Positions 1 to 64,000 of a stretch of DNA of 64,000 nt are shown one piece after another. This DNA comes from Candidatus Kryptobacter tengchongensis (GTDB lineage: Bacteria > Bacteroidota > Ignavibacteria > Kryptoniales > Kryptoniaceae), in the NCBI GenBank assembly GCA_001485605.1, contig FAON01000012.1:186001-250000 (forward strand). The letters are read 5' to 3'. The notes beneath the pieces are model-generated. The model saw only the letters and a program-made list of their open reading frames with translations. It did not search any database and had not been told where the DNA came from. The position numbers were made by a program, and so were the translations under genes. Position 1 is the first letter of the stretch. Each line of letters starts with the position of its first letter.

Positions 1-26
1 ACTTGCAAAATTAATCTGAGGTGAAA

Positions 27-455
27 ATGGCTCGTTTCAAACTTGACCCCGTTCTAAAGGTTCGTCAAATACAGGAAAAAAAATACAAAAAGGAACTTTC
101 GGAGATTAAAGTAATTCGTGAAAATGCCGAAAAATTATTAGAAGACCTTAAAACGGAGAAAATACGACAAATGGAAAATATGGAGGTTGAAGAAAAAATC
201 AAGGCGGTTGATCTTCAAATTCAATATGCCTATTTAAATGCAATCGCTGTTCAAGTTGAAAGGCAAAAGGATATGCTTGAAAAAATTTCCAAAGAAGAAG
301 AGAAAAAGCGTGATATCTTGGTGAAAACGAATCAAAACAAACGAATGATTGAAAAATTAAAACAAAAGTTTAACGAGCAAATTTTAAAGGATTATCAAAA
401 GAAAGAACAATCACTTCTTGACTCAATTTCACACAGAGCAACATTGAACAGGTAA
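27..455 (+). CDS. fliJ: Flagellar export protein FliJ
   Basis: A 143-residue, almost wholly helical and highly charged protein. FliJ is the soluble stalk/chaperone component of the flagellar type III export ATPase complex, acting in the cytoplasm at the base of the motor. The N-terminus (RFKLDPVLKVRQIQEKK) matches the usual FliJ start, the length is typical, and the gene heads a run of motE, fliK, flgD and flgE homologues. I start at the ATG at 27 because an upstream GTG at 21 overlaps the GAGGTG ribosome binding site. The first 19 bases read as the last codons of another gene ending in TGA at 17-19, which could be fliI, but too little is visible to call it. The family assignment rests on length, helicity and context more than on a unique motif. 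Confidence 0.85.
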   Translation: MARFKLDPVLKVRQIQEKKYKKELSEIKVIRENAEKLLEDLKTEKIRQMENMEVEEKIKAVDLQIQYAYLNAIAVQVERQKDMLEKISKEEEKKRDILVKTNQNKRMIEKLKQKFNEQILKDYQKKEQSLLDSISHRATLNR

Positions 456-458
456 TAT

Positions 459-1043
459 ATGGGAAAGTCAATTTTTGGTTACATACTTGGTTTCACTTTT
501 TCTTTTGTGACGATTTTTGAGGGTATGTATGTTCTTTCAAAACTTCATCCCGAACTTTTCAGACCGATCCCAAGTTCAGCCCCTGTTTCGGCGATGATTG
601 ATTCTATCAAAGTTAAAAATGATTCGCTTGGAATTGTATGGGAAGATACAAGCTCAATTGGGTTTGAATATGTTGAAGCATATAAACTTGATAGTTTAAA
701 AAATTTGCATAACAAGACGCTTGCAGAATTGGGGAGGTATAAAGATAGCGTTAATGTGCTTATCAGTATGATCCGTAACCTTGAAATTGAGATGAAGAGA
801 AAAGATTTTCTTATTGAAAAGTTGCAAAAGCAGGCTTCAAGTCAACAGAGTGAAAAAGTTAAATCTTTAGCGAAAATTTATGAGGCAATGGAGCCAGAAA
901 CAGCTGCAAGGATTCTTGAAAATATGTCTGAAGATGAGGCGCTTGCTATCATTTTAAATATGCAAAGACGTCAAGCTGCGAAGATACTTTCCGAACTTAA
1001 CACGAAAAAGGCAGTTAAACTTTCAAAACTTAACGGGAAATGA
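459..1043 (+). CDS. MotE-like flagellar protein with MgtE N-terminal-like domain
   Basis: A 194-residue protein with one N-terminal membrane segment (about residues 5-27), a periplasmic coiled-coil region (about 75-130) and a C-terminal helical domain. The C-terminal domain carries the signature YEAMEPETAARILENM and resembles the FliG/MgtE N-terminal fold. This layout is that of MotE, which in other bacteria stabilises or targets the stator protein MotC or its equivalent, and such proteins are common in flagellar operons between fliJ and fliK. It starts three bases after fliJ and its end overlaps fliK, so it is translated from the same message. No Shine-Dalgarno is visible. The exact role in this lineage is inferred from family and position. 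Confidence 0.78.
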   Translation: MGKSIFGYILGFTFSFVTIFEGMYVLSKLHPELFRPIPSSAPVSAMIDSIKVKNDSLGIVWEDTSSIGFEYVEAYKLDSLKNLHNKTLAELGRYKDSVNVLISMIRNLEIEMKRKDFLIEKLQKQASSQQSEKVKSLAKIYEAMEPETAARILENMSEDEALAIILNMQRRQAAKILSELNTKKAVKLSKLNGK

Positions 1044-2416
1044 ACTTAATTTTAAACAACATATTAAACAATTTCGCCTCAGTTCAAGTTGAGGGAGGTT
1101 CTAAATCCCGTAACGAAATTGCGGAAAATTTTGGTGATATTTTAGGACTTCTTTTAATTCAGCTTTTTGCAAGCGCTGAGAGAAGTGAAGCGAGCTTACA
1201 TCTCATAAACGAAAAATCAGCTGAGAGCGGTGGAGATTCTTGTATTCAAGTTGTGGAGTTAAAGCAGGCAGTGAGTTGCGCCTCAGAATTTAAAGAATTA
1301 ACACAAACCGAAACTCAGAATCATCAAGCCAAGCAAATTGCCGATTTTAAAATTGCAAAAATAGTTCAATTAACAGTTGAGCAAAATAAAATTTCTCAAG
1401 TTTCAGAATTGGTAAACAGGCGTGATGATAGCGGAAATCATAATGTTGTTGAGATGTCGGATAGCAAAACTCAAAAAGCAGGAAACAGTGCCTTGAACTA
1501 TCAGGGGAACGGGCAGATAAACTGTGCTTATGAATCTGTGCCTCTGATCAAGTTTGATATTACGAAATTGAGAAAAGTTAAGATAAATAGTCAGAATGTA
1601 GATGAAAAAAGTAAATGCAATTTTCAAGTTACAGGGTCAATGGGTAGCGAACAGGTGATGATGTTTGAAAAGGAAATTTTTGAAGATAGGCTTGATAAAG
1701 GTTTAAGTTTTGAATTTAAAATAAGTGAAGAGAAATTCACTCCGAAATTGATGAGGCATCAATCTCAAGGTGAAAATGTGAAAGATAACGAGGGAATTAG
1801 CGCAACAATGGAATCTCGGGTTTCGGCTGTTTATAAAAGCGAGCAGATGAATAATAATTTTGAATTTCGGCGCAATTTCAAAGGGAATTATTTAGAGGAT
1901 TCCAAGTTTGAAAGGATGCTTGAAAAAATTAATACGAGAAATTTTGTTGATGTTGATATCAAAGATTTAGATGAGAGAATAGGCGTAGAGAGACCAGTTT
2001 TTCACATAAAGGCTCAAGATATCCCAGAATTTGTTAAAAGTTTTATTTTGAAAAGCAAGGATCTTGAACGAGGGGAGGTTGTTTTGAAGGTTAAACCAAA
2101 AGAGATTGGGGAGATAGTGGTTAAAATTTCGCAAGGTGAAGGTGGCGTAAGAATTTTGTTTGAGGTTAAAAATTACGAGACAAAGCAGATGATTGAGTCA
2201 AGGTTTGATAGTTTGAGGGCAACGCTTGAGTCAAGCAATGTGAAACCAGAAAAGATTGATGTATTGCTTGTGGCTGAAAACTTTGATAGTAATTATAATT
2301 TCTCAAACTCAGAGCGTGAGCAATTTTTAAGGAAAGCAACAAGTAAAAGGAAGGTTTTTGACTCTTTTGAGACAGTTAAAATTTACGGTGGTAGTTTAAT
2401 AGAGGCAATAATTTAA
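1040..2416 (+). CDS. fliK: Flagellar hook-length control protein FliK
   Basis: A 458-residue protein whose first 320 residues are low in recognisable structure and rich in Glu, Lys, Asn and Ser. A compact C-terminal domain follows at about 335-415, with the [18 protein letters not shown] motif typical of the Flg_hook domain. FliK is the exported molecular ruler: the flexible N-terminal part measures the hook and the C-terminal domain switches FlhB from hook to filament substrates. The ATG at 1040 overlaps the stop of the MotE-like gene, a translational coupling arrangement. The gene leads directly into flgD, which it normally accompanies. The N-terminal half diverges too fast to compare by eye, so the call rests on the C-terminal domain and the gene order. 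Confidence 0.85.
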
Positions 2417-2430
2417 AGGAGGTGGGAGCT

Positions 2431-3132
2431 GTGGAAAATATCAATTCAATTCAGAATTTTAAAAACATTCCATCATCGGGAAGCAGTGTTCAAAATCCCG
2501 ATAAGGTAATTCTTGGGAAAGACGATTTCTTGAAGCTTTTGATAGCGCAGTTGAATTATCAAGATCCGTTGAATCCTATTCAAAGTGCAGAATTTGCTTC
2601 TCAGCTTGCGCAGTTTAGTTCTGTTGAGCAACTTTATAACATCAATTCAAATCTTTTGAAAAGCATTGATGCAAGTTATGCGACGAATCGTTCAATTACG
2701 AATGCTTTGATTTCAAACTTAATCGGTAAAAAGGTTGTAGTTTATGGAGATGTTTTGAAACTTGAGGCGGGGAATGATATTGAATTTGGATACGAGTTAA
2801 AAGGCGATGCAAGTTCAGTTGAGATTAAAATTTTTGATTCCGCTGGAAATTTGGTTAGATCGTTTAAAGTTGGCGAGAGAAAAAGTGGAAGATATGATTT
2901 CAAATGGGATGGAAAAGACGAGCGTGGGGATCGTTTGAGAGATGGAAATTACACGGTCAAGGTTGAGGCTTTTGATGAGAATGGGAAACCCGTGGTTGTG
3001 AATGTTTACATCAGCGGAACAGTTGAAGGGGTAAGATATAAGCCAGATGGAGCGGTGATTTTAATCGGAGGGGTTGAGTTCGGGATTGCTGACATAATTG
3101 AAATAAAAGACGAAAGGGGAAATGTCAATTGA
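2431..3132 (+). CDS. flgD: Flagellar hook assembly (capping) protein FlgD
   Basis: A 233-residue protein. The N-terminal region has the FlgD hallmark ([18 protein letters not shown], then [11 protein letters not shown]). The C-terminal half is the FlgD Ig-like/Tudor region, with the [18 protein letters not shown] turn. FlgD caps the growing hook outside the cell and is needed for FlgE polymerisation. I choose the GTG at 2431 because the strong AAAGGAGG at 2415-2422 sits eight bases upstream of it. The GTG at 2422 lies inside that ribosome binding site and would only add three residues. It sits between fliK and the TIGR02530-like gene, whose start overlaps its end. Confidence 0.93.
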
Positions 3133-3511
3133 GGTAAATGGTGTAAAAGTCCCGTTTGTTCCTGCTGGTGGAGTTGAAACCCTGAGAAAGGAATCTTCGG
3201 GGATAAAGATTCCTGATTTTGGTTCAAGGTTTGATGAAATTTTAAAGGGTGAGATTGAGAGGGTAAAGTTTTCAAATCATGCTTTGAAAAGGATGGAGGA
3301 AAGGGATGTCAAGTTAAGCGATGAAGAAATGAAGCTTTTGAACGATGCTGTGGTTCGGGCGGAGCAAAAAAATGCAAAAGATGTTTTGATTTTGTTAAGG
3401 GATATTGCGTTTATCGTCAATGTTAAAAACAAAACGGTTATAACTGTGGTTGATGGCGAGAGCATGCGAGAACATGTTTTCACAAATATTGATGGAGCTG
3501 TGATAATTTAA
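3122..3511 (+). CDS. Flagellar operon protein of the TIGR02530 type
   Basis: A 129-residue protein, basic in the middle. The C-terminal half ([20 protein letters not shown], then a strand-rich stretch ending [13 protein letters not shown] and HVFTNIDG) matches the short conserved flagellar operon protein found between flgD and flgE in many bacteria. Its function is not established, although its fixed place suggests a role in hook assembly. The ATG at 3122 lies inside the end of flgD, so the two are translationally coupled. It is followed by about 100 bases with two predicted hairpins before flgE. Confidence 0.8.
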
Positions 3512-3512
3512 A

Positions 3513-3569
3513 GGGGCTGGACCTCAATTGAGGGGGCCCCGCAATCTCGCTGAACGACTGAAGCGAGAT
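3513..3569 (+). promoter_or_regulatory. Paired hairpins in the leader between the TIGR02530 gene and flgE
   Basis: Two stem-loops can be drawn in the 98-base gap before flgE. The first (3513-3540) is GC-rich: GGGGC pairs with GCCCC, enclosing CCTC-AATT-GAGG. The second (3544-3569) is an eight-base-pair stem, ATCTCGCT with AGCGAGAT, around a ten-base loop. The rest of the gap is A-rich and ends in AAAGGAGG nine bases before the flgE start. Neither hairpin is followed by a T-run, so they are not intrinsic terminators. An mRNA-stability or translation-control element for the abundant hook protein is one possibility. The function is inferred; I match it to no known riboswitch. Confidence 0.5.
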
Positions 3570-3609
3570 CTAAAAACAAAAATAAAAAAATTAAAGGAGG
3601 TAATTAGAA

Positions 3610-5661
3610 ATGTCATTCCTAAGGTCGCTGTTTTCAGGTGTTTCAGGGCTAAGAAATCATCAAGTTATGATGGATGTAATCGGCAACAACATTTCAAATA
3701 TCAACACAATTGGATTCAAATCGGCTCGTGTTTCATTTAGTGAGACATTTGCGCAGATACTTCGCGGGGCTACTCAACCCTCTGGGGAATCGGGCGGAAC
3801 AAATCCGATTCAAGTTGGGCTCGGTATGAATATAAGTTCAATTGACACGATTTTCACGCAGGGGAATCTTGAGACAACGGGTCAGGTGACAGATCTTGCA
3901 ATTCAAGGGAATGGTTTTTTCATTGTTAAAAAAGGAGGGAAAAATTATTTCACAAGAGCTGGCTCTTTTAGATTTGATGCGAATGGTAATTTAGTTGATT
4001 CAGCAACTGGTGCGATAGTTCAAGGTAAAATGGCTGATGCATCGGGGCTTGTCCCACCGGGGGCAAAACTTGAAGATATAAAAATTCCCTTCGGTCAAAA
4101 ATCTCCTGCAAAAGCAACATCTGTTATAAAACTTACGGGCAATCTTAACGCTGGTGGTGTTCCAAAAGGTAATATACTTCGTAGCGCACGGCTTTATGCA
4201 GTTGAAGATGGAAATTCAGATGTAAACGATCTCCTTGCAACTGGGAGTGCAAACACAATGATAACCGGGATGATATCTGGCTCAACAACTGTGACGGTTC
4301 AAGATGGAACGAAAGTTAAAACTTATACTTATGTTAGCAAAGATGGTGGAGTTGGGGACGGTAACTTTCATACCTTAAACGATTTAATTAAAGAAATTAA
4401 CAACGATTTCGCAGGTTCATTGTTTGCCTCAATTGATTCACAAGGTAGAGTAGTTTTAACATCAAGTGTTGATCAAACCGTTTTGATATCAAGTAACAAT
4501 CGCAATTTTGAATCAGCTCTTTCGGGGTTAAATGGAAACTATTCTTCAAATTCAAATAAACTTTCGGATAAATTTTCGCATGTTGCGAGAGCGGATGACC
4601 TCTTAATTAATTTAAGAGATGCTCAGGGAAATGACCTTGGGCTTGTCGCAGGTGATACAATTACAATTGATGGTAAAGTTGGCGGTAAAGCAATTTCAAC
4701 TGTTAATTTTTCCGTTAACGCAACATCAAAGTATAAAGATTTTGCTGATGCGGTGAAAAACGCTTTTAGAATAGGCAATCCCAAAGGAGTTGAAATTGAT
4801 CCAGATACAGGATCTCTTGTAATAAATGCAGATGGTGGAAAAGCGTATGAAATCACGGAACTTAACATATCTGCCTCTGGCAGAGATAGATTCAACTCAA
4901 TTTTTGAAAACAAACCTGGCAACTGGCTTGAAGTTCAAAAAGCTGAAGATGTTGAGGTATCAACTACTGTGACAGTTTATGATTCTCTTGGTAATAGGCA
5001 TAACATAACTTTAAAATTTGTAAAGGACGCGACAGTGCCAAATCAATGGTCCTGGACAGCTTCAGTTGCTGGGAAAGAAGTCATAATTGCTGGTGGAAGT
5101 GGTAAAATTGTTTTTAATCAGGACGGCTCAATAAGAAGTTTCTTCTTTGATGATGGGAGTTCAACTTTAAAGATTGATCCCGGTGATAATTCAGCAAAAA
5201 CGCTTGAAATAGTGATTGACCCGGGGAAAATTGGCGAATTCGCTGGAATAACACAAATGGAGGGAACCTCAAGCTTGATTGCTGATCAGGATGGATATGG
5301 GCTTGGGTTTTTGAATACAATTTCTGTGAGTGAAGATGGCAAAATTTTAGGTGTATTTTCAAATGGAACTGTTCGCGTTCTTGCGCAAATTCTTATTGCA
5401 ACATTTAACAATCCAAGTGGATTGGTAAGAGTTGGGGATAACATGTTTGATATTTCTGCGAATTCTGGAGCACCGATAATTGATGAGCCTGGGTCGGCTA
5501 TTCAGTCAAAAGTAATGTCGGGAGTTCTTGAGCAATCAAATGTTGACCTTGCTGAGGAGTTCACACGTATGATAATCGCGCAGCGTGGTTTTCAGGCAAA
5601 CGCTCGGATAATAACTGCAAGTGATGAATTTTTGCAGGAAATAGTAAATTTGAAGCGTTAA
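3610..5661 (+). CDS. flgE: Flagellar hook protein FlgE
   Basis: A 683-residue protein. The N-terminus (MSFLRSLFSGVSGLRNHQ, then GNNISNINTIGFK) is the conserved flagellar rod/hook helix. The C-terminus (MSGVLEQSNVDLAEEFT, then IIAQRGFQANARIITASDE) is the matching helix that packs with it in the polymer core. FlgE forms the extracellular hook joining motor and filament. At 683 residues it is much longer than the roughly 400-residue enterobacterial FlgE; the extra length lies in the central surface domains (about residues 150-450). The start has a strong ribosome binding site (AAAGGAGG at 3593-3600). A clear intrinsic terminator follows at 5669. Confidence 0.95.
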   Translation: MSFLRSLFSGVSGLRNHQVMMDVIGNNISNINTIGFKSARVSFSETFAQILRGATQPSGESGGTNPIQVGLGMNISSIDTIFTQGNLETTGQVTDLAIQGNGFFIVKKGGKNYFTRAGSFRFDANGNLVDSATGAIVQGKMADASGLVPPGAKLEDIKIPFGQKSPAKATSVIKLTGNLNAGGVPKGNILRSARLYAVEDGNSDVNDLLATGSANTMITGMISGSTTVTVQDGTKVKTYTYVSKDGGVGDGNFHTLNDLIKEINNDFAGSLFASIDSQGRVVLTSSVDQTVLISSNNRNFESALSGLNGNYSSNSNKLSDKFSHVARADDLLINLRDAQGNDLGLVAGDTITIDGKVGGKAISTVNFSVNATSKYKDFADAVKNAFRIGNPKGVEIDPDTGSLVINADGGKAYEITELNISASGRDRFNSIFENKPGNWLEVQKAEDVEVSTTVTVYDSLGNRHNITLKFVKDATVPNQWSWTASVAGKEVIIAGGSGKIVFNQDGSIRSFFFDDGSSTLKIDPGDNSAKTLEIVIDPGKIGEFAGITQMEGTSSLIADQDGYGLGFLNTISVSEDGKILGVFSNGTVRVLAQILIATFNNPSGLVRVGDNMFDISANSGAPIIDEPGSAIQSKVMSGVLEQSNVDLAEEFTRMIIAQRGFQANARIITASDEFLQEIVNLKR

Positions 5662-5668
5662 ATCTAAT

Positions 5669-5693
5669 CCCCGCCCTTTGTGGCGGGGTTTTT
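5669..5693 (+). terminator. Rho-independent terminator after flgE
   Basis: A perfect seven-base-pair GC stem, CCCCGCC (5669-5675) with GGCGGGG (5682-5688), encloses a six-base loop and is followed directly by TTTTT. It begins eight bases after the flgE stop and separates flgE from flbD, so flbD is either expressed by read-through or from its own promoter. Confidence 0.9.
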
Positions 5694-5719
5694 GTTAAAA
5701 GCAAATTTAAAGATCAATT

Positions 5720-5944
5720 ATGATTAAAGTAACAAGGTTAAACGGTCAAGAAATCGTCGTTAATGCTGAATTGATTGAATATCTTGAGGCTTCCCCTGAC
5801 ACAATTATAGCTTTGACAACCGGAAAAAAAATTATGGTAAAAGAAAGTGTTGATGAAGTTGTTGAAAAAATAATTGAATACCGTCGCAGATGTTTTCCGT
5901 CTTCATTAATTCCTCCGGTTCGTAAATCCGAGGAAGAGAAATGA
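5720..5944 (+). CDS. FlbD/SwrD-family flagellar protein
   Basis: A 74-residue protein with the FlbD-family pattern: IKVTRLNGQEIVVNAELIEY, then SPDTIIALTTGKKIMVKES, and a charged C-terminal helix. In other bacteria this small protein follows flgE and precedes motA/motB, and the Bacillus homologue SwrD affects flagellar torque. Here it follows flgE across a terminator, and the next gene is convergent, so the usual motA-motB continuation is not present at this locus. The biochemical function is unknown. The family call is firm on length, pattern and position. Confidence 0.82.
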   Translation: MIKVTRLNGQEIVVNAELIEYLEASPDTIIALTTGKKIMVKESVDEVVEKIIEYRRRCFPSSLIPPVRKSEEEK

Positions 5945-5946
5945 CT

Positions 5947-7485
5947 TCACCTTTTTACTTTATATAAAACAGCAGGTGGATTTTCCGAAACCGCAACAGT
6001 TTCAAGGAAAGGTGGTGGGGAAGTGTAATTAAAAAGGGATTCAAAATTTCGGCGGAAATAATATTCAATCCAACTGTAATAGAGATATGATGCGTTTAAC
6101 TTTACTAACTCGGCATAAAGCTCATCATAATTATTCACAAGTGGGAAAGGTTTGAATTCCATATTTAGGTAATAAGCAATGTTAGGTTTTCTTGCAACTA
6201 TTATTTTACCTCTCTCTGAATCTCCAAATTTTGCTTTGAACTGTTCTCTTACATAAAGTATATCAAACGGCTGATTATCAATATCTCTTTTTATCATCTG
6301 AGAAATTTTAGGGAGAGAGATGAGGTTAAGAACTGTGAGAATAATTAACCACCCAAATTTTGTGCGTTCTATTTTCTCCCAGCTGATGATGTAATAACAG
6401 ATTGAAAGGTAGGTTGGTAGAAGGTACATTGAAAACCTTTCGCTATAAAACACAAAGACAAGGACAAGAAAAAATGTTAAGCTCTGGACAAAGTAAGCAA
6501 TTTTTATATTGTCAATTTTACGGTTTATCATTAAAATCAAGCCAAGTATGAACAAAATTGTAAATTGCCATCCACAAAGTTGTGTTAAATCACGCCAAAA
6601 ATGGTCAATTAAATTTAAAAAAGCTTTTTCAATGAAAAGGGCTGGGTCACGCAAGAAAACATCAACGAAAGATTTATATTCTTTTGATGCTTCAAACCAA
6701 AAATTATCCCAGGGGATTTTCCCCTTTGCGTACATTTCATAAGCAATGTTAAGATAATTTCGGTTATAGAAGAATTCACCACGTTTTATATAAGAGTAGA
6801 TTGACCAAGGGAGAAGAAAGGCAAGGTATCCTGAAAGAGCAAAAATTGACCTCAAAATTCCATTCTTCAAGTTTTTGTAATTTAGAATCAAAATCATTAA
6901 TGGCAGACCAACAAGAAGAGAAATTCCATTATACCTTGTCAGATACGCATAGCCCCCGGCAAGACCTGAAAGAAAAAGCAATGTATTTTTATTTTTTGAA
7001 ACCCCGATGATGGCAAAAAACACGGCAGATGAAACGAGAAAGTTGAAAAACATATCTGTCCCACAAACATAGGAGTATCTTAAAAAAGTCGGGTTTAAAA
7101 TTAAGGTAAGTGAAACTGCGAAAGCAATTTTATCATCAAAAATTTTTTTCAGCGTTTTAAAAGTTATAAGAATAACAAGAGATGAAGAGATGGCGGAAAT
7201 GATAAGCCCTGATGTAAATGAATCACCTGTGAAAAGCGAGATCATGGCGACAACTGCAGGATATCCTGGACCTCTAAATTCACCGACATTTACTATACCT
7301 TTTAAGATATTCCGTGCCTCAATTGCATAATCCCAGAAGAAATCAGTTTCTATATCATAATTCCCAACCTTTCTATAGCCAACCGAAAAACTCAAAACAC
7401 CAATAAAATAAATAAATGATATGGCGGATATGATTTTACCAAAGTTCAGCTTTTGAACTTTGATTTCCGCTTTTTGTTTCTTCAT
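5947..7485 (-). CDS. GT-C fold membrane glycosyltransferase (GT39/ArnT-like)
   Basis: A 512-residue polytopic membrane protein with roughly ten to eleven hydrophobic segments. The first external loop after TM1 holds acidic residues in the pattern DIETDFFWDYAIEAR, followed by RGPGYP. That is the arrangement of GT-C glycosyltransferases of the GT39/PMT/ArnT superfamily, where a loop-1 aspartate is catalytic and sugars come from polyprenyl-phosphate donors. A soluble C-terminal tail of about 110 residues is present. Acceptor and donor cannot be told from sequence; envelope glycan or protein glycosylation are both possible. The gene is convergent with flbD and divergent from the GH31 gene, so it is probably monocistronic. 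Confidence 0.75.
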   Translation of the reverse strand: MKKQKAEIKVQKLNFGKIISAISFIYFIGVLSFSVGYRKVGNYDIETDFFWDYAIEARNILKGIVNVGEFRGPGYPAVVAMISLFTGDSFTSGLIISAISSSLVILITFKTLKKIFDDKIAFAVSLTLILNPTFLRYSYVCGTDMFFNFLVSSAVFFAIIGVSKNKNTLLFLSGLAGGYAYLTRYNGISLLVGLPLMILILNYKNLKNGILRSIFALSGYLAFLLPWSIYSYIKRGEFFYNRNYLNIAYEMYAKGKIPWDNFWFEASKEYKSFVDVFLRDPALFIEKAFLNLIDHFWRDLTQLCGWQFTILFILGLILMINRKIDNIKIAYFVQSLTFFLVLVFVFYSERFSMYLLPTYLSICYYIISWEKIERTKFGWLIILTVLNLISLPKISQMIKRDIDNQPFDILYVREQFKAKFGDSERGKIIVARKPNIAYYLNMEFKPFPLVNNYDELYAELVKLNASYLYYSWIEYYFRRNFESLFNYTSPPPFLETVAVSENPPAVLYKVKR

Positions 7486-7576
7486 CGGTTGTTATTTTGT
7501 TTTTCGCTTTTGAATTAATTTAAATTAAATCGGATAGATTCGCAAAATAGTAAGCGCGTTGCAAATAAAATTTACT

Positions 7577-10300
7577 ATGAAGATGTCAATAGGAAGATTT
7601 ATTCTAAACCTGCTTTTCCCCGTGATTGCCCTCGGTCAGATAAATTTTGTCGGGAACTATACAAGGCACATTATGACAGATAATGGGGTCAGGTTTTATG
7701 CGGGGACATGTGCGGTTGAGTTTAAATTTGTTAGAAGCGATATAGTAAAAGTTATTTTCTTTGAGGGTTCAAGCAATGTCGTTGAGGACACAAGTTTTGT
7801 AGTAGTTCAATCTCCTGATGTTGTGAAATGGGAAATAAGTGATGATGGGGAAAAGTTTTTCATCAAGACAGATTCAATTTCAATTCGCATTGATAAGTTT
7901 CCATTAAGGATTTACTATTACAACATGAGAGGAAAACTTTTACTTAAAGAAAGAAATTTGGGAGGATTCGGGTATAGTGGTAAGGAGAAATATGTCTTTT
8001 TTGAAATTCAACCTGATGAACATTTTTATGGACTTGGTCAGAAGGGGATTGATATTGATAGAAAGGGATATGCGTTCAGCACATATAATCAACATATCGG
8101 TGGATACGAAACTCCTTTGAAAACGATGCAGGTAAATGTTCCGTTTGTTCAATCAAATTACAATTACGGTTTATATTTTGACATAACATTTCCGGGTTAC
8201 TTTGATTTTGGGAGCTCAATTCAATCTGTGTGGTATTATAAAATAGAGGATGGGCAGATGAGTTATTACTTTATTTATGCATCTTCAATGAAAGAGATTC
8301 TCAAGAAGTATTTTTGGCTTACAGGATTTCCACCTATTCCGCCGAAATGGGCTTTTGGATTTTTACAGAGTAAATTTGGCTACAGGAATCAATTTGAAGC
8401 CGAAAGCATTGTTAATACATTTACGCAAAAAAATATCCCGCTTGATGGGATAATTATTGACCTTTATTGGTTTGGCTGGGGAAAGATGGGAAATATGACT
8501 TGGGATAGAAATAATTGGCATGATCCTGTTAAGATGATGTCTGATTTTAAGGCGAAAGGTGTTAAAACAATTGTTATATCTGAACCATATATAAATCTTT
8601 CTTCTTTTAATTACCCAATTGCTGAACAAAATAAATTTTTCGCTTTTGATTCAACGGGTAAGACTTACATTTTTCAAAATTTTTGGGCCACTCCTTCATC
8701 TTTGCTTGATTTGACAAATCCACAAGCGCAATTTTGGTGGTGGGAGAAGTATAAAAATCTTTTAAATGAAGGTGTGTCTGGGTTTTGGACTGACCTTGGG
8801 GAGCCAGAAAATCACCCGAACTTTTTACGACATCACCTTGGCGATGCAAGAAAAATTCACAACATTTACAATTTTCTGTGGGCGAAAACCCTTTATGATG
8901 GTTATCGGCGTGATTTTCCTGAAAAAAGAATTTTTAATTTGACGAGGTCAGGATTTGCTGGAATTCAACGATTCGGTGTTATCACTTGGTCTGGGGATGT
9001 GAAAAAAAGTTTCAATGGGCTTAAAGTTCAAATACCGATGTTGATCGGAATGGTGATGTCTGGTATACCTTATCATAATTCGGATATCGGTGGATTTACA
9101 GGCGGGACAACGACAGGCGAATTGTATATCAGATGGATTCAATTTGGGACATTTTGTCCAGTTATGCGACCTCACGGACATGAGCAACCACTTGAACCAT
9201 GGGCTTTTGGTGAGGAAGTTGAAAAAATAGTCAGAAAATATATTGAACTTCGCTATCGCTTAATACCGTATATCTACACTTATGCCTACAAAACATGGAG
9301 ATATGGTGAGACGCTTATAAAACCTGTTCTATATGAATTCCCAAACGATGTGAATGTTTATAATTTGAGTTATGAATATCTCTTTGGAGATTTTATCCTT
9401 GTCTCACCTGTTTTTGTTTCTGGTCAAAGGGTAAAGGATGTTTATTTGCCATCTGGGTGTTTGTGGGTTAATTTTTGGACGGGTGAAATTTATAACGGTG
9501 GGAGAACAATCCAAGTTGATACACCGCTTGAACAAATACCTTTATTTGTTAAAGTTCCATCAATAATTCCAATGGCAAAGGTCAAAAAATATGTTGATGA
9601 ATCTCCAGATGATACCCTTTGGGTTGAAATTTATCCTGGCGATGTGGATTTTGAGTTGTATGAAGATGATGGAGAGACAATGAAATATGAAAACGGTGAA
9701 TTTTCAATCACTCAATTAAGATGCGGAAAGCAGGGAAATAGACTCAATTTTCAAATCGGCAATGCTGTGGGGAAATTTACTGGTCAGATTGAGAATAGAT
9801 GCTGGATTTTGAGGTTTAATCTCATTGATAGGTTTGATTCTGTTGCGGTAAATGGGATCAGAATTAAAATTGAAGATGACTCTGTGGGATTTTCCATGGG
9901 TTTAAATTCGGCGTGGTTTAACTTTGACAAGAAGATATTATATGTGAAGTTGTGCTCCGAAACTTCATCACAGGTTGAGGTGCAAATTTACGGTGTTGAT
10001 CTCGCTACGGGCTTTGAGGATTACAGGGATGAAAGTTTTAGGTTTGATCTTTATCAAAATTATCCCAATCCATTTAATTTGGAAACGGAGATAGAGTTTG
10101 AGTTGTCTTATAATGGTGATGTTCAGATTTTGATTTATGATATGCTTGGTCGTGTTGTAAAAAGTTTTAATTTAGGAGAGGTGGGCGCTGGAAGGCATAG
10201 ATTTAGATTCAATTCCTGTGAAATGCCAAGCGGTGTATATTTTTACATGCTTCGCATGAGGAATCTTTTCAAGATAAAAAAGATGATTGTTTTGAGGTGA
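7577..10300 (+). CDS. Secreted GH31 alpha-glucosidase-like enzyme with T9SS sorting domain
   Basis: About 907 residues from the ATG at 7577, which gives a signal peptide (MKMSIGRFILNLLFPVIALG); an in-frame TTG at 7559 is possible but less likely. The order is N-terminal beta-sandwich, then a GH31 (beta/alpha)8 barrel with IIDLYWFGWG, a nucleophile Asp in GFWTDLGEPENHP (about residue 406) and an acid/base Asp in TWSGD (about 474), then C-terminal beta domains. The last 80 residues form a type A T9SS sorting domain with YQNYPNPFN and a SGVYFYML motif. GH31 enzymes release alpha-linked glucose or xylose from oligosaccharides by a retaining mechanism. The DLGEPENHP variant is like that of other Bacteroidota GH31 proteins. 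Exact substrate is unknown. It is expected to be exported and held on the cell surface or released. Confidence 0.88.
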   Translation: MKMSIGRFILNLLFPVIALGQINFVGNYTRHIMTDNGVRFYAGTCAVEFKFVRSDIVKVIFFEGSSNVVEDTSFVVVQSPDVVKWEISDDGEKFFIKTDSISIRIDKFPLRIYYYNMRGKLLLKERNLGGFGYSGKEKYVFFEIQPDEHFYGLGQKGIDIDRKGYAFSTYNQHIGGYETPLKTMQVNVPFVQSNYNYGLYFDITFPGYFDFGSSIQSVWYYKIEDGQMSYYFIYASSMKEILKKYFWLTGFPPIPPKWAFGFLQSKFGYRNQFEAESIVNTFTQKNIPLDGIIIDLYWFGWGKMGNMTWDRNNWHDPVKMMSDFKAKGVKTIVISEPYINLSSFNYPIAEQNKFFAFDSTGKTYIFQNFWATPSSLLDLTNPQAQFWWWEKYKNLLNEGVSGFWTDLGEPENHPNFLRHHLGDARKIHNIYNFLWAKTLYDGYRRDFPEKRIFNLTRSGFAGIQRFGVITWSGDVKKSFNGLKVQIPMLIGMVMSGIPYHNSDIGGFTGGTTTGELYIRWIQFGTFCPVMRPHGHEQPLEPWAFGEEVEKIVRKYIELRYRLIPYIYTYAYKTWRYGETLIKPVLYEFPNDVNVYNLSYEYLFGDFILVSPVFVSGQRVKDVYLPSGCLWVNFWTGEIYNGGRTIQVDTPLEQIPLFVKVPSIIPMAKVKKYVDESPDDTLWVEIYPGDVDFELYEDDGETMKYENGEFSITQLRCGKQGNRLNFQIGNAVGKFTGQIENRCWILRFNLIDRFDSVAVNGIRIKIEDDSVGFSMGLNSAWFNFDKKILYVKLCSETSSQVEVQIYGVDLATGFEDYRDESFRFDLYQNYPNPFNLETEIEFELSYNGDVQILIYDMLGRVVKSFNLGEVGAGRHRFRFNSCEMPSGVYFYMLRMRNLFKIKKMIVLR

Positions 10301-10357
10301 GATTTGATATTAAACTTGAGCAAAAAATCCACCGTCAAAATCTAAAAGAAATTTAAT

Positions 10358-10387
10358 TTGAATTTTTGCAAATTTTGATGGTAAATT
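10358..10387 (+). promoter_or_regulatory. Possible promoter for the zincin-TolB-barrel gene
   Basis: TTGAAT (10358-10363), an 18-base spacer and TAAATT (10382-10387, continuing TAAATTGA) lie about 75 bases upstream of the start at 10462, in the 160-base gap after the GH31 gene. The -10 partly fits the Bacteroidota TAnnTTTG consensus. An imperfect 11-base inverted repeat (10331-10341 with 10372-10382) overlaps it. In AT-rich DNA such matches arise often by chance. Confidence 0.3.
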
Positions 10388-10461
10388 GAGTCAGGAACGA
10401 AAATTTTTGAAAAATGATTAAACTTTTTAGGAACAAATCAAAAACCAGGAGGCGTGTTAAA

Positions 10462-13400
10462 ATGAAACGCTTTTTCATCTCCCTTGTTTTTATTTTAACC
10501 TTGAGTTCAATGATAGTTGCACAGCAAGGTCCTTTTGGGAAAAACAAGGTTCAGTATAAGGATTTTGCTTGGTATTTTATACGAACTGATCATTTTGACA
10601 TTTATTTCACCGATGGCGGTTATGAGCTTGCAGAATACACTGCAAAAGTAGCTGAGGATGCTTATGTTAAAATAAGCAAGCTTTTAAGGTATGAGATAAT
10701 AAACCGCATTCCAATAGTGGTTTATAATTCGCATAACGATTTTCAGCAGACAAATGTTGTAATGGAGTATCTTGAGGAGGGAATTGGTGGGGTGACTGAG
10801 CTTTTCAAGAATAGAGTTGTCGTCCCGTTTGAAGGTTCATATAGACAATTTCGTCATGTTATACATCATGAGCTTGTTCATGCTGTTATGAACGATATGT
10901 TTTACGGTGGTTCACTTCAATCTGCATTGATAAATAACATTCAACTTCAGCTCCCGATGTGGATAGTTGAGGGTTTGCCAGAGTTTTCCGCTTTAAGATG
11001 GGATGTTAATTCTGATATGTTCATGCGTGATGCGGCTGTGAGCGATTATCTTCCGCCGATAGAGTATCTTGATGGTTATTTCGCTTACAGGGGCGGACAA
11101 TCTGTTTTCTGGTATATTTCAAGAAAATACGGTGATGAAAAGATTGGTGAGCTTATAAACAGGATTAGAGGTTTGAGAAGTGTTGAAGCCGGGATAAGAA
11201 GCTCACTTGGGATGTCTTTAAAAGAACTTTCCGACAGATGGATGAGGGAACAAAAGAAGTTATACTGGGCTGACTTTGCAAAAAGGGAAGCCCCAGATGA
11301 ATTCGCCAAACGATTAACAGATCATACGAAGCGAAATCATTTTTATAACACAAGCCCTGCTATTTCTCCAACGGGTGATAAAATTGCTTTTATCTCCGAT
11401 AGAGATGACTATTTTGATGTTTTCATCATGTCCGCAATTGACGGGAAAATCATAAAAAAGATTGTAAAGGGTAATAGAACTAAAAATTTTGAGGAGCTTC
11501 ATCTTCTAACGCCTGGGCTAACATGGTCTCCGGATGGGAATAAAATAGCACTTGCTGTAAAGAGCGGTGAGCGTGATGCAATTTTCGTAATTGATGTTAA
11601 AACAGAGAAACAGCAGAAAATAACATTTGATCTTGATGGCATTTTTTCTGTTGATTGGTCAAGGGATGGGACAAAACTTGCTTTCGTTGGTTTGAAACAT
11701 GGACAATCAGATATTTATGTTTATGATCTTTTAAACAAAACGCTTGTTAATTTAACAGATGATATTTTCAGTGATGCTGATCCAGTTTGGTCGCATGATG
11801 GGAAATTGATTTACTTCTCTTCCGACAGGAAGGATTTCATTTCAAAAGATTTTATCCCGCAAGATTTTAGAATGTATAATTTTGATCCAAACCAATATGA
11901 TATTTATTCCATTGATATTGAAACCCGTGAGATTAAGCGAATAACGCACACGGATTACTGGGATGAAACATCACCTGTTGTTTCCCCTGATGGAAAGAAG
12001 ATTTTGTTTATCTCGGACAGAAATGGAATTAACAATATTTATGAAAAAGATCTTGAAACTGGAATTGAAAGACCTTTGACAAATTCTTTAAGTGGAATTT
12101 ATCAGTTGTCAATTACATATGATGGTTCAAAACTTGCATTTTCATCTTTTTACAATGGTGGTTTTGATATTTTCCTTTTGCGTCAGCCATTTGAGAGGAA
12201 GCTGAATGTGCAGGAGCTTGAGCCAACTGTTTTTGTTACTGAATTTTTGAAGGAAAAAGAAAGAGAACTTGCAAAAGCTAAAAAGTTGGAGCAAGAAACC
12301 ACGAAAGCTGGTTCTGATTCAACATCAATTCAACCTTATGGAAGTGATATAAAAGTTAACTTACGAAGTTATATTTTCGCAGACATATTCAGACATGATA
12401 GCCTTGCAATGTCAATTAAAACTCGTTTGGACTCATTAACCCCTCCAGATAACATTGATGAATCTGGTCGTTATAAAGTTTACAGATATAAAGTTAATTT
12501 CACCCCAGATTTAATTTATACAAATGCGAGTTATAGCACTTTTTATGGTGTTCTTGGTGAGGCGTTTATGATGTTTAGCGATATGCTCGGGAATCATCAA
12601 ATTTATTTGATCACGAGTCTTGTGTTTGATTTGAAAAATAGCGATTATGCCTTTGCTTATTTCTACCTTCCGAAGAGAATCAATTGGGGAATTGAGGCTT
12701 TTCACATAGCAAGATTTTTTGGTGTTGGCGATCAGTATTATCCGCTTTATTATAGATATAGATTATACGGTGGGACATTGATGGGGTCTTATCCAATTGA
12801 TAAATTTAGAAGGATTGATTTCGGGCTTGGATATTATAATGTTGTTGGTGAATATATTGATTTTCCAGAGATAGGTGAGCGCTCAAGCATTTTAATGCCA
12901 TCGGTTACTTATGTTCATGACAATTCCCTTTGGAGATATATATTCCCATCAAATGGTGAAAGATATTATATTTCGCTTTACGCAAGCCCTAAGCTTGGCT
13001 CAAGTAGCATTCAGTTTTTAACAGGGATTTTTGATTATCGTAAGTATTTCCGTTTGTGGAGTGATTATAGTTTTGCTTTTAGATTTACGGCTGGTGGAAG
13101 CACCGGCAAAAATAAACAGCGTTTCATGCTCGGTGGAGTTGATGCATGGATAAATTGGGCTATTAAAAATGATTACATACCGATTGAGAACACAGCTGAT
13201 TTCTTTTTCTTTGAAGCCATATCTGGACCAATTGTTCCATTGCGTGGATATGTTTACAATGAGCAAAATGGTTCAAAGTTTGCTCTTATGAACCTTGAGT
13301 TCAGATTTCCGTTGATAAGATATTTCATCGGTGGGGCTTTGCCACTTGCATTTAGAAATATAATGGGTGTCATATTCCTTGATATGGGTTCGGCTTGGGA

Positions 13401-13599
13401 TTCATGGAGATCTTGGCGTGCATTTTATGAACCAGATCCATTTACTGGAACTGTGACAAAGGATTTGTTAATTGGAACTGGATATGGTTTTAGAATTTAT
13501 CTGTTTGGGCTTTTGCTGCGTCTTGATATCGCATGGCGATTTAATTGGGGCTCATTTTCAAAGCCAGTTTATTATTTCTCTTTTGGTCCGGATTATTGA
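10462..13599 (+). CDS. Outer-membrane protein: zincin domain, TolB-like propeller and BamA-like barrel
   Basis: About 1045 residues from the ATG at 10462, chosen because AGGAGG lies at 10447-10452 and a signal peptide (MKRFFISLVFILTLSSM) follows. Residues 30-280 look like a peptidase-MA/gluzincin domain: HELVH at 136-140 with a downstream WIVEGLPEF that could give the third zinc ligand. Residues about 300-600 contain repeated PD40/TolB blades, such as SPAISPTGDKIAFISDRD and SPDGKKILFISDRN. The last 350 residues are strand-rich and end in an aromatic residue series (YYFSFGPDY), as in BamA/TamA-type outer-membrane barrels. Related three-part proteins occur in FCB genomes, often annotated as Tol or surface-antigen proteins. 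The substrate and role are unknown. The barrel implies the other domains hang in the periplasm or outside, which I cannot decide. Confidence 0.8.
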   Translation: MKRFFISLVFILTLSSMIVAQQGPFGKNKVQYKDFAWYFIRTDHFDIYFTDGGYELAEYTAKVAEDAYVKISKLLRYEIINRIPIVVYNSHNDFQQTNVVMEYLEEGIGGVTELFKNRVVVPFEGSYRQFRHVIHHELVHAVMNDMFYGGSLQSALINNIQLQLPMWIVEGLPEFSALRWDVNSDMFMRDAAVSDYLPPIEYLDGYFAYRGGQSVFWYISRKYGDEKIGELINRIRGLRSVEAGIRSSLGMSLKELSDRWMREQKKLYWADFAKREAPDEFAKRLTDHTKRNHFYNTSPAISPTGDKIAFISDRDDYFDVFIMSAIDGKIIKKIVKGNRTKNFEELHLLTPGLTWSPDGNKIALAVKSGERDAIFVIDVKTEKQQKITFDLDGIFSVDWSRDGTKLAFVGLKHGQSDIYVYDLLNKTLVNLTDDIFSDADPVWSHDGKLIYFSSDRKDFISKDFIPQDFRMYNFDPNQYDIYSIDIETREIKRITHTDYWDETSPVVSPDGKKILFISDRNGINNIYEKDLETGIERPLTNSLSGIYQLSITYDGSKLAFSSFYNGGFDIFLLRQPFERKLNVQELEPTVFVTEFLKEKERELAKAKKLEQETTKAGSDSTSIQPYGSDIKVNLRSYIFADIFRHDSLAMSIKTRLDSLTPPDNIDESGRYKVYRYKVNFTPDLIYTNASYSTFYGVLGEAFMMFSDMLGNHQIYLITSLVFDLKNSDYAFAYFYLPKRINWGIEAFHIARFFGVGDQYYPLYYRYRLYGGTLMGSYPIDKFRRIDFGLGYYNVVGEYIDFPEIGERSSILMPSVTYVHDNSLWRYIFPSNGERYYISLYASPKLGSSSIQFLTGIFDYRKYFRLWSDYSFAFRFTAGGSTGKNKQRFMLGGVDAWINWAIKNDYIPIENTADFFFFEAISGPIVPLRGYVYNEQNGSKFALMNLEFRFPLIRYFIGGALPLAFRNIMGVIFLDMGSAWDSWRSWRAFYEPDPFTGTVTKDLLIGTGYGFRIYLFGLLLRLDIAWRFNWGSFSKPVYYFSFGPDY

Positions 13600-13618
13600 A
13601 AATTTTAGTAGATTTGTG

Positions 13619-14326
13619 ATGACATTTCAAAAAATTGATGGAATTATTAAGCACTACGATAGAGTTATAAAGGGAGTAGATAAAAAGGCGAAATTAAGTA
13701 AGAAAAGAGCTTATGGTGGTGTGCTTAGGGCAGAAAAGGGCAGATTGGTTGAGGAAATAACCAAAAAACTTATAAAAATAGCCTGGGAAGACATCTTGAA
13801 TCAAAGCTCAAAAAATTTGCAATTTATTAGTCAAAAGTTTCAGATCCCAATAAGAAATGAGTATATAGAAAGATTAAACGATGAGGAACTAAAAAGATAC
13901 ATCCTTGAAAATAAAAAAGATTATTTCTACGAATACAAGCCAGATATCGTTGTTTCAATCAGTGATAACATAGTGATGTTTGTGGAGTGCAAATCTTATA
14001 CCGAAAATGCTATGTTTAAGCGTATTTTGGTAGATTTCCACTTACTGAAAACTTTATATCCAAAAGCAGATTTTGTCCTTGTCCAACTTGAGAGTCAATT
14101 GGGTGGTGATTATTCAGAGTTGAAAGAAAAAGTTTTTGGAAGTCCCCAGACTCATACTTTGCTTTCCTATTTTGATGTTGATATTGAAATAATTACATTA
14201 CTTAAAGGAGAAAGACAAGTTGATAAACCAATACACAAAAGAGAATATTTTAAACCATTAACGAGAGAAAGTTTAGAAAGAGCAATTAAAATTATAGCAA
14301 GAAAGCTGAGAAAATGGGCAAGTTAA
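13619..14326 (+). CDS. Type II restriction endonuclease (PD-(D/E)XK fold)
   Basis: 235 residues from the ATG at 13619. The reading frame runs further upstream, but that part overlaps the barrel gene and looks like a shadow. A PD-(D/E)XK core is visible: PDIVVSI at 108-114, then MFVECKS with Glu123 and Lys125, and a possible metal-binding Glu in the helix RLVEEITKK near 45. This fold cleaves DNA with Mg ions. Its stop overlaps the start of a DNA methyltransferase gene by 13 bases, the standard layout of a type II restriction-modification pair. The recognition sequence cannot be read from the protein, and I do not recognise its named family. Nothing suggests truncation. Confidence 0.78.
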   Translation: MTFQKIDGIIKHYDRVIKGVDKKAKLSKKRAYGGVLRAEKGRLVEEITKKLIKIAWEDILNQSSKNLQFISQKFQIPIRNEYIERLNDEELKRYILENKKDYFYEYKPDIVVSISDNIVMFVECKSYTENAMFKRILVDFHLLKTLYPKADFVLVQLESQLGGDYSELKEKVFGSPQTHTLLSYFDVDIEIITLLKGERQVDKPIHKREYFKPLTRESLERAIKIIARKLRKWAS

Positions 14327-15558
14327 AAGATTTTGAAAATCAAAGAGCGGGAAGATTGATTGAATTTAATGGGCAAAAATATAAATTGATATCAGTCCCG
14401 TATAACCTTTCTTTAGATGAGATTAATTTTCTAAAGCAAATTTCAAATTTGTTTGATAAGAAAGATTTTTTTATCAATGCGGGGGAAGATAGGATTGAAA
14501 TTTATTTAAATCGGATTAATTTGGATGAGTTTATTAAAAAAACTGAACTAATTTTAGAAGGTAACGAGAGGCGGAAAGCTCTTTTTGAGAAGATTCTTGA
14601 AGGTATTGACTCAATAAAAAGCTACGGTTTAAAAAGTGGGCAAAGAGTATATGTTGATTATGATAAAGAAAGAAAAGTTAAATCCCGAAAAGAAAAGGAG
14701 AGAGAAAGGGGGAAATACTTTTATGCATTAAATCACAACTTTGAAAATAAAAATAATGATCTCCCAAAAGAGTTTGAAAATAAAATTATATGTGGGGATA
14801 GCGAGAAAATTTTAAAAGCTTTTCCCGACAACTGTATAGATTTAATTTTTACTTCACCACCTTACAATTTCGGCTTAGATTACGAAAATCACCGAGATGC
14901 CATGTCTTGGGAAAATTATTTTGAAAAACTTTTTAAGATTTTTGATGAATGTATAAGGGTTCTGAAATTCGGGGGAAGGATAGTTGTAAATGTTCAGCCC
15001 TTGTTTTCGGATTATATCCCGATTCATCATATAATTTCCAATTTTTTCATGAGTAAAAAGCTTATATGGAAAGGCGAGATAATCTGGGAAAAACATAACT
15101 ATAATTGCAAATATACCGCCTGGGGAAGCTGGAAAAGCCCAAGTAATCCTTATCTAAAGTATTCCTGGGAGTTCCTTGAAATTTTCTCAAAAGGTAGTTT
15201 AACTCATAGAGGTAGAACCCGTGAAACAGATTTGACAGCCGATGAGTTTAAAGAGTGGGTTTATGCAAGATGGGATATAGCTCCAGAAAAGGATATGAAG
15301 AAATGGGGGCATCCTGCTATGTTCCCAGAGGAGCTGGCAAGAAGGGTTATAAAACTTTTTACATTTAAAGGGGATGTTGTCTTAGACCCCTTTAATGGCG
15401 TTGGAACCACTACAAAAGTTGCAAAAGAACTCGGGAGAAAATTTATCGGAATTGATATATCCGAAGAGTATTGTTTAAAGGCTGAACAAAGATTAAGTGA
15501 AGTTGGGGTTAAAAGGCGGAAGGAGCCTGAAAGGATCATGTTGAAATTGTTTGATTAA
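14314..15558 (+). CDS. DNA methyltransferase of the restriction-modification pair (beta class)
   Basis: A 414-residue protein. Motif IV TSPPYN lies at 180-185, which marks an amino-methyltransferase (N4-cytosine or N6-adenine; TSPPY is more common among N4-cytosine enzymes). The SAM-binding motif I (VLDPFNGVGTT) comes near the C-terminus at about 355-370, followed by FIGIDI. Motif IV before motif I is the beta-class order. HPAMFPEELARRVI before motif I is also typical. The N-terminal 150 residues are an extra charged region with no recognised domain, perhaps taking part in target recognition. It would methylate the site cut by the overlapping upstream endonuclease and protect the chromosome. 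Confidence 0.88.
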   Translation: MGKLKDFENQRAGRLIEFNGQKYKLISVPYNLSLDEINFLKQISNLFDKKDFFINAGEDRIEIYLNRINLDEFIKKTELILEGNERRKALFEKILEGIDSIKSYGLKSGQRVYVDYDKERKVKSRKEKERERGKYFYALNHNFENKNNDLPKEFENKIICGDSEKILKAFPDNCIDLIFTSPPYNFGLDYENHRDAMSWENYFEKLFKIFDECIRVLKFGGRIVVNVQPLFSDYIPIHHIISNFFMSKKLIWKGEIIWEKHNYNCKYTAWGSWKSPSNPYLKYSWEFLEIFSKGSLTHRGRTRETDLTADEFKEWVYARWDIAPEKDMKKWGHPAMFPEELARRVIKLFTFKGDVVLDPFNGVGTTTKVAKELGRKFIGIDISEEYCLKAEQRLSEVGVKRRKEPERIMLKLFD

Positions 15559-15595
15559 TAAAAAATTTAACAATGAGCAATGGAGGCGATGAGAT

Positions 15596-16066
15596 ATGAA
15601 GCACCTAAAAAAGCACATTATAATAATTTTCCTTATCTTCCCAGTTTTTCTTTTAGCTCAATCACTTAAAAATTACTTTGACGAGTTTGATAATCACTGT
15701 CGCAATGTGCGTGGATATGCAGGGGCTTTAAAAGCCGAAATTGAAAGGGAAAACGCAATTATCCCAGATGTAGCAAAAAAGTATGTTGAAAAAGTTGGCG
15801 AATGCCTTGCAGATGTGAGGGAGTCATATGCTAAATTAAAAAAATCACTGAACCAGAAACAACTTGAAATGGTTGGAGGAAATATTAAATATCTTGATGA
15901 ATATTGCAAGAGAGCTGACCTACATTACAGGAATTTAACGGATGAGCTTAAAAAGCCAGATCCGAAACCAGAAAGGGTAAGGGAATTCGCAATTGCAATT
16001 TATAATGAACTTAGAAAAGCAAGTCAAGAAGTAAAATTGATGAAAGAAAGACTTGGTGTAAAGTGA
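15596..16066 (+). CDS. Secreted helical protein of unknown function
   Basis: A 156-residue protein with an N-terminal signal peptide (about residues 1-21, ending FLLAQS). The mature part is charged and apparently all-helical, with cysteines near the start (HCRNVRG), in the middle (GECLADV) and later (DEYCKRAD). A TGGAGG ribosome binding site lies at 15581-15586. I recognise no family. It is likely periplasmic. It follows the methyltransferase gene by 37 bases but is unlikely to be part of the restriction system because it is exported. Confidence 0.6.
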   Translation: MKHLKKHIIIIFLIFPVFLLAQSLKNYFDEFDNHCRNVRGYAGALKAEIERENAIIPDVAKKYVEKVGECLADVRESYAKLKKSLNQKQLEMVGGNIKYLDEYCKRADLHYRNLTDELKKPDPKPERVREFAIAIYNELRKASQEVKLMKERLGVK

Positions 16067-16172
16067 GCTGGTTGGACGGTTGGGAAGTTCAAATTGTGGT
16101 CTAGAATTTGTAATGTGATTTTAAGTTAAAGATTGAATTGTTTTGAATGAATAGGGTTATGAAAGTGCGGGG

Positions 16173-16203
16173 TTGACTTTAAAGTTTAAAGATGTTATAT
16201 TTG
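16173..16203 (+). promoter_or_regulatory. Promoter upstream of the hendecad coiled-coil gene
   Basis: TTGACT (16173-16178), exactly 17 bases, then TATATT (16196-16201), which extends to TATATTTG and so fits both the general sigma-70 and the Bacteroidota TAnnTTTG consensus. It sits 36 bases before the ATG at 16239. It is the best promoter match I noticed in the window. The rest of the 172-base gap after 16066 shows nothing else. Confidence 0.65.
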
Positions 16204-16238
16204 CTTTTGAATGATTAAATTCAAAATTTGAAAATCTT

Positions 16239-16634
16239 ATGAAAGAGATAATAACGAAAGCAATAAAGAAAGTTACACTTGAACTTATTTATGAGGTTGT
16301 GGATGAAAGGACGAAAAGCATACTTGAAGTTGTAAATGAGATAAAGCGAAGGCAAGAAGAGGATTTCAGATATCTTAACGATAAAATAGATACGCAGGTA
16401 AACCAGTTAAGGCAGGAGATGGGACAATTAAGACAAGAAATGGCTCAACTCAGTCAGAAGATTGATACTCAAATAGCCCAGCTCAATCAAAAAATAGATT
16501 CCCAGATAGCCCAGCTTAACCAAAAAATAGATTCCCAAATAGCTCAGCTTAATCAAAAAATAGACTCCCAGATAGCCCAGCTCAACCAGCGGATAGATAC
16601 TGTTATTCAGCTTCTCATTGATTTAAAAAAATGA
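16239..16634 (+). CDS. Hendecad-repeat coiled-coil protein
   Basis: A 131-residue protein with no signal peptide. Residues 1-45 form a charged helix (TLELIYEVVDERTKSILEV). Residues about 48-122 are an extended coiled coil dominated by an 11-residue repeat, QKIDSQIAQLN, repeated almost perfectly four times, with related diverged units before (LRQEMGQ, LRQEMAQ) and after (QRIDTVIQLL). Eleven-residue periodicity gives a nearly straight coiled coil, as in some multimeric stalks. No enzymatic domain is present. Similar short proteins turn up next to nuclease-like genes or as isolated genes, but I cannot assign a function. It has its own likely promoter. Confidence 0.7.
   Translation: MKEIITKAIKKVTLELIYEVVDERTKSILEVVNEIKRRQEEDFRYLNDKIDTQVNQLRQEMGQLRQEMAQLSQKIDTQIAQLNQKIDSQIAQLNQKIDSQIAQLNQKIDSQIAQLNQRIDTVIQLLIDLKK
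16458..16589 (+). repeat. Four in-frame 33-base tandem repeats
   Basis: Units start at 16458, 16491, 16524 and 16557, each 33 bases with the core ATAGCCCAGCT. Each encodes one QKIDSQIAQLN hendecad. Units differ at a few positions, mainly silent third-base changes, so the repeat is coding and kept at protein level. A partial fifth unit follows at 16590. Confidence 0.9.
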
Positions 16635-16668
16635 CTCTCCAAGTTTTTAAATAAAAAACTAAAGCAAA

Positions 16669-18012
16669 ATGAAACTTAGAATTTTTCTTTTTTCAATTCT
16701 CTCATTATCCCTTTCGTTTTCACAGCCTGCTTTAAATCGCAATCCAAATGTGGTTGAGATAATTGAAAAAATTTCTCCAGACAGCATCAAAAAGAAGATT
16801 GAAAAACTTGTAAGTTTTCACACTCGCCATTCGCTTTCAGATACAGTCAGTCCAGCTCGGGGTATTGGTGCAGCTCGCAGGTGGATCAAATCAGAACTTG
16901 AAAGATACAGCAAAGAAAGCGGTGGAAAGTTAAAGGTTGAATTTGATGAGTTTATTGCTCCACCAGGTCCAAGGGTTCCTAAACCAACTAAAATGGTGAA
17001 TGTGGTTGCTACGCTCCCAGGGAAAGTTTACAAGGATAAGGTTTATATTGTAAGTGCTCATTATGATTCAAGAGCTGGAGATGTACTTGATTCAACGGGT
17101 TTCGCCCCCGGGGCAAATGATGATGGAAGTGGAACAGCTGCGGTGCTTGAACTTGCTAGAGTTTTAAGCAAATATGAGTTTGATTTTACGATAATGTTTG
17201 TTCTTTTTGCGGGCGAAGAACAAGGTTTGCTTGGGAGCAGACATCTTGCAAAAAAACTTAAAGATTCTGGAATTGTAATCCTCGGGGTTTTAAATAATGA
17301 CATAATTGGTAATGTAGAAGGTGGAAATGGAATTATAGATAACACGCAAGTTAGAATCTTTTCAGAGGGATTACCGCTTATAAGAGATGAAAATACACTG
17401 CGATTAATTGCACAAACTGGACTTGAAAATGATTCACCTTCAAGACAGCTTGCAAGATATGTAAAGGATGTTGCGGAAAGATATCTTGACAACTTTAAAG
17501 TTAAATTAATTTTCAGACGGGATAGATTTTTGCGTGGTGGTGACCATATATCTTTTAATGAGCAAGGTTTTCCTGCGATAAGGATAAGTGAAATGAATGA
17601 AAATTACACCAGACAACATCAAAATGTTAGGATTGAGAAAGGGATAAAGTATGGGGATATTCCCGAGTTTGTTGATTATGAATACTGTGCAAATGTCGCA
17701 AGGGTAAATGCAATAGCTATTTATCATCTTGCAAATGCCCCGCTTCCACCGCAGAATCCAATTATAAAGGTCAGCGAGCTTGAGTATGATACAACTTTAA
17801 AATGGGAATTGAGCGATGAAGAAGACCTCGCTGGTTATAACATTTGTATCAGGGAAACGACATCGCCAGTGTGGGAAAAGAAAATTTTCGTTGGTAAAGT
17901 TAATGAGTTTACATTGAAAAATGTTTCAAAAGATAACTTTATATTTGGGATTCAATCTGTTGATTTAGATGGAAACGAAAGTTTGATTGTCATACCAAAC
18001 CCTGCAAGGTAA
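16669..18012 (+). CDS. Secreted M28-family zinc aminopeptidase
   Basis: A 447-residue protein with a signal peptide (about 1-19, ending LSFSQP). The M28 di-zinc set is complete: His131 in SAHYDSR, Asp151 in PGANDDGSG, Glu183/Glu184 in AGEEQGLLGS, Asp211 in LNNDIIGN and a late His in TRQHQNV. These enzymes remove N-terminal residues from peptides outside the cytoplasm. After the catalytic domain, residues about 365-447 look like a fibronectin type III-like beta domain (LEYDTTLKWELSDEEDLAGY). No T9SS sorting motif is obvious at the end, so it may stay periplasmic. Substrate preference cannot be told. Confidence 0.88.
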   Translation: MKLRIFLFSILSLSLSFSQPALNRNPNVVEIIEKISPDSIKKKIEKLVSFHTRHSLSDTVSPARGIGAARRWIKSELERYSKESGGKLKVEFDEFIAPPGPRVPKPTKMVNVVATLPGKVYKDKVYIVSAHYDSRAGDVLDSTGFAPGANDDGSGTAAVLELARVLSKYEFDFTIMFVLFAGEEQGLLGSRHLAKKLKDSGIVILGVLNNDIIGNVEGGNGIIDNTQVRIFSEGLPLIRDENTLRLIAQTGLENDSPSRQLARYVKDVAERYLDNFKVKLIFRRDRFLRGGDHISFNEQGFPAIRISEMNENYTRQHQNVRIEKGIKYGDIPEFVDYEYCANVARVNAIAIYHLANAPLPPQNPIIKVSELEYDTTLKWELSDEEDLAGYNICIRETTSPVWEKKIFVGKVNEFTLKNVSKDNFIFGIQSVDLDGNESLIVIPNPAR

Positions 18013-18013
18013 G

Positions 18014-18640
18014 TTAAAACACGGGTGGGGTGAAGAGTAGAAGAATTTCTGATGTGTCTTTTGATGAATTTGAAATTTTGAGATTCCAAAGAGAATTATT
18101 TTGTTGAGAGCTCGTTTTTATGGAAATGGAAAAACTTTCATTTTGTAAAACTTTAAATTTTTGCTCATGGAGCTGGATCTCAATCGCTCCATTTAAAACT
18201 GTTCCTTGAATTTTAAAATCAACCGTAAATTCTTCATCAAATGTTGAGCCTTCGGAAAGCGTAACTTTGACAAGTTCAATCCCTCGGGATGCATCCGTTG
18301 GTATCAAAATTTGAATTGTAACCGTTTTATCTTCATTGTAAAGTTTAAAGGGGGATTTGTAAATTCGTGGAATGGACGCATTCTCAGAGAATGTGCCTTC
18401 ATCGTCAAGGATTTTTGAGAAAAAACTTGATAATGTTTCGTCAAATCCATAAAGCAGAATTCTTCTTAAAATTTTATAATTGAGACTTCTCTTGCCGTTT
18501 TCAATCAAGGAAATATACGAAGGTGCATATCCTGTTGCTTCGGCTATTTCGGCGATTTTTTTATCAGTAGATAATCTCAAAGCTTTCAACTGCCGAGCGA
18601 TGAATTCATTGTCAAGTTCGGGCAGTTTCAAAACTTTCAT
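18014..18640 (-). CDS. XRE-family regulator with C-terminal cupin-like domain
   Basis: A 208-residue protein. Residues about 11-70 form a Cro/C1-type helix-turn-helix (KIAEIAEATGYAPSYISLIENGKRSLN). Residues about 100-208 are strand-rich and resemble the small cupin domain found in XRE-cupin regulators, which often senses a metabolite. It would bind DNA, probably as a repressor; ligand and targets are unknown. Its start lies 29 bases inside the end of the AI-2E transporter gene, so it is probably the last gene of that minus-strand run. The cupin call is weaker than the HTH call because no metal-binding histidines stand out. Confidence 0.75.
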   Translation of the reverse strand: MKVLKLPELDNEFIARQLKALRLSTDKKIAEIAEATGYAPSYISLIENGKRSLNYKILRRILLYGFDETLSSFFSKILDDEGTFSENASIPRIYKSPFKLYNEDKTVTIQILIPTDASRGIELVKVTLSEGSTFDEEFTVDFKIQGTVLNGAIEIQLHEQKFKVLQNESFSISIKTSSQQNNSLWNLKISNSSKDTSEILLLFTPPVF

Positions 18641-19688
18641 ATTTCGTGCTTGTGATTTTATAGTGTGTTAAACCCCAGTATATCTCCCTTATGGAAACTT
18701 TTATAATCGCCTCAATAGGAATTGCGATAAGCATTCCAAATAATCCGAACAGTTCTCCAAAGATCAAAAGCACAAAGACAACCTCAACGGGATGCATCCC
18801 GACGGAATGTGAATAAACAAGTGGTTGAACCACGAGGTCATCAATTAAGTGGACTATTACAAACATTATGACCAGTGGGAGTATCATTCTCCCGTCCCCA
18901 AACTGGACGACTGAAATTAACAAAGCTGGAACAGCACCAACGAAAGCACCAAGATAAGGGACAAAACTTGCAATTCCAGCGATCAAACCAATCACAAACG
19001 CAAACTTAATCCCGAGAATTGCAGAACCAATCGCAGACATAATCCCAAGAGCGGTTGCTTCAAGAACGAGTCCACGAATATAGCCAGTTATCTGTGCTTC
19101 AATCTTATCAAGGACATTTAATCCCATTTCAAAGTATTTGTTTGGTATTGCTCTTATGATTTTCTTCTTAAATCTTTCCCCATCTTTCAGAATGAAAAAT
19201 GCAACAAATGGAGCAAGTAAAAGTTCAAATATAGTTGTTATAGCTGAAGTTAACGCTTGAGCTGCTTTAATTGAATACTCCGCAACTAGAGCTTTAGCTT
19301 TATGTTCAAGGTCAAGCCCTTTGAGGATTGGGATTTTCTCCTTGAGATTTTGAATTGCGCTGGCAATTATAACATCAAGTGGAACTTTTTGAAGTTGCTC
19401 GGCGAGCGTTTTAAGTTGGTTCGTGAATGTGGGGATTAGAAAGATGATTGTAAAAGTAAGCATAAGTAATAAGCTTGCAAATACAACCATTATAGCCACG
19501 GTTCTCTTTAATCCCAGACTTTCAAAATATATTACCAATGGGTTTAGCGCAACTGATAGAAAAATTGACAAAATCAAAATGAGTGAAATATGAATAGCGA
19601 TTGAAGCAATCCACACAGTTAAAAGCACAAGCGTCGGTATGCCGATGAAAACAAGAACTCCCCGTCTGAATGATATTTTCTCGTTCAT
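18612..19688 (-). CDS. AI-2E family (PerM-like) membrane transporter
   Basis: 358 residues from the ATG at 19688. A start at 19724 is also open but would overlap recX and adds only charged residues. About seven to eight hydrophobic segments are visible. The central hairpin region (LLLAPFVAFFILKDGERFKK) and the later VPYLGAFVGAVPALL and GMHPVEVVFVLLIFGELFG blocks are the hallmarks of the AI-2E/PerM family. Members have been linked to autoinducer-2 export or to Na/H exchange, and the substrate here is not known. It sits between recX and the XRE regulator. Confidence 0.88.
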   Translation of the reverse strand: MNEKISFRRGVLVFIGIPTLVLLTVWIASIAIHISLILILSIFLSVALNPLVIYFESLGLKRTVAIMVVFASLLLMLTFTIIFLIPTFTNQLKTLAEQLQKVPLDVIIASAIQNLKEKIPILKGLDLEHKAKALVAEYSIKAAQALTSAITTIFELLLAPFVAFFILKDGERFKKKIIRAIPNKYFEMGLNVLDKIEAQITGYIRGLVLEATALGIMSAIGSAILGIKFAFVIGLIAGIASFVPYLGAFVGAVPALLISVVQFGDGRMILPLVIMFVIVHLIDDLVVQPLVYSHSVGMHPVEVVFVLLIFGELFGLFGMLIAIPIEAIIKVSIREIYWGLTHYKITSTKYESFETART

Positions 19689-19701
19689 ATTTTTGTTCTC
19701 G

Positions 19702-20361
19702 TTAATTTTCAAATTCAAGATCATTAAAAATTTCTCTCATCACCCGATTTATAACATCCCAGCTAAATCCACGCCTTGCCAGAAATTCGTAGATTTTCCT
19801 TTTCTGTTCGTTTTTTGTTCTTTTTTTCTTCTTTGATGATTTTATCTGTTTTAATTTTTGATTTGCGAGTTCAAGAGCTATTTCAAATTCATCAACTATA
19901 TTCTCTCTTTCTGATAAAACTTGTTCAATGATGTCGTTTGAAATTCCCTTTGCAAGCAATGCTTGTTTAAGAGCAACTTTGCCAAGTGTTTTTGACTTAA
20001 TACGATCAAAAACAAAATTTCTTGCATATTCAAGATCATTTATAAAACCATAATTTTTTATCTCCTGAACCACTTTTGAAATCACATTTTTATCAAATCC
20101 CTTTTGCCTAAGTCGTTCTTCAACCTCTTTTTGTGTCCTTGGTTTATGGCTTAAAAATTTATATGCGGTCTCTTTAGCAGAAATTAATTCAGATGAGGAT
20201 TTAATTTCTGCGATTTGTTCTTCCGTTAGTTGTTTTCCAGTTTTGATTTTGAATTTGATGATGAAGTCAATGTAGGATAAAATCTCACGCCCATCGTTCA
20301 GGTAAATAAAGTACCATTCTTTTGTTCTTTTTTTTCGTTTTAAACCTATTACGATGGGCAT
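19702..20361 (-). CDS. recX: RecA regulator RecX
   Basis: A 219-residue all-helical protein with the three-helix RecX repeats, for example RTQKEVEERLRQKGFDKNVI, NDLEYARNFVFDRI and GISNDIIEQVL. RecX binds RecA filaments and limits strand exchange. It begins 16 bases after recA, the usual place. The N-terminal 50 residues (KEWYFIYLNDGREILSY) form an extension seen in many FCB homologues. Confidence 0.93.
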   Translation of the reverse strand: MPIVIGLKRKKRTKEWYFIYLNDGREILSYIDFIIKFKIKTGKQLTEEQIAEIKSSSELISAKETAYKFLSHKPRTQKEVEERLRQKGFDKNVISKVVQEIKNYGFINDLEYARNFVFDRIKSKTLGKVALKQALLAKGISNDIIEQVLSERENIVDEFEIALELANQKLKQIKSSKKKKRTKNEQKRKIYEFLARRGFSWDVINRVMREIFNDLEFEN

Positions 20362-20377
20362 CTTTTAAACTTTTACT

Positions 20378-21460
20378 TTACCTCTTTCTTCCTGATTTTG
20401 GCTCTGGTTGTGTTTCTTCGGCAACTTCCTCTGATTCAGTTAATTTTTGTTCGGTTGATTCGGGCAAAAGTCCAAGTTTTTCCCGCACAAGATATTCAAC
20501 TTCCTTTAAAATGTTTTCATTTTCGGTGAAGAATTTTTTAACAGCATCTCTTCCTTGTCCAATTCGTTCATCTTTATATGAATACCATGAACCGCTTTTT
20601 TGAATTATCCCAAGGTTAACGGCGGTGTCAAGTAAATCGTTAATTTTTGAAATCCCTTCATTGTAAATTATGTCAAATTCTGCCTCTTTAAACGGCGGAG
20701 CAACTTTATTTTTCACAACTCTAACTCTGACCCGATTCCCGATTATCTCTTGTCCTTCTTTTATCACATCAACTTTTCTTATATCAAGGCGAACCGCTGC
20801 ATAAAACTTCAATGCATATCCACCTGTTGTCGTCTCTGGATTTCCAAACATAACCCCGATTTTACTTCTGAGTTGATTTGTGAAGATGACACTTGTATTG
20901 GATTTACTGATAGCTGATGCAAGTTTTCTTAAAGCCTGGGACATAAGCCGTGCCTGTGCACCCATTGTTGCGTCTCCCATTTCGCCTTCAACTTCAGCTC
21001 TTGGGACAAGAGCAGCAACCGAATCAATCACAACAACATCAATTGCACCACTTCTTACGAGTGCTTCAACTATTTCAAGAGCCTGTTCTCCGAATTCAGG
21101 CTGAGAAAGGAGCAGGTTGCTTACATCAACGCCAAGTCGTTTGGCATAGTTTAAATCAAGTGCATGTTCAGCATCAATAAATGCAGCAAGTCCGCCTCTT
21201 TTTTGAGCTTCGGCAATTATGTGAAGACAGAGGGTTGTCTTACCGGACGCTTCGGGACCGAAAATTTCGGTTATTCTCCCTCTCGGAACTCCACCGATTC
21301 CAATTGCTGCATCAAGTGAGATTGAGCCAGTTGGGATCGCTTCAACTCTTGCAATTGGACCTTCGCCCAGACGCATTATAGCTCCCTTACCATATTCCTT
21401 CTCAATTTGTTGGATCGTTGTTTGAAGTATTTTTAACTTTTCATTTCTGTCAACCGCCAT
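20378..21460 (-). CDS. recA: Recombinase RecA
   Basis: A 360-residue protein of normal length. The Walker [10 protein letters not shown], the Walker [11 protein letters not shown], the L2-region [20 protein letters not shown] and the MAW-like region [11 protein letters not shown] are all present. RecA polymerises on single-stranded DNA and carries out homologous recombination and SOS signalling. The start has a good ribosome binding site (AAGGAGTG). The C-terminal tail is acidic and variable. It follows thpR by 15 bases and leads into recX, so the DNA-repair genes share a message with the cinA-thpR pair upstream. No LexA-type operator was recognised. Confidence 0.98.
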
Positions 21461-21475
21461 TTTAAATCACTCCTT

Positions 21476-22036
21476 TTATAGTTTAATTTTTCTTAAAACC
21501 GTATAAACTGAACCCGTCGGTTTAAGGTCGCTTTTCATTATAAGAACTTCCGCAACTTCACCTGTCCTTGTTTCAAAATTAATACTTTCCATCTTTTTAA
21601 TCAAGCCAGATATGTTCTTTGGATTTTTAACTCTGCCAAGCGTTATGTGTGGGTGGTACTCTTTGTCTTCTTTTTCAAACCCAAGTTCATTCATTTTTTC
21701 CTCAACTATTTTTTGAAGTTCAAAGAGTTTCCCGCTTGGGTCCTCACAGCCGATCCATATAACTCTCGGATGTTTCATATCAGGGAAACATCCTAATCCT
21801 TTATAAATAACTGAAAAATTCCCAAAACCGTTTAGTCTTTCGTTCAAGGTATCATAAATTAAATCAATTGCTTCTTCGTTTACATCGCCAAGAAATTTCA
21901 AAGTTATATGAAATTTTTCTTTTTCTTCCCATTTAACTCCCTCACCTGCTGATTTCATAAGTTCCTTTTCAAGTTCAAAAATTTCATCTTTAATTTTTTC
22001 AGGGACATCAATTGCGATGAATGTTCTTATTTTCAT
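21476..22036 (-). CDS. thpR: RNA 2',3'-cyclic phosphodiesterase ThpR (LigT-like)
   Basis: A 186-residue protein with the two HxT motifs of the 2H phosphoesterase superfamily: FHITLKFLG near 43 and YHPHITLGRV near 128. These enzymes open 2',3'-cyclic phosphates on RNA ends and can ligate tRNA halves in vitro. It overlaps cinA by four bases (ATGA) and precedes recA, an arrangement common in bacteria. All catalytic residues appear intact. Confidence 0.92.
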   Translation of the reverse strand: MKIRTFIAIDVPEKIKDEIFELEKELMKSAGEGVKWEEKEKFHITLKFLGDVNEEAIDLIYDTLNERLNGFGNFSVIYKGLGCFPDMKHPRVIWIGCEDPSGKLFELQKIVEEKMNELGFEKEDKEYHPHITLGRVKNPKNISGLIKKMESINFETRTGEVAEVLIMKSDLKPTGSVYTVLRKIKL

Positions 22037-23283
22037 ATTTCAATTCCAAGTAATTTTCTTCTTAAAATTTCAAGCGCCATTTGCGATGCTCTTTGTTTAT
22101 TTTCAAGCCGATTATCACCGAATCTAAATTCTTTTGCAAATGTTTCATTTTTATCAGAATAACCTATCCAAACGAGCCCAACTGGTTTTGTTGGTGTTGC
22201 CCCTGTTGGACCTGCTATCCCGGTGGTTGATATTCCGATATCAGCTCCAGAAATTTTTCTAACACCTTCAGCCATTGCTTCTGCAACTTCGCGGCTTACA
22301 GCGCCGTAAATTTTTATAAGTTCTTCGGGAACGCCAAGTATTTGAATTTTTGCCTCGTTGCTATATGCAACAATTCCACGCTCAAAGTATCTTGAACTTC
22401 CCGGTATGTTTGTGATCCTATCTGCGATCAACCCACCTGTGCATGATTCAGCAACGGCAAGTTTCAAGCCTTTTTGAGCTAATAGTTTGCCGACAACTTC
22501 TTCAAGTTCCTCATCGTCAACGCCATAAATATATTTCCCGATTTTGGTTTTGATTTTCTCTTCAGCCTCATTGATAATCTTTTCAGCTTCGCTTGAATTC
22601 TTTGCTTTAACTGTTATTCTGATTTTAACTCCAAGAGCTGATGGTAAAAACGCAACTTTACAGAATTTCTCAATTTCTGCAACCGTATCTTTTAATTTTT
22701 CATAAAGATGTGATTCGGGGATTCCCGCTGTTTTCAGCACCCTTTGCTTTATAACATTTTCTCCAGATTTTGGAGCAAGGTAATTTATCACGAAGTTTTC
22801 CATCATTCCCATCATCTCTTTCGGGACCCCGGGCATCACTATGACAATTTTCCCTCCCTCCTCAAATAAAAATCCCGGCGCGGTTCCCCAGTAGTTATTT
22901 ATTATTTTAGCCTTCTCCGGAACAAATGCTTGTGATTTGTTCGCCTCGTTTATTTGATTTATCCCACGTTTTGCGAGAAATTCTTTAACTTGATTGAAAA
23001 CGCTTTCATTGAATACAAGTCTGGTGTTGAATAATTTACAAATTGCATTTTTAGTTACATCATCATGGGTTGGTCCAAGTCCGCCGGTTAAAATTATAAC
23101 CTCAAAGTTATCAAGAGCATATTTTAATTCATCAATTATTTCCTTTTCAACATCTCCAACCGAGACGATTCTTGCAACGCTTATCCCAATTTCAGAGAGT
23201 TTTTTCCCGATGTAGCTTGCGTTTGTGTTTATCACCTGCCCGATGAGAAGTTCATCCCCTATAGTTATTATTTCAGCTCGCAT
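22033..23283 (-). CDS. cinA: CinA: competence/damage-inducible protein, NMN amidohydrolase
   Basis: A 416-residue two-domain protein. The N-terminal half is a MoaB/MogA-like (MoCF) domain (IITIGDELLIGQVINTN, LTGGLGPTHDD). The C-terminal half is the CinA amidohydrolase domain (VAESCTGGLIADRITNIPGS, GISTTGIAGPTG) that deamidates nicotinamide mononucleotide in pyridine nucleotide recycling. Length and order match full-length CinA. It starts 15 bases after pgpA and is coupled to thpR. Its frequent pairing with recA is well known. Confidence 0.95.
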   Translation of the reverse strand: MRAEIITIGDELLIGQVINTNASYIGKKLSEIGISVARIVSVGDVEKEIIDELKYALDNFEVIILTGGLGPTHDDVTKNAICKLFNTRLVFNESVFNQVKEFLAKRGINQINEANKSQAFVPEKAKIINNYWGTAPGFLFEEGGKIVIVMPGVPKEMMGMMENFVINYLAPKSGENVIKQRVLKTAGIPESHLYEKLKDTVAEIEKFCKVAFLPSALGVKIRITVKAKNSSEAEKIINEAEEKIKTKIGKYIYGVDDEELEEVVGKLLAQKGLKLAVAESCTGGLIADRITNIPGSSRYFERGIVAYSNEAKIQILGVPEELIKIYGAVSREVAEAMAEGVRKISGADIGISTTGIAGPTGATPTKPVGLVWIGYSDKNETFAKEFRFGDNRLENKQRASQMALEILRRKLLGIEI

Positions 23284-23298
23284 TTTTCAACTTATGTT

Positions 23299-23784
23299 TT
23301 ATTTCAAAAATAGATTTAAAATGACTTGAGTTAAGATATTTGCATAAATTCCTGCGACGACATCATCCATCATGATCCCGAAACCACCTTTCATACGGTC
23401 AAATCCCCTTGCGGGCGGAGGTTTTATAACGTCCATGGCTCTGAAAACTAAAAAAGCGATAAAAACATTTAAAATTTTTTTCTCAATGAATAAAAGAGAA
23501 AGCCACATTCCGACGATTTCATCAACGACAACGATTTTAGGGTCATGCCCATCTCGCTGTTCAAATCTTGATGATGTGAAAATCCCAAGGACAAAAAAAA
23601 TTAAAAGCGCAATTAAAATTTGAAAATTTGATCTTAAAAAGACCCAGTAAATTAAAACTGCAACCAAGCTCCCTGCTGTTCCCGGTGCGATTGGTATGTA
23701 TCCAGAAAAAAAACCAGTCGCAACAAGTTTTGAAAAAAGCGAAATTTTATATTGATTCCGAAGCTCTTTTTCCCGCTGGGACAT
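23299..23784 (-). CDS. pgpA: Phosphatidylglycerophosphatase A
   Basis: A 161-residue membrane protein with PgpA signatures GYIPIAPGTAGS, VVDEIVGMW, FRAMDVIKPPPAR and MMDDVVAGIYAN. It removes the phosphate from phosphatidylglycerophosphate to make phosphatidylglycerol. The start overlaps the end of pgsA by 38 bases. pgsA encodes the preceding pathway step, so the two are co-translated. The whole family pattern is intact. Confidence 0.94.
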   Translation of the reverse strand: MSQREKELRNQYKISLFSKLVATGFFSGYIPIAPGTAGSLVAVLIYWVFLRSNFQILIALLIFFVLGIFTSSRFEQRDGHDPKIVVVDEIVGMWLSLLFIEKKILNVFIAFLVFRAMDVIKPPPARGFDRMKGGFGIMMDDVVAGIYANILTQVILNLFLK

Positions 23785-24352
23785 AAAAAGTTTTGATTAT
23801 TTTCCAATTGTCGCAAAGATAAACGACACCAGTCCACAAAGTTAACACTGTTACAAAAAGCATAAGCCAATATATCAAAGTTGGATGTAAAATTGAAAGT
23901 TCAAGATTTATACCTTCAAAACTTAGATTTAGCACATAAGCAAAGAGAAGATAATAAATGAAAATCATTTGAATAAATGTTTTTGCCTTTGCACTTTTCG
24001 TGGTTATAACTGGTTTATTTTTAAGCTCTGCGTATGACCTTAAAAGTGTTATAAGTATATCCCTGATGACTATTATTACAACCATCCATGTTTCCACGAG
24101 ATGAAGCGAGGCAAAGGAAATAAAAGCGGATGAGGTTAAAATTTTATCCGCAAGTGGATCAAGAAACCTTCCCCATTGCGTCGTATATCCAAATTTCCTC
24201 GCAATCCAACCATCATACCAATCGGTAAGTGCAGCGATAACATAAACTAAAAGTGAAATTTGCTTGAAGGATATATTTTCAGAGACAAGTAAAACAACGA
24301 AGATCGGGGTAAGGACGATCCGTAAAATTGTTAATTGATTTGGTAATGTCAT
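23747..24352 (-). CDS. pgsA: CDP-diacylglycerol-glycerol-3-phosphate 3-phosphatidyltransferase
   Basis: 201 residues from the ATG at 24352 (MTLPNQLTILRIVLTP, a typical start); a GTG at 24373 would add seven residues. The CDP-alcohol phosphotransferase motif is present: DWYDGWIAR, then GRFLDPLADK, with its conserved aspartates. Four to five membrane segments follow. The enzyme makes phosphatidylglycerophosphate, which PgpA then dephosphorylates. It lies 74 bases downstream of rmuC. Confidence 0.94.
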   Translation of the reverse strand: MTLPNQLTILRIVLTPIFVVLLVSENISFKQISLLVYVIAALTDWYDGWIARKFGYTTQWGRFLDPLADKILTSSAFISFASLHLVETWMVVIIVIRDILITLLRSYAELKNKPVITTKSAKAKTFIQMIFIYYLLFAYVLNLSFEGINLELSILHPTLIYWLMLFVTVLTLWTGVVYLCDNWKIIKTFYVPAGKRASESI

Positions 24353-24426
24353 TTTTATTGCGACTTTATTCACGACCTGATTTTAAGTTAATAACTGTTT
24401 CAATTAAATTCAAGCAACTTAAAAGT

Positions 24427-25542
24427 TCAATCTGGCACAGTGCCTTGTCCAGCAACCTGTTTAAAGAAGTTCCCAAACTGGGATAATTTTTTATCAATCT
24501 CATGATACTTTGATTGTGCATTGTTTATGTGTCTTCCGAGTGTATCAAATTCATTCATTATCTTATCAAATTCTAAAAGGAGCTTCCCAAGCGAATCAAT
24601 TATCTGTTGAATATTCTTCTCAAATTGAATTGCTTTGAAGGAACTCATACTAATAACTTGCAGATAGACATATAAAAGGCTCGGGGACACTGGCACAACT
24701 TTTTTATCATGCATGTAATTTAAAATTTCGCTTTCATCTGTAATCAATTCATAATATATGCTTTCCGATGGAATATACATCATTGCGAAATCAAAAGTGT
24801 TCTCATCAGGCTGAATATAGTTTTTTGCTATTTCCTCAGTTCTATTTTTGACATCTTTTATGAAGTCATTCTTTATTTTCTTTTTCTCACTTTCGTCTTT
24901 TGCTTCAAGCATTTTTTTATAATTATCAAGTGGAAACTTTGAATCAATCGGAAGTATCCTATCGTTAATTTTGATTATTGCATCAACCTTTTTCTTGTTT
25001 TTGAACTCATATTGAAATTCGTAGTATTCTTTCGGCACCATATCTTTTATCATGTTTTCAAGCATTATTTCACCGAATCTCCCACGGAACTGCTGGATGC
25101 TGAAAAGGTCTTCAAGCTTTGCTATGCTTTGACCTATGGTTTTAATTTGATCTGCTCCCTCTTTCATTTCACCAACTTGTTTCATAAGATCGGATATTAT
25201 TTTCGCAGCGTTGTCAAGTCGCTGGTTTACTTGTCCTGTTGACTCAGTTATGGTTTTAAGATTGCTTGTGACGGTGCTAACCATTTGTGTGATCGCTTGA
25301 TTCACATTGGTTGATAGGTAAGAGATGCTGTTGTCAAGTTTTTGATTTAATTGAAATGTCACATTTTGAATTTGTGAGTTCATATTTTGTATTGTCCCTT
25401 GAAGTTGTTGTCCAAATTCTAATCGCAGATTTGTGATTTCTTGTTTCAACATGTCGGAAGATCTCTGATTCTGCTTGAAGAAGAAAATTACCAAAATTAC
25501 AATGAAAAATAGAATCACAATTAATAAAGCTATTTCAACCAT
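24427..25542 (-). CDS. rmuC: DNA recombination protein RmuC
   Basis: A 371-residue protein with one N-terminal membrane segment (VEIALLIVILFFIVILVIFF), a long coiled coil (about 25-140) and a C-terminal RmuC domain (FRGRFGEIMLENMIKDMVP, then ILPIDSKFPLDNYKKM and FAMMYIPSES). The fold is related to PD-(D/E)XK nucleases. The protein limits DNA inversions in E. coli, and its exact activity is debated. It may start the run of minus-strand genes leading to recA. A ribosome binding site (GGAGGT) is present upstream. Confidence 0.93.
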   Translation of the reverse strand: MVEIALLIVILFFIVILVIFFFKQNQRSSDMLKQEITNLRLEFGQQLQGTIQNMNSQIQNVTFQLNQKLDNSISYLSTNVNQAITQMVSTVTSNLKTITESTGQVNQRLDNAAKIISDLMKQVGEMKEGADQIKTIGQSIAKLEDLFSIQQFRGRFGEIMLENMIKDMVPKEYYEFQYEFKNKKKVDAIIKINDRILPIDSKFPLDNYKKMLEAKDESEKKKIKNDFIKDVKNRTEEIAKNYIQPDENTFDFAMMYIPSESIYYELITDESEILNYMHDKKVVPVSPSLLYVYLQVISMSSFKAIQFEKNIQQIIDSLGKLLLEFDKIMNEFDTLGRHINNAQSKYHEIDKKLSQFGNFFKQVAGQGTVPD

Positions 25543-25561
25543 TTTTAACCTCCAATTTATG

Positions 25562-26413
25562 TTATGGTTGAACTATTATTGGCAGTCCTGATTTATCTCC
25601 AAGGATTATAAACTTTGTATTTGGAGATTTAGCTAGTTCATTTACTGTTTCAAGTGCTTTCCATTTCAGAAGTCTTTCATCAATGCCCTGTCGGACAATG
25701 TTTTGGAAGTCAGCAATACCTTGTGCTTCAATTCTTTTTCGTTTTGCTTCTTGTTCCTCCCTCAAGATGACAAATTTCATTCTTTCAGCTTCCTGTTCGG
25801 CTGCAAGTTTATTGTTTATTGCCTGTTGAACTTGTTCAGGTAAAACAATTTTTCTTAATAGCACCGCTTCAACTATTATTCCCCTTGCTCTCAATGCCTT
25901 GTCAAGTTCATTGAAGATTTGTCCTGCGATGAGCTCACGCCCAGATGTGTAAAGTTCTTTAGCTTCGTGATAAACAGTGACATTTCTTATTGCAGATCTA
26001 AGCATTGGAACTATAAGCACCGCATCGTAATTTTCCCCAAGGGTTCTATAAATATCGCTTGCCATGGTCGGCTCAATGTGGTATAACAGGGATACCTCAA
26101 GACCTACGCTTAAACCTTCTTTGCTTGGAACTTCAGCGTGTTCAAAAATTTCTTGTGTCCTGATTGACATAACATGAAGTGATTTAAGTGGGTTTATCAT
26201 GTGTAATCCTTCAGGTAATTCTTGAGGGTCAACCTTTCCGAATAATGTCAACACTCCAACATGTCCTGCTGGGACAGTTACAATTGAAGCGAAAAGTAAT
26301 CCGATTATTAAGACTGCGATTGATATTGGAATTGTTTGTTTTGTTTTTCCAGCGATTGATCCGTAAATTGATATTCCTGCTGCAATTATTAGTGCAATGA
26401 TCATTGGCGTCAT
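25562..26413 (-). CDS. SPFH-domain (prohibitin-like) membrane protein
   Basis: 283 residues from the ATG at 26413. An open frame reaches 26515, but AGGGGTG lies just before 26413 and the upstream part looks unlike the family. Two hydrophobic segments (about 1-15 and 25-45) are followed by an SPFH/Band 7 domain (VPAGHVGVLTLFGKVDPQEL, SLLYHIEPTMASDIYRTLG) and a helical region rich in Glu/Arg/Ala (QAINNKLAAEQEAERMKF). Prohibitin-type proteins form ring assemblies on the membrane and often shield FtsH-type proteases; the partner here is unknown. It is divergent from folE. Confidence 0.88.
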   Translation of the reverse strand: MTPMIIALIIAAGISIYGSIAGKTKQTIPISIAVLIIGLLFASIVTVPAGHVGVLTLFGKVDPQELPEGLHMINPLKSLHVMSIRTQEIFEHAEVPSKEGLSVGLEVSLLYHIEPTMASDIYRTLGENYDAVLIVPMLRSAIRNVTVYHEAKELYTSGRELIAGQIFNELDKALRARGIIVEAVLLRKIVLPEQVQQAINNKLAAEQEAERMKFVILREEQEAKRKRIEAQGIADFQNIVRQGIDERLLKWKALETVNELAKSPNTKFIILGDKSGLPIIVQP

Positions 26414-26444
26414 AATTAAGTCACCCCTTGATTTTTGTTTTGAC

Positions 26445-26475
26445 TTTTGGAAAGAATTTATAAATTTTAAATTTG
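26445..26475 (+). promoter_or_regulatory. Possible Bacteroidota-type promoter for folE
   Basis: TTTTG (26445-26449) and TAAATTTG (26468-26475) are separated by 18 bases, matching the TTTG/TAnnTTTG pattern of Bacteroidota primary sigma promoters. It lies in the 144-base divergent gap, about 80 bases before the folE start. The region is very AT-rich, so chance matches are likely. Confidence 0.35.
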
Positions 26476-26557
26476 ATAAAAAAGTTAGGGTTCTTGAAAC
26501 ATAAATAAATCTCAAGTTGTTTTTAATTGAAAAAACAAAATTTGGAGGTTATAAATT

Positions 26558-27166
26558 ATGGCTGACGGAAATAGAGATGAAAAACTCGTTATCACAAAAC
26601 CTGATGTTGAAAAAATAAGCGAGCTGATAAAGGAACTTCTCATTGAGCTTGGTGAAGATCCAAATAGAGAGGGGCTTAAGAAAACCCCTGTTCGTGTCGC
26701 AAAGGCGTTTGAGTATCTTACGAAGGGTTATCGTGAGGATATAGAAAAAGTTTTAAATGGTGCAATTTTCACCGAAAAGTATAATGAGATGGTCATAGTA
26801 AAAAACATTGATTTTTTTAGCCTATGTGAGCATCATCTCCTTCCTTTTTATGGCAAAGTTCATATTGCTTATATACCGAACGGGAAAATAGTCGGGTTGA
26901 GTAAGATTCCCAGAATAGTTGAGGTTTTCAGCCGTCGTCTTCAGGTTCAGGAGAGATTAACACAGCAGATTGCAGATGTGTTGAATGAATATCTAAATCC
27001 CAAGGGGGTTGCAGTTGTTATTGAAGCAAGGCATCTTTGCATGATAATGCGTGGGGTTGAAAAACAAAATTCAGTTGCAACGACAAGTGCGATGCATGGG
27101 ATATTTGCGGAAGATGTGAAGACGAGGAATGAATTTATGCATTTAATAAGTCAAGATTTAACATAG
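26558..27166 (+). CDS. folE: GTP cyclohydrolase I
   Basis: A 202-residue protein with the FolE zinc and catalytic motifs: [22 protein letters not shown], then [18 protein letters not shown] and TSAMHG. It opens GTP to give 7,8-dihydroneopterin triphosphate, the first step toward folate. GGAGG at 26542-26546 gives a clear start. folB and folK are at 34.7-36.2 kb, so the pathway is split over the window. Length is typical. Confidence 0.97.
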
Positions 27167-27186
27167 AACAAAATCAAGGTGTGAAA

Positions 27187-27903
27187 ATGCTTCTCAAGGA
27201 TAAAGTTGCAATCGTAACTGGGGCGAGCAGAGGGATTGGGAAAGCGATCGCCATTTTGTTTGCAAAGGAAGGGGCAAAAATTTCGGCAATTGCGAGGACG
27301 GAAGAAGATTTGAAAAAATTGAAATTGGAAATTGAATCATTTGGTGGGATATGTTCAGTTTTTAAAGGCGATGTGTCTGATGAAGGTGATGTGAAGAGAA
27401 CAGTTGAGGAAACAGTCAAGGAATTTAGAAAAATTGATATACTTGTTAATAATGCTGGCTTTGGGATTTATAAACCTGTGGTTGAGCTTACCACAGAAGA
27501 ATTTGATAGCATGGTTAGGGTGAATTTTCGTGGCGTTTTCCTTTTTACTAAATATGTCCTGCCTTATATGATGAAGCAAAATTCAGGGGTGATCATCAAT
27601 ATCTCGTCAATAGCTGGGACGCTTGGGGTTAAGAATATGGCTGTTTATTCAGCAACTAAATGGGCTGTGAATGGATTTACAGAATCAATAATGCATGAGG
27701 TCAGGGAATATAACATAAGGGTTGCCTCTTTATGTCCTGGTTCTGTTGATACAAATTTTTCAGCGGTTGCTGGTTCAAATCCGCCTGCGCCAGATAAAGT
27801 TTTAAAACCAGAAGATGTAGCACAAACTGCTCTTGCCATTGCAACTTTGCCAGAACGAGCAATGTTAAGTCACTTAATTTTAAGACCAACGAACCCAAGA
27901 TGA
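27187..27903 (+). CDS. Short-chain dehydrogenase/reductase
   Basis: 238 residues from the ATG at 27187, with AAGG at 27176-27179; a GTG at 27181 is also in frame. The classical SDR features are present: cofactor motif TGASRGIGKAIA, NNAGFG, active-site Ser in NISSIAGTLG and YSATK. Similarity to 3-oxoacyl-ACP reductases is clear, but many SDRs share this pattern and the substrate is not determined. The Arg in the cofactor loop (ASRG) and ARTEED after strand 2 suggest NADPH. The stop overlaps the start of the next gene by four bases. Confidence 0.88.
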   Translation: MLLKDKVAIVTGASRGIGKAIAILFAKEGAKISAIARTEEDLKKLKLEIESFGGICSVFKGDVSDEGDVKRTVEETVKEFRKIDILVNNAGFGIYKPVVELTTEEFDSMVRVNFRGVFLFTKYVLPYMMKQNSGVIINISSIAGTLGVKNMAVYSATKWAVNGFTESIMHEVREYNIRVASLCPGSVDTNFSAVAGSNPPAPDKVLKPEDVAQTALAIATLPERAMLSHLILRPTNPR

Positions 27904-28910
27904 AGGATGAAATTTTTGACATAACCATAGTTGGTGCTGGACCTGTTGGGCTTTATGCAACTTACTATTCTGGATTAAGAGATATGAAGGTAAAATTGAT
28001 TGATGCACTTCCCCAGCTTGGTGGACAACTTACCGCGCTTTATCCAGAAAAATTTATCTATGATGTCGCTGGGTTTCCTGAAATTCTCGCAAAGGAACTT
28101 GCTGAAAACCTTATAGCTCAAGCAATGCAATATGAACCCGCTATTTTTCTTAACGAGAAAATCATCAAACTTGAAAGTCTTGAAGATGAAAAAATTATAA
28201 AACTTACTTCAGAAGGTGGAAATATCCACTTTTCAAAAACCGTCGTTTTATCCCTTGGGATTGGAGCTTTCGTTCCAAGAAAACTTGATATACCAGATGT
28301 TAAAAGACTTGAAGGTCGTGGAATTCATTATGTTGTAAAGGATAAATCAATTTTCAGGGGCAAGAATATTTTAATAGTTGGTGGTGGTGATTCTGCTGTT
28401 GATTGGGCTTTAAATCTTGAGGGTATAGCAAAACATATAACTTTGATACATAGGCGAGATGTCTTTAAGGCGCACGAGGATAGTTTGAAAAAACTTTTTA
28501 ATTCAACAGTTGAAGTTAAAACATTTTATGAGTTGAAGCGGATTCATGGCGATGAGCATGTTAAAGGGGCAACTATTTTTGATAATCGGACGGGTGAGGA
28601 AATTTATCTTGATGTTCAACATATACTTTTATTTCTTGGTTTTCTCGCAAATCTTGAATTCATTCAAAGTTGGGGGCTTGAAATTGATAAAAATGCGATA
28701 AAGGTAAATTCAAAGATGGAAACGAATATACCTGGGGTTTATGCAGCTGGTGATATCGTAAATTATCCTGGGAAGTTAAAGCTTATTTCAACAGGTTTCG
28801 GGGAGGCAGCTATTGCTGTAAATAATGCTAAAAATTATATTGAGCCAGCATCAAAGTATTTCCCTGGGCATAGCAGTGACTTTGTCCCCAAAAAACTTAA
28901 ATCCAAATGA
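27900..28910 (+). CDS. Ferredoxin-NADP(+) reductase, thioredoxin-reductase-like type
   Basis: A 336-residue flavoprotein. FAD and NADPH motifs are visible: VGAGPVGLYATYYSG, LPQLGGQLTALYPEK and VGGGDSAVDWALNL, then the C-terminal YAAGDIVNYPGKLKLISTGFGEA. The redox-active CxxC of thioredoxin reductase is absent, which marks the ferredoxin-NADP reductase type 2 family known from Chlorobi and Bacillus. It passes electrons between ferredoxin and NADP(H). It is coupled to the SDR gene upstream and to the 2-hydroxyacid dehydrogenase downstream. Confidence 0.92.
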   Translation: MKDEIFDITIVGAGPVGLYATYYSGLRDMKVKLIDALPQLGGQLTALYPEKFIYDVAGFPEILAKELAENLIAQAMQYEPAIFLNEKIIKLESLEDEKIIKLTSEGGNIHFSKTVVLSLGIGAFVPRKLDIPDVKRLEGRGIHYVVKDKSIFRGKNILIVGGGDSAVDWALNLEGIAKHITLIHRRDVFKAHEDSLKKLFNSTVEVKTFYELKRIHGDEHVKGATIFDNRTGEEIYLDVQHILLFLGFLANLEFIQSWGLEIDKNAIKVNSKMETNIPGVYAAGDIVNYPGKLKLISTGFGEAAIAVNNAKNYIEPASKYFPGHSSDFVPKKLKSK

Positions 28911-29860
28911 AGAGGAAGATCATAATCACTCATAAAATTCGCCCTTCGCTTGTTGAAAAAATAATCTCTCAAATCGGTGATAAAGCTGACATAGTTTTTG
29001 ATCCAGATAAGAAAGAAATTGATAAAGTAATTGAAGATGTTGAGATAATTTTCGGCGATTTTGAAAGAAATCATGCTCGCTTGGCCAAGAATTTACGTTG
29101 GGTTCATCTTGGATATGCGGGCGTTGATATGATTTTGTATCCCGAGATTGTAAATTCAGATGTAATTGTCACATGTTCAAAGGGAATTCATCAGCATCAT
29201 ATGACCGAGTTTTTGTTTGGAATGATTTTAACATTGACAAGGAGATTTGATAAAATTTACAACGGTCAAAAGTTAAAAATCTGGGATAAGCAAGTTGCTA
29301 AAGAGTTTGTTTCGTTGCGGGGCAAGACGATGGGAATTTTGGGGCTTGGTAATATCGGGAGACAAATTGCTAAAGTTTCAAAAGCTTTTGAGATGTATGT
29401 TATAGGAATGAAGAGAACGAAGGCAAATGTTGAATATGTTGATGAGGTTGTAACAAAAGAAGAAATGCAGTATCTTCTTGAAAACTCCGACTTCATAGTT
29501 GTTGTATTGCCTTTGACCGAAGAAACATTTCATTTGATAGGTGAAAGGGAGTTTGAGATGATGAGCAAGAAGCCATATTTTTTCAACATCGGTCGTGGAG
29601 CTGTTGTTGATGAAAAAGCTTTGATAGATGCGCTTAAAAATGGAAAAATCCGTGGTGCTGGGCTTGATGTTTTTGAAAATGAACCATTGCCAAAGGATTC
29701 GCCTCTTTGGGAGATGGAGAATGTCCTCATAACCCCACATATTGCTGGTCTTTTCCCAAATTACTGGGAAGAGCCAGTAAATCTTTTCATTGAAAATTTC
29801 AAAAGATATATTGATGGGAAAAATCTTATGAATGTGGTTGATAAGGTTGTTGGATATTGA
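28907..29860 (+). CDS. D-2-hydroxyacid dehydrogenase family protein
   Basis: A 317-residue protein with the NAD-binding GILGLGNIGRQIAKV, the catalytic Arg in FNIGRGAVVDE, the Glu in VFENEPLP and the His in LITPHIAGLFP. These enzymes reduce 2-keto acids to D-2-hydroxy acids or work in the reverse direction, and the substrate cannot be told from sequence. It overlaps the ferredoxin-NADP reductase by four bases, forming a three-gene redox operon with the SDR gene. The 39 bases to the convergent holA gene hold nothing recognised. Confidence 0.9.
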   Translation: MKRKIIITHKIRPSLVEKIISQIGDKADIVFDPDKKEIDKVIEDVEIIFGDFERNHARLAKNLRWVHLGYAGVDMILYPEIVNSDVIVTCSKGIHQHHMTEFLFGMILTLTRRFDKIYNGQKLKIWDKQVAKEFVSLRGKTMGILGLGNIGRQIAKVSKAFEMYVIGMKRTKANVEYVDEVVTKEEMQYLLENSDFIVVVLPLTEETFHLIGEREFEMMSKKPYFFNIGRGAVVDEKALIDALKNGKIRGAGLDVFENEPLPKDSPLWEMENVLITPHIAGLFPNYWEEPVNLFIENFKRYIDGKNLMNVVDKVVGY

Positions 29861-29899
29861 AGTTTAAGTTTTAAGTGTGATGAGTTATGTTTGAGGTGC

Positions 29900-30952
29900 T
29901 CATTCGGTTATGATTTTATAGACCATTTGGCTTAAAACAATTTTGCTGTCAATTGGGCTTGTTTTTATAAGTTCATCAGCTTCAATAAGATATTTGAATG
30001 CGTTTTTTATTTCTTCTTCTTTAAACTTATCAAGTTGGTTTAGATATTCGCGGATATGGTAAGGGCTTAACATAAGTGAGTTGGCAAGTTTTTTGGGGTC
30101 TTTTTCTGTTTTTCTCAATTCGTGAAGTTTCCACAAAGTTGAAAAGTATCTTGTGAGCATAGTTAATATCACAGCTGGGAATTCGCCTGCTTGAAGCATT
30201 CGTTCAACTATGATAATTGCGAGTTGTAAATTTTTTTCTCCAATAGCTCTTTGGAGGTCAAAAACGGTGAAATTTCTTGATAATCCAACTGCTTGCTTTA
30301 CATCTTCAGCATCAATTTTTTTCTTTTCCCCTGTGAATATAAAAAGTTTTTTTATTTCATTGTCAAGTTCCCGAAGTGAATTCCCAACATATGCTTGAAG
30401 AAGTTTGCATGCTTCGCTTGTTATCTCTTTTCCATTCCATGGTGGGGTTTTGCCAAGTTCAACAACCCTTTTCGCAATCCAGCTTGGGATTTGCCAATCG
30501 TAGGGGGCTTTCAATTCAACGATTTCCGCAAGTTCAAAAAGTTTTTTGTAAATTTCCTTCTCAAAATCCGGCTCATTTAAAACAATTATAAAGATTGTGT
30601 CTGGGTTTGGTCTTTTCAGGTAGTTTATAAATGTTTCAGCTTCCTTTTCTTTTTTTGATCTTGATATTTTGTTGAAAAATTTTTCCGAATTTCGCATCAC
30701 AACCACACGCTTTGGGCTCATAACGGGGAGCAAGAGAAGAAGTGAAATTAAATTCTGCACCTCAACTTCATTTCCATAAACGACATCAAAATTAAACTCG
30801 CGAACCCCATCTTCAACTGCATTATAGAGGATTGATTTTATTGATTCTTCAATTAAAAATTCTTCATTACCGTAAAAGACATAAACAGGTGAAAATCTTT
30901 TATGTTTTACAGCAAGCCTTAGGCTATCAAAATCAAGTTTTTCTTTCTCCAT
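29900..30952 (-). CDS. holA: DNA polymerase III delta subunit
   Basis: A 350-residue protein with the HolA pattern: PVYVFYGNEEFLIEESI at the N-terminus, the conserved VVVMRNSEKF region, and C-terminal helical domain III with LQAYVGNSLRELDNEIKKL and SPIDSKIVLSQMV. Delta is the wrench of the clamp loader that opens the sliding clamp. The start lies 20 bases inside the end of the permease gene. It is the last gene of a minus-strand run. Confidence 0.92.
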   Translation of the reverse strand: MEKEKLDFDSLRLAVKHKRFSPVYVFYGNEEFLIEESIKSILYNAVEDGVREFNFDVVYGNEVEVQNLISLLLLLPVMSPKRVVVMRNSEKFFNKISRSKKEKEAETFINYLKRPNPDTIFIIVLNEPDFEKEIYKKLFELAEIVELKAPYDWQIPSWIAKRVVELGKTPPWNGKEITSEACKLLQAYVGNSLRELDNEIKKLFIFTGEKKKIDAEDVKQAVGLSRNFTVFDLQRAIGEKNLQLAIIIVERMLQAGEFPAVILTMLTRYFSTLWKLHELRKTEKDPKKLANSLMLSPYHIREYLNQLDKFKEEEIKNAFKYLIEADELIKTSPIDSKIVLSQMVYKIITE

Positions 30953-32390
30953 TTATTGTATTTGTGTTGTTTTTTGTTTTTGACCAGTAAATGTAAGCGG
31001 GGATTCCAATAAGAACAAGCAGAAGCCCAAAGCCAGAACTTTTAGGATCACCTATGATAATGTAAATAATGAAGAAAACAGCAACGAGGATATAAATAAT
31101 CGGGACGACAGGGTAACCCCAAGCTTTGTATGGTCTTTCTCGCTCGGGATATTTTTTCCGCAAGATGAAAAGACCGATGACAGTTAAAACATTAAATAGA
31201 AGAGAGGTAAATGCTGTGTATGTAAGAAGTGCAGAGTATGTGCCACTTAGAGTTAGGACACTTGACCATATTCCTTGGAGTATAAGTGAATTCACAGGTG
31301 TTTTATATTTTGGATGAAGTTTTCCTGCCCCTTTGAAAAACAATCCATCTTTTGCCATGGCGTAGTAAACTCTTGGAGCTGCGAGGATCATCCCATTATC
31401 GCAACCGAATGTTGAGATCATAATTGCAACTGCGATAAGTTGTGCTCCAATCACACCAAAAATTCTCTCTGCTACTTCAGCTGCAACTCTATTATCAGGG
31501 ACTACAGCCATTTCTTTTATTGGAAGTATGTAAAGGTAAGCCATGTTTGCGAGCACATAGACAAGCATGACCCCAATTGTTCCAAGGACGAGCGAGTATG
31601 GGACAGTTTTATGTGGATTTTTCACTTCTTCGGCTGCAAATGTGATTGAATTCCACGCATCATATGCAAACAAGGCTTTTGACATGGCAACGGCAAAAGC
31701 AGCTAAAAACCCCATTGAAAGAGCTTCGGGTGGGGCTATAGGTTGGAATTTTTCAATTGAAAAATTTTCAAAGAAGTTTGACCAGTTTCCATTTCCTATT
31801 AAAAATGCAACGAAGACAAGAACCGCTATTGCAGCGATTTTTGATACTGTGAATAGATTTTGAACAAAGGCTCCAAACACAACCCCAAAACAATTTATAC
31901 AGGTTAAAAGGGCTATGACTCCAACCCCAACGAGTTGCGCGCTGTTAAGTGTGTAGTTCCAGCCGAATATGTTAAATTTCAATATCACATTATTTTCAGA
32001 TAGAGCAGGGATGAAGACCCCAAGATATTTGGCAAATGCAATTGCAACCGCTGCTATAAATCCACTTTGTATTACGAAGAAAAGCGTCCATCCATACAAA
32101 AAGCCAAGCAATGGATTATATGCCTCACGCAGAAAGACATATTGACCACCTGCTTTCGGCATCATTCCTGCAAGTTCGCCATAGGCAATGGCTCCAAAGG
32201 CGGTTAAAATTCCACCTATCACCCATAATAAAATCAAAAGCTGTGGAACAGGCATATATCCAGCCATAATTGAGGGTGCAATGAAAATTCCAGAGCCAAT
32301 CATTGAGCCCATAACTATCATAGTTGCGTCAAAGAGACCAAGCTTTGCCTCAAATTTTATCTCTTTCGGGAGTTCAGTCACTTGAGCCAT
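30933..32390 (-). CDS. Amino acid permease (APC superfamily)
   Basis: A 485-residue protein with about twelve transmembrane segments. The APC signature MIVMGSMIGSGIFIAPS lies in TM1, and TM3/TM6 motifs such as YGELAGMMPKAGGQYVFLRE and FAYDAWNSITFAAEEVKNP are present. It takes up amino acids with H or Na ions, or exchanges them. Specificity is not clear, although the L-type/Ser-Thr exchanger group is closest in pattern. A good ribosome binding site (AAGGAGGG) precedes the start. It lies nine bases after the cyclophilin gene. Confidence 0.9.
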   Translation of the reverse strand: MAQVTELPKEIKFEAKLGLFDATMIVMGSMIGSGIFIAPSIMAGYMPVPQLLILLWVIGGILTAFGAIAYGELAGMMPKAGGQYVFLREAYNPLLGFLYGWTLFFVIQSGFIAAVAIAFAKYLGVFIPALSENNVILKFNIFGWNYTLNSAQLVGVGVIALLTCINCFGVVFGAFVQNLFTVSKIAAIAVLVFVAFLIGNGNWSNFFENFSIEKFQPIAPPEALSMGFLAAFAVAMSKALFAYDAWNSITFAAEEVKNPHKTVPYSLVLGTIGVMLVYVLANMAYLYILPIKEMAVVPDNRVAAEVAERIFGVIGAQLIAVAIMISTFGCDNGMILAAPRVYYAMAKDGLFFKGAGKLHPKYKTPVNSLILQGIWSSVLTLSGTYSALLTYTAFTSLLFNVLTVIGLFILRKKYPERERPYKAWGYPVVPIIYILVAVFFIIYIIIGDPKSSGFGLLLVLIGIPAYIYWSKTKNNTNTINGERKT

Positions 32391-32399
32391 GAACCCTCC

Positions 32400-32972
32400 T
32401 TATTTAATTTTGATTTTTTTGATGTAAACCTTTTTCATTTCAACTTTTTCAATTGGATTGTCTCTTTGATCTCTGGGGACATGTGCTATTTTTTCAACGA
32501 CATCCATTCCCTCTATAACTCTGCCGAACACAGTGTAATTTCCGTCAAGGTGTGGCAGATCTTTCAAGCAAATGTAAAATTGACTTCCGTTTGATCTTTT
32601 CTCAGGATTGATGTTATCAGGTTGCCTTGCAGCTCCGACAAATCCTTTTTTATGTGGCATTTTTATCTCGGCTGGAAGTGTATATCCGGGTCCACCTCGT
32701 CCATCGTTGTTTCTATCGTTATCTTTTGAGAGTGGATCTCCGCCTTGAATCACGAAATCAGGTATAACCCTGTGAAATGTCGTCCCATTATAGAAGCCAT
32801 CACGAACAAGTTTTTTAAAGTTTTCAGCATGTTTTGGAGCGACATCGTCAAAAAGTTCAATAACTATGTTTCCAAATTTTGTTTCAATTACAACAACCTC
32901 CTTCTCTTCCTTTTTCCCCTGAAAATTAAAAATTGAGATAATCAGTGTGAGGATAATTACTATTGTATTCAT
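32400..32972 (-). CDS. Peptidyl-prolyl cis-trans isomerase (cyclophilin), exported
   Basis: A 190-residue protein with a signal peptide or membrane anchor (about residues 1-17). The cyclophilin core has the catalytic Arg in GTTFHRVIPDFVIQGGDP, the SNGSQFYI block and LDGNYTVFGRVIEGMDVV. Cyclophilins speed proline isomerisation during folding, here probably in the periplasm. It lies between uppP and the permease gene, in the same orientation. Confidence 0.93.
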   Translation of the reverse strand: MNTIVIILTLIISIFNFQGKKEEKEVVVIETKFGNIVIELFDDVAPKHAENFKKLVRDGFYNGTTFHRVIPDFVIQGGDPLSKDNDRNNDGRGGPGYTLPAEIKMPHKKGFVGAARQPDNINPEKRSNGSQFYICLKDLPHLDGNYTVFGRVIEGMDVVEKIAHVPRDQRDNPIEKVEMKKVYIKKIKIK

Positions 32973-32987
32973 TTTTATTCGTTGATT

Positions 32988-33800
32988 TTATTTTAGAAAA
33001 ATTAAGCCAAGAAAACCAATGATTAGGCAGTAATAAGCAAATAAACTGAAATTGCCTCGTGAGATCACCTTGAACAAAAATTTTATCGCAATATATCCCG
33101 TGATGAAAGATATAATTGTGGAGAAGATAAGAATTGGGATTTTCTCTAAAAGTGAAAATTCAAGGATTTCTTTCACCTTCAAAATTGTTGCCCCTAAGAT
33201 CGCTGGAAGCGAGAGCAAAAAGGAAAATTTTGCGCTTTTGACCCCATTTATCCCCGAAAACATCCCAGCACTTATAGTTGCCCCAGACCTTGAAATTCCC
33301 GGCAGAATTGCAAATGCCTGCGCAATTCCAACAAAAAATGATGAAACGAAATTGAAATCCTTATCAGGATTATTTTTAGCAAACCGTGTTGAAAAGAGAA
33401 TTAATCCGGTAATTGTCAAAAACAATGCCGTCAATCTCGGATTTTGAAAAATCATTTCAATTTTTTTCTCAAATAGAAGTCCGATAACCCCAGCAGGTAT
33501 TGAAGCCCAAAGTATTAAAATGGCGGTTTTGAAGTTTTCATCACTTTGAAAATTCACCTTAAATTTGTTTATCTGAAAAATTTTGGAGAAAAAAGATGTT
33601 AAAATCCCTGCTATATCCTTCCAAAAGATGACAAGCACGCTTAACATCGTTCCGAAGTGGACGAAAACTTCAAAATCAATTCCTGTTTTCCTTACGCCGA
33701 AGATATGTTCAGCAAGGACGAGATGACCTGAACTGCTTATGGGTAGAAATTCCGTCAATCCTTGTAATACCGCAAGTATCAGACTCTCAAGATAATTCAT
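32988..33800 (-). CDS. uppP: Undecaprenyl-diphosphatase
   Basis: A 270-residue membrane protein with the UppP (BacA) motifs LPISSSGHLVLAEHI near residue 22 and LPGISRSGATISAGM near 166. It removes a phosphate from undecaprenyl diphosphate so the lipid carrier can be reused in peptidoglycan and other envelope polymer synthesis. About eight membrane segments; typical length. It follows the outer-membrane protein gene by 18 bases. Confidence 0.96.
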   Translation of the reverse strand: MNYLESLILAVLQGLTEFLPISSSGHLVLAEHIFGVRKTGIDFEVFVHFGTMLSVLVIFWKDIAGILTSFFSKIFQINKFKVNFQSDENFKTAILILWASIPAGVIGLLFEKKIEMIFQNPRLTALFLTITGLILFSTRFAKNNPDKDFNFVSSFFVGIAQAFAILPGISRSGATISAGMFSGINGVKSAKFSFLLSLPAILGATILKVKEILEFSLLEKIPILIFSTIISFITGYIAIKFLFKVISRGNFSLFAYYCLIIGFLGLIFLK

Positions 33801-33818
33801 TTTTCCTTCCGTAATTTT

Positions 33819-34520
33819 TTAAAAATAATAACTAAATCCAAAGCGAATTGCAACACTTATAAAATTTAATCTCAAATTTCTATCTTCGTCAAATGGTTTG
33901 CGAATTATCAGTTTGTTTCCGTTTGAATCTTTCGCTTCTTCTGTTAAGCCAACCTTTGCGTCAGCAGAAAGATAAACATAAACCCTTCCATCAAGTCGTG
34001 AGGAAAATATCGTTTCAAGTTTTAACATTCCTCCATTTGCTTTGTAGATTATCTCTTTTCCTGAAAATGGTAGAAACTGAGAAAAATATCCTTTCACAAA
34101 TCCAAGCCCAAATCCAAGTTTAACAATGTAAATTTCCTGTGGTTGAAAGAAAAGATAGTTTAAGATAAATGTTGGGATGTGGGCTTTATATGTGAAGTTA
34201 TAGTTTAGAGGGATGCCCGTTGATGTTTCTTCAACATTGTATTGTTTTGAAATATAGGAATAATCAATCTTTATTGACATATCTTTATTGATTTTAAATT
34301 CAGACGCCAGCCAAAATTCGGGTGCTCCGCTGAATTCGTTTTGATTCTTTCCAGTAATTGATGTGATATAGTCAGAGATATCGGGAAGGTTGATATAGTT
34401 AGCGCCAAGCCCTGCGGAGAGGCAGATGTAATTTTTATTTTTGAGGTTCAAGTCTTGCGAGTTTAAAAAGTGAAATATAAATAACAGTAAAATTGCGCTT
34501 TGCTGAAATTTCGCTTTCAT
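33819..34520 (-). CDS. Predicted outer-membrane beta-barrel protein
   Basis: A 233-residue protein with a signal peptide (about 1-21, ending FLNSQD) and a strand-rich mature part. Repeating patterns such as KNYICLSAGLGANYINL, FWLASEFKINKDMSIKIDYSYI and IRFGFSYYF end in an aromatic residue, as expected of a small outer-membrane barrel. I recognise no specific family and give no transport role. It has a likely promoter at 34550-34580 and heads the minus-strand run with uppP. Confidence 0.65.
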   Translation of the reverse strand: MKAKFQQSAILLLFIFHFLNSQDLNLKNKNYICLSAGLGANYINLPDISDYITSITGKNQNEFSGAPEFWLASEFKINKDMSIKIDYSYISKQYNVEETSTGIPLNYNFTYKAHIPTFILNYLFFQPQEIYIVKLGFGLGFVKGYFSQFLPFSGKEIIYKANGGMLKLETIFSSRLDGRVYVYLSADAKVGLTEEAKDSNGNKLIIRKPFDEDRNLRLNFISVAIRFGFSYYF

Positions 34521-34549
34521 TTAACAGATGATTTTCATTTTTCATGTTG

Positions 34550-34580
34550 TAAAGATAAAAAATTGTGTTTCAAATTTCAA
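34550..34580 (-). promoter_or_regulatory. Promoter for the outer-membrane protein-uppP run
   Basis: Reading the minus strand, TTGAAA (34575-34580) and TATCTT (34552-34557, extending to TATCTTTA) are separated by exactly 17 bases, about 30 bases from the gene start at 34520. It lies in the 137-base divergent gap with folB. The -10 is close to TAnnTTTG. No plus-strand promoter for folB stood out beyond a TTGACA at about 34616 with no good -10. Confidence 0.5.
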
Positions 34581-34657
34581 ACAGGTTTGAAAATGCAAGT
34601 TTTATTTAATATATTTTGACAAAAATTTTCTGCGTTAAAACGAACTTGAATTAACCA

Positions 34658-35029
34658 ATGAGCACAATAGGAATAATAAGGATTAAAAATGCGATCTTTT
34701 ACGGTTATCATGGTGTTCATTCATCTGAACAAAATTCCGGTGGGAGATTTGAGGTTGATGTTGAACTTCACTGCGATATTTCGGAGGCTACGGTGACTGA
34801 TTCGTTGAACAGCACAATTGATTATGAGCAAGTTTATAATTTTTTGAAAAATTTGATAACGGAGAGGAAATTTTATTTGATTGAGTCTCTTGCATCAAAA
34901 ATTGCGCAGGGTTTGATTGAAAAATTTGACAAAGTTCAAAAGGTGATCGTCAAAGTTCGCAAGCCTTCTCCGCCAGTTGGTGGGGTGGTTGATTGCGTTG
35001 AGGTTGAACTTGAAGTTAAAAAAGATTAA
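34658..35029 (+). CDS. folB: Dihydroneopterin aldolase
   Basis: A 123-residue protein with the FolB pattern: IRIKNAIFYGYHGVHSSEQ, then FEVDVELHCD, the active-site region LNSTIDYEQVYNF and VIVKVRKPSPPVGG. It splits dihydroneopterin to 6-hydroxymethyl-dihydropterin and glycolaldehyde, giving the substrate for FolK encoded next. The two genes are 13 bases apart. Confidence 0.95.
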   Translation: MSTIGIIRIKNAIFYGYHGVHSSEQNSGGRFEVDVELHCDISEATVTDSLNSTIDYEQVYNFLKNLITERKFYLIESLASKIAQGLIEKFDKVQKVIVKVRKPSPPVGGVVDCVEVELEVKKD

Positions 35030-35042
35030 TTGAGAAAATATA

Positions 35043-36206
35043 ATGTCGGTTGCATACCTTGGTATAGGTTCAAATCTTGGCGATAGGATCAAATACATAA
35101 CAAGGGCTCTTGTTGCCTTATCAAAACTTCCAAAAACAAGGATAACACGAGTTTCATCTTTATATGAGACCGAGCCATACGGTAGAAAGGATCAGCCATG
35201 GTTTATAAATATCGTTGTTGAGATATTTACTGAATTAAGTCCGTTTGAACTTTTTAAAAAGTGCAAGGCGATAGAAACGAAACTTGGTCGTCAAACTCGT
35301 GAAAGATGGGCGGAGCGTGAAATTGACATTGATATTCTTTTATACGACGACCTTGTGATCTCGGCAGAGGAACTTCAGATTCCACATCCGGATATGCATA
35401 ATCGTCGTTTTGTTTTGATACCGCTTGGTGAGATTGCCCCAGGGGCATTTCATCCAATTTTTAAGAAAAGCATTTCGGAACTTTTAATTGAGTGTAAGGA
35501 CACAACAAGGATAATTCACATTCCACAAAAAATAGATTTGAAAAACATAATAGAGCCAGAGGTGAGAGAGATAAAGTATATAGCAATTGAAGGAGTTATA
35601 GGCGCAGGCAAAACATCACTTGCGAAAATGCTTGGTGAGCGCCTTAACGCAAAAATTATCCTTGAACAGTATTATGAAAACCCATTCCTTGAAAAATTTT
35701 ATCAAAACAGGGAAAGATATGCATTTCAAACTCAGATATTTTTCCTTTTAAGCCGATATCGTCAACAGATGGAACTTCTGCAAAGGGATTTATTTCATGA
35801 GTATTTGATAACGGATTATATTTTTGACAAGGATAAAATTTTCGCACATATTAATTTAAGGGGAGACGAACTGAAACTTTATGAGATGCTTGTGAGTCTG
35901 CTTGAGAAAAATATCCCTGTGCCTGACCTTGTGATTTATCTTCAGGCAAGCGTTGAAAGATTAATGTTTAATATCCGAAAGCGTGGGCGACCGTTTGAGA
36001 GAAATATAACCGAAGATTATATTCGTGAGCTTTCTGAAGCATATAATGAGTTTTTCTTCAATCAATATAAAAAATCGCCAGTTCTTGTCATAAATGTGAC
36101 GGATATTGATTTCGTAAATAGCATGGAAGATTTTGAAGATCTGATGGAAAAAATTTTAAGTCCAAGGAAATCTTTCTTTGAATATTATAACCCTGGAAAA
36201 AAGTAA
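35043..36206 (+). CDS. FolK-deoxynucleoside kinase fusion protein
   Basis: A 387-residue two-domain protein. Residues 1-160 are 6-hydroxymethyl-7,8-dihydropterin pyrophosphokinase (FolK): YLGIGSNLGDRIKYI, SSLYETEPYG, the paired Asp95/Asp97 in EREIDIDILLYDD, and HPDMHNRRFVL. Residues about 178-375 are a deoxynucleoside kinase of the dNK/dGK family, with P-loop GVIGAGKTS (184-192), TDYIFDKDKIFA and a LID Arg series (FNIRKRGRPFERNI). The first half makes the pterin pyrophosphate for dihydropteroate synthesis; the second phosphorylates deoxynucleosides for salvage. No stop or frameshift separates them. The linker is short (about residues 161-177). Nucleoside specificity cannot be read. Confidence 0.9.
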   Translation: MSVAYLGIGSNLGDRIKYITRALVALSKLPKTRITRVSSLYETEPYGRKDQPWFINIVVEIFTELSPFELFKKCKAIETKLGRQTRERWAEREIDIDILLYDDLVISAEELQIPHPDMHNRRFVLIPLGEIAPGAFHPIFKKSISELLIECKDTTRIIHIPQKIDLKNIIEPEVREIKYIAIEGVIGAGKTSLAKMLGERLNAKIILEQYYENPFLEKFYQNRERYAFQTQIFFLLSRYRQQMELLQRDLFHEYLITDYIFDKDKIFAHINLRGDELKLYEMLVSLLEKNIPVPDLVIYLQASVERLMFNIRKRGRPFERNITEDYIRELSEAYNEFFFNQYKKSPVLVINVTDIDFVNSMEDFEDLMEKILSPRKSFFEYYNPGKK

Positions 36207-36215
36207 GGTGAAAGT

Positions 36216-36374
36216 ATGCTCAGGTTATTAATTCTATTCTTGCTTGTTTACATCGCTTACAAATTTTACAAAGTTTTCATTCACTACAAAAACAAGGTTG
36301 ACGAACTTGAGCGTGAGTTGAAAAGAAGAAAGATAAATGAGGTAAAAGATACCGATTACGAAGAGATAAAGTGA
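36216..36374 (+). CDS. Small single-span membrane protein (52 residues)
   Basis: A short reading frame begins at the ATG at 36216, just after AAGGTG (36205-36210), in the gap between the FolK fusion and the GT9 gene. It encodes 52 residues: a hydrophobic helix (MLRLLILFLLVYIAYKFYKV) followed by a charged helix (DELERELKRRK) and an acidic tail. It starts nine bases after the upstream stop and ends three bases before the next ATG, spacing that suggests it is real and co-transcribed. It resembles small membrane proteins seen in Bacteroidota, but I assign no family. Confidence 0.65.
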   Translation: MLRLLILFLLVYIAYKFYKVFIHYKNKVDELERELKRRKINEVKDTDYEEIK

Positions 36375-36377
36375 AAG

Positions 36378-37544
36378 ATGAAAGGAATTAGAGAAACCTT
36401 CAAAAAGATTGATCCTTTCAGAAACAAGGGAATAAAATTATTTTTTATCAACCTTCTGAAGAAGTTTTTTAAGGATCAACTTTTGGTAAGGATTGACAAA
36501 TCGGAAAGAGTGGATATTAATTTCGGGGATGTGAAAAAAATTTTAATTGTGAGACAGCACAATCAGCTCGGGGATATGCTCTGTGCAGTTCCTCTTCTTA
36601 GGGCTATCCGTCAGAGGTTTCGGAATGCAAAAGTTACGCTTATTACAAGCCCTGTAAATTATGAGGTGGTTAAAGATAACCCATTTGTTGATGAAGTTTT
36701 AAATTTTGATAAGGTAAAATTTTTTATATCACCTTCAAAGATTTTTGAATTTGTAAGAAAGCTTAAATCTGGTTTTGACATTGCAATTGTCCCTGTGACT
36801 GTTTCAATTTCAACGACGAGTAATTTGCTTGCTTATTTTTCAAATGCAAGAGTTCGCATTGGACCTGCGTCGCTTGACGGAAAGGAAAATCCGACAGCAT
36901 TTCTTTTCAATTATCAAGTTGATCTTGACTGGCGAAGTGAGGAGAAAAAGCACCAGACGGAGAGAAATCTTGATATTGTGCGACCTTTTGGAATTGACAC
37001 AGATGATTTAAGTTATGTTATTCCGTATTTTGATGAAGACAGGGAATTTGCGGAAAAAATTTTGAGCATAGGTGGAAATTTTAGATTTGTGATCGGATAT
37101 CATCCGGGGGCTGGAAAAGTGAAAAACAGATGGAGCGCGGATAATTTTGCGGAACTTGCTCTTAAACTTGCCAACAAGTTCAACGCTTTTACGCTGATAA
37201 CCGCTGGACCAATGGATGATGAACCTGTTGAGAGAATGAAAAAACAAATTGATGGTAAGATTGAATATCTCATCCTGAGGAATGAAAGAATTAGCAGAAT
37301 AGTTGCAGTAATTGATAAAATAGATCTTTTCATCACCAACGACACAGGTATAATGCATGTTGCTGGAGCGACATCCACGCCCGTAATTTCCCTTTTTGGC
37401 TCAACCAATCCATATCAATGGTCCCCACTTAACAAAGATAAGTTTTTCATTTGGTCAAGAACGGGAGATATAAACGATATAAAGATTGAAGAGGTTTATA
37501 AGCTTGCTGTGGAAATTTTGAGTAGAAAAAGTAAATCAGCGTGA
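36378..37544 (+). CDS. Glycosyltransferase family 9 (heptosyltransferase-like)
   Basis: A 388-residue protein with GT9 signatures: ILIVRQHNQLGDMLCAVPLLRAI for the N-terminal Rossmann domain, GYHPGAGKVKNRW in the middle, and TNDTGIMHVAGATSTPV with SLFGSTNPYQW near the end. GT9 enzymes add heptose or related sugars to lipopolysaccharide inner core or other envelope glycans using ADP- or nucleotide-sugars. The exact sugar is not known. It has no signal peptide and acts at the cytoplasmic face. Confidence 0.9.
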   Translation: MKGIRETFKKIDPFRNKGIKLFFINLLKKFFKDQLLVRIDKSERVDINFGDVKKILIVRQHNQLGDMLCAVPLLRAIRQRFRNAKVTLITSPVNYEVVKDNPFVDEVLNFDKVKFFISPSKIFEFVRKLKSGFDIAIVPVTVSISTTSNLLAYFSNARVRIGPASLDGKENPTAFLFNYQVDLDWRSEEKKHQTERNLDIVRPFGIDTDDLSYVIPYFDEDREFAEKILSIGGNFRFVIGYHPGAGKVKNRWSADNFAELALKLANKFNAFTLITAGPMDDEPVERMKKQIDGKIEYLILRNERISRIVAVIDKIDLFITNDTGIMHVAGATSTPVISLFGSTNPYQWSPLNKDKFFIWSRTGDINDIKIEEVYKLAVEILSRKSKSA

Positions 37545-37555
37545 ACTGTAAATTC

Positions 37556-40500
37556 TCAGTAAATTTTCACTTTTTTGACAAAATTATCAACTTCCTTTCT
37601 AAATTCAATTACTTTATCTATGAAACTTTCTTCGCCATTTTCTATCTTATCCACTGCTTCAAGGACAATTCTTGTTCTTTCCTCATTTATGAGTGGTTCA
37701 TACTTTGAGATTAAAAAATTGAAAACATTGAAGCCAAGTCGTGTTCCTGCTAATCTTCCATTAAAGCTTTGAACATAGCCTCTATCTTTAAGTTTTTGCA
37801 CGGTTGGAGCATAGGTGCTGGGTCGTCCGATTCTTTTTTCTCGCATCAATTGGATTAGGTTTGCTTCGGTGTAAAGTGGTTTTTCGCTGATGAGACGAAC
37901 TTGGAGTTGTGTTATTTTATATTCACCTGGCTTGATCACTCCTGATGTTTTTATCGGTGAAATTAAGTTAAATCCATTTTCAACCACTTCACCAGTAAGT
38001 TGAAATTCTTGGATAATATCACCAAGTTGGGCTTTAAGCTTATAAATTCTAATCTTCGCTGATGACATCTGGCTTGCGATGAAGCGTTTAAAGATAAGAT
38101 CATAAAGTTTTATATGTTTTTTGCTTAACTTCGTTTGCAGGAGTAAAAGTTTTGCGTCAATATCTGTTTCAAGTTCAAACGAGCTAAGGGGTCTTGTCGG
38201 TCTTATGCATTCGTGTGCTCCCTCTTCGGTTGCCCAGGTTCTGGCTTTAAAATAGGAAGAAAGGTTTTCTCGCTCAAGATATTGACGAGCTAGGTTAATT
38301 CCAAAATTACTCACCCTAATTGAATCCGTCCTATGATATGTGATTAAACCGCTTTCAAAAAGTTCCTGGGCAAGCGACATGACATCACTTGCTGGAAGAT
38401 TGAGGGTATAAATTCCATCTTGGAGAAGCGAATCAGTTGTATAGGGTGGCAACGGATTTTGCTCGGTTATTTCCTCGCTTAGATCAAAAATTTTGACAGA
38501 TTCAATTGATTTTATTTTTTCTGATTCCTCAGGTTGTGCTGTAAATGTCAAACGCAGATTATTTTCAAGCTGGACATTTATCTGTGCAATTTTCTTTTTG
38601 CTTTCCTTTGTTCTTTCACATACCCAGCCAAGGACTGGTGTTTGAACTCTTCCGGCGCTTAAATCCTCACGATTAAATTTTTTCTGAACTATTTTTGAAA
38701 GCTCAAGCCCTATCCATGCATCCTCAACTTTTCTTAAGATCTGCGCTTTCAAAAGGTTTAAATCAAATTCTTCTGGGTTTTTAAGCCCTTCAATAATTGC
38801 TCTTTTTGTGATCTCATGCCATCTTAATCTTTTTATATTTTGGTTGAATGGGTAAAGCAGGCATTTCAGATCCCAGGCAATTTTTTCACCTTCGGCATCG
38901 GGGTCGGTTGCAATTAAAACCTCGTCAACATTTTCCGCGAGTTTTTGAAGTGATGCGACTACATCTGGTTTTGTAATTTCAAATTTCACCTCAAGTTTTG
39001 AATCAATAATCTTCGCCCCAAATCCAGGTTGCCTTATGGCAAGGTCTGTAATATGTCCGCGTGATGCGGTCACAAGAAGAAGCATATTCGGTGCCATAAC
39101 CTCAAAGACCTGTAATCCATCAATCTTGCTTTTTAATGGCTTACCGAAGAAATAACTTATTGTTCTTGATTTTGTGGGCGATTCAACAATGAGAAGCTGG
39201 GAGTTAAATTCTATATCAACCCCAACCTTAAGCTCACGTGTAAGATTTATCTCTTCAATAACTTTTTCAATGTCAAGCTCTTTGATGTTCACAAATTTAA
39301 CATCAAGCGGTTCAAGTTGTTCTTTCATTAGCTCAAATGCCCTACGATCATCAATCATCAGAATTGAAAGCCCTTTGGTTAAGCCTCCAATTGTTAATCT
39401 ACTTGTTCGTCCCGATGCCTGAATGTAAGCAAATGAGTCAGGAGTTACAATAGAATTTCCTGAAATTCCAGTTTTTTCAATTATCTCACTTCTTGATGAA
39501 ACTTGGTTGAAAAACTCAAGTGATTCAATCATCACCTTATAGGCAAACTTCATAAAATCTGAAACTTTATCCGAATCAGGGTTGAAATCTTTTGACTTTA
39601 TCTTTTCAAGGTTTGACGGTGTGAGGTCAATTATTTTTGAGAGATTTTCAATTATGTCAATTGCTTTTTGTCTTTCTTCTCCTTCAAGATGTTTTGTGAT
39701 ATGGCTTATGGCTATAATCATTTTCCTTGGTGAGAATGTCTCGCGATCAATGGTTATTTCCATTCTTGGAATTTCAAAAAATATTGTATATCTCAAAGCG
39801 GTTGGGAGGTCAACACCGCGCACGAGGGAGGAGCGTCGGGATGAGGTTCCGATGAGGACATCAATTTCACCATTCTCAAATGCTTGAAATATCTTTTTTG
39901 AAGCTTTTACATATGCTTTTGCCTTTATCCCATTTTCAGAGAGGAAGTCAGCAAGTTGCTCTGCTTTTTCGCTACCTCTGACATAAACTATTGCGCCACG
40001 CCCAAGTTTTCTTATAAGCTCAATAAGTTCTTCTTTCATTTCTTTTTCAGGGATGTAGTAGGCATCAATTATATTTCGTGTGAATGAATAAGTTTGCCCA
40101 ATGTCAAATCCGAATATCTCCCTTAAAATTTTGACTCGTAGAGTTCTTTTCGCTGTTTGTGTGGCGCCAGAGATTACGATTTGTCCATTGTTGATTTTTA
40201 TCTTTGAACGAACTTCGCTTATATTTTCATCCTCAACCTTTTTGCTGACGATTTTTTTCGCAAGTTCAATTTGTTCTTCGGTTATACCTAAAATTTTTAG
40301 CACCGTATCTATTGCTTGTGATCTACGGAGGAATCCGTCAACATCATCAATGAACACAGCATTGGTTCTTAAGGATTCAAAAAGTTTTTTATTTCTGACG
40401 ATTGAAGCAGATGTTGTTATGATTACATCTGCGTTGCTTATCTCATCTGGCTTTGGTTTTGGGGCGAGGGAGTGTATTTGAACGATTTTTTTATTCCTTG

Positions 40501-40825
40501 CGAAGTTTTGAATTTTTTGGGCAACTTGAAAAGCAAGGGTTGAGTTAGGGAGGAGTATAAGTGATTTTTTTAGAAGAGCCAGTGCAATGGTCGTCGTTGT
40601 TTTACCGCTTCCCGTTGGTGCAAGCATTGCGAAACTTTCGCCCTTTAAGAATCTCCTTGCCCATAATCTTTGTGCACCCCATGGTTTGAAGCCAAATGGT
40701 TCAAAAATTTTATCTATATCTTCGTGAACGATTTTATTGAGTTTAATTTTACCGCTTAAGAGCTCATCAAGCGTTGCGCTTTCGGAATCGTGAAAATTCA
40801 AGTATATCACATCAAGGTCTTGCAT
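37556..40825 (-). CDS. rgy: Reverse gyrase (helicase-topoisomerase IA fusion), zinc-finger-less
   Basis: A 1089-residue protein. Residues 1-530 are a superfamily 2 helicase module: Walker A LAPTGSGKTT (68-77), the reverse-gyrase type DDVD box (160-163), ISGAT (218-222), GVDLP (337-341) and motif VI ASGRTSRL (470-477). Residues 540-1089 are topoisomerase IA: toprim Glu548 in LLIVESPTK, DPDAEGEKIAWD (641-652), SAGRVQTP (723-730) and the catalytic tyrosine Tyr830 in GLITYHRTDS. Reverse gyrase adds positive supercoils using ATP and is a hallmark of hyperthermophiles and some thermophiles. Only three cysteines are present (655, 736, 873), so neither the N-terminal nor the internal four-cysteine zinc finger exists. 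It is divergent from coaBC. No inactivating change is seen in the catalytic motifs. Confidence 0.96.
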   Translation of the reverse strand: MQDLDVIYLNFHDSESATLDELLSGKIKLNKIVHEDIDKIFEPFGFKPWGAQRLWARRFLKGESFAMLAPTGSGKTTTTIALALLKKSLILLPNSTLAFQVAQKIQNFARNKKIVQIHSLAPKPKPDEISNADVIITTSASIVRNKKLFESLRTNAVFIDDVDGFLRRSQAIDTVLKILGITEEQIELAKKIVSKKVEDENISEVRSKIKINNGQIVISGATQTAKRTLRVKILREIFGFDIGQTYSFTRNIIDAYYIPEKEMKEELIELIRKLGRGAIVYVRGSEKAEQLADFLSENGIKAKAYVKASKKIFQAFENGEIDVLIGTSSRRSSLVRGVDLPTALRYTIFFEIPRMEITIDRETFSPRKMIIAISHITKHLEGEERQKAIDIIENLSKIIDLTPSNLEKIKSKDFNPDSDKVSDFMKFAYKVMIESLEFFNQVSSRSEIIEKTGISGNSIVTPDSFAYIQASGRTSRLTIGGLTKGLSILMIDDRRAFELMKEQLEPLDVKFVNIKELDIEKVIEEINLTRELKVGVDIEFNSQLLIVESPTKSRTISYFFGKPLKSKIDGLQVFEVMAPNMLLLVTASRGHITDLAIRQPGFGAKIIDSKLEVKFEITKPDVVASLQKLAENVDEVLIATDPDAEGEKIAWDLKCLLYPFNQNIKRLRWHEITKRAIIEGLKNPEEFDLNLLKAQILRKVEDAWIGLELSKIVQKKFNREDLSAGRVQTPVLGWVCERTKESKKKIAQINVQLENNLRLTFTAQPEESEKIKSIESVKIFDLSEEITEQNPLPPYTTDSLLQDGIYTLNLPASDVMSLAQELFESGLITYHRTDSIRVSNFGINLARQYLERENLSSYFKARTWATEEGAHECIRPTRPLSSFELETDIDAKLLLLQTKLSKKHIKLYDLIFKRFIASQMSSAKIRIYKLKAQLGDIIQEFQLTGEVVENGFNLISPIKTSGVIKPGEYKITQLQVRLISEKPLYTEANLIQLMREKRIGRPSTYAPTVQKLKDRGYVQSFNGRLAGTRLGFNVFNFLISKYEPLINEERTRIVLEAVDKIENGEESFIDKVIEFRKEVDNFVKKVKIY

Positions 40826-40868
40826 TTTCCATTTTTGAGATTTGTTTTTGGGAAAAATTTTTTAAATT

Positions 40869-40897
40869 TTGGTATGCAGGTTTTCGGTTTTTATTTA
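40869..40897 (+). promoter_or_regulatory. Possible promoter for the coaBC-udg-dnaB-comM run
   Basis: TTGGTA (40869-40874), 17 bases, then TATTTA (40892-40897), 33 bases before the coaBC start in the 105-base divergent gap with reverse gyrase. The downstream sequence TATTTAATTTG is close to the Bacteroidota -10. A tentative match. Confidence 0.4.
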
Positions 40898-40930
40898 ATT
40901 TGTTAAATAAACTTTAAAGTTTCAAGTTCA

Positions 40931-42163
40931 ATGCTGGAGGGCAGGAAAATAGTTGTTGGTGTAACAGGTGGAATTTCAGCATATAAAACTTGTTATGTTG
41001 TTCGTGGCTTGAAAAAGCTTGGGGCTGATGTTAGGGTTGTGATGACGCCGTCAGCAACGCAGTTTGTAACCCCGCTTACATTTTCAACTCTTTCAGGAAA
41101 CGAGGTGATCGTTGATATGTTTCCGGCGTCAACACATCAAGGGACGAGTGTTCGCACATGGCACATTGACCTTGCTCTCTGGGCTGAACTTATGCTTATA
41201 GCTCCTGCGACTGCTAACACGATTGCGAAAATTGCCCATGGTATTGCCGATAATTTTTTAACATCACTTGTTCTCGCCGTGCGATGTCCCGTTGTGCTTG
41301 CGCCCGCTATGGATGTTGATATGTATTTAAATGAGATCACACAACGAAATTTGAAAATTTTAAAAGAGCTTGGCTATTTGATCATAGAACCTGAAGAAGG
41401 GGAACTTGCAAGTGGGCTTGTTGGGATTGGGAGAATGGCTGAACCTGAAAAGATTGTTGAGTTTGTGAAGGACTTTTTCGCTGGTGTTAAATTTGATCTG
41501 AAGGGCAAAAAGATATTGGTCACAGCAGGTCCGACATATGAACCAATTGATCCAGTTAGATTTATAGGAAATTGGTCATCTGGGAAGATGGGATTTGAAA
41601 TTGCAAAGGCATCTGTGCATCGGGGGGCAGATGTAATTTTAATTTCAGGTCCAACATATCTTAACACCCCAAAAAATGTAAAGAGAATTGATGTTGTGAC
41701 ATCTGATGAAATGTTTGATGCTGTGGTCAAATTTTATAATGAGGTTGATGTTGTTATAATGTCAGCTGCGGTTGCAGATTACGCTCCAGCTCAAAGGTTT
41801 GAGAAGAAGCTTAAGAAAGAAGATTTACCCGAAGGAATGCTTGAATTAAAGTTGAAAAAGACAAAAGATATTCTTAAATATCTTGGAGATAACAAAAGGA
41901 ATCAAATACTTGTTGGGTTTGCGCTTGAGACTGATAATGCGTTTGAAAATGCAATTCAAAAATTAAAACAAAAAAATCTTGATTTCATTGTTCTTAATAC
42001 ATTGGGTGAAGGTTCAGGTTTTGGATGTGATACGAACATAGTGACGATAATTTCAAAAGATGGGAAAGTTGAGAGTCTGCCGAAGATGACAAAGTATGAA
42101 GTTGCTCATAAAATTCTTGATAAGGTTTCGCAGATGTTTAATAAAGGTGAGGCAAAGGGATGA
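40931..42163 (+). CDS. coaBC: Bifunctional phosphopantothenoylcysteine decarboxylase/synthase CoaBC
   Basis: A 410-residue protein. The N-terminal flavoprotein decarboxylase half (CoaC) shows VVGVTGGISAYKTCYVV, the catalytic-His region TWHIDLALWAELMLIAPATANT and the PAMDVDMYLN substrate motif. The C-terminal synthase half (CoaB) shows LVTAGPTYEPIDPVRFIGN and SSGKMGFEIA, then AAVADYAP. It makes 4'-phosphopantetheine for coenzyme A in two steps. It is coupled by a four-base overlap to the uracil-DNA glycosylase gene. Confidence 0.96.
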   Translation: MLEGRKIVVGVTGGISAYKTCYVVRGLKKLGADVRVVMTPSATQFVTPLTFSTLSGNEVIVDMFPASTHQGTSVRTWHIDLALWAELMLIAPATANTIAKIAHGIADNFLTSLVLAVRCPVVLAPAMDVDMYLNEITQRNLKILKELGYLIIEPEEGELASGLVGIGRMAEPEKIVEFVKDFFAGVKFDLKGKKILVTAGPTYEPIDPVRFIGNWSSGKMGFEIAKASVHRGADVILISGPTYLNTPKNVKRIDVVTSDEMFDAVVKFYNEVDVVIMSAAVADYAPAQRFEKKLKKEDLPEGMLELKLKKTKDILKYLGDNKRNQILVGFALETDNAFENAIQKLKQKNLDFIVLNTLGEGSGFGCDTNIVTIISKDGKVESLPKMTKYEVAHKILDKVSQMFNKGEAKG

Positions 42164-42903
42164 AAAGGGAAATAAAAAAGGTTTTAGATGAGGCGAAGCG
42201 ATATTTGATTCAGCAGGAAAGTTTGTTTGGGGATGAGATAGTTTTACCAAAGGGTGAAGAAGAAAAAGAAAAGCAAACTCAACATGAGCAAGCTTCAGCT
42301 AAAAAAGCGATAGGAGACGAACAATTTGGGGTTGATCCAACATGGGTGGACTCAAAAACACTTGATGAACTTGAAAGGAAGATAAAGAATTGTGTTAAGT
42401 GCCCGCTTGGGAAAATGAGAACAAATTTTGTCTTTGGTGTTGGAAATCCCAACTCTGAGGTCGTTTTTATAGGTGAAGCTCCAGGGGCTGATGAAGATTT
42501 GCAGGGTGAACCGTTTGTGGGAAGGGCAGGTCAACTTTTAAATCAACTTCTTGCAGGAGTTGGATTCAGAAGAGATGAGGTTTATATTTGCAATGTTTTA
42601 AAATGTCGTCCACCCGGGAATAGGGATCCACAAACCTCCGAGATAGAAGCATGTAGTCCGTATTTAATAAAGCAACTTGAGATAATTAAACCAAAATTGA
42701 TTGTTTCGCTTGGGCGTTTTCCGGTTCAGACACTTTTGAGAACTAACGCATCGCTTACTTCACTTCGTGGACAAATTTTTGAATGGCGCGGAATTAAAAT
42801 GATTGCGACATATCATCCAGCAGCAGCTTTAAGAAATCAGCAATGGAAGCGACCACTTCTTGAGGATTTACGCAAAGCGCGGGAGATTCTTTATGGGAAA
42901 TAA
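42160..42903 (+). CDS. Uracil-DNA glycosylase, family 4 (Fe-S)
   Basis: A 247-residue protein. After a charged N-terminal region of about 70 residues comes the family-4 core: iron-sulphur cysteines in CVKCPLG and, later, [12 protein letters not shown] and EACSPYL, the [20 protein letters not shown] motif and the C-terminal YHPAAALR. It removes uracil produced by cytosine deamination. Family-4 enzymes are common in thermophiles, where deamination is fast. The charged N-terminal stretch resembles the DNA polymerase-fused or SPO1-type extension but is too short to be a polymerase. Confidence 0.93.
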
Positions 42904-42924
42904 AAAATTAAAAATTTTCAAACG

Positions 42925-44409
42925 ATGGCAATTGAAAAAGGTCTAAAGCAGGAATTTCCACTTGAAAAGATAACAAGGGATTATAAATTAACATCAGTTC
43001 CTGAACCAAAAGAAATTATCCCGAAAGTTCCACCTCAAGCCCCAGAGCTTGAAGTTGCAGTTCTATCTGCAATGATAATTGATCCCGACTGTATCCCAAA
43101 TGTTGTTGAGATTTTGAAACCGGAGTGCTTTTATAAAGAGGAACACCAGATCATTTATAAGGTGATAGTTGAACTTTTTTCGGCGGGGAAAACCGTTGAT
43201 CTTTATATTTTAAACCAGGAACTGAAAAAGAATGGTTTGCTTGAAAAGGTTGGAGGGACTGCATATTTAACTGAAATTTCAAATGCTGTTGCAACATCTG
43301 CAAATGTTGAGGAATATGCGCGCGTTATTCACGATAAATTTATTCTTCGCGAGATAATAAAAATGTCTAATGTGCTCGCAAATCTTGCCTTTAAAGAGGA
43401 CGCTGATGCTTTTGATTTGCTTGACTTTGCTGAAAGAAGGTTGCTTGAAATCTCGGCTGAAAAATTTAAATCTGAAATCACGCCATTCAAAAAAACTTTA
43501 AAAGAGGTCCTTGAGAAATATGAGGTGATAAATAGGGAAAAGGTGCATTTAACCGGTGTGCCAAGCGGATTTCCCGAGATTGATGTTATGACTGGTGGTT
43601 TTCAAAAATCCGATCTCATAATTATTGCAGGTAGACCCGGAATGGGTAAAACCGCTTTTGCGCTTTCAATCGCAAGAAACGCAGCAGTTGAGGGTAAAGT
43701 GCCCGTTGGTATATTCTCTCTTGAGATGTCGCTTGAACAGATAACATTAAGATTGCTCTGTATGGAAGCAAATGTTGATATGCACGCTTTAAGAACGGGA
43801 AGATTGTCACCAGATGAATGGCAGAGGATATCTGGACTTGTTGGCAGGATAAGTGACGCTCCTATATTCATTGATGACACACCTGCTTTGAGCACACTTG
43901 AACTCCGGGCAAAGGCAAGGCGCTTGAAAGCTGAGCATGACATTGGGCTTATAATTGTGGATTACCTTCAACTTATGCAATCACCCAAAGCCGAGTCAAG
44001 AGAGCGTGAAATTTCAATGATATCAAGGTCTTTGAAATCGCTTGCTAAAGAGCTTGAGATCCCAGTTATTGCTCTTTCACAGCTTAGAAGAGCTGTTGAG
44101 GAAAGGGGAGATAAAAGACCGATGCTTTCAGATTTGCGTGAAAGTGGTTCACTTGAACAAGATGCTGATGTTGTTATTTTCGTTCATAGACCCGAGTATT
44201 ATGGTATAACTTCGTATGAAGATGGAGCACCGACAGAGGGGACAGCTGAAATAATCATAAGCAAACAAAGAAATGGACCAATTGGAAGTGTGCGGTTGAG
44301 TTTCTTAAGACATTCAACGAAATTTGCACGGCTTGAGGTTATGAGAAGAGAACCAGGGGAAGAGGAGGGTTTTAGGAAAACTGAAACTTTGGGGCAACAC
44401 CCATTTTAA
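42925..44409 (+). CDS. dnaB: Replicative DNA helicase DnaB
   Basis: A 494-residue protein with the N-terminal primase-interacting domain ([18 protein letters not shown]) and the C-terminal RecA-like ATPase domain: Walker [16 protein letters not shown], Walker [11 protein letters not shown], the arginine-finger region [15 protein letters not shown] and [10 protein letters not shown]. It unwinds the replication fork as a hexamer. No intein is visible, although dnaB is a frequent intein site. It lies 21 bases after the uracil-DNA glycosylase gene. Confidence 0.97.
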
Positions 44410-44428
44410 AAATAAACTTTTGGGAAGG

Positions 44429-45970
44429 ATGCTTTCACAAGTTTTGAGCGCCTCAACATATGGGATAGATGCATTTACAGTTAAAGTTGAAACCCATATT
44501 GAACAAGGGTTATTTTCATTTACAATTGTCGGTCTGCCAGATAGCTCTGTAAGGGAGAGCCGTGAAAGAGTTAATGCTGCAATTAAAAACTCTGGATTTA
44601 AATTTCCAAACAAAAAGATAACCGTAAATTTAGCTCCAGCTGATATAAAGAAAGAAGGTTCACAATTTGATCTTCCCATAGCGATTGGGATTTTATCTGC
44701 AACTGGGCAGGTTCAATCCGATATCCTTGAAAAATTTATAATCCTTGGTGAGCTTGCGCTTGATGGAACATTAAGACCCGTGCACGGAGCCCTCCCAATT
44801 GCAATTTCCGCAAAAAATTCCGGATTGAAAGGGGTGATTCTTCCCAAGGAAAATGCTAAAGAAGCGGGGATAGTCTCAGGGATTGATGTCTATCCGATGA
44901 CTTCGCTTGTTGAAGTCGTTAATTTTTTAAATGGGGAATATCAACTTTTAAATCCTTTTAAAGTTGATATAAATGAAATTTTTAGTCAGGAGAGCAAATA
45001 CACAATTGATTTTGCTGATGTTAAAGGGCAGGAAAATGTTAAGCGAGCCCTTGAAATAGCAGCAGCTGGCGGGCATAATGTTATAATGATTGGTCCACCG
45101 GGGAGTGGTAAAACGATGCTTGCAAAACGGCTTCCGACTATCTTGCCCCCAATGACGCTTGAGGAAGCCCTTGAGACGACGAAGATTCACTCGGTTGCTG
45201 GACTTCTTCCACCTGATACAGCTCTTATTGCGACACGTCCGTTTAGAGCCCCGCATCACACAATTTCAGACTCAGCTCTTGTTGGAGGTGGTACAATACC
45301 ACGACCTGGGGAAATTTCACTTGCTCATCATGGAGTTTTATTCCTTGATGAACTTCCAGAATTTAACCGCAATGTGCTTGAGGTTTTAAGACAACCACTT
45401 GAAGATAAAAAGGTGACTATAAGCAGGACGAAAATGACCGTTGAATACCCTGCAAATTTCATGCTTGTTTGTGCTATGAACCCGTGCCCCTGTGGGAATC
45501 TTGGTAACCCACATCAGCAATGCACATGCTCCCCAGCCCAAATTCAAAAGTATATGGGAAAGATATCAGGTCCGCTTCTTGATAGAATTGATATTCATAT
45601 TGAAGTTCCTGCTGTTAAGTATTCTGAGCTTGCAAGCAAAACGACAGGAGAAACATCAGCACAGATAAGAGAAAGAGTTATAATGGCCAGAGAGATACAG
45701 CTTAAAAGATTTAAAGGCAGAAAAAATCTTTTTAAAAATGCAGATATGCAAACCAGGGAAATTCGCGAATTTTGTAGAATTGATTCAAATGGTGAATTAA
45801 TTTTAAAGAATGCGATTACAAAGCTTGGTCTTTCTGCCCGCGCTTACGACAAGATATTAAAAGTTGCAAGAACAATTGCAGACCTTGCGGGAAGCGAAAA
45901 TATAAAACCAGAACATCTAAGCGAAGCAATTCAATACCGTAGCCTTGATAGAAACTTATTTGGTTTATGA
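44429..45970 (+). CDS. comM: YifB/ComM-family Mg-chelatase-like AAA ATPase
   Basis: 513 residues from the ATG at 44429 ([16 protein letters not shown], the usual family start); a TTG at 44420 is less likely. The order is an N-terminal Lon-protease-like domain ([18 protein letters not shown]), Walker [16 protein letters not shown], Walker [12 protein letters not shown], then a C-terminal helical domain with MNPCPCGN cysteines. ComM is a hexameric helicase that promotes branch migration during natural transformation. Its 3' end overlaps the convergent IS630-type gene by six bases. Confidence 0.93.
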
Positions 45971-46462
45971 CTTAAGATAATCAATCAGCTTTATCTTTTT
46001 AAATTTGTCTCTCATCTTTTTAAGATCAACATTGCCCTCATTTAAAATTTTGCGAACTGAATTGATTGATATCTTAACATTATAAATTTTCTTCATCGCC
46101 CTCGCTATGGTTCGCAGTGTCCAATATCTTTTTGGAATTCCAAATTCAGATGGAGAAAATTGATTTACAAGGTTTACAATTTTTTGCTTATCTTCCTCTG
46201 AAAACTTTTCCTTTTTGCCTCTTTTTTTCGGAATAATTCCGTTTAAACCGTCTTTTTCAAAAAGTTTTAAAATGTGAGAAATTGCCTGCTTTGTGAGACC
46301 AGTTTCATTAGCTATTTCCCTGAGTGATTTTCCTTCTGCCTTGAGGAAAATCACTTTTGATCTGCGATAAAGTTGAGAATTTTTATTTGGTGATTCTTTC
46401 AAAATTTTCAAAAGTTCATCCATTTCATCCTGTTTCAGTTGTAATGTCCGCCTCTTGCCCAT
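45965..46462 (-). CDS. Stand-alone IS630-type helix-turn-helix protein
   Basis: A 165-residue basic protein. Residues about 10-60 form a helix-turn-helix ([17 protein letters not shown]). Residues about 95-150 look like the winged-helix linker ([20 protein letters not shown], then [13 protein letters not shown]) of IS630/Tc1-mariner transposases. The catalytic DDE domain that should follow is missing: the frame ends at TAA after KLIDYLKS, and the neighbouring gene comM begins right there. No terminal inverted repeats or target duplication were found. It may be a transposase remnant or a domesticated DNA-binding protein. Its intact frame over 165 codons leans toward function. Confidence 0.72.
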
Positions 46463-46482
46463 TTTTGGATTTTTGCAAGAAA

Positions 46483-47379
46483 TTAAATTTCTATCTCCAT
46501 TCCCTCTGCTGCAACAAGAAGATTAAATTTGTATTTTTTCTTTTTCACCTCATTTTTACAATGCTCAAAAATTTCATCTATCATATTATCTGTGTGAGTG
46601 TGGTCATGATGAAAGAGAAGAAGTCGCTTCACTTCACCTTCGTGCGCAACCCTAAGTGTAAAGAGGTAATGTGAATGACCCCAGCCAACTTTTTCAACAT
46701 ATTCCTCTGGTGTGTAAGTTGTATCGTGAATTAAAAGATCTGCACCTTTTACGAAGTCAAAAATTCTTTTGTTTGGGTCCCCGGGGATTTTGTCAAACTT
46801 TTCAACAACTTCTTTTTCCCAGTTAAAAAGGTAAGGAGTTATTTCCCTGTCAAACGGCTCATTATCGCTTATATAGACGACGGTTTTATTGTTAAAAGAT
46901 ATCCTATATCCAAGTGTAAAGCCGGGATGATTTACATAAATTGTTTGAACCGTGGCGTCGTAAATTTTAAATTCTTCCTCACCGACTTGCAAAAATTTTA
47001 TTGTTGCTTTCAGCTCGCTCAATCTAACGGGGAAATAAACCCTGTCCATTTGATCTGCGACAATTTGCTCAAGTGTCTTTGATCTTGCCCCAGAGCCAAC
47101 TATCGTGAATTCATTTCCAGATATAAAAAGGGGTTTGAAGAATGGAAAACCTTGAATGTGATCCCAGTGTGGATGAGTTATCATTATATAAGCCTTCGTT
47201 GATTCACCTTTGTGAATTAGATAGTTGCCGAGATTTTTTATTCCTGTTCCAGAATCAAGGATTATCAGATTATTATCGTCAAGTTTGAGTTCAACGCAGG
47301 GAGTGTTCCCCCCGTAGCGAACTGTATCCTTTCCTGGTGTAGGGATTGAGCCCCTACAACCCCAAATTTTTAACTTCAT
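46483..47379 (-). CDS. Metallo-beta-lactamase fold hydrolase
   Basis: A 298-residue protein with the zinc motif THPHWDHIQGFPFF (HxHxDH) near residue 74, the later Asp in YISDNEPFD and His residues in LIHDTTYTPEEY and FHHDHTHTDN. The N-terminus (WGCRGSIPTPG, YGGNTPCVEL) places it with the RNase Z/phosphodiesterase-like branch, seen in FCB bacteria and in proteins next to signalling domains. Substrate is unknown. It starts 26 bases inside the end of the gamma carbonic anhydrase gene, so the two are co-translated. Confidence 0.85.
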   Translation of the reverse strand: MKLKIWGCRGSIPTPGKDTVRYGGNTPCVELKLDDNNLIILDSGTGIKNLGNYLIHKGESTKAYIMITHPHWDHIQGFPFFKPLFISGNEFTIVGSGARSKTLEQIVADQMDRVYFPVRLSELKATIKFLQVGEEEFKIYDATVQTIYVNHPGFTLGYRISFNNKTVVYISDNEPFDREITPYLFNWEKEVVEKFDKIPGDPNKRIFDFVKGADLLIHDTTYTPEEYVEKVGWGHSHYLFTLRVAHEGEVKRLLLFHHDHTHTDNMIDEIFEHCKNEVKKKKYKFNLLVAAEGMEIEI

Positions 47380-47905
47380 AATTTTTTACCCCCTTTAAAT
47401 TCTTATATTCATTTGAAAGTTCAACATAATGCAAAGCTGATTCTTCTATTGCCTTTCTTTCCTCTTCTGTTAATTCTCTTATAACTTTGGCAGGGACTCC
47501 AGCGACAAGCGTTCCCTCTGGCACAACAAATCCCTGCTTTACAAGTGAACCAGCTGCAACGAGAGAATAAGATTTAACTTCTGCACCATCAAGGACGACA
47601 GCACCCATCCCAATCAAACATTTATCCCGAACGATTGCCCCATGCAGAATCGCGCCATGCCCAACTGTTACATCATTACCAATGATTAAAGGATATTTTT
47701 CGGTCGTTACATGAAGAATGCAACCATCTTGGATGTTTGTCCTTTCCCCGATTCTTATATAATTTACATCACCACGAATTACAGCATTGAACCATATATT
47801 TGCATCTTTACCAATTACAACATCGCCGATTATCACAGCTCCATCGGCTATAAAAACGGATTCGTCAATTTCTGGGAATTTACCTCTATAAGGTAATATT
47901 TTCAT
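47354..47905 (-). CDS. Gamma-carbonic-anhydrase-family hexapeptide protein
   Basis: A 183-residue left-handed beta-helix protein with repeated hexapeptide turns (VFIADGAVIIGDVVIGKDAN) and three metal-binding histidines in the expected places (GCILHVTTE, VTVGHGAILHGAI). It resembles the YrdA/PaaY and archaeal Cam group, trimers that may hydrate CO2 or have related acyl-transfer roles; many lack proven activity. It is transcribed before the metallo-beta-lactamase gene. Confidence 0.88.
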   Translation of the reverse strand: MKILPYRGKFPEIDESVFIADGAVIIGDVVIGKDANIWFNAVIRGDVNYIRIGERTNIQDGCILHVTTEKYPLIIGNDVTVGHGAILHGAIVRDKCLIGMGAVVLDGAEVKSYSLVAAGSLVKQGFVVPEGTLVAGVPAKVIRELTEEERKAIEESALHYVELSNEYKNLKGVKNYEVKNLGL

Positions 47906-47924
47906 CGGACCGCTGCTTTTTGTT

Positions 47925-48728
47925 TTAATTTTTTTGAATATGTTCCCAAGAATTGTTCCAGCTTTTTAACTCAACAACGACGCTACCTACAAGAACTTTT
48001 AATTTGCCTTTCAATGGGATTGCTTTTTCATCTGCGCTTATCCAGCCAGTAAAATCTCCAGTTAAACCAAAAAAACCAATATAATTTGCCTTACCATCTA
48101 TTTCATAAGAATCAACGGGTTTGCTTATAGCGTCTATCTTTATCTTTGTCTTCTTTCTACCAAAATTTATAACTGTAATTCCCTTCGTTCCCTCAATAAA
48201 AGTTGGTACAGCTATTGTCTTTGTTTGATTGAAATTTGACCTCGCATAATAAAAAAGAGATGGTCCATCACAATACATCGTTGAAATTTTGACCGTATCT
48301 ATCTTACGCCCTTTCGTATTGTATTCAAAATTATAATAGTTTTTCTCAACAACATATGCAGACGGATTTTCAATGAGCTGGTATTTGACGCTTTGATAAT
48401 ACTTTCGCTCGCGCTGTTCGCTGTGATATCTTCTTGCGATAAATTTTGAATCAAAAACAGCTTCAAAATCAGCATGGATGTCAACAAACGGAACCGAATA
48501 AGAATCAATCCTTACCCTGACCTTGTAAAAATCAGTCCCATTTTCACTGAACTTATCAACAACTTTAAACTTTATCTGACCAAGTTTGAAAAAAAGATAC
48601 TTGACTTCATAAACAAGTTCCTCACCAACCTGAATGAACGATGTGTTGAAGACTTTATCAAATTTTTCAAATTCCTGTTGATGAAAATCTGTTGATATTG
48701 CGAAAACTAAAGCAATTATAAAGTTCAT
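47925..48728 (-). CDS. DUF3108-type secreted protein
   Basis: A 267-residue protein with a short N-terminal hydrophobic signal (MNFIIALVFAIS) and a beta-rich mature part. The pattern QVGEELVYEVKYLFFKLGQIKFKV at the start and the later LTGDFTGWISADEKAIPLKG fit the DUF3108 family, which is common in FCB and proteobacterial genomes, is periplasmic and has no proven function. It begins seven bases after the coiled-coil membrane protein gene. Confidence 0.75.
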   Translation of the reverse strand: MNFIIALVFAISTDFHQQEFEKFDKVFNTSFIQVGEELVYEVKYLFFKLGQIKFKVVDKFSENGTDFYKVRVRIDSYSVPFVDIHADFEAVFDSKFIARRYHSEQRERKYYQSVKYQLIENPSAYVVEKNYYNFEYNTKGRKIDTVKISTMYCDGPSLFYYARSNFNQTKTIAVPTFIEGTKGITVINFGRKKTKIKIDAISKPVDSYEIDGKANYIGFFGLTGDFTGWISADEKAIPLKGKLKVLVGSVVVELKSWNNSWEHIQKN

Positions 48729-48734
48729 AAAAAA

Positions 48735-49547
48735 TTACTCTTCAGAACCAGTCGCCTTTCTTGGTGTTCTTTTTCTTGCTGGGAGTTTCTCTTCAAGCTT
48801 TGACTCAAGCTGTTGTTGTGCTGAAATTATCCTCTCTTCAAGTATCCTTTGATAGGCGACGATCTCACTTGTTTGCTGTTTTAAAACATCAACTATTGTT
48901 TTCAAATCATTCGTTGTAACCTCAATTTTCCCAGCTGTATTTTCAAAACCCTCAATTATATTTTTCTCCGCCGATTTCGTCAATCTTGAAAGATTTACTA
49001 TCCCAAACACAACACCAGCTGAAATAAGTATAAGGATGATAAATCCAGCGATAAGTGTTGCTCTGTTTGAGCTAAGCTTTGAAATTATCTCGTCAATCTT
49101 TGATGTATTTTCATCAATTTTAGTTGAAACCTCTTTCACCCCAGCCCCAACTTCACCAATTGAGTTTTTCACATCTTTAATTCCATTTTCAACGCCCGAA
49201 ACTTTTTCTTCAACCTTTGAAATACGGTTTCTCAAATCACGGTTCTGTGCCTCAATTTGACCTATCCTCTTTATTATTTGTTCATTTCCAGCAGAAATTG
49301 AAGATAACCTTGAATCAACTTTTTCAATCTTTGAAGAAAGCTCGTCCCTTACTTGATTAACGCTTTGATTTAGCTTTTGATCAAATTCTCCACGGAGTGC
49401 ATCTACTTTTTCTTTAAGTGAATTATCCATTGCTTCAAGTTTTTTCATTACATCGTCAACTGAATATTTCGTAATTTGCTGTTGAACTTGGGAGAAAAGG
49501 CTTAGAGAAAAAATAAAAATCAAAAGTAGCGTCAATTTAAGTTTCAT
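48735..49547 (-). CDS. Coiled-coil membrane protein of unknown function
   Basis: A 270-residue protein with a signal peptide (LTLLLIFIFSLSLFSQ), a long coiled coil (about 30-160: KLEAMDNSLKEKVDALRGEF and similar), one transmembrane helix (about 165-188: LIAGFIILILISAGVVFGI) and a second coiled coil toward a basic C-terminus (RKRTPRKATG). That puts a long rod outside and a shorter rod in the cytoplasm. I recognise no enzymatic domain. It lies between the DUF3108 gene and the processing protease in the same orientation. Confidence 0.65.
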   Translation of the reverse strand: MKLKLTLLLIFIFSLSLFSQVQQQITKYSVDDVMKKLEAMDNSLKEKVDALRGEFDQKLNQSVNQVRDELSSKIEKVDSRLSSISAGNEQIIKRIGQIEAQNRDLRNRISKVEEKVSGVENGIKDVKNSIGEVGAGVKEVSTKIDENTSKIDEIISKLSSNRATLIAGFIILILISAGVVFGIVNLSRLTKSAEKNIIEGFENTAGKIEVTTNDLKTIVDVLKQQTSEIVAYQRILEERIISAQQQLESKLEEKLPARKRTPRKATGSEE

Positions 49548-49576
49548 TTTTTCACCGGTAATTTATTTTTAAATTT

Positions 49577-49604
49577 AAAGCCCCCGCAGAGAAATGGGGG
49601 CTTT
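49577..49604 (-). terminator. Hairpin terminator after the processing protease
   Basis: A nine-base-pair stem, AAAGCCCCC (49577-49585) with GGGGGCTTT (49596-49604), around a ten-base loop, just beyond the protease stop at 49611. On the minus strand the tail is A/T-mixed, not a clean T-run, so termination strength is uncertain. It separates this gene from the coiled-coil gene. Confidence 0.65.
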
Positions 49605-49610
49605 GTTCAC

Positions 49611-51188
49611 TTATTTACCACTTGCCAGAAGCTTCTCAGCCTGTGGCATAAGTTCAAGCGCTTTTTGGAATTGTTCATCAACTTCAAGCATTATCGGATA
49701 CCATCCCTCATTTCGCCAGATAAACCTTGCGATATGTGCCTTTAAAATCGCTTTTATATATGGAAGATCCTGACTGTATTGTCCTTCGTCCCATTTTATT
49801 CCCTTTGATATGACGAAATCTTTAAATTCATTAAGCATCTCCTCCGTTATCATGAAATTCTTTTTGAAATTCTCAAAGTTGTTCCCATATTTGCTTCTTA
49901 TCTCATTCCCTTTCACATCCATAAAGTTTGAAATGAAAATATAAAACAGATTTTGTCTTCTTATGTTAACTGAAAGTTCCGTCAAGTTTTGTGTTTTCAC
50001 AACAAAATCAGGAGCAATTCCGCCCCCGCCGTAGACAGGACGGGATAAAATTTTGGTGTTATAAACAGTTTTTGCCGAATCTTTACCACCACCCAAATGT
50101 TCAGCTATTGATACATATTTCTTCCCTTCATAAGGCTTTTGGATTAATCTCCCGCTTGGCGTGTAATATCTTGCTGTTGTCAATCTAATTGCAGATCCAT
50201 CATTTAATGGGAATTGTCTTTGCACAAGTCCTTTCCCAAATGTTGTATCGCCCACCACTAAACCTCTATCCCAATCTTGTATCGCACCCGCAACTATTTC
50301 GCTTCCAGAAGCTGAACCTTGATTAACAAGCAGGATAACCGGGATGTTTTCAAGTGTTCCTTCAGAGGTAGCATAAAATTCTTCATTATATTCAGGAAGA
50401 CGACCTTTGGTATAAACTATCAATCTTCCCTTTGGAAGGAACTCGTCAGCAATCTTCACTGCCTCTGAAAGAAGTCCACCAGGGTTGTTCCTTAAATCAA
50501 GAATGAGTTTTTTCATTCCCTGTTCTTTTAACTTCCGAACCGCTTCTTTAAACTCCCGATCCGTTGTCTCAGAAAATCTATTTATGCTTATATAGCCGAT
50601 GTCTTTTGAAACCATAACAGCAACATCAACGCTATAAATTGAGATTTTATCTCTTGTTATCACAAAGTCAAGCAGTTCTTTAACCCCAGGTCTTAAAATT
50701 GTCACTTTTACCTTTGTTCCCTTTGGACCGCGAAGTTTCTTTATCACATCCTCATTTTTTAATCCTATAGCTGGTTGATCATCTATTTTAATTATTTTGT
50801 CCCCAGCCATTATCCCAAGTTGTTCACTTGGACCACCTGCTATCGGCGAGACAACATTTATCGTATCGTTTATTATTGTGAATTCAATCCCGATGCCCTC
50901 AAAGCTTCCTCTTATATCTTCATTTACTCTTTCCATTGCTTTCGCAGGAATATATACAGAATGTGGATCAAGAACACCAAGCATTCCTTCTATTGCAGCC
51001 TCAACAAGAGTTTGAGTATCAATTTTATCAACATAATTTTTCCGTGCGAGATTTAAAACATCGTTTAGTTTCATTATTTGTATATAAACATCATCACCGG
51101 AAAACAAACTATTTAAATTTGCTCCAATTACTATCCCAACTAAAAGGACAATTATTATCGTCAATGGTGAAAACCTTTGCCTGAGCAT
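49611..51188 (-). CDS. C-terminal processing peptidase (S41)
   Basis: A 525-residue protein with an N-terminal membrane anchor (LTIIIVLLVGIVIGANL), a PDZ domain (about 90-180, GIGIEFTIINDTINVVSPI) and the S41 catalytic core. The nucleophile Ser lies in NQGSASGSEIVAGA and the general-base Lys in DTTFGKGLVQRQFP, with LDLRNNPGGLL before them. A C-terminal extension of about 120 residues follows. It trims or degrades periplasmic proteins by their C-termini. It has a ribosome binding site (TAGGAGGT) upstream. It follows the Wzi-like gene. Confidence 0.93.
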   Translation of the reverse strand: MLRQRFSPLTIIIVLLVGIVIGANLNSLFSGDDVYIQIMKLNDVLNLARKNYVDKIDTQTLVEAAIEGMLGVLDPHSVYIPAKAMERVNEDIRGSFEGIGIEFTIINDTINVVSPIAGGPSEQLGIMAGDKIIKIDDQPAIGLKNEDVIKKLRGPKGTKVKVTILRPGVKELLDFVITRDKISIYSVDVAVMVSKDIGYISINRFSETTDREFKEAVRKLKEQGMKKLILDLRNNPGGLLSEAVKIADEFLPKGRLIVYTKGRLPEYNEEFYATSEGTLENIPVILLVNQGSASGSEIVAGAIQDWDRGLVVGDTTFGKGLVQRQFPLNDGSAIRLTTARYYTPSGRLIQKPYEGKKYVSIAEHLGGGKDSAKTVYNTKILSRPVYGGGGIAPDFVVKTQNLTELSVNIRRQNLFYIFISNFMDVKGNEIRSKYGNNFENFKKNFMITEEMLNEFKDFVISKGIKWDEGQYSQDLPYIKAILKAHIARFIWRNEGWYPIMLEVDEQFQKALELMPQAEKLLASGK

Positions 51189-51200
51189 AATTTTTACCTC

Positions 51201-52805
51201 CTAATAATCTACTTTTATTTTGACATAAGTTAAAAAATTTTTTTCATATTTTCCAGCACCAAAGCCAAGCAAGATATCTTTCTTTATTTCCCATAGCAAA
51301 TCAAAACCAAGTTTAAGTTTATTCTCAATGATCCCGTCAAGAAATTTAACTTTTTCGGCATCCCATTGGCGATGCCCAAGATTGAAATCGCCACCAACAT
51401 TTATCGTATCAGATTCAATTATCGGGTTTCTCCCGTGCCTTGTTCTTTCTACAAAAATTGTCAAAGTTGCTCTTTTTGATAGAAGATAAATAATTTTGAT
51501 GAAAAAATCATCTGAATTTGGACCTATCTCATGACCTAAAAGAAAACCGTTATGCGTGTAATTATTTTCGTTGAATCTGTGAGAGTAAACATAGGGTTCA
51601 ATTCGTGTATATTCAAGTATAAGATCAGCGTTTTTAATAAAATTTGCGAAATAAAGCCCGAACTGATAACCGAGTTCGTTCCCATACCACCCGGTGCCAA
51701 GTGTTGGGAAATTTATATCATCAATTAAAACTGTCCCGTAGATTTGAAGGTTCTTAAAAATGTTTGATTTAAAATCAAAGCCAAGCAATGCATTGTCTCT
51801 GTCTTGGAGTGAATGTTCCGCAGATTTATAAAAGTTAATAGGATTAAGATAAGCAAGCTCGGGAAAGCGTTTGGTGTAAATCACGCCCTCCCAAACCCCG
51901 AAATTAAACTTGTCCCAAAAGTTAAAATTTAATCTGTGTGTTGCCAAGTATTTTGAATTTATCAATGTCATATTGCCCGCAATCGTATCTGGAATTATAA
52001 ACTTTGTCCCAAGAAGCCATGAATGAACGAAATCATAAGATATACCCTTATATTTAAAGCGAATTTTAAAAAAGTCAAAGGAAGGAGATGTTTGAGAAAT
52101 GAAAAGTTTTCCAGAGAAACCATAACCTTGGGTTATAAACTCACGCCCCAGTTGAAAACTTAGATATTTGCTCTGATATTTTATGTAGGCATCTGTGAAG
52201 TCAAAATTAACAGAACCTTCTTCATTGAATTTGTAATTTTGCCTTAATCTAATCTCTTCAAGTGCAAGTCCTTTATCCCCGAACGATTGACCGTCCGTTG
52301 ATTGAAGATAAAAGCCCAACTTCCCATCGTATGTTCCTCTTAACCTTCCACCTATCTCAGCCAAAACAACATTTGAACTCCTTGAAAATTTTGTGTCAAG
52401 ATTAAAAAGTAAGTCAGCAAAAAAATTAACATTTGAGTCTCTATAAGTGTAAAGATATTTCGCTTTATCGGATAAAAGTCCGTCATTGAACTTAATCCCA
52501 TCGTTGATAATAGATGTTTCAAAAAAATTTTCTTTTTTTAATTCGTTTTCAAACTCAATCATTAAAAGTTCAAGGTACCCTTGCTCATTTTTGCTTAATT
52601 TATCGCGCTGTGCGTAAATCTCGTTTAGAAAATTTGCTACCTCACCTCTTGAAATCGGCAGTGAAGCATCATCAAAGTTTTTAATTATACCCCTTACTTC
52701 CATCCTCTTCAAAAATTGATATACCCTGTGTGAAATTGGGACATTTTCAACTTGCGAAAGGATTTCAGATGAAAAAATCAAAAAAATTAAAATAACCTTT
52801 TTCAT
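51201..52805 (-). CDS. Wzi-like capsule assembly outer-membrane protein
   Basis: A 534-residue protein with a signal peptide (MKKVILIFLIFSSEILSQ), an N-terminal helical plug region with ISHRVYQFLKRMEVRGII and ISRGEVANFL, then a long strand-rich barrel with aromatic girdles (QLGREFITQGYGFSGKLF, GYQFGLYFANF). This fits the Wzi outer-membrane family, which in Klebsiella anchors capsule polysaccharide at the cell surface. It overlaps the upstream glycosyltransferase gene by four bases, which supports a role in surface polysaccharide. Evidence is from fold pattern and context. Confidence 0.75.
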   Translation of the reverse strand: MKKVILIFLIFSSEILSQVENVPISHRVYQFLKRMEVRGIIKNFDDASLPISRGEVANFLNEIYAQRDKLSKNEQGYLELLMIEFENELKKENFFETSIINDGIKFNDGLLSDKAKYLYTYRDSNVNFFADLLFNLDTKFSRSSNVVLAEIGGRLRGTYDGKLGFYLQSTDGQSFGDKGLALEEIRLRQNYKFNEEGSVNFDFTDAYIKYQSKYLSFQLGREFITQGYGFSGKLFISQTSPSFDFFKIRFKYKGISYDFVHSWLLGTKFIIPDTIAGNMTLINSKYLATHRLNFNFWDKFNFGVWEGVIYTKRFPELAYLNPINFYKSAEHSLQDRDNALLGFDFKSNIFKNLQIYGTVLIDDINFPTLGTGWYGNELGYQFGLYFANFIKNADLILEYTRIEPYVYSHRFNENNYTHNGFLLGHEIGPNSDDFFIKIIYLLSKRATLTIFVERTRHGRNPIIESDTINVGGDFNLGHRQWDAEKVKFLDGIIENKLKLGFDLLWEIKKDILLGFGAGKYEKNFLTYVKIKVDY

Positions 52806-53530
52806 CGCACCATATCCCAGACCTTTGAGATTGATCTTTTAAAAAAGATAATTGAAATGGAATTAAAAAACCACAATGCAAGTGTTCGGATATAGCCGTA
52901 TTTCCTATACCTTCTTGGTGATTCATAAACTTTCACTCCATAAACATTTATAATTTTACCAAGCCGGCGGAGTCGCATATAGAGGTCAAAATCTTCACCC
53001 GCAACAAGTTTATCGTTGTAGCCGTTTACTTCAAAAAAACTTTCCCTTTTGATCACATGGCATTCACCCCTTCCCATCCCAAGCCCCACTACATTCAGCA
53101 TCGCAAAAAATTTGTTAAGAAACCAGTGAAAGATTTTATCTTTTAAAAGCTCTTCTTCTGGATAAACCTCAACTTCAAAAGATAAAGCCACAACTTGTGG
53201 GATTTTCATAAGGTTATCACAAAGTTTGAAGAATATATCAATATCGTCAATTCTTACATCCGCGTTCAAAAATATAAGTATTTCCCCATTTGAGTTTAAA
53301 GCCCCGAGATTTCTACCTTCTGCGATTGTTTGTTTATTTTTCTTTTCGTTCAGAATAATTTTATCGGCAAATTTTCTCGCTATTTCGATCGTCCCGTCTG
53401 TGCTTCCACCATCGCTTATTATTATTTCAATATCATATTTTTGTTTAATTTCACCAGTGAAGTTTTTTTCGGCCCAGCGAAGTGTTTTTTCCTCATTAAG
53501 TGTTGGAATTATCAGAGAAAATCTTTTCAT
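52802..53530 (-). CDS. Family 2 glycosyltransferase
   Basis: A 242-residue protein with the GT2 nucleotide-sugar fold: FSLIIPTLNEEKTL, IIISDGGSTDGT and the acidic LIFLNADVRIDD, then RGECHVIKRESFFEVNGYND with GEDFDLYMRLRR. A C-terminal hydrophobic segment (TLALWFFNSISIIFF) tethers it to the membrane. Acceptor unknown. It is the first gene of the minus-strand run with the Wzi-like protein. Confidence 0.9.
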   Translation of the reverse strand: MKRFSLIIPTLNEEKTLRWAEKNFTGEIKQKYDIEIIISDGGSTDGTIEIARKFADKIILNEKKNKQTIAEGRNLGALNSNGEILIFLNADVRIDDIDIFFKLCDNLMKIPQVVALSFEVEVYPEEELLKDKIFHWFLNKFFAMLNVVGLGMGRGECHVIKRESFFEVNGYNDKLVAGEDFDLYMRLRRLGKIINVYGVKVYESPRRYRKYGYIRTLALWFFNSISIIFFKRSISKVWDMVR

Positions 53531-53573
53531 TTCAAAAGGTTAACTTATTGATTTGATAAATGAAACCCCAATT

Positions 53574-53601
53574 AAAAAATTTGGGGCGTTATGCACGCCC
53601 C
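53574..53601 (-). terminator. Intrinsic terminator after gcvPA
   Basis: On the minus strand, GGGGCGT and ACGCCCC (+53595-53601 and +53583-53589) form a perfect seven-base-pair stem with a five-base loop, followed by AAATTTTTT. It lies 37 bases beyond the gcvPA stop and ends the efp-to-gcvPA run before the GT2 gene. Confidence 0.88.
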
Positions 53602-53637
53602 ATAGAACAAATTTTCAATTTTTCGGAATAAATTTTT

Positions 53638-54975
53638 TCATATCAAATTTCTCAATTCTTCAACGAAGAGATCCATCTCTTTCTTTGTTCTCTTTTCCGT
53701 TACAGCGATCATCAGTCCATCGCCATAGCCATCAAATTTTGAAAGGTCAATTCCAGGTAGAATTTTCTTTGGTTGAAGTCTTTCTTTTATCTTTGATACG
53801 GGGACAGGTGTCTGGACAACAAATTCTTTAAAGAATGGTTGATTATACTTTAGTTTAAAACCGTTGATTTTTGAGATTTCTTCAGCGAGGTAATGACTTT
53901 TTTGGAGGCAGAGGGTTGCAACTTCTCTCAAGCCCTGTTTCCCCATTAAAGCCATATAAACTGTTGCTGCAAGCATCATAAGACCTTGATTCGTGCAGAT
54001 GTTGGAGGTTGCTTTTTCTCTTTTTATATGTTGCTCTCTTGTCTGAAGCGTTAGCGTAAAGCCACGCTCGCCATCTCTGTCAATCGTAACCCCAGATAAG
54101 CGTCCGGGAAGTTTTCTTATTAGGAATTCTTTTACCGCAAAAATTCCAAGGTAGGGTCCGCCAAAACTTAACGGAATCCCCAAAGGTTGTCCTTCTCCAA
54201 CGACGATATCGGCACCGTATTCACCAGGTGGAATCAGCAAGCCAAGTGAGATTGGATCAATTGCAACTATAAATAAAGCTCCAACGCTATGGGCGATCTT
54301 TTCAATTTCAAATACATCTTCAATGTTTCCAAAAAAATTAGGTTGCTGAACCACAACGCATGCTGTTTTATCTGTAACTTTTGATTTTAAATCATCAAGG
54401 TCGCAAACCCCAGAATCAAACTTTGTCAATTTAATCTCTGCCCTTCTTGGGTGAGTATAAGTGCGAACAACCGTTAGGTAATTTGGATTGACAGGACCTG
54501 CGATGACAGCTTCATTTTTCCCCGTGTGACCAAGCGCAAGAAGAACTGCCTCTGCAAGTGCGCTACCGCCATCATACATTGAAGCATTCGCAACATCCAT
54601 CCCTGTCAAGCGACAGATCATCGTTTGATACTCGTAGATTGCTTGAAGTGTTCCTTGACTTACCTCTGCTTGATAAGGTGTGTAAGCAGTGTAGAATTCC
54701 GATCTGCTTATTATTGTAAAGACAGCTGAAGGCACAAAATGATCATATGCCCCACCACCGAGAAAAGAAATCGCATGGTTTAGATCAAGGTTTTTCTCAG
54801 AGATGCTTTGAAGCTCTTTTAGAACTTCATACTCTGAAAGTGGTTCTGGAAGTTTGAGATCATCTTTTAATCTTATCTCAGGTGGGATATCAGAAATTAG
54901 TTCTTCAAATGATGAAACTCCAATTGCTTTTAACATTTCCTGTCTGTCTTCGTCGGTGTTTGGAATGAATCCCAT
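53638..54975 (-). CDS. gcvPA: Glycine dehydrogenase (decarboxylating) subunit 1
   Basis: A 445-residue protein of the two-subunit GcvP type: [19 protein letters not shown] at the N-terminus, [35 protein letters not shown] and [16 protein letters not shown]-protein decarboxylates glycine and passes the aminomethyl group to GcvH, encoded just upstream. The PLP-binding lysine sits in the second subunit (GcvPB), which is not in this window, nor is gcvT. A clear AAGGAG precedes the start. Confidence 0.95.
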
Positions 54976-54996
54976 TTTGACGTGCTCCTTAAATTT

Positions 54997-55380
54997 TTAC
55001 TTACCAATTAATTTTCTGTAATCTTCCGCAGATAGAAGGTTATTAAGTTCATTTAGATCTTTGATTTTAATTTTTATTATCCACCCCTCACCATACGGAT
55101 CTTTGTTAATTAAATCAGGCGAGTCTTTTAGTTTTTCATTTACCTCAATTATTTCGCCTGAAACGGGGGAGAAAAGATCTGAAACCGCTTTTACGGCTTC
55201 AATTGTCCCGAAGGATTCAAGCTGCTTTACAACTTTTCCAATTTGCGGGAGCTCAACATAAACTATGTCCCCAAGTTCACTTTGTGCGTAATCAGTTATC
55301 CCAACAACTCCAATGGAATTGTCTTCAACCCTTATCCATTCATGTTCTTTTGTGTACTTTAAGTTTTCAGGGAACAGCAT
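54997..55380 (-). CDS. gcvH: Glycine cleavage system H protein
   Basis: A 127-residue protein with the lipoylation site Lys in FGTIEAVKAVSDLFSPVSG and the conserved KYTKEHEWI and YAQSELGDIVYVELP. The lipoyl arm carries the aminomethyl group between P and T proteins. It lies 21 bases upstream of gcvPA in the direction of transcription and follows accC; an AAAGGAG site is present. Confidence 0.97.
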   Translation of the reverse strand: MLFPENLKYTKEHEWIRVEDNSIGVVGITDYAQSELGDIVYVELPQIGKVVKQLESFGTIEAVKAVSDLFSPVSGEIIEVNEKLKDSPDLINKDPYGEGWIIKIKIKDLNELNNLLSAEDYRKLIGK

Positions 55381-55401
55381 TGTTTTTCTCCTTTTTAGGT
55401 T

Positions 55402-56754
55402 TTAATCGTTCATGTTAAATTTAAAATCAATAAACTTTGTATCATAATCAACACCGCTTCTAAATTCAGGTGAATTTAGAAGTTTTATATGAAATGGTAT
55501 CGTCGTATGAACGCCTTCAATTACGAATTCTTCAAGTGCTCTCAACATTCTTGCTATAGCTTCATCTCTTGTTCTTGCATGTACTATAAGCTTTGCAATC
55601 ATAGAATCATAATATGGTGGGATAACATATTCTTGATAGATGTGTGAATCAACTCTAACCCCAAAACCGCCGGGGAAATGAAGAGCAGTTATTTTTCCAG
55701 GTGAAGGTCTAAATCCATTAAACGGGTCCTCTGCGTTAATTCTGCATTCAATTGCGTGTCCGTTCGGTTTGAGCTGTCTCTGTTTTATGCCAAGTTTTTC
55801 GCCCGCTGCAATTCTAATTTGTTCTCTGACTATATCAATTCCATAAACCATCTCAGTAACAGGATGCTCAACTTGAATTCTTGTATTCATTTCCATAAAA
55901 TAAAAGTTTCCATTTTTATCAACCAGGAACTCAATTGTCCCAGCATTTCTGTATTTGACGCTTTTAGCGCCTTTTACAGCTGCTTGTCCCATTGCTTCGC
56001 GAAGCTCAGGTGTTACTATCGGGGATGGGGATTCCTCAACAAGTTTTTGATGCCTTCTTTGAATTGAGCAATCCCTTTCCCCAAGATGGATTACATTTCC
56101 ATGTTCATCAGCAAGAATTTGAATTTCAATATGTCTTGGTCTTTCAATGAATTTTTCAATATAAAGAGCTGGGTTTCCAAATGCTGCCTCTGCCTCAGCC
56201 CTTGCTGTTTGCCAGGCGTTTTCAAGTTCATCTTCGCTTTTTACCATTCTCATTCCTTTTCCTCCTCCACCGGCTGCAGCTTTTAACATTATTGGAAACC
56301 CAATCTCATTCGCTATTTCTCTTGCTTCTTCAAGTGAATTTACAACACCATCACTCCCTGGAATCACAGGAACCCCTGCTTTTTTCATCGTTTCTTTTGC
56401 TAATGCTTTATCTCCCATTGCTTCAATTGCCTCAGGGGTTGGTCCTATAAACTTTATCCCTGAAGATTCGCAAATTTCTGCAAACATCGCATTTTCAGCG
56501 AGGAAACCATAACCAGGATGAATTGCCTCGGCGTTTGTTATCTCAGCTGCTGCAATTATCCTCGGAATGTTAAGGTAACTTTCCTTGCTTGGACCTGGAC
56601 CTATGCAGACAGCTTCATCAGCAAACCTGACATGAAGGGAATATCTATCTGCTTCTGAATAAACAGCAACGGTTTTTATTCCAAGTTCCTTGCAAGTCCT
56701 TATGATTCTTAAAGCAATTTCACCCCTATTAGCAATTAAAATTTTTTTAAACAA
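55402..56754 (-). CDS. accC: Acetyl-CoA carboxylase biotin carboxylase subunit
   Basis: 450 residues from the TTG at 56754 (start sequence [17 protein letters not shown]), matching the usual AccC length. The next upstream in-frame start, at 56793, is also TTG and would overlap accB by 17 bases. ATP-grasp motifs are present: the glycine-rich [40 protein letters not shown] and [14 protein letters not shown]. It carboxylates biotin on BCCP in the first step of fatty acid synthesis. accB lies directly upstream. Confidence 0.94.
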
Positions 56755-56776
56755 TTTACACTTGAAAAGTTTTTTC

Positions 56777-57349
56777 TTAATCAAGAAGTTCAATCAAGAA
56801 AAGAGGTTGTCCATATTCAACGGGCTGTGCATTTTCAACAAGAATTTTAACAATTTTACCGTGAACATCTGACTCAATTTCATTCATTAATTTCATGGCT
56901 TCAACTATACAAAGCACTGTGCCGGGGAAAACCTCATCTCCAACTTTAACATAGGGCTCAGCATCTGGAGCTGGGGCACGGTAAAATGTCCCAACTATTG
57001 GCGATTTTATCTCATGGTATTTCTTCCCGATCTCAACTTCCGGGACTTCGGTTTTTTCTCTTGTTTTTTCTTCTTTTACCTCAGCTGGTGCCGTTACGCT
57101 TTGAGGTGGTGCAACAATCTGTGTCTGTGGAATCCCCATGGGTTGCTGAACAAGTCCAGCAGGTGGATAAATCGGAAACGGAATCGGAATATAATTTGGA
57201 AGGGAGTTTGAACCCGATTGAGAGACATTTACTTGACCTTTGCGATTCTTGCTTATCCTCAATCTTGAGCCTTCAATCTCTATTTCAATTTCTTCAACAC
57301 CGCTTTCGTCAACGGCTTTGATTAATTCTTTGATATAATTTAAATCCAT
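56777..57349 (-). CDS. accB: Biotin carboxyl carrier protein of acetyl-CoA carboxylase
   Basis: 190 residues from the ATG at 57349; a GGAGAG lies nine bases upstream, so an ATG five codons earlier (57364) is probably part of the leader. A charged N-terminal helix, a proline/glutamine-rich flexible linker and a C-terminal biotinyl domain with the target Lys in [10 protein letters not shown] are visible. It carries carboxybiotin between AccC and the transferase. Genes in order efp-accB-accC are a common arrangement. Confidence 0.96.
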
Positions 57350-57369
57350 TTTTCTTCTCTCCATAAGTT

Positions 57370-57930
57370 TTATTTTACTCTTTCAACATATTCACCAGTT
57401 CTCGTGTCAACTCTTATCTTTTCGCCTTGCTCAATAAATAGCGGAACGCTTATAATTGCACCCGTTTCAAGTTTCGCTGGTTTCATTACATTTGTTACCG
57501 TGTCGCCCTTAATCCCTGGCTCTGTTTCAACAACTTCAAGCTCAACAAATGTTGGAAGCTGAATTCCAAGGATTTGATCGCCGTCAAATAAAATGTCAAC
57601 TGTCTCATTCTCTTTCATGAATAAAGCGTTATCACCGACAAGCTCGCTTGGAACATGAATTTGATCAAATGTTTCAAGATCCATGAAAACGAAATCATCA
57701 CCATCTTTATACAAAAATTGAAACTTTCTGAAGTCAAGTCGCACAATTTCAATTTCCTCGCCAGAATCAAATGTTTCATCAAGAATTCGCCCCGTTTTAA
57801 CATCTTTTAGTTTAACCCTTACAAATGCACCTCCACGACCTCTTTTAACATGCTGAAAATCAATAACTGTATAAACTTTTCCATTATATCTTATGTGCAA
57901 TCCATTTCTGATATCAGCAGTTGTAGGCAT
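57370..57930 (-). CDS. efp: Elongation factor P
   Basis: 186 residues from the ATG at 57930; the open frame reaches 57993, but that extension is not part of the family. The three-domain EF-P fold is visible, with the modification-site Lys in [24 protein letters not shown] and the C-terminal [11 protein letters not shown] relieves ribosome stalling at polyproline stretches. It lies 20 bases before accB. Confidence 0.96.
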
Positions 57931-58017
57931 AGTTTTCTTGATTTTGTTTCGGATTTGCTTTGAAAATATAATTAAAAGCCACGATAAAAGCAAGAAGGGT
58001 ACTTGTTTAATTTTTCG

Positions 58018-58056
58018 TTTGATAATCTTTTGGAAATTTTTTAAAATTTTATCAAA
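58018..58056. promoter_or_regulatory. Inverted repeat upstream of hypA
   Basis: TTTGATAA (58018-58025) and TTATCAAA (58049-58056) form an eight-base inverted repeat with centres 31 bases apart, about three helical turns, 20 bases before the hypA start. It lies in the 144-base divergent gap between efp and hypA. It could be an operator or a chance match in AT-rich DNA. Confidence 0.3.
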
Positions 58057-58074
58057 TAAACATCCTCATAAAAA

Positions 58075-58416
58075 ATGCACGAGCTTTCAATTGCTCAAAG
58101 CATAATTGAGATCGCTGAAAACACCGCAAAGGAGCACAACTCAAATATAATCAAAAAAATTAAAGTTCAAATTGGAGAATTTTCGGGAGTTGTAAAAGAA
58201 GCACTTGAATTTTCATTTAATGTGGCAAAGAACGGGACAATTGCTGAAAAGGCTGAACTTGAAGTTGAAATAATTAAATTTAAAGCTGTTTGTAATATCT
58301 GCGGGTTTATACTTGAGTCAATGGATGACTTTAACCTATTTTGTCCAAAGTGTTTTGAACCCATGGAGATCGTCTCTGGGAGGGAAATGAAGATAGAATA
58401 TATTGAAATTGAATAA
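58075..58416 (+). CDS. hypA: Hydrogenase nickel-insertion protein HypA
   Basis: A 113-residue protein starting MHELSIAQSIIEI, where the N-terminal amine and His2 bind nickel. Two CxxC pairs (CNICG and CPKC) form the zinc site. HypA works with HypB to load nickel into NiFe hydrogenase. It leads hypB and hypF here. Typical length. Confidence 0.96.
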   Translation: MHELSIAQSIIEIAENTAKEHNSNIIKKIKVQIGEFSGVVKEALEFSFNVAKNGTIAEKAELEVEIIKFKAVCNICGFILESMDDFNLFCPKCFEPMEIVSGREMKIEYIEIE

Positions 58417-58436
58417 ACAAAAATAGGGGGTTAAAA

Positions 58437-59108
58437 ATGCACAAAATTGATGTTGGTGCAAATGTTCTTCAAGTAAACGAGAAAATAGCTCTTGAAAATA
58501 AGGAACTTTTCAAAAAATGGGGAGTTTTTACAGTTAATCTCATGTCGGCTCCAGGCGCTGGAAAAACTTCCGTCCTTGAAGAAACCATTAAACGACTCAA
58601 AGACAATTTTTCAATTGCGGTAATTGAAGGTGATCTCCAAACGACGGTTGATTCAGACAGGATAAAGGCACTTGGGATTCCGGCTTATCAAATAACAACC
58701 GGGAATGTTTGCCATCTTGATGCTCGTATGGTTCATAATGCACTTCACGAATTTAAGCTTGATGGGTTTGATATACTTTTTATTGAAAATGTCGGTAACC
58801 TCGTATGCCCAGCGGAGTTTTATCTTGGTGAAGATTTAAGAGTAATGGTTTACAGTGTTGTTGAAGGTGCAGAGAAACCTAAAAAATATCCCCTTATGTT
58901 TCACGAGGTTGAAGTTGTCCTTCTTAATAAAATTGACCTTTTGCCCTATGCTGGTGTTGAGTTAAAAGAGCTTGAGAAAAATGTCCTTGAGGTAAATCCA
59001 CGAGCAAAAATTTTCCCAATATCCTGCAAAACTGGTGAGGGAATTGATGACTGGATAAGTTGGTTTAGAAACAGAATTCAAAAATTTAGGGAAAATGTTA
59101 AAAGCTAA
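58437..59108 (+). CDS. hypB: Hydrogenase nickel-incorporation GTPase HypB
   Basis: A 223-residue SIMIBI-type GTPase: P-loop LMSAPGAGKTSVLE, VIEGDLQTTVDSDRI, the metal-binding TGNVCHLDARMV, NKIDLLPY and SCKTGEG. The histidine-rich nickel-storage stretch of some HypB proteins is missing. It starts 20 bases after hypA with an AGGGGG ribosome binding site and overlaps hypF by 14 bases. Confidence 0.96.
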   Translation: MHKIDVGANVLQVNEKIALENKELFKKWGVFTVNLMSAPGAGKTSVLEETIKRLKDNFSIAVIEGDLQTTVDSDRIKALGIPAYQITTGNVCHLDARMVHNALHEFKLDGFDILFIENVGNLVCPAEFYLGEDLRVMVYSVVEGAEKPKKYPLMFHEVEVVLLNKIDLLPYAGVELKELEKNVLEVNPRAKIFPISCKTGEGIDDWISWFRNRIQKFRENVKS

Positions 59109-61392
59109 AAAAATTTACATTGAAGGAATTGTTCAAGGCGTTGGGTTTAGACCTTTTATTTTTAAACTTGCGAATGAATTTAACTTGAAAGGTTATATTT
59201 ACAATGATACGAATGGGGTTTACATTGAAGTTGAAGGAGAGGAAAACGCAATAGATGAGTTCATAAAAGCGATCCCTGTTAAAGCGCCCCCTCTTTCTCT
59301 TATTGAGAAAATTATTTCTGAACCGACAGATGTAAAAGGATATAGCGAATTTTTCATTGAAAAAAGTAAAAGTGGAGAAGAAAAGTTCGTTCTTATTTCT
59401 CCAGATGTTTCAACTTGTAATGATTGTCTTAATGAACTTTTTGATCCAAACGATAGACGTTTCAGATATCCATTTATAAACTGCACAAATTGTGGTCCAA
59501 GATTTACAATTATAATTGATGTCCCATACGATAGACCAAAGACGACGATGTCTGTATTTAAAATGTGCGATGAATGTGAGCGGGAATATCATGATCCCTC
59601 AAACCGAAGATTTCACGCTCAACCAAACGCTTGTCCAGTTTGTGGTCCGAGAATTAAACTTCTTGACAGGAATTTAAATGAGATAAATTGTGACGATGCC
59701 ATAAGAGAGACAGCAAAACTTTTGAAGGATGGTTTTATAGTTGCCATAAAGGGTCTTGGAGGATACCATCTTGCTTGTAATGCTTTGGATAATGGAGTTG
59801 TTGCCGAATTGAGAAAAAGAAAAATGAGGATTGAAAAACCATTTGCGATCATGATCCCCGATGTTAAATGGCTTGATGAAATTTGTGTGTATAATGAAAC
59901 CGAGTTAAAACTTCTAACCTCAATTCAACGCCCGATTGTTTTGATGAGAAAAAGAAAAGATTGCCCAATTGCTTATGAAGTTGCACCTCGTAATTCTTAT
60001 CTTGGGGTTATGTTGCCATATACCCCACTTCACTATCTTATTTTGAGGGAAGTTGATATCCCTCTTGTGATGACAAGCGGAAACTTAACGGAAGAACCGA
60101 TTGCTTACAAAGATGATGACGCTTTTGAAAGATTAAAAAATATCGCTGATTTTTTCCTTATTCATAATCGTGAAATTCATATCCGTTGCGATGATTCGGT
60201 TGCAACTGTAATTACTGGAAAACCAGTAATGATAAGACGCTCTCGTGGCTATGTGCCTTATCCTGTTAAGATACCATTTGAAGCAAAAGAGCATATCCTC
60301 GCCGTTGGCGGACATCTTAAAAACACTTTTTGTTTTTTAAAGGGGAATTATGCTTTTTTAAGCCATCATATAGGCGATCTTGAAAACTGGGCAACTTTAA
60401 AATCTTTGATTGAAGGGGTGGAACATTTTAAAAAACTCTTTGACTTAAATCCAAAGGTTCTTGCTTATGATATGCATCCAGAGTATCTTTCAACAAAATA
60501 TGCTCTTGAACTTGATATCCCAATAAAAATACCTGTCCAGCATCACCATGCTCATATTGTCAGCTGTATGACAGAGAATAATTTATCCGAGCCGGTAATT
60601 GGTGTTGCCTTTGACGGAACTGGGTTTGGAATAGATGGTAAAATTTGGGGTGGTGAGTTTTTTATAACTGAACTATCAAAATTTGAACGAGTAGCCCACT
60701 TTGAATATATCCCGTTGCCCGGTGGTGAAATCTCAATAAAAGAACCTTGGAGAATGGCTGTGTCTTATCTTTATCATACTTTTGGAAATGATCTCCTTAA
60801 CATTGAAATTCCGTTTATCAAAGATCTAACAACCGAAAAAATAAACAAGGTTAAAATCCTTCTTCAAATCATAGATAGAAAAATTAATTCACCGTTTACA
60901 TCGGCAGTTGGCAGATTATTTGATGCTGTTTCAGCTCTTTGCTATGTCAGGTTAACTGTTAATTATGAAGCTCAAGCAGCGATGGAGTTTCAAATGCTTG
61001 CGGATGAAAATGAGAAAGGATTTTATGACTTTGAAGTCATCGCTGATTCAAAACCATGGAAGATAAGCTTTAAGCCGGGGCTCATTCAAATTGTCAACGA
61101 TATTTTAAATAAGGTCCCGATCTCAAAAATTTCAGGCAAGTTTCATAACACAATTGCAAATATAATTTGTGAAATCTCAAACAGGATAAGAATGGAAACA
61201 GGGTTAGATAAGGTTGTTTTAAGTGGTGGGGTCTTTCAAAATGCTTTACTTGTGGAGAAAGCGGTTTTAAAACTTTACGAACTCGGCTTTAAAGTTTATA
61301 CTCATTCAAAAGTTCCACCGAACGATGGCGGGTTATCGCTTGGGCAAGCTGTCATCGCTTTGTTTAAATCTTTCCACCCCTTAACCATCTGA
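59095..61392 (+). CDS. hypF: Carbamoyltransferase HypF
   Basis: A 765-residue protein with all expected domains. Acylphosphatase lies at about 1-90 (IEGIVQGVGFRPFIFKLA). Two zinc-finger pairs follow (CNDCLNELFDP, CTNCGPRFT, CDECEREYHDP, CPVCGPR), then a YrdC-like domain (about 200-390) and a Kae1-like domain with PVQHHHAHIVSC and VALSGGVFQ-like VVLSGGVFQN. HypF turns carbamoyl phosphate into the cyanide ligand precursor of NiFe hydrogenase with HypE. hypC, hypD and hypE are not in this window. The 3' end overlaps the convergent cytochrome gene by 29 bases. Confidence 0.96.
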   Translation: MLKAKKIYIEGIVQGVGFRPFIFKLANEFNLKGYIYNDTNGVYIEVEGEENAIDEFIKAIPVKAPPLSLIEKIISEPTDVKGYSEFFIEKSKSGEEKFVLISPDVSTCNDCLNELFDPNDRRFRYPFINCTNCGPRFTIIIDVPYDRPKTTMSVFKMCDECEREYHDPSNRRFHAQPNACPVCGPRIKLLDRNLNEINCDDAIRETAKLLKDGFIVAIKGLGGYHLACNALDNGVVAELRKRKMRIEKPFAIMIPDVKWLDEICVYNETELKLLTSIQRPIVLMRKRKDCPIAYEVAPRNSYLGVMLPYTPLHYLILREVDIPLVMTSGNLTEEPIAYKDDDAFERLKNIADFFLIHNREIHIRCDDSVATVITGKPVMIRRSRGYVPYPVKIPFEAKEHILAVGGHLKNTFCFLKGNYAFLSHHIGDLENWATLKSLIEGVEHFKKLFDLNPKVLAYDMHPEYLSTKYALELDIPIKIPVQHHHAHIVSCMTENNLSEPVIGVAFDGTGFGIDGKIWGGEFFITELSKFERVAHFEYIPLPGGEISIKEPWRMAVSYLYHTFGNDLLNIEIPFIKDLTTEKINKVKILLQIIDRKINSPFTSAVGRLFDAVSALCYVRLTVNYEAQAAMEFQMLADENEKGFYDFEVIADSKPWKISFKPGLIQIVNDILNKVPISKISGKFHNTIANIICEISNRIRMETGLDKVVLSGGVFQNALLVEKAVLKLYELGFKVYTHSKVPPNDGGLSLGQAVIALFKSFHPLTI

Positions 61393-62113
61393 TGTATGAA
61401 ACCAGATAATTTATCTCGTCCTTGCTTAGAATATCTTTATAAGCAGGCATTTTCACAACTTGTCTTCTCAAAAATTTTCCAGCAATGATGTTTTTTTCAA
61501 GTCGGTTAATTTCTCCATACAGTATCCACTCTTTCAATTCATCCTCGTTCTCAACAAGAAGTTTAAAATCTTCACCATCCCATCCGGGAATGTAACCCTT
61601 AAATGAGCCTTTATTTGGCATCCCTCCCATGCCATAAGGACCATGACAGCCGAAACAACCTGATTTTTTCGCTACCTCATATCCAGCTTTTGCAGTGTCG
61701 TTGTCTATTTTGATTAAACCCATAACTGCTTTAAGGTAGGATATTAAATTTTTAAGTTCATTTTCAGATATGATGTTTTCATAAGCAGGCATTTTTATCA
61801 CTCCACCATAATTAACATCCTTCAACCTTCTTGGTTTCCCGTAGAGAATCCATTCTTTTAATTCTTCTTCATTCAAAATAAACATCATTGCTGTTTCACC
61901 CTGCCATGAAGGGACTTCGCTATACCGATATCCCGGGTTTTTAACATTTCCATATCCTTCAAAACCATGACAGTTAAAACATCCATATTTGAGAGCGATT
62001 TCTCTACCTTTCCATACCGGCGTATGATTAGGTGAAGTTATGACAAACCATAAGATGATCAACATTACAGCAGGAAATACAATTAACAGCCAAAGATTTC
62101 GTTTCATTCCCAT
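61364..62113 (-). CDS. Membrane-anchored dihaem cytochrome c
   Basis: A 249-residue protein with an N-terminal hydrophobic anchor (LWLLIVFPAVMLIILWFV) and two cytochrome c domains. Haem motifs are CFNCH (about residues 45-49) and CFGCH (about 153-157). Each is followed by a c-type fold with a likely Met ligand in the repeated VVKMPAYKDIL and VIKMPAYENII segments. The two halves are clearly duplicated. It should carry electrons on the periplasmic face of the membrane; the partner is not known. It shares no strand with hypF and ends inside its tail. Confidence 0.85.
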   Translation of the reverse strand: MGMKRNLWLLIVFPAVMLIILWFVITSPNHTPVWKGREIALKYGCFNCHGFEGYGNVKNPGYRYSEVPSWQGETAMMFILNEEELKEWILYGKPRRLKDVNYGGVIKMPAYENIISENELKNLISYLKAVMGLIKIDNDTAKAGYEVAKKSGCFGCHGPYGMGGMPNKGSFKGYIPGWDGEDFKLLVENEDELKEWILYGEINRLEKNIIAGKFLRRQVVKMPAYKDILSKDEINYLVSYIRWLRGGKI

Positions 62114-62158
62114 GTTTAATTTTATTAAAAAGGGCGGGTTAAAAACCTATCCATATAA

Positions 62159-62545
62159 TTATTTCAGCTGCTCAACAGATTCAATTACAACCCCGGGTAA
62201 ACCACCTCTTTGATGTAGAACACCTGTTATCGTCACTTTTTCAGCTGCAAATCCCTTTAACTTCTCATAGGGTTCTGGTTTTTCATGGTTTTCAACTATA
62301 AGATAAACTTTTCCATCGTCGGTTAAAATTCCAATTGGTGCACCTCCTTTAATGCACATCTCGGCACATTTTTTATGTTCAGGTCCTTTCTTTCCCCCGG
62401 CGACATAACAGGCAAGGTCAAGCACTTCACCTTTAAGAATTACATTCTTTGCCACAGACTTTGTTTCTGGCTTGCTCTGTGGAAGGAGAGCTGAAACCCC
62501 AAAACTTAAGAGAACAATGATTGCAAATAATTTTATCGCCCGCAT
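62159..62545 (-). CDS. Secreted Cys/His-containing protein of unknown function
   Basis: A 128-residue protein with a signal peptide (FAIIVLLSFGVSALLP). The middle holds a cysteine/histidine cluster: LDLACYVAGG, then EHKKCAEMCIKGG, which could bind a metal or a haem. The C-terminal half (KVYLIVENHEKPEP, VTITGVLHQRGGL) is strand-rich and may be an OB-like domain. I know similar sequences only as uncharacterised exported proteins. It follows the dihaem cytochrome in transcription order: both are on the minus strand, 45 bases apart. Confidence 0.6.
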   Translation of the reverse strand: MRAIKLFAIIVLLSFGVSALLPQSKPETKSVAKNVILKGEVLDLACYVAGGKKGPEHKKCAEMCIKGGAPIGILTDDGKVYLIVENHEKPEPYEKLKGFAAEKVTITGVLHQRGGLPGVVIESVEQLK

Positions 62546-62635
62546 TGTAGCACCTCAATTTTCGTTTTAAAAATATATGTTCAAAATTCCCAACAAGCTC
62601 AATTTTCGTTAAAGTTCCCGAGGAAAAAATGAAAT

Positions 62636-63517
62636 TTATTTGTTCCTGTACTGTTCAAGGAGATGTTCACTTACAAATTTTGTTCTATAGTATAAAACAT
62701 AAAATGCCTCATCAAAAACTAAATTACCTCTTTCCCTTTCAAGATAATCAATAACCTGACTTAAAACTTTTCTTGCTTGTTCAACCCTGTTATTCTGATA
62801 ATGTCTTAACCCTCTTTCATACATACTTATTAGATGATTTTTTGCCCTCTCTTTTAGCCAGTTCTGCTCAAAACATTTATTTGTTTTATCAATAAGATGA
62901 TAAAATCCTGAATCTGAAACAAAATACATAGTTGAATCAAAATTCCACTCCCCAGGTGGTAAGGGTCCAGGTCCTACTGTCTTATAAACTTTCCCTGGTC
63001 CATATAGGGTTAAGTCATCATAACCCGGAATCATACCAGGAGCCTCACCTTCCGGGAACGAAGGAATAGGAGCATAACCTTCCACATAAAAATCATTTAT
63101 ATCAGGTAAAAGTGTTTTCTTTGGTGGGAAAATATATGTTTTAAAAGAAAAACCAGATGCAGAATCACCAGGTGGAATAAATGCTGTAGAATCCCAACTC
63201 CCCCAGTTGACCCAAGCACTATTTGGTAGATCAACAAGTGGTCCAATGCACACCCCATCCCATCTTGGAAGAGGGGGCCAAGTAATTTCATAAATCTTTA
63301 AAGTATCTTCTGTTCTTGACAAAAGGATAGCAAACATCCAGATTGATTGCTCACTTGTTGGTAAACTATATATTTTATACTCATATTTAAAATAATTATT
63401 TGTGGTATCAGCAGAAATTATCGGTTTTATTTTAACATCTACTTTATTTCTCGGGATTACTTGACCTTGAGAATTTAAATTTAGAAAAAACAAACATAAA
63501 AAAATCAACCTCTTCAT
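62636..63517 (-). CDS. Secreted protein of unknown function with helical C-terminus
   Basis: A 293-residue protein with a signal peptide (RLIFLCLFFLNLNSQG). The first 200 residues are strand- and proline-rich with many aromatic residues (FKYEYKIYSL, WITWPPLPRW-like segments). The last 75 are helical and charged (LISMYERGLRHYQNN, QARKVLSQVIDYLERE), perhaps a TPR-like pair. I recognise no family. AGGAGG lies just before the start, overlapping the stop of the gene at the window edge, so they are co-transcribed. Confidence 0.6.
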   Translation of the reverse strand: MKRLIFLCLFFLNLNSQGQVIPRNKVDVKIKPIISADTTNNYFKYEYKIYSLPTSEQSIWMFAILLSRTEDTLKIYEITWPPLPRWDGVCIGPLVDLPNSAWVNWGSWDSTAFIPPGDSASGFSFKTYIFPPKKTLLPDINDFYVEGYAPIPSFPEGEAPGMIPGYDDLTLYGPGKVYKTVGPGPLPPGEWNFDSTMYFVSDSGFYHLIDKTNKCFEQNWLKERAKNHLISMYERGLRHYQNNRVEQARKVLSQVIDYLERERGNLVFDEAFYVLYYRTKFVSEHLLEQYRNK

Positions 63518-63527
63518 TTTTTACCTC

Positions 63528-64000
63528 CTACATTCTTATGTGATAATGATTTACTTCATTTTGTATCCTTCCTCCGTATCTCTCTACTAAAATCTCTAAT
63601 AACCTCCTATCCACCTCTCCAACAACCTGTCCCTGTTCATTCACTACTCTCGTTGCTATGTCTATATCAACTCCCATTCTATGACTACCATGCGGTCTTC
63701 TCCAATTTCCATCTATATCAAAAAGTCCTCCAAATGGTAAAGAAATATCATTTATACAAAGCCTATGATTAGTGATTGAATAATAAAGATGACAAACTCT
63801 TGAAAGCCTTAAATAAGTAAGTGGTGCAATATAATGATTATGATCAGGTTGCTGGCATTCAGGAGGAGTTGGTGGTTCTCTCCAAGGGGTGTGTGGTCCA
63901 TGATGTTCACATGTCCCTCCAACTTTTAAATAATATGGACTTTCAGGTAAAAGGGCAAGTCCAGGAATAGCAACGACAATTTCGGCTGTATCTCTTAAAG
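63528..64000 (-). CDS. Murein-endopeptidase-like protein, 5' part outside window
   Basis: An open frame on the minus strand enters at the right edge and ends at TAG (63528-63530), giving the last 156 residues. It contains PHGSHRMGVDIDI, the His/Asp zinc-ligand pattern of the M15/M74 DD-peptidase fold (as in MepA and VanY), and ends NEVNHYHIRM, resembling the late His-x-His of MepA. Residues before it hold a Cys/His-rich stretch (GTCEHHGPHTPW). The start lies beyond the window. The pattern suggests a secreted peptidoglycan peptidase, but the second half of the zinc site is too short to be sure. Confidence 0.6.
   Translation of the reverse strand, partial: LRDTAEIVVAIPGLALLPESPYYLKVGGTCEHHGPHTPWREPPTPPECQQPDHNHYIAPLTYLRLSRVCHLYYSITNHRLCINDISLPFGGLFDIDGNWRRPHGSHRMGVDIDIATRVVNEQGQVVGEVDRRLLEILVERYGGRIQNEVNHYHIRM

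Follow-up and report, generated by a model that had tools for sequence, protein, structure and literature searches.

The gene considered here encodes a reverse gyrase on the minus strand of the window, as we call the whole 64,000-nucleotide stretch of DNA that was analysed. Reverse gyrase, an enzyme of the hottest-living microbes, overwinds DNA: an SF2 helicase module is coupled to a type IA topoisomerase, and positive supercoiling is driven by ATP. The genome of the window (G000) was compared with four congeneric genomes (G406, G407, G409 and G410), and the features on which the comparison turns are the following, with Zn1 and Zn2 denoting the two zinc fingers.

36378 to 37544, plus strand: glycosyltransferase resembling heptosyltransferases, which borders the rgy site, or the corresponding empty site, on the left (TIGR02201 at E 8.5e-27, which is below the cut-off; synteny).
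37556 to 40825, minus strand: rgy, the finger-less reverse gyrase, 1089 residues from an ATG start (NCBIfam, Pfam and PDB matches).
38336 to 38338, minus strand: codon of the catalytic Tyr830, within SGLITYHRTDS (sequence inspection).
38936 to 39016, minus strand: residues 604-630 in the Toprim region, with the Zn2 loop deleted between 617 and 618 (alignment).
39443 to 39763, minus strand: latch, residues 355-461, 107 residues inserted in H2 and flanked by the conserved base strands (alignment to residues 389-459, the latch of the T. maritima enzyme).
40595 to 40621, minus strand: Walker A motif APTGSGKTT, residues 69-77 (motif alignment).
40727 to 40825, minus strand: residues 1-33, a short N-terminus in place of Zn1 and its linker, with no cysteine and a net charge of -3.
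40826 to 40930, no strand: intergenic stretch of 105 bp between the divergent starts of rgy and coaBC, without coding room for a finger.
40931 to 42163, plus strand: coaBC, which borders the rgy site on the right in G000, G406 and G410, and the empty site in G407 and G409 (TIGR00521; synteny).

The open reading frame matches the NCBIfam model TIGR01054 (rgy) with 947 bits (E 1.3e-284; cut-off 471.7), contains the Pfam domains DEAD, Toprim and Topoisom_bac, and matches the solved enzymes of A. fulgidus (PDB 1GL9, E 2e-161) and T. maritima (PDB 4DDT, E 3e-159). Its SF2 helicase module (Walker A, DDVD, motif V, motif VI) is fused N-terminal to the type IA topoisomerase. In an alignment with rows for T. 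maritima, A. fulgidus, Thermus and five Bacillota enzymes beside the finger-less orthologues, the motifs APTGSGKTT, DDVD, SGAT, VRGVDLP, QASGRTSR, VESPTK, DPDAEGE, GRVQTPVLGWV, ITYHRTDS and GAHECIRP are intact, and the acidic residues of Toprim are kept in VESPTK and DPDAEGE. An earlier note on this DNA had claimed a full set of helicase and topoisomerase IA motifs with the catalytic tyrosine at 830; every motif inspected was indeed found, and the rgy match lies over the cut-off. Helicase motif III (about residues 219-223) reads SGATQ, a one-residue insertion relative to the SSAT of most other enzymes, and the insertion is common to all three finger-less orthologues.

The same note had described a protein with neither zinc finger, three cysteines and no CxxC pair, and this description is confirmed: the only cysteines are at 655, 736 and 873, the number of [CH]xx[CH] pairs is zero, and the orthologues in G406 and G410 are finger-less as well. 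In the alignment, residue 34 falls on residue 64 of the T. maritima enzyme, the Zn1 cysteines of which lie at 11-32; about 30 T. maritima residues carrying Zn1 are without a counterpart, and the helicase core is preceded by 33 residues as against 63 in Thermotoga. Some 27 alignment columns that hold the Zn2 loop, and in T. maritima, A. fulgidus and four Bacillota enzymes a CxxC..CxxC pattern, are a gap in all three finger-less orthologues. That most known reverse gyrases have an N-terminal finger agrees with our own sample, in which Zn1 is present in 10 of the 10 other enzymes with a readable N-terminus (T. maritima, two Thermus, five Bacillota, G858 and a fragment from G409, all of them bacterial). 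Zn2 is more variable than Zn1, given that the Bacillota enzyme G574 is without the Zn2 cysteines and Thermus retains only two. The Zn2 motif is conserved in 62% of reverse gyrases (PMC6878951), and its loss is already common. Zn1 is a usual part of the family without strictly defining it, and Zn2 does not define it either.

Among characterised enzymes, that of T. maritima (PDB 4DDT and others; 35% identity) has the same domain order and all the helicase and topoisomerase motifs, but it also has Zn1 (Cys 11, 14, 29, 32), Zn2 (CRDC..CPVC) and a latch of 71 residues, whereas the window enzyme has neither finger and a latch of 107. The A. fulgidus enzyme (PDB 1GKU/1GL9; 35.5% identity), weakly the nearest row by tree path, shares the architecture but has Zn2 (CRDC..CPKC) and a shorter latch. 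A functional Zn2 is likewise missing from many TopR1-like enzymes and from G574; however, G574 retains Zn1 and the Zn2 loop, with the cysteines alone changed, whereas the window enzyme has lost the loop itself as well as Zn1.

The finger-less form is conserved in two congeners. The orthologue in G406 has 1089 residues (Cys 656, 737, 874; 80% identity to the window protein) and that in G410 has 1088 (Cys 655, 736, 873; 82% identity). Between G000 and G410, rgy shows a dS of 1.59 and a dN of 0.11; between G000 and G406, with synonymous sites saturated, pS is 0.78 and pN is 0.12. The neighbouring coaBC has a similar substitution pattern. Given that finger-less orthologues occupy the same site in two congeners under such selection, assembly error and decay are excluded; judged by its substitutions, the finger-less rgy is under purifying selection and is neither an error nor a decaying gene.

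How DNA might be gripped by such an enzyme was considered from the latch and the N-terminus. Measured over the same columns, the latch has 107 residues in the window enzyme, 71 in T. maritima, 70 in A. fulgidus and 70-100 in the other enzymes compared. According to PMC10233626, the latch contacts DNA and, where it is largest, forms an L-shaped helical domain; at 107 residues, that of the window falls in the long-latch class of the same study. Structure models were made for residues 1-250 alone and for the whole protein with rows from phage topoisomerase I; they are of low confidence over the helicase and the N-terminus (mean pLDDT 52 and 57.5), and too weak to bear on either of these or on the Zn2 site. 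A model whose overall confidence is low predicts latch helices at 366-377, 383-399 and 419-443, the last of them long and flanked by the shorter ones. The compensating basic patch that had been suggested was not seen in the N-terminus or the latch, each of which carries a net charge of -2 to -3; since neither is basic, simple charge compensation is not supported. The window genome also encodes one GyrA-family type II topoisomerase subunit and TopA, and hence the finger-less enzyme would act beside a normal bacterial topoisomerase set.

From these sequence features, we conclude that the protein is probably a reverse gyrase of a deep lineage that works without both fingers. The intact motifs speak for an ATP-driven separation of strands by H1/H2, linked to strand passage within the topoisomerase ring. 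Because the fingers are absent, the contacts with DNA would come from the RecA cleft of H1/H2, the ring formed by T1-T4 and the long, helical latch; the fingers would be aids to affinity or processivity and not core parts. According to a passage of PMC6878951 that cites Li 2011 and Rudolph 2013, Zn2 is needed for DNA binding and supercoiling, though not for ATPase activity or relaxation. Since Zn2 has been published as important in this way, weaker or less processive supercoiling is predicted.

Given this published role of Zn2, the activity of an enzyme lacking both fingers might be limited to the relaxation or annealing of DNA. Coupled positive supercoiling would then have been lost, the protein would be an ATP-modulated relaxase or a DNA-renaturing or DNA-protecting protein, and the sister species would have regained supercoiling by importing the zinc-finger type. 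In its favour are the importance of Zn2 for positive supercoiling in tested enzymes, as given in that passage of PMC6878951, and the two independent zinc-finger replacements described below, which could reflect a functional gap. Nevertheless, all helicase motifs and the large latch have been kept under purifying selection, and it is common for natural enzymes to have no conserved Zn2 (38% according to PMC6878951; also G574). We therefore regard a loss of supercoiling as rather unlikely, and retain the reading of a working, finger-less reverse gyrase.

Synteny around the rgy site is conserved in the five genomes, and the finger-less gene occupies the site in G000, G406 and G410. The corresponding interval between the two neighbours is empty in G409 and G407, where it measures 120 bp and 227 bp, respectively, and part of the coaBC-side intergenic DNA is still recognisable there. 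Both genomes encode a zinc-finger reverse gyrase instead: that of G407 has 1064 residues on a truncated contig and a Zn2-like CPNC..CSC, while that of G409 is present as two end fragments, one with a Zn1 of CPNC..CENC. These enzymes are of the same genus and presumably fill the same cellular role as the finger-less one, but they are fingered, GC-rich, encoded at other loci, and found in species without the finger-less gene. The reverse gyrases of G407 and the window are 36% identical, as compared with 77-95% for most ordinary neighbour proteins between these species. The GC content of the finger-less gene is 0.373 (GC3 0.31), like that of its neighbours in a genome region of 0.37; the zinc-finger copies have 0.50 (GC3 0.51) in G407 and 0.46 in the G409 pieces.

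The zinc-finger gene of G407 adjoins an MscS gene 83% identical to its G000 counterpart, and that of G409 adjoins a gene whose product bears a type IX secretion sorting domain; from these neighbours, both contigs are of the genus. In G409 the MscS locus is intact and contains no reverse gyrase, so that the zinc-finger genes lie at different loci in the two species. The contig of the G407 gene (contig 13; L090) also carries, at 10758-14622, a gene of the Csm6 type (cas_NE0113) together with a CRISPR-like array that has the 30-bp repeat GTGAGAATTGAACCAGTGTGGAATTTAAAC and a period of about 66 bp.

Trees of TopA and of eight syntenic proteins pair G000 with G407 (94/97) and G409 with G410 (100/100) and leave G406 outside, with a weakly supported root (54/28); the two empty-site genomes thus fall in different sister pairs. 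G000, G410 and G406 have the finger-less gene at exactly the same site, which argues for ancestral presence and two losses, the alternative being three independent insertions there. We infer from this arrangement that the finger-less enzyme is an old resident, ancestral to the sampled species, and that the zinc-finger type replaced it at least twice; the incoming enzymes, able to do the same job, would have displaced it each time.

A different history is that the common ancestor had both reverse gyrases and that differential loss left one in each species, so that the zinc-finger type would be no newcomer. This concerns history, and is compatible with our best explanation of function. The known genomes do hold one type each, and the long-branch tree described below places neither type firmly; however, the zinc-finger copies are GC-rich relative to their genomes (0.46-0.50 versus about 0.37), and their loci differ between G407 and G409. 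An ancestor with both types is consequently unlikely, and replacement of an old resident remains our preferred account.

The short N-terminus deserves separate attention. The three finger-less orthologues share 67-73% identity over residues 1-33, which are hence under constraint, as would fit a zinc-free Zn1 fold with its cysteines replaced and a grip persisting without metal. By eye, GKIKLNKI can also be aligned with GLxCxxCL. On the other hand, phmmer found no match between residues 1-33 and Zn1 of the solved structures, and the linker length is unsuited; a degenerate Zn1 fold is thus not supported by the comparison, and we hold it to be improbable. As for fingers that exist but are masked by a frameshift, a wrong start or an assembly error, of which the earlier note had named an upstream frameshift or misassembly as what would undo its claim, the sequence refutes them and we give them next to no credence: three independent genomes agree on the finger-less form, the rgy-coaBC gap (105-108 bp, and 105 bp in the window) holds no CxxC in any frame in any of the three, and the Zn2 loop is gone from within an intact reading frame.

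With respect to origin, 1 of 395 genomes of the phylum and 5 of 391 of the class score over the rgy cut-off, and none of 13 genomes from the order's sister family has a reverse gyrase. Given this rarity, an old transfer likely brought the finger-less gene into the lineage. The proposal of the earlier note that the gene was acquired by transfer therefore holds in part: the gene is rare in Bacteroidota, but within the genus it is best read as inherited, with a host-like GC content and one site in three species. Since the finger-less form is ancestral on the species tree and appears to have been replaced twice, recent transfer explains the zinc-finger copies and not the finger-less gene; the best reading is that transfer accounts at most for the old arrival of the latter, and that the recent arrivals are the zinc-finger copies of two sister species. 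The genome of the window probably belongs to 'Ca. Kryptonia', a hot-spring FCB lineage in which, according to PMC4737851 and PMC6878951, every genome has a reverse gyrase, transferred from Thermoproteales; the transfer published in PMC4737851 may concern the zinc-finger type.

In a tree of 14 sequences, the branch of the finger-less type is deep and long (100/100; length 1.6), its neighbours are weakly supported, and a single clade of finger-less and zinc-finger types is not formally rejected (p-AU 0.074). A scan of genome contigs with the window protein as single query gave no reverse gyrase. Viral contigs searched by protein, by alignment and by the pattern ITYHRTD gave topoisomerase matches and no reverse gyrase, a phage collection scanned for reverse gyrase gave no match, and a plasmid scan gave reverse gyrases from Thermus only. 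One of these, on plasmid pTP143 of Thermus parvatiensis (L052), has a frame that breaks after some 390 residues, and its annotated start falls inside the helicase part. Another family of the same class has a zinc-finger reverse gyrase (L105; G858 contig 42, 810-4183) with a frame broken near GRVQ, either by a sequencing error or as a pseudogene.

We found no description of a reverse gyrase without both Zn1 and Zn2 in a search that stopped short of the main structural and review literature, with archaeal sequences unsampled. It is tempting, though still somewhat doubtful, to see in these sequences a distinct, deep-branching, zinc-finger-free subfamily that would supercoil positively by way of a long latch and has been swapped more than once in one genus. 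If this is true, the fingers are optional for the cell. It is still debated, mostly from mutants of fingered enzymes, which parts of reverse gyrase make an overwinding machine out of an ATP-driven helicase and a topoisomerase that relaxes DNA. A finger-less natural enzyme, with a fingered one in close relatives whose genomes are otherwise much alike, offers a natural test in which the role of the fingers can be compared directly.

The wider neighbourhood of rgy has two further features of its own. At 35043-36206 (plus strand) of the window, a single gene joins FolK (HPPK, residues 5-133) to a deoxynucleoside kinase domain (residues 180-371), and five genomes of the genus have this fusion in the same position. 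On the other side, coaBC is followed by a family 4 uracil-DNA glycosylase (42160-42903, plus strand) and then by DnaB, a DNA maintenance neighbourhood that is kept in five genomes.
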